A DNA stretch of 20,355 nt, from positions 1-20,355 of the IMG/VR virus record IMGVR_UViG_3300032117_000190; one strand, given 5' to 3'. This stretch comes from a virus. Positions 1 through 20,355 of the stretch are shown here, one piece after another (within the stretch, counting starts at the first letter, position 1; every line of letters begins with the position of its first letter). The notes under the pieces were generated by a model that searched no databases, was not told the origin of the DNA, and was given only the letters and a program-made list of their open reading frames with translations. Position numbers and translations under genes: made by a program.

Positions 1-505
1 GATGAGCAGGGCGGCTATTAGTTTTTGCATAGTCCACAGCTTCCTGAACAAAATAATACCCAACAACACCCAATACAACCACCAGCACGACGATGAGGGC
101 GGCTAGGAAAAACTCTTCTTGCTCTTTCTTTTGGGCCTTGGCGCGGTCTTCGGCAGCTTGGGCTGCAAACTTGTCGGCCTGATCCATCTTGCCAGCCCGT
201 TCAAGAATCTTGTTCCAAACATCAACCTTGCCAACCTTCATGAACTCAAGTTGGTAGTGGGCTTTGATTTCTCGAACCTTATCCAACTCCAACTCAATCT
301 GCATGGCAATTTCCATGTTTGATGCGTTGCCGGATGCCTTAGCCTCTGCAACTGCCTTTTCGCAAGTATTGGCTGACGAAAACAATTTGCCCAAAGCAGG
401 GCCAAGAGACTGCACATCTTCAGCGGTCTTAGCAGCATGCTTAACAAGCGATACCGCTTTTTGTATGCCCGTCAGGGCTAGGCCGATGGTTACTGGGTCA
501 ATCAT
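1..505 (-). CDS. Partial membrane-anchored coiled-coil protein (3' end beyond window)
   Basis: I read this frame by hand: it opens with ATG at 505 and stays free of stops to the left edge, so the C-terminus is missing. About 168 residues are visible, starting MIDPVTIGLALTG. The middle, roughly residues 60-130, is charged and Ala/Gln/Lys/Glu-rich and should be helical. A clear transmembrane segment follows at about residues 132-153 (FFLAALIVVLVVVLGVVGYY). A GGAG lies six bases before the ATG, and the start overlaps the stop of the 43-aa gene upstream by four bases (ATGA), so translation is probably coupled. Proteins beginning MIDPVT with a helical body and late membrane anchor recur in aquatic phage genomes, without known function as far as I recall. 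A membrane or lysis-related role is possible but unproven. ORFs on the plus strand here are antisense shadows. Confidence 0.8.
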   Translation of the reverse strand, partial: MIDPVTIGLALTGIQKAVSLVKHAAKTAEDVQSLGPALGKLFSSANTCEKAVAEAKASGNASNMEIAMQIELELDKVREIKAHYQLEFMKVGKVDVWNKILERAGKMDQADKFAAQAAEDRAKAQKKEQEEFFLAALIVVLVVVLGVVGYYFVQEAVDYAKTNSRPAH

Positions 506-633
506 CTTTTTCTCCACTCAAGGCATTTGACTACTAGGTGTTCATCTTTCCAATACCATGTCCATTTAATGCACTCAAAGTTAGTTGAAGCGGTTAGAAA
601 CAATAAAATTACACTTACCCACCATTTAGACAT
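502..633 (-). CDS. 43-aa small hydrophobic/secreted protein
   Basis: This is a very short gene read directly from the sequence: ATG at 633, TGA at 504-502. It begins MSKWWVSVILLFLTAS, a basic N-terminus followed by a hydrophobic stretch that looks like a signal peptide or membrane anchor. The rest is short, rich in Trp and charged residues, with cysteines at positions 21 and 37. There is no convincing lipobox before Cys21 (the preceding residues are N-F-E), so I do not call it a lipoprotein. It overlaps the stop of the 128-aa gene upstream by eight bases and the start of the next gene by four (ATGA), which strongly suggests a genuine coupled gene. Small Trp-rich proteins with a KWTW motif next to MIDPVT proteins are familiar to me from aquatic phages. 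The function is unknown; a periplasmic or spanin-like role is speculation. Confidence 0.7.
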   Translation of the reverse strand: MSKWWVSVILLFLTASTNFECIKWTWYWKDEHLVVKCLEWRKR

Positions 634-1012
634 TCTTGCCAAGCCAAGGCAGAGGTGGGTTAGCAGCAATAGCAGCTAGTTGACGAGCTAATTGACCCGC
701 TACTTGGGCCTCTGTGTCTGGTTGCAGATTAGTCGTAATTGTAGTGGTTGTGTTGTCAATTGGGCCTGTAATGCTATACGTTACAGGCTCAAAGCACCAT
801 GCCAAAACCTGCTCAGGTTGCAAGTCTGCGTAAGGCGTGAACGGGTTAGCTGGCTCACCCAATTTAACTGTTCCAGCCGCCGCAGCGGTCAGGTTGTTAA
901 CATCATCTGTACCGACACACATCCAATCGGCGTAGATCACCACATCGGTCTGCCCACTCACTGATGGGGCAACCGTCATTTTAGGAATTGACCATTTATA
1001 AGTGATTGACAT
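626..1012 (-). CDS. Conserved phage protein, DUF7936-like
   Basis: This is a 128-residue protein starting MSITYKWSIPKM. The N-terminal half is beta-like, with a W-S-I-P motif and a GQTDVV segment (about residues 20-25). A conserved-looking NPFTPYADL segment sits near residues 56-64. A Gln/Ala-rich helix follows, and the tail ends in PPLPW near residues 118-122. This pattern matches a short protein family common in phage structural and tail regions that I recall as DUF7936; I could not confirm the assignment. AAAGG lies upstream of the ATG. It follows the last fibre gene by about 40 bases and overlaps the 43-aa gene downstream by eight. A virion or fibre-assembly role is inferred from position only. 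Confidence 0.75.
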   Translation of the reverse strand: MSITYKWSIPKMTVAPSVSGQTDVVIYADWMCVGTDDVNNLTAAAAGTVKLGEPANPFTPYADLQPEQVLAWCFEPVTYSITGPIDNTTTTITTNLQPDTEAQVAGQLARQLAAIAANPPLPWLGKNV

Positions 1013-1054
1013 ACTAGCCTTTCACAACGGTTGTTTTTTCAAACATAATAATCA

Positions 1055-1348
1055 TTATGGGTGACTTGCTTTATATGCTTCAAACTCTTTGCGAAGTGCT
1101 TGCAATTCAACAATCAAATCGGGAACATATTTTGAATAATCTACACCCCAAGGTTGTACCAAATTTCCTTGTAAATTTTTTTCATCTGACCCAACATGAA
1201 CAGCATCCGGCTTAACTAAATATGCTTCTTGAGCAAATACGCCTCGGCTTTTAGTATTGTCAGGCCAAGTAAAATCATGAATTACAGTTTTAGAAATAAT
1301 ATCAGTGCTAGTAACGACACCAAGATCGGTTTTTAATCTCTGATCAGA
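1055..1348 (-). other. S74 chaperone domain within the spike gene
   Basis: This sub-gene region covers residues 467-563 of the spike. The start is set at the Ser of S-D-Q-R-L-K, the known self-cleavage point of the S74 family. The domain ends in a short helical stretch (VELQALRKEFEAYK) expected to form the trimeric coiled coil that is lost after maturation. Confidence 0.8.
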
Positions 1349-2746
1349 TGTGGTGTTATAAGTTGTAGCAGTTGAAGAACAAGAAATGTTGCCAACAGAA
1401 GTGCCAGAAGCATTGTAAAAAAATGCAGGGTAATAATTGTCACTTGGAGTTTGATGTTCAAAACCAATTTTACTATTTCCAGCCGCAAGCACAAGTGCTC
1501 GATTATCAGAAATAGCGGTTTGAGAACCAAGATACAAATAACCTGTGTTATATATATTGTCACTTACCCATCGTGAGCCAGATACATTTCGATAAAAATT
1601 AAGCCCAAGAGGATACCATGCAGCACCATTTCCTTGCCAATCTGGAGTAACAAGTGCAGATGCAGTTTCAGATGTTGCTCCAGTATTTGAGACGATGTAT
1701 GTAAAAGTTGTTGCTCCTGTAACTGTTACAACATAACTACCATTAAAGTTTGAATTAGTAAATCCTGATATATCTACTTTGTCACCAGTATTCAACATAT
1801 GGTTGATAGATGTTGTAGCAGTAGCTGTTGTAGTTGATCTAGTTACACCAGTTACAGGACGAGGGCCATAAAGTGTATATTCATCTGAAAAATTACAAGA
1901 TGCCCAATTAGTAGAAGAATCCTTAAAACCACCAATAAAACCGACAAAAGTATTGTTAAATGTAGTAATGTTGCTAATAAAATTACCGTTGCCCTTTAAG
2001 AAATAATGTTGTGCGCCTTGTTCTATGTCACCGCCAATAATAGTGATAAAAGAAGTGCCAGTGCCCATAACAAATTTATCGTATTCTTTTTGAAGAATTG
2101 GCGCAAAAAAGTTTGTGCTGTTAATATATGCAAGCTGAATACCATAAGAATTTAATTGATAAAAATCAATAGTGGTTGAATAACCATTTATGGAACCAAC
2201 AGGAGCTTTTCCAACCGCACGAACAAAAGGAAAATAACAATCATAAATAGAAGTGTTATAAACAAAACCATCAATGTTCAATCCGTTTGCACTAACTGGA
2301 AAAACATCTGCGCTAATGTAAGAAATGTTAGAAATAGAATTTAAATATGAAGCTGTAAGATAAATTCCACTTACGCTACTTGAATCTGTCATTGCAGACA
2401 TATCCAAAGTAAAATTATCTAACCTTAAATTTGTTACAAATACAATAGGGTCTGTTGAATAATTTGCTGTGCTGTTATTAGTCTTTAAAATTTTTGTGGC
2501 GCTAGCTGCTCCTTTAAAAACTACACCTGTCTTTGATTGCCCAATAATTTGGTTGCCAGTATTAAGTGGCAATTCATTAAGTATATAAGTTCCATTGGGA
2601 ACATAAATAGAACCATTAACAGCCAAAGCATTTGTAAAAAATGTTGTGCAATCTGTGGTTGCTGTGACTGTTCCAAGAGTAATGTAATCCATAACATTGG
2701 TAGGCGCACCAGAAATCATGGAATAAGAAACTTTAGTAAGAGACAT
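1055..2746 (-). CDS. Tailspike/tail fibre with C-terminal S74 intramolecular chaperone domain
   Basis: This is a 563-residue fibre or spike. The N-terminus (SLTKVSYSMISGAP) is a short motif used at the start of many phage spike proteins. It is followed by a beta-helix-like body that resembles a degenerate pectate-lyase-3 fold (for example the VPNGTY turn near residue 49). Residues about 300-368 form a separate small beta module (VTRSTTTATATTS to VTPD). The last 97 residues, from Ser467, match the peptidase S74 intramolecular chaperone family: S-D-Q-R-L-K at 467-472, then GVFAQEA, VDYSKYVPDL and a terminal coiled coil. In characterised members this domain drives trimerisation and is cleaved off just before that Ser, using the Ser/Lys pair; both residues are present. 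It likely binds or degrades host surface polysaccharide. It is AT-richer than the head genes. AAGGATT precedes the ATG. Confidence 0.85.
   Translation of the reverse strand: MSLTKVSYSMISGAPTNVMDYITLGTVTATTDCTTFFTNALAVNGSIYVPNGTYILNELPLNTGNQIIGQSKTGVVFKGAASATKILKTNNSTANYSTDPIVFVTNLRLDNFTLDMSAMTDSSSVSGIYLTASYLNSISNISYISADVFPVSANGLNIDGFVYNTSIYDCYFPFVRAVGKAPVGSINGYSTTIDFYQLNSYGIQLAYINSTNFFAPILQKEYDKFVMGTGTSFITIIGGDIEQGAQHYFLKGNGNFISNITTFNNTFVGFIGGFKDSSTNWASCNFSDEYTLYGPRPVTGVTRSTTTATATTSINHMLNTGDKVDISGFTNSNFNGSYVVTVTGATTFTYIVSNTGATSETASALVTPDWQGNGAAWYPLGLNFYRNVSGSRWVSDNIYNTGYLYLGSQTAISDNRALVLAAGNSKIGFEHQTPSDNYYPAFFYNASGTSVGNISCSSTATTYNTTSDQRLKTDLGVVTSTDIISKTVIHDFTWPDNTKSRGVFAQEAYLVKPDAVHVGSDEKNLQGNLVQPWGVDYSKYVPDLIVELQALRKEFEAYKASHP
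1643..1846 (-). other. Small beta module embedded in spike
   Basis: Residues 301-368 of the spike carry Thr-rich beta sequence with the pattern TATxTTSINHMLNTGDKVDI, then F-N-G-S-Y and TGATTFTYIV. This type of module recurs in unrelated phage tail and decoration proteins, usually as an embedded or terminal domain. It lies between the beta-helix-like body and the C-terminal knob and chaperone region. The boundary is my estimate. Confidence 0.55.
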
Positions 2747-2755
2747 TTTTAATCC

Positions 2756-3520
2756 TTAATGTGTCATAAACCAACCAGCAAGTATGACAGCATCACTTGT
2801 GGCAACAAAATTTGGAAAATATCCATAACCGTTAGTTGAAACTCTACCATTTGGTAAACTTAAAGTTCCAGAAGTAACGGCTGACAAAACACCATTACGT
2901 CCAACATTAGCAAATGGAATTGGAAAATATACTGTTCCGCTAGATGCTACTGATGTAGCGCCAGATACTTGGATGCGTATAAAAGCAATGTCACCCATGA
3001 TGGTATATTGGCCTTCAACAGTAGGCGTGCCAATATAAGTTAATCCAGTAATGCTGGGACTCCAAGTTCCTTCTTCATATACGCTTAACAGTTGCGTTGT
3101 TTTTCCAGAATATGGAGTGTTGGCTGTGAAGTTGAATCCCTTACCCGAAGTTCCTTGAACTACGTTACCAGCAACCATATTAAAGTTGCCGCTTGTATCA
3201 GTTGTGAACTGCTCGGATGTTGATGGGGCAATGCTAAAAACTTTGTTGCCGTTTGTGCCATTCCAAAATGACAAATATCCTGGGGTTATGTTGCCGCCAC
3301 CGCCTGCAATAATGTCCCATTGCTTCCCACCAGTAGCATTTAAAATTAAATAAACTTCACCGTTAGTTAATGTTAATGCTTGAGCCGCAACAGCACGACC
3401 AGCCGTTAAGTTGGCTACTGATACGCTATCAGTCACACCAGATTGATTGATAGGCAAAATCTCACTACCCGACAATGGGGTAGATGCTGAGCTTAACCCT
3501 GATATTTTGGTATTAGCCAT
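2756..3520 (-). CDS. Tail fibre protein
   Basis: This is a 254-residue fibre. The first ~45 residues (MANTKISGLSSASTPLSGSE, then LPINQSGVT and VANLTAGRAVAA) are a widespread N-terminal segment of phage tail fibres, thought to attach the fibre to the particle or to its neighbour. The middle is Gly/Asn/Thr-rich (FWNGTNGNKVFSI near residues 85-97), as in fibre shafts. The C-terminal part begins with a YEEGTWSP motif (residues 148-155), the start of a common receptor-binding tip domain, and continues with alternating hydrophobic strands. It starts two bases after the stop of the larger spike upstream and is followed nine bases later by the S74 spike, so the three are probably co-transcribed. The exact receptor cannot be told. 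Confidence 0.8.
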   Translation of the reverse strand: MANTKISGLSSASTPLSGSEILPINQSGVTDSVSVANLTAGRAVAAQALTLTNGEVYLILNATGGKQWDIIAGGGGNITPGYLSFWNGTNGNKVFSIAPSTSEQFTTDTSGNFNMVAGNVVQGTSGKGFNFTANTPYSGKTTQLLSVYEEGTWSPSITGLTYIGTPTVEGQYTIMGDIAFIRIQVSGATSVASSGTVYFPIPFANVGRNGVLSAVTSGTLSLPNGRVSTNGYGYFPNFVATSDAVILAGWFMTH

Positions 3521-3522
3521 TA

Positions 3523-5562
3523 TTAACTAGGATAAATTCTACGCATGACAATCTTAAAATTAAGACCGTAAGATGATGACGTAACATTCATTTGAACTGT
3601 GTTGCTACTTAAACGCAGCCATGATGGTGTTGTTCCAGAATAACTACGCAATGTGTTATTCATAATCGTTCCAGAATCAAAACCTGTTGAAAGATCAGCA
3701 GAGCCAGCATAGCAAGTGTATTCATACATGGCTTGCAAATTAACACCAGAACCACCTAATTCTGCTGCTGGAATTGTGTAAACGGTTGTCCAAGTAGCAG
3801 AAGTTAAAGTGCCACTAGCAACAAGCATTGTTTGATTTCCAAACTGTACGCTTCCGCCAGCAACAGGAACTGTTAAATTTGTTCCAATAACTAAATCACG
3901 ATTAGTCGCCGTATCTGCATTGATTCGAGGCGTATAGGTGTTGTATCCATAAGATACAGTCCAGCCACGTTGGTTGGCTGAAACACCGCTGTAAGTAAAC
4001 ACATCCGCAGCAGTACCAGTTCCCCAACCGTAAGGCATAGATACAGAACCAATTGCGTCTGCGCTAACAATGTTTCTATTGTTTGCCTCAAAGTAAGGCA
4101 ATTCAATCAAAGCAATACCGCCAGCCAAATGCAAAGCGCCATCAGTTGTAGTTGAACTACCGCAGTATTCCATTACCAAAGCAATGAACACCATGTCAAC
4201 TGCGCCTGTCTGAGTTACACCACGAGTGCAACCAGAAATATAGGCTCGATCAACACGAACAGACGTACATTGAGAGCCAGCAGGGTTTAGCTGAAAACTC
4301 AAACCATACAAACAAGAATTACCTGTAAAGTTTGCAATTCCAACATAAACGCAACCACGCAATTCAAGACCCGCACCGCTAAAGTTTGAAGTGCTGATGT
4401 TATTGAATTGGCAATAACTGCAATTGATACCCAAAATTCCGTAAGTAGTTAATCCGTCAGTCGAGCTTCCATTTGAAGTCAATGTCAAATTACTGATATT
4501 TAAAAATTGCTTTGTTGGGTAAGATGGTGCAGCAGATTGAATGTAGAAAATTTCGCTTTGCGTTGATGTATATAGCTTAATTGTTACTGCGCCGTTGCCA
4601 GTTATATTTCTAATTGGGTCTGTGCTAACAATGTTAATACTGCTATTTACACGATAAGTTCCGGCAGGGACTAAAAGATCAGTAACACCTGCGGCAATAG
4701 CTGCTTGAAAAGCTGGTTGACTATCTGTTGCACCAGTTGGGTCAGCCCCAAAATCAATAACGCTAACAGTCTGCTGCAACTTAGCTTGAACCGTAGTGGT
4801 TACTGCGCCTGTGCCGCCTTCGTTGTAGGCTACATTTAACGCCGAAATGCTTTGGGCCAATGCCGCACCACCAAGGGCTTCAACAATAGCGCCGTCATTT
4901 AGCCCAGTAACAAACGTAAACGATGTAGTGGAGGTTTCTGTATACGCTTCACCCAGAACTTGTTTCAGGCCGTTGACGTAGACCTGCAAAGAATTGATGC
5001 CGGGTGTATACGAGAAGCTGGTCAGATTAAATACAGTCTGGCCTGCTGTGGCTACAAACGCTTGTTCGTTAATAGCAATGCTACTACCACCCCCGCCACC
5101 ACCAGATGCGCTAACGCCGTAAAAGTTTGTGCCATCACCATAAACAATGCTGGTCGTTCCATTGGCTACGCTTACCGCAGCCCCCGTAGGAGAACTGGTT
5201 GTCCCGTAGGACATAGCAATTGCTTGGCTACCTGATGTACTATTTTTAACGATGTAGACTTTGCTGGCCCCGGCTGGCGCAATGATGTAACGTGTTTGTG
5301 AAAGCGTTGGAGTGCTGTTAATCACAATGACCGCATTACGAGCTTGGTCAACCGCCCCATTATTGGCTGTCAGAGCATAGTTAGCATCCGATGGCATCGT
5401 AATAGATGGATACGTACCAGTAGTGCTAGGACCGCCTGACACACCAGCAATCGCTTGCTCAATGAGAGTGCCTAAGTTAGCGTTGGTGGTGTCTCCCCAT
5501 GTGCCGACTTGAGTGCCATCAGCAATAAGTGAGAGTCGTAGGTCTTGTGAGTAAGTGGTCAT
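3523..5562 (-). CDS. Tailspike with pectate-lyase-3-like beta helix
   Basis: This is a 679-residue spike. Residues 1-40 (MTTYSQDLRLSLIADGTQ, then WGDTTN) form a conserved N-terminal fibre segment. A beta region leads to a six-Gly linker at 154-159. Another domain at about 163-235 (NEQAFVATAGQTVFNL, then YVNGLKQ) resembles short phage fibre connector domains. From about residue 266, VSVIDFGADPTGATDSQPAF is the typical opening of the pectate_lyase_3 beta-helix family, continuing through repeated N/S-turn coils to about residue 520. The final ~150 residues are beta-rich, without an S74 domain. Such spikes usually bind or depolymerise host surface glycans; no catalytic residues can be assigned by eye. 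AGGG lies seven bases before the ATG. Confidence 0.85.
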   Translation of the reverse strand: MTTYSQDLRLSLIADGTQVGTWGDTTNANLGTLIEQAIAGVSGGPSTTGTYPSITMPSDANYALTANNGAVDQARNAVIVINSTPTLSQTRYIIAPAGASKVYIVKNSTSGSQAIAMSYGTTSSPTGAAVSVANGTTSIVYGDGTNFYGVSASGGGGGGSSIAINEQAFVATAGQTVFNLTSFSYTPGINSLQVYVNGLKQVLGEAYTETSTTSFTFVTGLNDGAIVEALGGAALAQSISALNVAYNEGGTGAVTTTVQAKLQQTVSVIDFGADPTGATDSQPAFQAAIAAGVTDLLVPAGTYRVNSSINIVSTDPIRNITGNGAVTIKLYTSTQSEIFYIQSAAPSYPTKQFLNISNLTLTSNGSSTDGLTTYGILGINCSYCQFNNISTSNFSGAGLELRGCVYVGIANFTGNSCLYGLSFQLNPAGSQCTSVRVDRAYISGCTRGVTQTGAVDMVFIALVMEYCGSSTTTDGALHLAGGIALIELPYFEANNRNIVSADAIGSVSMPYGWGTGTAADVFTYSGVSANQRGWTVSYGYNTYTPRINADTATNRDLVIGTNLTVPVAGGSVQFGNQTMLVASGTLTSATWTTVYTIPAAELGGSGVNLQAMYEYTCYAGSADLSTGFDSGTIMNNTLRSYSGTTPSWLRLSSNTVQMNVTSSSYGLNFKIVMRRIYPS

Positions 5563-5565
5563 AGA

Positions 5566-6180
5566 TTAGCCCTGCAACAAGATGTTGTTAGGTATGTATT
5601 GAGTTAAAACCCAGTTGGTTCCATTAGACACCAAAGTGCATTGATCTCCAACAATTGCATTTAATATGGCAGTGCTGGCGCTGCCGCCGCCTATTGGAAC
5701 TACGTTACTAGATGCCGACACCACCGTATAGGCTTGGTAGTTTTGGAAATTCAAAACACGCCCTGAATAACTAGCAGCAGTTGGCAGCGTCACCGTCATA
5801 GTACCAGCATAGTTGTTAATGATCCATACATCAGTTGTACCAACGGTGTATGTACTGGTTGTGACGGTTACTGGGGCCGTAGAGACAATTTCACTTGGGA
5901 AAGTAACAAACACATTGACCGTGCCGCTAAACGTCACTGCACTGCCAGAGTTGCTAGACGAAAAAATTGTGGTGCGGGTTAGCGTTGGGCCAGTTGTTGA
6001 GTAAGTACCAAGACCAACTTCCCAATTTCCAGAAGAGTCTGTTGCAGAATAATAAGTCGTATTGGTGTTACCAATAACCGAAAACGATTGATAGCCAGTT
6101 ACAGATCCTGAAAGCGTAAAGCTGACCGTGGTATTGGCCGTACCTGTCTGCTGAACTCGATCTGCTAAAACTAATGCCAC
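5566..6180 (-). CDS. Tail fibre-associated structural protein, GTG start
   Basis: This is a 204-residue beta-rich protein starting at GTG (6180), preceded by AAGGATT at proper spacing. The N-terminus reads ALVLADRVQQTGTANTTVSF, then a G-Y-Q-S-F turn and SGNWEVGLGTYSTTG. This is a recurrent N-terminal domain in phage fibre genes and stand-alone proteins of this size. The sequence TRTTIFSSSNSGSAVTFSGT closes that domain near residue 90. The second half (about 100-204) contains beta strands (TYTVGTTDVWIINNYAGTMT, then VTLPTA) that resemble a second small fibre domain. It sits directly before the pectate-lyase-like spike and probably links fibres to the particle, though this is inferred from position and similarity only. 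Confidence 0.75.
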   Translation of the reverse strand: MALVLADRVQQTGTANTTVSFTLSGSVTGYQSFSVIGNTNTTYYSATDSSGNWEVGLGTYSTTGPTLTRTTIFSSSNSGSAVTFSGTVNVFVTFPSEIVSTAPVTVTTSTYTVGTTDVWIINNYAGTMTVTLPTAASYSGRVLNFQNYQAYTVVSASSNVVPIGGGSASTAILNAIVGDQCTLVSNGTNWVLTQYIPNNILLQG

Positions 6181-6189
6181 GATAAATCC

Positions 6190-7221
6190 TTATTGTGTTT
6201 CCACGAGTTCCCAGTTAGCCGTTTCTGAGTCATCAATTGTAGACCAACCCGGCGTAGATGTATCGCTGGTCGTTGCCCATGACGCTGTTTGAGCGTTGTT
6301 AATAACTGCCCAACTTGCCGCCTCTGCATCATTTATGGTCGTCCAATTTGCGTTCTCTGAATCATCAATAAGAACCCAATTAACGATCCCAAGCGTACCT
6401 ACAGACCCAGTGATGACCTGCCCAATTATGGACGTAGATACGCCCGGTTGCAAGCTGTTTACAGATGCAGTAGCACTTACTCCCGTAATAGCAACCGTAA
6501 CCGGAACACTGGCTACCATCGTTCCTGTAGACGTAGTACTTGTAACCCCAGATATTCCGATCAAAGTAAAAGCAAAGATGGTCCCTGTCTGCGCCGTTGA
6601 AGTGACCGAACTCAGAGCAGATGAAAGACCAGCTGTAACTGAATTTACAGATGCTGTGCTTGTAACCCCAGATAGCCCGATGGTGATGTTGCTAACCACC
6701 GTTCCTACAGAAGTAGTAGAACTGACACCTGTTAAAGCGTTTGTTTTGCTGGGTGTGACCGATCCAGTCGATGTTGTGCTCGTAACCCCAGAAATGCTGC
6801 CGGTATCAAGGTCCAGAACATTACCAACTGAAGTCGTGGACGTAACGCCACTTACAGCGATAGATACACTGGGTGTTAACGATCCTACAGATCCAGTAGC
6901 TGTTACGCCAGAAATAGGTTCTGACTGACCTTCAGTAAGAGTACCCGTTGAGGTGGTACTTGTTACGCCAGAAATAGCGTGACTTAGGTTGGGTGTTACT
7001 GTGCCTGTCGATGTGGTCGATGTAACAGCAGAAAGCTGGATAACTAAACCAGCCGTTGGCGAATTAACTGAAGTTGTAGAGCTAACGCCAGATAAGGCTA
7101 TCGAAACATTCGGAGAAACAGAGTTGACCGATGTAGTCGATGTAACGCCACTTAACGCAGTGGCAAAGACTGAAGATTTTGACGCAAAAGGGGCCGCCGC
7201 AAATGCGGTAAAACCAAACAT
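6190..7221 (-). CDS. Low-complexity virion protein with two tandem repeat arrays
   Basis: This is a 343-residue protein dominated by repeats. After a 21-residue Ala/Phe-rich leader, about thirteen copies of a 20-residue unit run from residue 22 to 280 with consensus [A/G][L/I]SGVTSTTSxGTVTPxxx. Unit 11 has two extra residues and the last is truncated. The rest (281-343) is five and a half copies of an 11-residue Trp unit, NWxxIDDSExA. The strict spacing suggests a beta-solenoid or extended Ser/Thr-rich fibre. It lies between the paralogous beta proteins and the fibre cluster, so it is probably a virion surface or tail protein. I know of no assigned function. A long antisense ORF on the plus strand exists only because of the repeats. 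Confidence 0.75.
   Translation of the reverse strand: MFGFTAFAAAPFASKSSVFATALSGVTSTTSVNSVSPNVSIALSGVSSTTSVNSPTAGLVIQLSAVTSTTSTGTVTPNLSHAISGVTSTTSTGTLTEGQSEPISGVTATGSVGSLTPSVSIAVSGVTSTTSVGNVLDLDTGSISGVTSTTSTGSVTPSKTNALTGVSSTTSVGTVVSNITIGLSGVTSTASVNSVTAGLSSALSSVTSTAQTGTIFAFTLIGISGVTSTTSTGTMVASVPVTVAITGVSATASVNSLQPGVSTSIIGQVITGSVGTLGIVNWVLIDDSENANWTTINDAEAASWAVINNAQTASWATTSDTSTPGWSTIDDSETANWELVETQ
6193..6381 (-). repeat. Eleven-residue Trp repeat (33-bp units)
   Basis: Successive units are NWVLIDDSENA, NWTTINDAEAA, SWAVINNAQTA, SWATTSDTSTP, GWSTIDDSETA and the partial NWELVETQ. Trp falls every 11 residues without a gap. Similar W-x-x-I/V-x-D/T motifs occur at C-termini of other aquatic phage structural proteins. 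Confidence 0.85.
6382..7158 (-). repeat. Thirteen diverged 60-bp coding repeats
   Basis: These are the 20-residue units of the repeat protein at the DNA level: a 60-bp period with the recurring segment GTAACxCCAGAxAT (plus-strand view). Copies differ at synonymous and nonsynonymous positions, so the array is old or under diversifying change rather than a fresh expansion. Confidence 0.8.
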
Positions 7222-7240
7222 GGTTTACCCCCTTAGAAAA

Positions 7241-7696
7241 TTAAGCCAAGTTCAGCAGCGCAGTACCAGCAGCATTAGAAGGCATGGTCAGAGTAAAAGT
7301 ACCAGCAGTCACAGTTTGTGAGCCAAAGGTAAACACACCAACAGCCGCATTGCTTTGCGTGGAATTGTAGATCAACACAGTATCAAACGCAGTAGTCAAC
7401 GTCACCGTGGTATAGACCAATGATGCAGAAGGCGTCCAATATGCAGTTGTACCGCTGGTCGTGGGGGCCGTACCGTTAGTCACCGTAATACCACCAGCCG
7501 TGTAGCCAGTACCAGACACTTCGCCAGTAGCAGAATATGCCGTGGTCGATGCGTTCAGCGTAGCCGATGCCAAATACAAAGCCGCTTTGAACGTGTCTGC
7601 CGCAGTTGTGCCGCGAGTAGGAGCAGTACCAAAGTTGTGGGTTGCAGTAAGAAGCTGGCCCTTGAAAGAGGTGCACATTGCTTGTGTGTTACTCAT
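7241..7696 (-). CDS. Beta-rich virion protein, paralogue A
   Basis: This is a 151-residue protein. The N-terminus contains MCTSFKGQLL (residues 7-16), followed by a strand-rich region FKAALYLASATLNASTTAYS and the glycine turn GTGYTAGG, then VLIYN and FGSQTVTAGTFTLTMPS near the end. AAAGGAAAT precedes the ATG. This architecture recurs in phages near adaptor and fibre genes; I recall no experimentally defined role. It is clearly homologous to the protein at 7906-8367, and the two bracket a 63-aa gene, implying duplication. A tail or decoration component is the likeliest role. Confidence 0.75.
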   Translation of the reverse strand: MSNTQAMCTSFKGQLLTATHNFGTAPTRGTTAADTFKAALYLASATLNASTTAYSATGEVSGTGYTAGGITVTNGTAPTTSGTTAYWTPSASLVYTTVTLTTAFDTVLIYNSTQSNAAVGVFTFGSQTVTAGTFTLTMPSNAAGTALLNLA

Positions 7697-7706
7697 GATA
7701 TTTCCT

Positions 7707-7898
7707 TTAAGCTAACATTGCTTGGATGCCTTCAGCAACCACATTTTTCTTTAAGTGAACATGCACAGAACGATGCACAAGTTCGCCTTCTAACCAGTAC
7801 TCAACCCACGTGGTGATCTCGTTGTCATTATCCAACGAACCTTCTTTTTTCTCAAGTTTGGAATCATCCATGATCCCTTTAGTGGTCGTAATTAGCAT
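7707..7898 (-). CDS. Small conserved phage protein, unknown function
   Basis: This is a 63-residue protein starting MLITTTKGIMDDSKLEKKEG. An acidic middle (DNDNEITTWVEYWLEGELVH) leads to RSVHVHLKK. GAGG lies five bases upstream of the ATG. It sits between the two paralogous beta proteins. The charged, strand-compatible sequence with HVH suggests a compact soluble protein. Close relatives seem to recur in this neighbourhood in aquatic phages. No function is known to me. Confidence 0.7.
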   Translation of the reverse strand: MLITTTKGIMDDSKLEKKEGSLDNDNEITTWVEYWLEGELVHRSVHVHLKKNVVAEGIQAMLA

Positions 7899-7905
7899 TT
7901 TTTCC

Positions 7906-8367
7906 TCAGTCTGGGCTACTGTAATTAATACTACTGGACGTTGTTCCCAGCGTCAAAATTGCAGATGAAGCATTTGCCGTTGGGAAGTTAATTGTAAAAC
8001 TGTTGGATGACATTTTGTCAGATCCAAAGTTCAACACAAAACACGCTGCACCCGTAGTAGCGTTGTATACCAATGCACCACGAGCTGTGATAGCACCAGT
8101 CCACGTTACAGGATTAAACGATACATAAGTAATGTTGACCTGATTGTTCTGTGTTGGCGGCGTAGAAATAACCAATGCCTTACCGCCAGCCGTATAGCCA
8201 GATCCAGTTACCTCATTTACATTTGTGTATGCTGAAGTAGTTTGGTTCAAGTTTGCATTGGCGTTATACAGCGCAATCTTGTAAGTGTATGGCGTACCAA
8301 CAGCAAAGTTTTCTAACCCACTGAGTAAGTTTTGCTGGAAGGCCGTGCAAGATGTTTGGACAATCAT
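7906..8367 (-). CDS. Beta-rich virion protein, paralogue B
   Basis: This is a 153-residue protein aligned over its full length with the protein at 7241-7696. CTAFQQNLL matches CTSFKGQLL; YKIALYNANANLNQTTSAY matches FKAALYLASATLNASTTAY; GSGYTAGG matches GTGYTAGG; ALVYN matches VLIYN; FGSDKMSSNSFTINFP matches FGSQTVTAGTFTLTMP. Its ATG overlaps the stop of the 321-aa adaptor-like gene upstream (ATGA), so it is translated together with it. That coupling supports a structural role in the tail or head-tail interface, but no function is established. Confidence 0.75.
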   Translation of the reverse strand: MIVQTSCTAFQQNLLSGLENFAVGTPYTYKIALYNANANLNQTTSAYTNVNEVTGSGYTAGGKALVISTPPTQNNQVNITYVSFNPVTWTGAITARGALVYNATTGAACFVLNFGSDKMSSNSFTINFPTANASSAILTLGTTSSSINYSSPD

Positions 8368-9329
8368 GAGACAACATTACCTTTAAGGTTGATGTTGAGC
8401 TTTGTCTGACCATCCCTGTAAGCATCGCCTCTTTCAAGACCGTTGCCCAGTTTAATAGCCAGCTGCAGAGCTTCTTGGTATTTGTCTTCGTAATACTTGA
8501 CCATATCCTGCTCACCCTTCATATAGATAACTGCTTCACGCATACAGCCATACAAAAGTACAGGATCAAAGTTATTTCCAAGCCAGCTGGTCCCAGTGGA
8601 ATTGTTGATCGTTGAGACAGTCATGGTAAGACCAGCACCCGGACCACCTAAATAAGAACTGGCGACCGTCAGCACATCGCCAACACTGTAAAAGTTGCCG
8701 CCGTTTTGCAGGGTAAAAGTAATAGTCTGCGCTGGTGAAAGACCAGTCACCAAAATATCCCCATAGCCAGCAGAGCCTGAGCCAGATCCAACATAACTCA
8801 AAGGAACATTCGTATAAAGACCCGGCGAATACAATTGATTGCCACTAGAAGTAATAGTGATAGCTGTAATCTGGCCTTGAATGATGCTGGTCGGGTAATA
8901 GAAGTAGTGCAACTCTGCCGTATAGGTTGCGTCTGGCGTTGGGCCTAGCAAAAACGACAAATTTGTTGATACTGTCCCACCTGAGACAGTTGGGCCAAAA
9001 AGAGCATAGTACTCGGGTTGCCCAGTTGCTGAGACAGTAGGGTAAGCCTGCCGAATAAAGTTAACATCCTTGTTCAAAAGGTAAGAATAATTACCTGTTG
9101 AGTCTATGCAGGCCAAAGAATACGTAGACAAATAGTCTGGTGGCGCAGATAGGTAAGGCACACCGTTATTGATCACGCCAGTGACGTTTTTACGTAACGA
9201 TGGGAACGCAACTGCTGTATAAACACGTTGTTCCACCTCCTGAACGAAGGTAGGAATACTATCTACAAAAGAACCCTCAGAGTTTTGAGAGTAATTCTGT
9301 ATCGTGTTATACAGCGTTTCGTAATTCAT
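8364..9329 (-). CDS. Head-tail adaptor-like structural protein with inserted beta module
   Basis: This is a 321-residue protein. Residues 1-50 are helical and conserved-looking (FVQEVEQRVYTAVAFPSLRK), followed by YLSAPPDYLSTYSLACID, YLLNKDVNFIRQAYP and ELHYFYYPTSI. The C-terminal helices are WLGNNFDPVLLYGCMREAVI and the LGNGLERGDAYRDGQ tail. Together these resemble a family annotated in phages as adaptor protein (SU10-adaptor type), expected to sit between portal and tail. Residues about 152-244 look like an inserted Gly-rich beta domain that splits an otherwise continuous adaptor core. The ATG overlaps the previous stop by four bases. The adaptor assignment is from memory of the family and should be tested by profile search. 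Confidence 0.75.
   Translation of the reverse strand: MNYETLYNTIQNYSQNSEGSFVDSIPTFVQEVEQRVYTAVAFPSLRKNVTGVINNGVPYLSAPPDYLSTYSLACIDSTGNYSYLLNKDVNFIRQAYPTVSATGQPEYYALFGPTVSGGTVSTNLSFLLGPTPDATYTAELHYFYYPTSIIQGQITAITITSSGNQLYSPGLYTNVPLSYVGSGSGSAGYGDILVTGLSPAQTITFTLQNGGNFYSVGDVLTVASSYLGGPGAGLTMTVSTINNSTGTSWLGNNFDPVLLYGCMREAVIYMKGEQDMVKYYEDKYQEALQLAIKLGNGLERGDAYRDGQTKLNINLKGNVVS
8598..8876 (-). other. Inserted Gly-rich beta module in adaptor-like protein
   Basis: Residues 152-244 of the adaptor-like protein consist of ITAITITSSGNQLYSPGLYT, GSGSGSAGYG, and NGGNFYSVGDVLTVASSYLG followed by GGPGAGLTMTV. This two-part pattern (xGxxYxxGxYTxV and GGxxYxVGDVLT) is a module seen in many unrelated phage structural proteins. 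The boundaries are estimates. Confidence 0.6.
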
Positions 9330-9646
9330 GCCATAGGTCCACGAGACATGCGGCCTTTGGTAGCTGCACCAGCGCCACGCATCTCAATACCACTGGTTTT
9401 CTCACGAGCTACGCCATAAGACACGCCGTTTGGCAAAGGATCTTTAAGATCTGCATCTTGAGCTGATTTATCAGTAGCATAAGGTACTGCATCCATCTTG
9501 GCTTGGAAACTTGCTACGCTATAACGCTTTCCATCCATAGTATGGGGCGCTGCATACTCTTCAGCAGAGCCATTAAACTTACCCTTGGAATCACCTGTCG
9601 TGACTTTAGGGCTGTTTTTGGTAGTCGGTTTGACTTGGGGCTTCAT
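9326..9646 (-). CDS. Small hydrophilic phage protein, unknown function
   Basis: This is a 106-residue protein rich in Lys, Ser, Gly and Ala, with little predicted hydrophobic core. A GKFNGSAEEYAAPHTMDGKR segment lies in the first half. The C-terminus reads EMRGAGAATKGRMSRGPMA, a tail I recall on several small proteins in aquatic phage genomes. GGAG sits six bases before the ATG. It overlaps both neighbours by four bases (ATGA at each end), so it is embedded in a coupled set with the adaptor-like gene. It may be disordered and act in assembly; no function is known. Confidence 0.7.
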   Translation of the reverse strand: MKPQVKPTTKNSPKVTTGDSKGKFNGSAEEYAAPHTMDGKRYSVASFQAKMDAVPYATDKSAQDADLKDPLPNGVSYGVAREKTSGIEMRGAGAATKGRMSRGPMA

Positions 9647-9828
9647 TTCTTGCTCCCTTGATTGGCAACACGGGCCAAATTACGGCCAACGGCTTTTTCT
9701 TCACCGCTGGTGACGCCACCCTTAGCCATCTTGGTCACAGGTTTGCCCTTGTGCATGTGGTGTTCATGTTTATGAACTTCCTTCATTGCTTCTTTGTCAG
9801 CAATTTTGACGACTTGTTTCTTGTTCAT
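9643..9828 (-). CDS. Small basic His/Lys protein with KMAKGG motif
   Basis: This is a 61-residue protein when started at the ATG at 9828 (MNKKQVVKIADKEAM). A GTG six bases upstream would overlap the GGAG sequence, so the ATG, five bases after GGAG, is the better start. A His-rich stretch (HKHEHHMHKGK) precedes the TKMAKGGVTS motif, then AVGRNLARVANQ. The K-M-A-x-G-G motif is shared with the large His-rich protein at 12182-12979. The protein is highly basic; nucleic-acid or metal binding is possible but not shown. Confidence 0.7.
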   Translation of the reverse strand: MNKKQVVKIADKEAMKEVHKHEHHMHKGKPVTKMAKGGVTSGEEKAVGRNLARVANQGSKK

Positions 9829-9836
9829 AAACACTC

Positions 9837-10271
9837 CTAAGTGGTTGTAACAGTTACTGTACCTATTTTAATGGCTAAATTCAAGTCATTAGGTGAAAAT
9901 GCAGAGGCAAAACTCTGCGCTCCACCTACTGGATTCCAGCCCCATTGCGTTTGACGACTACCGTCTGTTGGATAGCCTGCATTATCAACATTCGTCACCG
10001 TGGAATCATATGGATTGGTAAATAATCCAGTCGTTCCACCTGCGTTATAACTAACATCTGGCCTTGGTTCCCTTACCGCCTGCGGATCATTCACAGGATA
10101 CAAGCCCAAAGACAACTGAGGTTGGTCAGGATCCCAGCACTCTGGGCATACCTTGATGTTAAACAGCTTCGTCTTAATAATTTCTTTGCGTAACTGGCTT
10201 AACTTGTACCGTTGACCACATCGGTCACACTCGGCAATTGCATGTTTGCCTGACGAAAACTTATTTGGCAT
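9837..10271 (-). CDS. Zinc-ribbon protein next to connector genes
   Basis: This is a 144-residue protein. The N-terminal domain carries C-D-R-C-G (Cys15, Cys18) and C-P-E-C (Cys42, Cys45): two CxxC knuckles about 23 residues apart, the spacing of a structural zinc ribbon. This is followed by WDPDQPQLSLGLYPVNDP and REPRPDVSY. The second half is Gly/Asn/Thr-rich, without cysteines, and may be flexible or beta. GAGG precedes the ATG. It begins four bases after the 318-aa connector-like gene, so it likely works with that protein in virion assembly. A family of such proteins occurs at this position in related phages; its role is unknown. Confidence 0.75.
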   Translation of the reverse strand: MPNKFSSGKHAIAECDRCGQRYKLSQLRKEIIKTKLFNIKVCPECWDPDQPQLSLGLYPVNDPQAVREPRPDVSYNAGGTTGLFTNPYDSTVTNVDNAGYPTDGSRQTQWGWNPVGGAQSFASAFSPNDLNLAIKIGTVTVTTT

Positions 10272-10275
10272 ATGA

Positions 10276-11232
10276 CTACCTCATGTAGAACATATTCCGT
10301 GGCACAAACCTAATCGGAGCCTTTTCCCTATCCTCTTGAGACGCTAGATCCCATTGCAAATCATAGTCTGCCTTTAAAGCCATCAGACGATTTGGATCTA
10401 CCGCTGGGTTCTTCATGCCTAAGTAATAAGCCAGACCAGCTGTCATCGCAGGAATAAAGCGGAAAGGAATGTCATTAATGTTCGCACCCGTTCCAGCATC
10501 TTGAATCCGGCGTAAGCGCCAGTAAACAAAAGTGTAGTTACCACCAGAATTAGGTGTAGGCCACACATTGATGTTGGGAAGATTAGGAACAAACACTGGT
10601 GTACCAGTTGTATGCGCTGCAGCCGTAGTGCCAGCCTGCCCACGATAGCAGTTGATCAACTGATAAGGAGAAGACGTGCTAATGTTGGGATAGTAAATAA
10701 TTTCATTGTCCAACGTGATGTAGCCAGTTGCAGCCATATCAGCCAAGTTAGTCGTTGGACTCAGTTGAATTGTTGTATCCGTTGCGCTTAGGCCAGTTGT
10801 CGTCCCATTCCCATACAACGAGTATTGGGTTGGGTTTACATTCCCAGACTGGCGGTTGATCCAAACCTGAATAGGACGACCAACAGCCAGCTTGTTAGGA
10901 ATGGTTGAATACGTATCCTCAGAAATACGGCTGATGTTAATGTCGATCTGGTTTTGCAACGTGCCCTGACGTATAACCTGACTCAACAAATCAATCGTAT
11001 CAATAGGCAAAGCATAAGTGATCTGCCCCGTATTCAAAGGGATCTGGCCTTCTTCAACAGTCCACAGGTTGATACCACGGTTGGCCCACTCAACAGTCAA
11101 AATGTTGATACTGCGAGTAGCTGTACGCAGGTCATAGCCACTTCTCAGTTCAAGGCCGCATCGTTCAAATGCTTCCTCAACTAAGTCAGTAATCTTAAGA
11201 TTAAAGACTGAAGTGCCTGTGGTATATGCCAT
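10276..11232 (-). CDS. Head-tail connector-like structural protein with inserted domain
   Basis: This is a 318-residue protein. Conserved-looking core segments are LVEEAFERCGLELRSGYDLR (17-36), INILTVEWANRGINLWTVEE (42-61), ISRISEDTYSTIPNKLAVGR (100-119), VWPTPNSGGNYTFVYWRLRR (223-242) and the helical end from DIPFRFIPAMTAGLAYYLGM onward. Aquatic phages carry this protein next to the zinc-ribbon and adaptor-like genes. Its layout, with helices flanking a beta region, suits a portal-proximal connector or tail-tube-like protein. Residues about 143-217 look like an inserted module (GLSATDTTIQLSPTTN to RGQAGTTAAAHTTGTPV). It starts two bases after the stop of the 58-aa gene, with no clear ribosome site of its own, so translation is probably coupled. 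Confidence 0.75.
   Translation of the reverse strand: MAYTTGTSVFNLKITDLVEEAFERCGLELRSGYDLRTATRSINILTVEWANRGINLWTVEEGQIPLNTGQITYALPIDTIDLLSQVIRQGTLQNQIDINISRISEDTYSTIPNKLAVGRPIQVWINRQSGNVNPTQYSLYGNGTTTGLSATDTTIQLSPTTNLADMAATGYITLDNEIIYYPNISTSSPYQLINCYRGQAGTTAAAHTTGTPVFVPNLPNINVWPTPNSGGNYTFVYWRLRRIQDAGTGANINDIPFRFIPAMTAGLAYYLGMKNPAVDPNRLMALKADYDLQWDLASQEDREKAPIRFVPRNMFYMR
10582..10806 (-). other. Inserted beta module in connector-like protein
   Basis: Residues 143-217 carry GLSATDTTIQL, GYITLDNEIIYY, then INCYRGQAGTTAAAHTTGTP. This ATDTTI/GYIxIDxEIIxY/CxRGxxGTTAAAHxxG pattern is a common stand-alone or embedded tail-protein module. The core connector sequence resumes immediately after it. Boundaries are estimates. 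Confidence 0.6.
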
Positions 11233-11234
11233 GA

Positions 11235-11411
11235 TCAGTGTTTGAAGTGTTTCATCGTCTCAGCAAGTCTAGCACGTTGACCCAACTTGCCAGGTTTTTT
11301 GGCCGCTGCTGCCAGCTTCTTAGCTGGGATGTTGTGGCCTTCTTTTACACCAAGAGCTTCACGCAAAGCACCAGCTTTTTTAATTGCGTGTTGAATCCAT
11401 TTTTCAGCCAT
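11235..11411 (-). CDS. 58-aa basic phage protein
   Basis: This is a short gene filling the gap between the 101-aa and 318-aa genes: ATG at 11411, TGA at 11237-11235. The product begins MAEKWIQHAIKKAGALREAL, continues GVKEGHNIPAKKLAAAAKKP and ends RLAETMKHFKH. It is Lys/Ala-rich, helical and very basic. The pattern W-I-x-x-A-I-K-K-x-G-A-L-R-x-x-L-G-V, then I-P-A-K-K-L, is a widespread small-protein family in phages as I recall it. The start is three bases after the upstream stop and the stop is two bases before the next ATG, consistent with coupled translation. The function is unknown; DNA binding is plausible from charge only. Confidence 0.8.
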   Translation of the reverse strand: MAEKWIQHAIKKAGALREALGVKEGHNIPAKKLAAAAKKPGKLGQRARLAETMKHFKH

Positions 11412-11413
11412 GA

Positions 11414-11719
11414 TTAACTCGCTTGTGCAGGAGTTTCAACCACTGCTTCAGCAACTGGTTCAGCAACTGGTTCAGCAACTGGAGTTTCAACCGGATCTGC
11501 AACTATCCCATTTGGGACAGTGGGCGCAATCTCAGCAACAAAGTTGGAAACCACTGCGCCTTGTGAAGCATCAATGTTTTTAGAAGTCAAAAAGTTTTCG
11601 ACAATAGATTTCTCTTTGCCTAAGAACTCTACAAAGTCATTCAACAATTGATGTTCTGAGCTGTCCAGTTTGTGACCAGCACTTTTCACATGATTAAAGA
11701 CACGTTCAAATAAGTTCAT
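11414..11719 (-). CDS. Small helical protein with PVAE-repeat tail
   Basis: This is a 101-residue protein. Residues 1-65 look helical (MNLFERVFNHVKSAGHKLDS, then NDFVEFLGKEKSIVENFLTS). The tail from about residue 76 is Pro/Val/Ala/Glu-rich, with three tandem copies of the four-residue unit VAEP/VAEA, probably disordered. Its ATG overlaps the upstream stop by four bases (ATGA). The repeated tail is encoded by perfect 12-bp DNA repeats and could vary in length between related phages. I do not recognise a defined family. Confidence 0.7.
   Translation of the reverse strand: MNLFERVFNHVKSAGHKLDSSEHQLLNDFVEFLGKEKSIVENFLTSKNIDASQGAVVSNFVAEIAPTVPNGIVADPVETPVAEPVAEPVAEAVVETPAQAS
11447..11482 (-). repeat. 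Three perfect 12-bp tandem repeats
   Basis: The plus-strand unit TTCAGCAACTGG occurs three times head to tail without a mismatch, encoding the PVAE repeats of the 101-aa protein. The array is flanked by the direct repeat GAGTTTCAACC at 11431-11441 and 11482-11492. Confidence 0.9.
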
Positions 11720-11976
11720 GATTTTCTCGCTGCTCTCATGTTATCAACCAAGTTTGGATAAGGACGACCAGCAGCTTTAGCCATAGCCTTTGCTTTGGAC
11801 TTCTTATCAGCACTTAACTTTTTGGGTTTACCTAAACCTTTAGGTCTAGGCTTGTCCCAAACTTGTCCACCGTCTTTATACATATCAACGGCATCAGGAT
11901 TATCCGTTCTATGGATAACCTTTTTATGAGGCATCTTGGATGGGTTAACAGCACCCATTCCACGACTAGCTCTCAT
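11716..11976 (-). CDS. Small basic conserved phage protein
   Basis: This is an 86-residue protein beginning MRASRGMGAVNPSKMPHKK. A central MYKDGGQVWDKPRPKGLGKP and a Lys/Ala-rich stretch (KKLSADKKSKAKAMAKAAGR) lead to PYPNLVDNMRAA near the end. This exact layout is familiar from many aquatic phage genomes, but no function is known to me. It overlaps both neighbours by four bases (ATGA), showing tight translational coupling. AAGG lies upstream of the start. Its charge and the DGG motif resemble the other small basic proteins of this cluster. Confidence 0.8.
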   Translation of the reverse strand: MRASRGMGAVNPSKMPHKKVIHRTDNPDAVDMYKDGGQVWDKPRPKGLGKPKKLSADKKSKAKAMAKAAGRPYPNLVDNMRAARKS

Positions 11977-12170
11977 TTGTGCGCCTTACCACCACCGCAC
12001 ATCTCATGAACATGGTCCATGTGGTGCTTGTGATGTTCAGCATGTTTCTTGAAATGATGCTTGTGATGTTTATGCGATTCAGTTTCATGCTCCGCAATAA
12101 ACTCATCATGACGAACCATATCAGGGCCAGATTTTGGCTCCATATGTTCTTTAACTAAATGATGTTTCAT
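11973..12170 (-). CDS. His-rich small protein
   Basis: This is a 65-residue protein with a strikingly His-rich second half (ESHKHHKHHFKKHAEHHKHH, then MDHVHEMCGGGK). The first part, MKHHLVKEHMEPKSGPDMVR, is also charged. GGAG sits seven bases before the ATG. It lies directly after the larger His/HGG protein and before the 86-aa gene. Clustered His and one Cys could bind metal (Ni, Zn or Cu), but this is inferred from composition alone. The low complexity prevents a confident family call. Confidence 0.7.
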   Translation of the reverse strand: MKHHLVKEHMEPKSGPDMVRHDEFIAEHETESHKHHKHHFKKHAEHHKHHMDHVHEMCGGGKAHK

Positions 12171-12181
12171 AGGAATTCTCC

Positions 12182-12979
12182 TTAGCAGAATTTGGTCTTG
12201 GTATGACCACGTTGGGCAATACCATCAGCACGATGGTGAGTAGCGCCACCATGAGCCATTTTCTTAACATGACCACCATGCTTCATGCCTTCTTTTTCAA
12301 AAGACTTGATGTTGTGTTCAGTCTCAATAGGTTCAACTTTGCCGCTGTCGCCAAAGTTTTTGCCACGGGTATGACCTTTTTTCTGGTCAGCGTGTTCGCC
12401 ATGCTTCAGGTTTTTTTCACCAGCTTTGATGGACTTGCCATCAGCAAAACCGCCATGAGCCATTTTGTGGGCTTTACCACCATGCTTCATTGCGCTGGCT
12501 TCATGCTCTTCTTCTTTAGCAATACGGCGCAATTCTTTGGCTTGGTTCATTTCGTGCATCTTCTCAGAAGCATGACCACCGTGAGCCATCTTGGTAGTTT
12601 TGTGATGGCCTTCGTGCATTGCCATATGGTGTTCAGCCATAGACAAATGGTGATGAGCCAGATGTTTGTGGTGAGCTTTAGACAAGCCACCATGTTTCAT
12701 TCCGGGTGCGCCCATAGGTGCGCCGCCGGGAGCCGCCATAGGAGCAGCAGGACCAGCAGGAGGTGCTTGCATGGCACGAGCTGCCATTAGCGCCATCGCT
12801 GGATTAACACCACGTTTTCTTGTAGCCATATCAATACCGCCTTTACTAAAATGTTTGCCTTTATCGGCATTTACAAAATCCTCGCCTACCGACTGAGGAA
12901 CTCCCACTTTTTTAGCAAAAGCCTTGTTATGGGCGATTGCCTCCATGAAATCATGCTGCTTCTTACTTTTGCTGGGCAT
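12182..12979 (-). CDS. His-rich HGG-repeat protein, probably a fusion
   Basis: This is a 265-residue protein when started at ATG 12979; a GTG one codon upstream is possible, but AAGGGG is better spaced for the ATG. Residues 1-48 resemble a stand-alone phage/plasmid domain (KSKKQHDFMEAIAHNKAFAK, then VGVPQSVGEDFVNADKG). At residue 51 a second start-like segment begins (MATRKRGVNPAMALMAARAM), followed by Pro/Gly/Ala sequence. Three MKHGG and three MAHGG motifs follow, spread through a region with His clusters such as HHKHLAHHH. The end reads RADGIAQRGHTKTKFC. It overlaps the preceding stop by one base (TGATG). The function is unknown; it may be an assembly or metal-binding protein. Confidence 0.75.
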   Translation of the reverse strand: MPSKSKKQHDFMEAIAHNKAFAKKVGVPQSVGEDFVNADKGKHFSKGGIDMATRKRGVNPAMALMAARAMQAPPAGPAAPMAAPGGAPMGAPGMKHGGLSKAHHKHLAHHHLSMAEHHMAMHEGHHKTTKMAHGGHASEKMHEMNQAKELRRIAKEEEHEASAMKHGGKAHKMAHGGFADGKSIKAGEKNLKHGEHADQKKGHTRGKNFGDSGKVEPIETEHNIKSFEKEGMKHGGHVKKMAHGGATHHRADGIAQRGHTKTKFC

Positions 12980-13221
12980 CACTTTGCCCCTTGTTGAATA
13001 AGCTGGTCAATTTTACTTTCCAACTTGTTAAAGCGAGAATCAATGTGTTCAGTAATTTTGTTAAGTTCGTCATTGGTGACATACTCCCTTGCGATCTCTT
13101 CGCGCGTACGATTGATCAGAATCTCAATCCGTTTGAGATCATTAGACTTCTCTTTGAGAAAAAAGGCAACCATCCCCAGAACCAAGGACAAGCCACCCGA
13201 CCAAATCATTCCTGCGTCCAT
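12979..13221 (-). CDS. Small membrane-anchored coiled-coil protein
   Basis: This is an 80-residue protein. Residues about 6-22 (IWSGGLSLVLGMVAFFL) form one transmembrane segment. The rest is a charged helix with heptad-like hydrophobic spacing (RIEILINRTREEIAREYVTN, then FNKLESKIDQLIQQ). The start is one base after the preceding stop, with GGAAG upstream. Such proteins occur in phages as holin-like, spanin-like or unknown accessory proteins. The single membrane span with a long cytoplasmic or periplasmic coil fits more than one of these, so I leave the function open. Confidence 0.75.
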   Translation of the reverse strand: MDAGMIWSGGLSLVLGMVAFFLKEKSNDLKRIEILINRTREEIAREYVTNDELNKITEHIDSRFNKLESKIDQLIQQGAK

Positions 13222-13222
13222 C

Positions 13223-13468
13223 TCAGCACTTCCAAGCTTTTAGGGATTTATTAATCCGAGAGTTTGGGTCTTTCGCCGTCTTCTCGGAAGTCATTTTCTT
13301 CTTCATCCCGGTCATCCTCGCGCAAAATGAGTCTTTGCGTGACCCGCCTTCTGGTTGCGGGGGCTTCAGATTCATCCCTTGCTTTTTGGCGCTGGCCCGC
13401 CCCTTGGCGTTCAAGCCGCCGTTGGGGTTCTTGCCTTCCTTGCGTTGCCATGCGGGGGATTTAGCCAT
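13223..13468 (-). CDS. Short basic conserved protein, DUF6321-like
   Basis: This is an 81-residue, very basic protein starting MAKSPAWQRKEGKNPNGGLN. AKGRASAKKQGMNLKPPQPE and SFCARMTGMKKKMTS follow, with a conserved-looking end SRINKSLKAWKC. The pattern PAWQRKEGKNPxGGLNAKGR plus SFCARMxGMKKK matches the family I recall as DUF6321, widespread in phages and of unknown function. Nearby plus- and minus-strand ORFs in other frames are shadows. It follows the 263-aa structural gene by two bases, with no obvious separate ribosome site. Confidence 0.85.
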   Translation of the reverse strand: MAKSPAWQRKEGKNPNGGLNAKGRASAKKQGMNLKPPQPEGGSRKDSFCARMTGMKKKMTSEKTAKDPNSRINKSLKAWKC

Positions 13469-13470
13469 GA

Positions 13471-14262
13471 TTAGCTCACGGAGTTAGCAATTAACTTGCC
13501 GGTAACAATAACGCCCACAGCATAAGTGCTTGCACTTGTCTTCAACTGCCATTGAATGTCAGTTTTTTCTGCGTAAGCAAATGGGTCTGCTACTCGGCTG
13601 GCGGTGTAAATTGAAGTAAACGGTTGTTGCAACACCAAGGATTGAACGCCGGTGCTGTTGTTAATCGCTTGCACTTGATATGTAAGGTAGTTACCGCTGG
13701 TGTAGCTGTTTGACGTATTGGCCTCTACCCAGTCCAAGTAGAACGTATTGTTCGATGGGACTGTATAAATAGTGGACTGAGACTTACCAACAGTAGCATT
13801 GATTTGCGCCAAAGTATTGGAGCTTTGCTTTGCGGTAATTGTTCCAACGTTCGACACTTGGCCAGATGCTACGCCAACCATTTGCAGGCTGTTCACACGG
13901 AAGTAGCTTTTGGTTGTGGTAACGCCACTTGTACCATTCAAAGTTAAAACTTCTGATACGGGGTTAAAGTTGATATCCAAGCCGCTAATAAGCACAGCAG
14001 CTGGAGACACATCAGATGCAGAGCTACTTGCAACCGTTAATGTTGTAGCAGTTGTTGGATACGTGTAAGTACTTGCGTTTTCCCAAATTGGAATAAACGC
14101 TGTCGTAACAGAACCTTGATAGCCAAAAAGACTGACCGTTGTATGGCCTGTGATTTGACCACGCGCAACCTGCAGGTCAAAGGGTTCGTACTTTGACTGT
14201 CGGCTAATTGAATTAACGGCATTGTTTGTGCCGGGAATACCATTCGGGCTTTGAACTGCCAT
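13471..14262 (-). CDS. Conserved phage structural protein, unknown role
   Basis: This is a 263-residue protein. The N-terminus MAVQSPNGIPGTNNAVNSIS leads to KYEPFDLQVARGQITGHTTV and a VSLFGYQG motif. The body is strand-rich, with ISGLDINFNPVSEVLTLNGT near residues 90-111, then RVNSLQMV. It ends in WQLKTSASTYAVGVIVTGKL. Proteins with this FDLQVARGQITGH opening are frequent in aquatic podovirus-like genomes and are listed as virion proteins, without a defined role as far as I know. AAGGAG six bases before the ATG is the strongest ribosome site of the middle module. A terminator hairpin lies just upstream, so expression depends on read-through or a local promoter. Confidence 0.8.
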   Translation of the reverse strand: MAVQSPNGIPGTNNAVNSISRQSKYEPFDLQVARGQITGHTTVSLFGYQGSVTTAFIPIWENASTYTYPTTATTLTVASSSASDVSPAAVLISGLDINFNPVSEVLTLNGTSGVTTTKSYFRVNSLQMVGVASGQVSNVGTITAKQSSNTLAQINATVGKSQSTIYTVPSNNTFYLDWVEANTSNSYTSGNYLTYQVQAINNSTGVQSLVLQQPFTSIYTASRVADPFAYAEKTDIQWQLKTSASTYAVGVIVTGKLIANSVS

Positions 14263-14280
14263 ATTGATCTCCTTAGTTAC

Positions 14281-14301
14281 AAAGAGGGGGCCGAAGCCCC
14301 C
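14281..14301 (-). terminator. Intrinsic terminator-like hairpin with TTCG loop
   Basis: On the minus strand GGGGGC-TTCG-GCCCCC forms a six-base perfect G/C stem closed by a very stable UUCG tetraloop, followed by TCTTTGT. The T tract is imperfect, so it may be a partial terminator. It lies eight bases beyond the 239-aa gene and just ahead of the ribosome site of the next gene. Confidence 0.7.
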
Positions 14302-14308
14302 GGATCAA

Positions 14309-15028
14309 TTAGTCCAAGTTACCGTATGGGTAAGTGGTCAAGTTACCAATGTTGTTGTCAGCTTGTGCATAACGAACAATGAAGTTCAATTTACCACCAG
14401 TAGGAGCAGCAACACTAGTACCTGTGATGCTCAAGGTAAACACAATTTGCGACAAAAATGCTGGGTTAGCACCTGAAGCTGGATTTTGAATATCCGAAGT
14501 GGTAGCCAACATGTTCAACAAATTAGTACCAGTGTAAGTGGTTGACAAACGACCAGCAGTACCAACACCAGTGCTAGAAGAAATCACAGCAGTAGCGTAA
14601 GTAGGAGTGCCACCAGCTGCAGTGTAGTTGTTAGAGACAAACACAGAAGTGTTGCTCAAAGTTGCACTACCTTCACCAGTAATAGCCAAGGGGTAATCAA
14701 CAATAATGTCCAAGATCTGGCTGTTGATTGGCAAATACATCACAGCGCCGCGATAGACTTGAGTCGATGCGTCTGCAGGGATAGTCTGCACAGTAGGACC
14801 AGTGGTGGTATATGTGCTGGAAGGAGTGTAAACAACACCAGTCAAGTTAGGGATGTTATTACCCCACACAAATTGACCAGAACCGCCAGAGTAGCCAGAA
14901 GTTCCAACAGTAGTGTTGGACAAATCAATGTAGCAGTCTTGTTCCAAGACGGTGTAACCAACGTCACGCAAGGGACCAAAACGGTTATCGCCAGAAAGAA
15001 CTGGGCCTTCAAATGTACTACGTGCCAT
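14309..15028 (-). CDS. Conserved phage structural protein after capsid gene
   Basis: This is a 239-residue beta-rich protein beginning MARSTFEGPVLSGDNRFGPL, then RDVGYTVLEQDCYIDLS. Thr/Ser/Gly-rich strands fill the middle. The C-terminus has TGGKLNFIVRYAQADNNIGN and YPYGNLD. This start and end are familiar from aquatic phage genomes, always next to the capsid gene, but the role is not known to me. A decoration or minor capsid function is likely from position. It is bracketed by terminator hairpins on both sides and preceded by a ~146-base non-coding leader, unlike all other genes here, suggesting separately tuned expression. AAGGAC lies upstream of the ATG. Confidence 0.8.
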   Translation of the reverse strand: MARSTFEGPVLSGDNRFGPLRDVGYTVLEQDCYIDLSNTTVGTSGYSGGSGQFVWGNNIPNLTGVVYTPSSTYTTTGPTVQTIPADASTQVYRGAVMYLPINSQILDIIVDYPLAITGEGSATLSNTSVFVSNNYTAAGGTPTYATAVISSSTGVGTAGRLSTTYTGTNLLNMLATTSDIQNPASGANPAFLSQIVFTLSITGTSVAAPTGGKLNFIVRYAQADNNIGNLTTYPYGNLD

Positions 15029-15126
15029 GACAAAAGTCCTTATGCAAAAGTTACCTTGTTAATCGTTGCATCGTCTGCTGGGCCAGTGGCAACAAGGTTA
15101 AATTCCCAGATACGTCAATATACAGC
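15029..15126 (-). promoter_or_regulatory. Leader region with inverted repeat before 239-aa gene
   Basis: This is a non-coding stretch between the capsid terminator and the 239-aa gene. It contains ACCTTGTT (15053-15060) and its inverted copy AACAAGGT (15091-15098) separated by 30 bases, plus a small CTGGGCCAG palindrome in the loop. I see no convincing sigma70 promoter with correct -10/-35 spacing. A 5' leader structure or an operator is possible. Confidence 0.35.
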
Positions 15127-15153
15127 AAAAGAAAAGGGGGCGCAAGGCCCCCT
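15127..15153 (-). terminator. Intrinsic terminator after major capsid gene
   Basis: On the minus strand AGGGGGC-CTTGC-GCCCCCT forms a perfect seven-base stem with a five-base loop, followed directly by TTTCTTTT. It begins about 22 bases past the capsid stop codon. Stem and T tract are both strong, so this is the clearest transcription stop in the window. Confidence 0.85.
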
Positions 15154-15174
15154 CGTTCAAATAATCTAAAAAGA

Positions 15175-16077
15175 TTAGTAAGAACCGTACACGCCCAATG
15201 GGTCAGAAACACCAAAGGAATAACGCTCACGAGACTTGTAACGCACGTTACCAGTATCAAAGTCGCCGTCCATGCTGTTCTGCAAAGGAGTACGCACAAA
15301 CATCTTCAAACCGTTAGGCACGTCAGTGGTCAAGAACCATGCGTTGGTAGCGGTCAAGAAGTGGTTAATGGTATAGCCTTCAGGGATCGAACCATTGTTT
15401 TCAATAGCGTTTACATCGTTGTTATTGGTACCAACACGGAGTTTGGTTTCCAACAAACGAGTAGCAACGAATTGCAAAGCAGGAGGAACGATCAGTTTCT
15501 TGGGCTTGGCAGCGATCAACAGGCTACGCTCATCAGTCCATGCAGCGATTTGAATCACAGCGTTTTCCAACGATGTTTCATTCAAGTCAGCAGGAGTAGA
15601 AGGAGTGTTAGCGTTAGTACCGCCAGAGATCAAGGGATGAGCAGTCGAGAACAAAGGCTGGCCGTCACCATAGGTGAAGGAGCTATTGAAACCGTTGTTC
15701 AACACAGCTGCAGCTTTAACCTGTTTGGTGTAAGCCATAGCACGGGCCAAGGCTTTGGTGTAACGACCAGACAACGAGTCATACAAGTTATCTTCAATCG
15801 CTTCTTCAGTCAGGCTGAAGCCCAAAGCAATGGTTTCGTGGTTGTAACGAGCAGTCCATGCTTCTTGGCCGTTGTCATAAGCGATGGCTTGACCTTCGTT
15901 CTTGACAGGGGCGGCAGAGAAGCCGGACAGTTTGGTTTCTTCTTCAAACGAACGCTCAGAGGTTTCAATTTCATAAATTTCTTTATGTTCTTCACCGTAA
16001 CGGGCGTACTCCAAACCGAACAAAGCGTTCAGGCCGGGAAGCAACTCTTTAAGTAGCTGTGCACGTGAAATAGCCAT
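15175..16077 (-). CDS. Major capsid protein, Mu gpT-like
   Basis: This is a 300-residue protein that forms the icosahedral shell. The helical N-terminus (RAQLLKELLPGLNALFGLEY) is followed by EIYEIETSERSFEEETKLSG and FSLTEEAIEDNLYDSLSGRY (the long spine-helix region of an HK97-type fold). Then come LFSTAHP (142-148), KPKKLIVPP (191-199) and RYKSRERYSFG (279-289). These features match the Mu-type major head subunit gpT family, at about its usual length. AAAGGAGA lies seven bases before the ATG. It is the last gene of the head operon before the strong terminator, following the decoration-like gene, which fits high expression. A long plus-strand ORF over this gene is an antisense shadow. Confidence 0.9.
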   Translation of the reverse strand: MAISRAQLLKELLPGLNALFGLEYARYGEEHKEIYEIETSERSFEEETKLSGFSAAPVKNEGQAIAYDNGQEAWTARYNHETIALGFSLTEEAIEDNLYDSLSGRYTKALARAMAYTKQVKAAAVLNNGFNSSFTYGDGQPLFSTAHPLISGGTNANTPSTPADLNETSLENAVIQIAAWTDERSLLIAAKPKKLIVPPALQFVATRLLETKLRVGTNNNDVNAIENNGSIPEGYTINHFLTATNAWFLTTDVPNGLKMFVRTPLQNSMDGDFDTGNVRYKSRERYSFGVSDPLGVYGSY

Positions 16078-16093
16078 GATTTATTCTCCTTTA

Positions 16094-16972
16094 TTAGACG
16101 CCTGTAGCGTTGTTATAGCCGTGCCAGCCAGCGTTCCAAGTAACCAATGCTTCTGGATAACCAGTAAACGAGAAGCCAACTGCAGTCGATTGTGCAGTAG
16201 TAACTGCCGTGTTAATCGTCACAGTGGTACCGTTAACGGTAGTCACATAGGTGTTGGAGCCGGGGTTGATGCCGGGGCCAGAAACTGCCATGCCGGGAAG
16301 GATGGCGCTGTTAGAAGACGACAAAGTAAGAGTCGTGCTGCTAGAGGTAGCGTTCTGGGTCACAGTAACGGCTGATTGAGGCACCACGCCGACAATGCGG
16401 AAAGGAGCTGCACCAGTGTTAGGAGTGATGGTAGAAGTGCTAGTAGCCGAGGTGGAGATAGCCACGCCAGCCAAAGAGTCACCAGTGGTCGTAGAACCAG
16501 TGTTACCAGCTGCTGCACCAATGTACCAAACATTAGAACCAATATAGGCTTGGTTAATGTATTGGAGAGTGGTAGAGCCACCAGTACCAGCGGGGCTGTT
16601 TAGCACCACAGTTTGGAACACAGCTTGTGGATCATCAACGACATAACCAATCGCATCAGGGGCGCTTGTGGAAGCGTTCCAGAATTGATAACGGTTTTTA
16701 CCGTAAATGGGACCGCCAGTTGTGGAGTACTCGCAACCAACGAAAACACCAATCGTACCGGCCACGGCGCTAGAAGCGTTGTAGGTCAGTGTAGATTGGA
16801 TCAAACTACCGATGTTAGCACCAGTACCGATTTGAACAACGTCACCGTTGAACATGCTTGTGCTGTAACCGTTGACAATCGGGAACATGCGGGTAGAACC
16901 AGCAAATACACGACCACCAATCAAGTTAACAGGCTTTAGTCCGTAAGGACCTGCTACTGTAGGATAAGCCAT
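16094..16972 (-). CDS. Decoration/stabilisation-like head protein with inserted module
   Basis: This is a 292-residue protein beginning MAYPTVAGPYGLKPVNLIGG, then RVFAGSTRMFPI and FNGDVVQIGTGANIGS. Further landmarks are FVGCEYSTTGGPIYGKNRYQ and the C-terminal TWNAGWHGYNNATGV. This pattern is the usual neighbour of gpT-like capsid genes in aquatic phages and fits a capsid decoration or stabilising protein; direct proof is lacking. Residues about 202-270 (TVTQNATSSSTTLTL to TAVGFSFT) look like an inserted Ser/Thr-rich beta module just before the last ~20 core residues. AGGAG lies six bases upstream of the ATG. It is spaced 16 bases ahead of the capsid gene. Confidence 0.75.
   Translation of the reverse strand: MAYPTVAGPYGLKPVNLIGGRVFAGSTRMFPIVNGYSTSMFNGDVVQIGTGANIGSLIQSTLTYNASSAVAGTIGVFVGCEYSTTGGPIYGKNRYQFWNASTSAPDAIGYVVDDPQAVFQTVVLNSPAGTGGSTTLQYINQAYIGSNVWYIGAAAGNTGSTTTGDSLAGVAISTSATSTSTITPNTGAAPFRIVGVVPQSAVTVTQNATSSSTTLTLSSSNSAILPGMAVSGPGINPGSNTYVTTVNGTTVTINTAVTTAQSTAVGFSFTGYPEALVTWNAGWHGYNNATGV
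16163..16369 (-). other. Inserted beta module in decoration-like protein
   Basis: Residues 202-270 contain TTLTLSSSNSAILPGMAVSG, PGINPGSNTYVTTVNGTTVT and INTAVTTAQSTAVGFSFT. The G-M-x-V-S-G-x-G-I-x-x-G-x-x-V-x-x-V-x-G-T-x-V pattern is a recurrent phage module. Core sequence resumes at about residue 272 (YPEALVTWNAG). Boundaries are estimates. Confidence 0.6.
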
Positions 16973-16988
16973 AGAAATCTCCTAAATG

Positions 16989-17441
16989 TTAAGAACCTCT
17001 ACCAAATGAAACCGTAGACTTCTTCTCTTGGAAAAGAGGCATACGAGAATCGCTCTGGCGCAAATAACTATTGTCCACTGCTTGTGCATTTTGCTCAGTC
17101 AGGTTTGCCTCATAATCAAACCGGGCTTGCACAAATTCTTTAGGAATCTTGCACAGCAATAAACCATCAACTTCAATGTTGTCTTTGAACCGACTATTCG
17201 GATCAACCAACATTTTGAATTTCGGCTGCTCTTCAATTTTGACTGGTTCCCAACCTTCACGCAGTTTGGCAGAAAGGTTTCTGGGGTCAGGATTGTTTAA
17301 CATCGAAACTCGAACCCAACGATATCCATAATCTGGATTCTTATCAGGCTCAGGTAACAACTCAGGTAACGACCATTTTTTAGGGCGCAGATCTTGTTGT
17401 CGAGTTTCAATCTCACGTGGGTTACGATTACTTTCAGCCAT
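16989..17441 (-). CDS. Conserved head-module protein, unknown function
   Basis: This is a 150-residue protein between scaffold and decoration-like genes. The N-terminus is Arg/Gln/Asn-rich (MAESNRNPREIETRQQDLRP), followed by YGYRWVRVSMLNNPDPRNLS (38-57), LREGWEPVKIEEQPKFKML (60-78), DGLLLCKIPKEFV (92-104) and a charged tail. The motif pairs (YRWVR...REGWEPV...LxLxKIP) look like a compact conserved domain that I recall at this site in related phages. It overlaps the scaffold stop by eight bases and has GGAG upstream. A head-assembly role is likely by position; no biochemical function is known. Confidence 0.75.
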   Translation of the reverse strand: MAESNRNPREIETRQQDLRPKKWSLPELLPEPDKNPDYGYRWVRVSMLNNPDPRNLSAKLREGWEPVKIEEQPKFKMLVDPNSRFKDNIEVDGLLLCKIPKEFVQARFDYEANLTEQNAQAVDNSYLRQSDSRMPLFQEKKSTVSFGRGS

Positions 17442-18375
17442 TTTGGGACTCCGTTTTAACTAGTTCGTTGTAATACTGCTCTGGCGTAAGTTTGAATTTC
17501 TTAGCCAGTTCCAGCTGCCGTGTATTAAGGGTGATCTTTTTTGAAGACGTAGAACGGGTAGCTGGTGCAACCACCGTGGTCTTGCGAGTTGTAGCAGAAG
17601 GTTTGGCTTCTGTATCCCCAAATTTATCAGGGAATCGTTTCCGCACTTCAGTATCAATACTGTTCCAGTAATGGTCAGAGCCAACAGGGACTCCTTCCTT
17701 TTCCAGACGCTTATGGATACCCATAGCAAGGAAACTCATGTCTTCGTCTGTCCCGTACCACTTGTTTTTGTCAAGCCACGCTTGGGTTTTTGCGTCCAAT
17801 CGTGCGGGTTGATTTGCGACTTGTTGCGTTTGTACCTGATTTGATTGCGCTTGTAAAGCATTTTCATCAAACTGGGGTGTATATTTTTCCCAATCTCGTG
17901 ATGCAAATTGAATCTTGGTCAGGTTTTCTTGTGCTTCTACTAACCGATCAGCATCGCCAGAGTCATAAGCCTCCTTATATTCTCGACGTGCTTTCTCTAA
18001 ATCAGAAGCTAGTTTCTCTTTAGCCGTTGATACAAATACCTTCTCGCCTTCTGATAGACGGCCTTTGAGGTTTTTGTTTTCATTGATGATGGCATTGGCT
18101 ACACGAATAGCTTCTTCGTTCTCACGAATGGCTGCTTCCTTGGCCCTGCGCTCATCATGAATCAACTTCTTCATTTGCAGCAAACGCTGCTTGGCTTCTT
18201 TAGAGTAAGACTCTAAGTCATCGTTATCAATATCATCAACGATCTCTTTAGGCAAAGGCGTTGCATTACGCCGATCTTCCTCTGGAGTATCGTCAACAAT
18301 CTCAATCTCTACTTCGTCTTCATCGACCCCTTTATCAAGGAATCCAAAGTCTGGTTTGTCAAAATCTCCGGACAT
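17434..18375 (-). CDS. Capsid scaffolding protein
   Basis: This is a 313-residue protein from ATG 18375. The start is chosen because AAGGAG lies six bases upstream; a longer reading to 18420 lacks such a site. The N-terminus is acidic (residues 1-55, rich in Asp/Glu). A long charged coiled coil spans about 57-155. A Gln-rich linker (175-190) leads to a conserved-looking WLDKNKWYGTDEDMSFLAMG segment (200-219) and RKRFPDKFGD. A basic Ser/Thr linker follows, and the protein ends in a helical domain (LELAKKFKLTPEQYYNELVK). Acidic, coiled-coil, Lys-ending proteins between portal and capsid genes are typical phage scaffolds, acting inside the procapsid and then lost. The end domain probably binds the capsid protein. 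Confidence 0.85.
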   Translation of the reverse strand: MSGDFDKPDFGFLDKGVDEDEVEIEIVDDTPEEDRRNATPLPKEIVDDIDNDDLESYSKEAKQRLLQMKKLIHDERRAKEAAIRENEEAIRVANAIINENKNLKGRLSEGEKVFVSTAKEKLASDLEKARREYKEAYDSGDADRLVEAQENLTKIQFASRDWEKYTPQFDENALQAQSNQVQTQQVANQPARLDAKTQAWLDKNKWYGTDEDMSFLAMGIHKRLEKEGVPVGSDHYWNSIDTEVRKRFPDKFGDTEAKPSATTRKTTVVAPATRSTSSKKITLNTRQLELAKKFKLTPEQYYNELVKTESQNG

Positions 18376-18385
18376 GATGTTCTCC

Positions 18386-18799
18386 TTATGCTCGTGTAAT
18401 ACCACGAGGATCTTCAACAACCGCCTCTACCGAGTCGTCATTGATAATCCGGAACTCACGGCCATGAATCTTCAGTCGTGTACCCGTGTTTGGACGGGCC
18501 AAAATAAAGTCGCCCTCTTTGCACCAAGGGCCAGTTGGGAAACGCTTTTCGTCTTTGTAGCAGTCCGGTCCCATCTTGATAACAAAAAACACAGTAGAGA
18601 GAATCTCTTCCATGTTCAATGATGAGGCTGCTTTGAGAATACCGCTTTCTCCGTACTCTTTCTCGGCATCAGGGATGCCTACTAACATGTGATATCCGCT
18701 AGGAACTGGCAACTGTTTTGCTTTTTCCTCTGCTGTTTGAGGCAGGGTAGTTACGTTGTTTACATCATCGGGGTTTGAGCCGATTAAAAGTTCACTCAT
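18386..18799 (-). CDS. GroES-like co-chaperonin
   Basis: This is a 137-residue protein from ATG 18799, chosen over an upstream ATG at 18829 because GGAG lies seven bases before it. Residues about 30-130 follow the GroES (Cpn10) layout: PVPSGYHMLVGIPD as the opening strand, then YGESGILKAASSLN as the mobile-loop region with G-I-L at 53-55 where GroES has its GroEL-binding hydrophobic tripeptide. Next come VIKMGPDC, FPTGPWCKEGDFILARPN, GTRLKIHGREFRIINDDS and VEAVVEDP at the end. The protein should cap the host GroEL ring and help fold capsid proteins, as gp31 does in T4. It overlaps the stop of the 64-aa gene by eight bases and precedes the scaffold. The N-terminal 30 residues are extra to the fold. 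Confidence 0.85.
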   Translation of the reverse strand: MSELLIGSNPDDVNNVTTLPQTAEEKAKQLPVPSGYHMLVGIPDAEKEYGESGILKAASSLNMEEILSTVFFVIKMGPDCYKDEKRFPTGPWCKEGDFILARPNTGTRLKIHGREFRIINDDSVEAVVEDPRGITRA

Positions 18800-18986
18800 C
18801 AAAATGCTCCAATCTAGAACGCAGGTCACTTATTTCTAAACGTAAGGTGAGCAGACCCTTAATCTCACCACACATCCTTTGGTAGTCGGCGTAGTCTTTG
18901 GCTTCGCCTATCCCCAGAGCCTCTTCAAGAATCTTCACTTTGTCATCCATCTTTTTGAGTAGATGATCTAAGATCTTTTCTTTCAT
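18792..18986 (-). CDS. Small coiled-coil protein after portal
   Basis: This is a 64-residue, mostly helical protein beginning MKEKILDHLLKKMDDKVKIL. A YADYQRMCGEIKGLLTLRLE segment and the end ISDLRSRLEHFDE follow. The segment with Tyr-x-x-MCGxIxGL is familiar as a small conserved protein immediately after the portal in podovirus-like genomes. Its ATG overlaps the portal stop by four bases (ATGA), and its own stop lies inside the start region of the co-chaperonin. It may act in head assembly or packaging; no function is proven. Confidence 0.8.
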   Translation of the reverse strand: MKEKILDHLLKKMDDKVKILEEALGIGEAKDYADYQRMCGEIKGLLTLRLEISDLRSRLEHFDE

Positions 18987-20355
18987 TTAGTTTCCTTCTT
19001 TTCAGGTTTGTTTTGAGCCTGCTTCATTTGCTGCTGTTGTTTGTACAGATCAGCCGTTACACGTAACTTATCAGACTGGCGCTGTTGGTTTTGCATAGCC
19101 TTGGCTTGGCCGATTTGGTGGCCCATACGCAAACCTTCTAGCTGTTGTTTGGCAAGCAAAGTTTCTTTGTCGGTCTTGACCTTTGCCCCAATTTGCATAC
19201 CTGCAATCTCTTTTTGAGACGCAATACGCAACTTTTCGACCTCGATCTGGTCTGCTTTTGCAGTCGCTTCGATCTGCATCATCTTTTGTTTGATATCGAT
19301 CTCTTGCGCTTTGAGCTGCAATTCTTTCATCTGCATCTGGACAATTGGGTCCTGAGCCGCTTGTTGCGCTTGTTGTGCAGCCACTGCCGTGCGGTTTTGC
19401 TGTAATAGGTTCTGTGCTGCTGGTACAGCCATACGTGCAATGTACATTTCCTGTTCTGGCTTGAGATCCACTGTTTCGTCTGGATCGTCCGAGTAAGGAA
19501 TTTGTATGCCCATCTGTTCTTGCATTTGGCGCATGTATTCCATGCCAACGTGTTCAACAATGTGGGCCTGCAACGCCTGCATAATTTGCGGGGCTTGTGG
19601 GTTTTGACCAATAATCTGTTTGATCTTTGGATCTTGCAGCGCCGCCGTATGAATTTGAATGTGCGCTTGGTGGTCCTGATACATAAACGCCTTTAGCGGC
19701 GTGTTCTTCAACACATTCATGTTCTCTGTCACCGGGTCCGTAGGCTTCATATCATCAGGAAGCGGAACCAGCTTCTCTGCGTTCTTGATCCCGATCACTT
19801 CCAGCATCTGGCGGTGCAGGTAAGGCAGGTTATACAGCTGCGGGGCCGTCTGTGATAACTGCAATACCGCCTGATACTGCACCACTTTTTGAGACATAGT
19901 GGCCGCATTAGGATCGCTCACTGGGATGATATTCACCATCTCATAGTCAGACTTACGTGCCTTGCGGTTTCCTACCACCGGCTCATAAGAATAATTTTCC
20001 GGCGCATAGTCAGCAATGATCTTCTTCAAAATCCGGAACTCTTGCTTCATCGAATTGTGAATACGTGCCTGAATAGCACTCATCACCTTCAATGTGCGCT
20101 CTAAAATAGCCAGCGTAGTCCCCACAGGAGACTGGCTCGACATGTCAGATGCCTTCAAATCCCCACTAGAGGCAAAGCGGCGACCCTCATCCACAATCTG
20201 ATTCAACAAAGCCATCAGCGTTTGGCTCGGTTCTTTGTAAGGCAACGGCATGATGTTGTCTTTCATCGAGCCGCTCGGCACATCCACATCCCTGAACTCG
20301 CCCGGAGCAATAGGCGTATCGTCACCCTTCACCCGCAAACCACGGGTCTTAAACC
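18983..20355 (-). CDS. Portal protein, P22-like, C-terminal part (5' end beyond window)
   Basis: The frame is open at the right edge (upstream codons read F-K-T-R-G), so about 456 C-terminal residues are visible. The signature PVGTTLAILERTLKVMSAIQ, then RIHNSMKQEFRILKKII, is typical of the P22-type portal family, the dodecameric ring at the phage head vertex through which DNA passes. YEMVNIIPVSDPNAATMSQK is also family-typical. The last ~150 residues form a Gln/Ala/Lys-rich helix with heptad spacing (VAAQQAQQAAQDPIVQM, then QMQMKELQLKAQEIDIKQ). This resembles the extended C-terminal barrel or coiled-coil tail of some podovirus portals. It ends in PEKKETK. It is followed without a gap by the 64-aa gene. 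Confidence 0.9.
   Translation of the reverse strand, partial: FKTRGLRVKGDDTPIAPGEFRDVDVPSGSMKDNIMPLPYKEPSQTLMALLNQIVDEGRRFASSGDLKASDMSSQSPVGTTLAILERTLKVMSAIQARIHNSMKQEFRILKKIIADYAPENYSYEPVVGNRKARKSDYEMVNIIPVSDPNAATMSQKVVQYQAVLQLSQTAPQLYNLPYLHRQMLEVIGIKNAEKLVPLPDDMKPTDPVTENMNVLKNTPLKAFMYQDHQAHIQIHTAALQDPKIKQIIGQNPQAPQIMQALQAHIVEHVGMEYMRQMQEQMGIQIPYSDDPDETVDLKPEQEMYIARMAVPAAQNLLQQNRTAVAAQQAQQAAQDPIVQMQMKELQLKAQEIDIKQKMMQIEATAKADQIEVEKLRIASQKEIAGMQIGAKVKTDKETLLAKQQLEGLRMGHQIGQAKAMQNQQRQSDKLRVTADLYKQQQQMKQAQNKPEKKETK

Follow-up and report, generated by a model that had tools for sequence, protein, structure and literature searches.

The closest described counterparts of the repeat-protein gene analysed here are found in two annotated phages, DSL-LC04 (OR003939, protein WJZ48131.1) and HTVC023P (MN698239, gp68). 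Both genes are unannotated (‘hypothetical’), and both proteins join a repeat shaft to C-terminal tryptophans spaced by 11 residues (four Trp in DSL-LC04 and three in HTVC023P). Likenesses of shape extend to several other fibrous proteins. The beta-spiral shafts of adenovirus and reovirus consist of short repeats with alternating hydrophobic residues and Gly turns, and the number of repeats sets their length. Right-handed beta-helix proteins, such as the HMW1 secretion domain (2odl) and SRRP (5nxk), stack their strands at ~20 residues per coil, and beta-helical tail fibres occur in phages (e.g., phage 7-7-1, 9rkv).

The window (the whole stretch of viral DNA analysed, 20,355 nucleotides) encodes, on its minus strand (7221 to 6190), a protein with the same combination of repeat shaft and 11-spaced C-terminal Trp (Table 1). 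As in the window, an adaptor gene and a phrog_644 gene lie upstream in DSL-LC04, and a tail protein carrying the N-domain of the window's tail fibre is encoded directly downstream in both DSL-LC04 and HTVC023P. The DSL-LC04 protein differs from the window protein in its period of 22 residues and its WG-type N-end, and HTVC023P gp68 in its less regular units. The predicted shape of the window protein resembles the coils of 2odl and 5nxk, but sequence similarity is undetectable and Foldseek is not significant; these comparisons point to a common arrangement, not to ancestry. The phage 7-7-1 fibre is alike in its predicted repeated-strand shaft and its tail locus, with no sequence match, and the likeness to adenovirus and reovirus shafts is drawn from their general description. 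The family seems to be a variation on an established theme, the repeat-shaft fibre.

Table 1. Coordinates of the repeat-protein gene, its parts and its neighbours in the window.
Feature	Position	Strand	Evidence
Repeat-protein gene, 343 aa + stop	6190..7221	(-)	ORF; purifying selection against relatives, pN/pS 0.13-0.35
N-end, residues 1-22, conserved MFGFTAFAAAPFAS peptide; putative virion anchor	7156..7221	(-)	Motif in 36/58 full-length 20-type relatives; WG-rich N-end in the other 22
Shaft, thirteen 20-residue units, residues 23-281	6379..7155	(-)	Autocorrelation z 14; period kept in relatives; beta-strand alternation
Trp array, six Trp at 11-residue spacing, residues 282-343	6193..6378	(-)	Invariant Trp and DDSENANW core in relatives
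Insertion site of three extra 22-residue units (198 bp) of relative L005, between units 1 and 2	7089..7090	(-)	Gene alignment with window; L004-L005 comparison
Upstream neighbours: phrog_644 gene, 63-aa gene, phrog_644 gene	7241..8367	(-)	Conserved among relatives
Downstream neighbours: 204-aa gene (5566-6180), tail-fibre gene (3523-5562)	3523..6180	(-)	Conserved among relatives

A first-pass annotation of the window had described thirteen 20-residue units followed by an 11-residue Trp repeat, and both periods are borne out by autocorrelation and by residue positions. Over residues 1-280, lag identity is 0.41 at lag 20 (z = 14.2) and 0.39 at lag 40 (z = 12.6), against a 99.9th percentile of 0.22 for the best lag in 1000 shuffles. 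Units start at residues 23, 43, 63, 83, 103, 123, 143, 163, 183, 203, 223, 245 and ~265, the count of thirteen comprising twelve full units and a last partial one of ~17 residues. The six Trp occupy positions 282, 293, 304, 315, 326 and 337, and the C-terminal part has a lag-11 identity of 0.385 (z = 7.6). The spacing, described at the outset as strict, is so in the Trp array, where all five intervals are exactly 11, but not throughout the shaft, where one spacing is 22 and the rest are 20. Ser and Thr make up 39% of the protein (133/343). At the DNA level, Tandem Repeats Finder (TRF) detected no tandem array scoring 30 or more at the repeat gene, and identity among 11 aligned units averages 49% (maximum 68%). 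Open frames on the plus strand over the gene (6296-6928 and 6989-7321) were judged to be shadows of the Ser/Thr/Val codons and not genes.

Profile searches with the window protein in Pfam, PHROG and NCBIfam returned no family in any of the three, and its relatives had no convincing match in Pfam or PHROGs. A PDB sequence search yielded chance matches to dehydrogenases only (E 0.055 or worse), and tblastn of the window protein against annotated phages gave no match. With one diverged relative (L055) as a bridging query, the annotated phages DSL-LC04 and HTVC023P and a Manatee Spring genome were reached, in all of which the gene is ‘hypothetical’. Among IMG/VR loci, 61 of the 20-residue type were recovered with the window protein as query and 115 of the 22-residue type with the DSL-LC04 protein; 80 of the latter were kept for later counts. 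A search of bacterial and archaeal genomes with one peptide (DDSENANW), which reaches close relatives only, confirmed no relative, and the literature held nothing specific on such a repeat family. The loci thus define a widespread phage protein family without a name, found mostly in uncultured phages; its absence from curated profile libraries is why such genes are labelled hypothetical.

Most relatives are ~30-40% identical to the window protein. A unit core, [TS]GVxAxGxVG, recurs in tandem units of 20-22 residues, with SGVTSTTSVG at the equivalent positions in the window. Unit spacings in the 20-type set are 20 (218 cases), 21 (91) and 22 (53), and the spacing in the DSL-LC04-type set is 22. 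Across 90 non-redundant C-ends, the Trp interval is 11 in 231 of 239 cases, 12 in seven and 43 in one, with runs mostly of 2-6 Trp (2, 3, 4 or 6 in most C-ends). The junction between the two parts is also regular: the first Trp follows the last unit at 16 residues in 43 of the 53 20-type proteins listed and at 16 plus one 20-residue unit in 6, and at 14, or 14 plus one 22-residue unit, in 49 of the 55 22-type proteins listed. Absence of the period from relatives had been named in advance as an argument against a structural solenoid; the relatives keep it. The most telling sign that the periods are structural is that both remain exact despite such low identity, and their preservation in more than 100 diverged relatives indicates structural constraint and not chance.

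The ends of the protein behave as modules. Among 58 full-length 20-type relatives, 36 have the N-end MFGFxxFAxAPF and 22 an N-end like MTTAWGxGAWGxxxWG. In three relatives (L056, L058 and L061) the N-end is of the MFGF kind and the Trp end is retained, and between them lies a different middle repeat (ETATGSD-like), also of period 20, which may or may not be homologous to the window's repeat. The Manatee Spring protein has the repeats and a different C-end, without 11-spaced Trp. The Trp part, which the first reading of the sequence had set apart from the shaft as a distinct tip, is indeed a separate and strongly conserved module.

Copy number was compared in related contigs. In four relatives (L001-L004) the repeat protein equals the window protein in length, while that of L005 has 409 residues. 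Over 6.3 kb, L005 matches L004 at 97-99% identity except for 198 bp, corresponding to three extra 22-residue units, and in the alignment of the L005 gene with the window gene a single large gap, between units 1 and 2, spans three 66-bp units. This within-species change was seen in one contig (L005). The extra units differ from one another at synonymous sites and hence are not fresh duplicates; a loss of units on the window's side and a gain in L005 are equally likely. Full-length members with this repeat usually have ~5-18 recognisable unit cores, counts that are lower bounds since the core pattern misses degenerate units. The earlier expectation that repeat number varies between strains thus holds for a whole-unit difference between close strains, and an accompanying change in length is probable. 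Assembly collapse is an unlikely source of the length differences because units share at most 68% nucleotide identity.

In the ten genes tested, units agree at third codon positions about as much as after shuffling of synonymous codons (z -0.6 to 2.8; window z 1.2), which rules out recent duplication as the origin of the units. With synonymous sites near random, amino acids conserved and pN/pS between relatives in the range of purifying selection (0.13-0.35), the units are old and their period is maintained by selection.

The 22-residue unit has small or hydrophobic residues at positions 2, 4, 6, 8 and 11, 13, 15, 17, 19, 21, with breaks at conserved Gly. This alternation is a beta-strand pattern, read from the residues independently of AlphaFold2. 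The AlphaFold2 model of the window protein (40 aligned sequences) has a repeated beta-strand pattern with a mean pLDDT of 60; residues 100-210 score about 72-82, with 75-82 in the best middle part, and the N-end and Trp end fall below 50. For a 225-aa homologue (L046), mean pLDDT is 45 and the solenoid was not reproduced. As a check on disorder, prediction therefore gave a mixed answer, and the ‘designed solenoid’ of the first-pass annotation is recovered for the window protein, but not confidently, and not for the homologue. By VIA-align the window model lies nearest to beta-helices, with Z 14.1 for 2odl (rmsd 3.1, 226 residues), Z 10.6 for 5nxk (rmsd 4.0, 208 residues) and Z 9.2 for the tail fibre of phage 7-7-1, 9rkv (rmsd 4.2, 220 residues). 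Foldseek of the model on PDB found nothing significant (best E 0.76), a missing hit that leaves the fold possible, and the best hit in a viral structure library is an uncultured phage protein (E 2e-5). For perfect repeats, AlphaFold2 has a documented bias towards beta-solenoids (PMC11795689); the imperfect units here lessen this worry and do not remove it. A beta shaft is well supported by the sequence pattern and moderately by AlphaFold2, and a single-chain solenoid is a tentative fold for it.

In nearly all 20-type loci, an SU10-adaptor-like gene is followed by small genes, an adaptor, phrog_644, the 63-aa gene, a second phrog_644, the repeat gene, and then the 204-aa gene or a tail protein. 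The window's tail-fibre gene encodes a conserved N-domain and a pectate-lyase-like domain. In the 22-type loci, phrog_644 is present in 58/80, the adaptor in 54/80 and the N-domain of the window fibre in 66/80, usually just downstream; many absences are contig ends. The order adaptor, phrog_644, repeat protein, tail protein is common to most loci of both types and to DSL-LC04. The phrog_644 paralogues at 7241-7696 and 7906-8367 flank the 63-aa gene, a trio kept in most 20-type relatives.

The window and L004 are similar in nucleotide sequence from 7899, immediately ahead of the 63-aa gene, down to 4744, which is ~272 codons inside the fibre gene; the similarity of L001, L002 and L006 to the window stops at the same base. 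Within 4744-7899, L004 and L005 are ~98-99% identical to the window, while their upstream genes are only ~43-62% identical at the protein level, the mark of a recombined block. In L001, L002, L004 and L006 the fibre gene keeps its N-domain and has exchanged the pectate-lyase-like distal part beyond 4744. The shared block indicates that the repeat gene and the fibre N-domain can travel as one piece, the distal part of the fibre being exchanged separately.

We give slightly better than an even chance to the reading in which the product of the repeat gene is a side-fibre-like appendage of the tail, made up of an anchor at the N-terminus, a beta-repeat shaft of variable length and an end formed by the Trp array. 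Its virion location, its fibre nature and the distal position of the Trp end are suggested by gene order and by analogy. The short N-terminal peptide would fix the protein to the tail, and each 20-residue unit would form one turn or step of beta structure in an elongated shaft. The C-terminal 11-residue repeats would make a rigid, compositionally different end displaying a row of Trp side chains, which may bind a glycan or protein on the host surface, or may instead lock the end to a partner, for example the tail-fibre protein encoded next to it. If one unit is one turn or step, gain or loss of whole units would alter length and leave the fold unchanged; the protein is probably an adjustable-length attachment fibre, carried by a water-borne phage that is probably podovirus-like.

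The main competing view concerns the architecture of the shaft and comes somewhat short of an even chance: a homotrimeric fibre (beta-spiral or triple beta-helix) in place of a single-chain solenoid, with function as in a tail appendage. Phage fibres are mostly trimers, and adenovirus shafts and many phage fibres are beta-spirals or triple beta-helices. The small/hydrophobic alternation, in two runs per unit with Gly-containing breaks, fits either architecture, and single-chain prediction, which is blind to trimers, failed on L046. The monomer model of the window protein is nevertheless regular, at moderate confidence, with single-chain beta-helices as its best match, and the family searches (Pfam, PHROG, NCBIfam) found no known fibre domain.

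Other views would move the protein away from the tail or deny it a regular shape. Location is not strictly given by gene order in virion-protein blocks, and Ser/Thr/Gly-rich repeat proteins can decorate heads, but a capsid decoration or head fibre is unlikely given that the conserved neighbours are an adaptor and a tail-fibre protein, that the major capsid protein gene (15175-16077, phrog_371) is ~8 kb away, and that the block shared with L004 unites the repeat gene with the fibre N-domain. A largely disordered Ser/Thr-rich linker or mucin-like protein, its period a relic of past duplication, would suit the 39% Ser and Thr and the low pLDDT at both ends of the window model and throughout that of L046. 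We regard it as improbable: amino acids are conserved while synonymous sites between units are near random, which places the period under selection; hydrophobic and Gly positions are fixed; the 11-residue spacing is exact across very diverged proteins; and a different repeat sequence (ETATGSD-like) has the same period of 20. Just as improbable is a non-virion protein, e.g., an assembly factor for the adjoining fibre. Fibre chaperones are often encoded beside the fibre gene, and adjacency to that gene is conserved here, but a chaperone would not usually vary in unit number, have modular ends or consist of Ser/Thr/Gly-rich beta repeats, and the profile searches gave no similarity to chaperone families.

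An extension of the tail-appendage reading, which we consider doubtful, is a modular, length-tunable fibre in which units of 20, 21 or 22 residues, even unrelated-looking ones, would be interchangeable because coil length is the constraint. The 11-residue Trp array would then continue the lattice in half-coils (22 = 2 x 11) and present two ladders of Trp at an end that binds a receptor or locks onto a partner. The fixed register between shaft and Trp and the period of 20 in the alternative middle module weakly favour this arrangement. Half-unit symmetry of the 22-residue units is marginal (0.047 by random pairing of residue classes, 0.24 by residues), and 20-residue unit profiles had none in the same test.

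If the protein is a fibre, whole-unit gain and loss would be a simple means by which phages could alter their reach or their access to receptors. The natural length series among relatives makes this idea testable, and HTVC023P, which infects cultured Pelagibacter, provides an experimental system.

Several further features were seen in the window. Two matches to the SU10 adaptor family (8364-9329 and 10276-11232) represent an unexpected duplication of a connector component. A 12-bp tandem repeat at 11435-11482 encodes the VAEP repeats with which a 101-aa protein ends, and a His/Lys/Met-rich protein of 266 aa (KAHHKHLAHHHL...), encoded among the structural genes at 12182-12982, has recognisable homologues in relatives.
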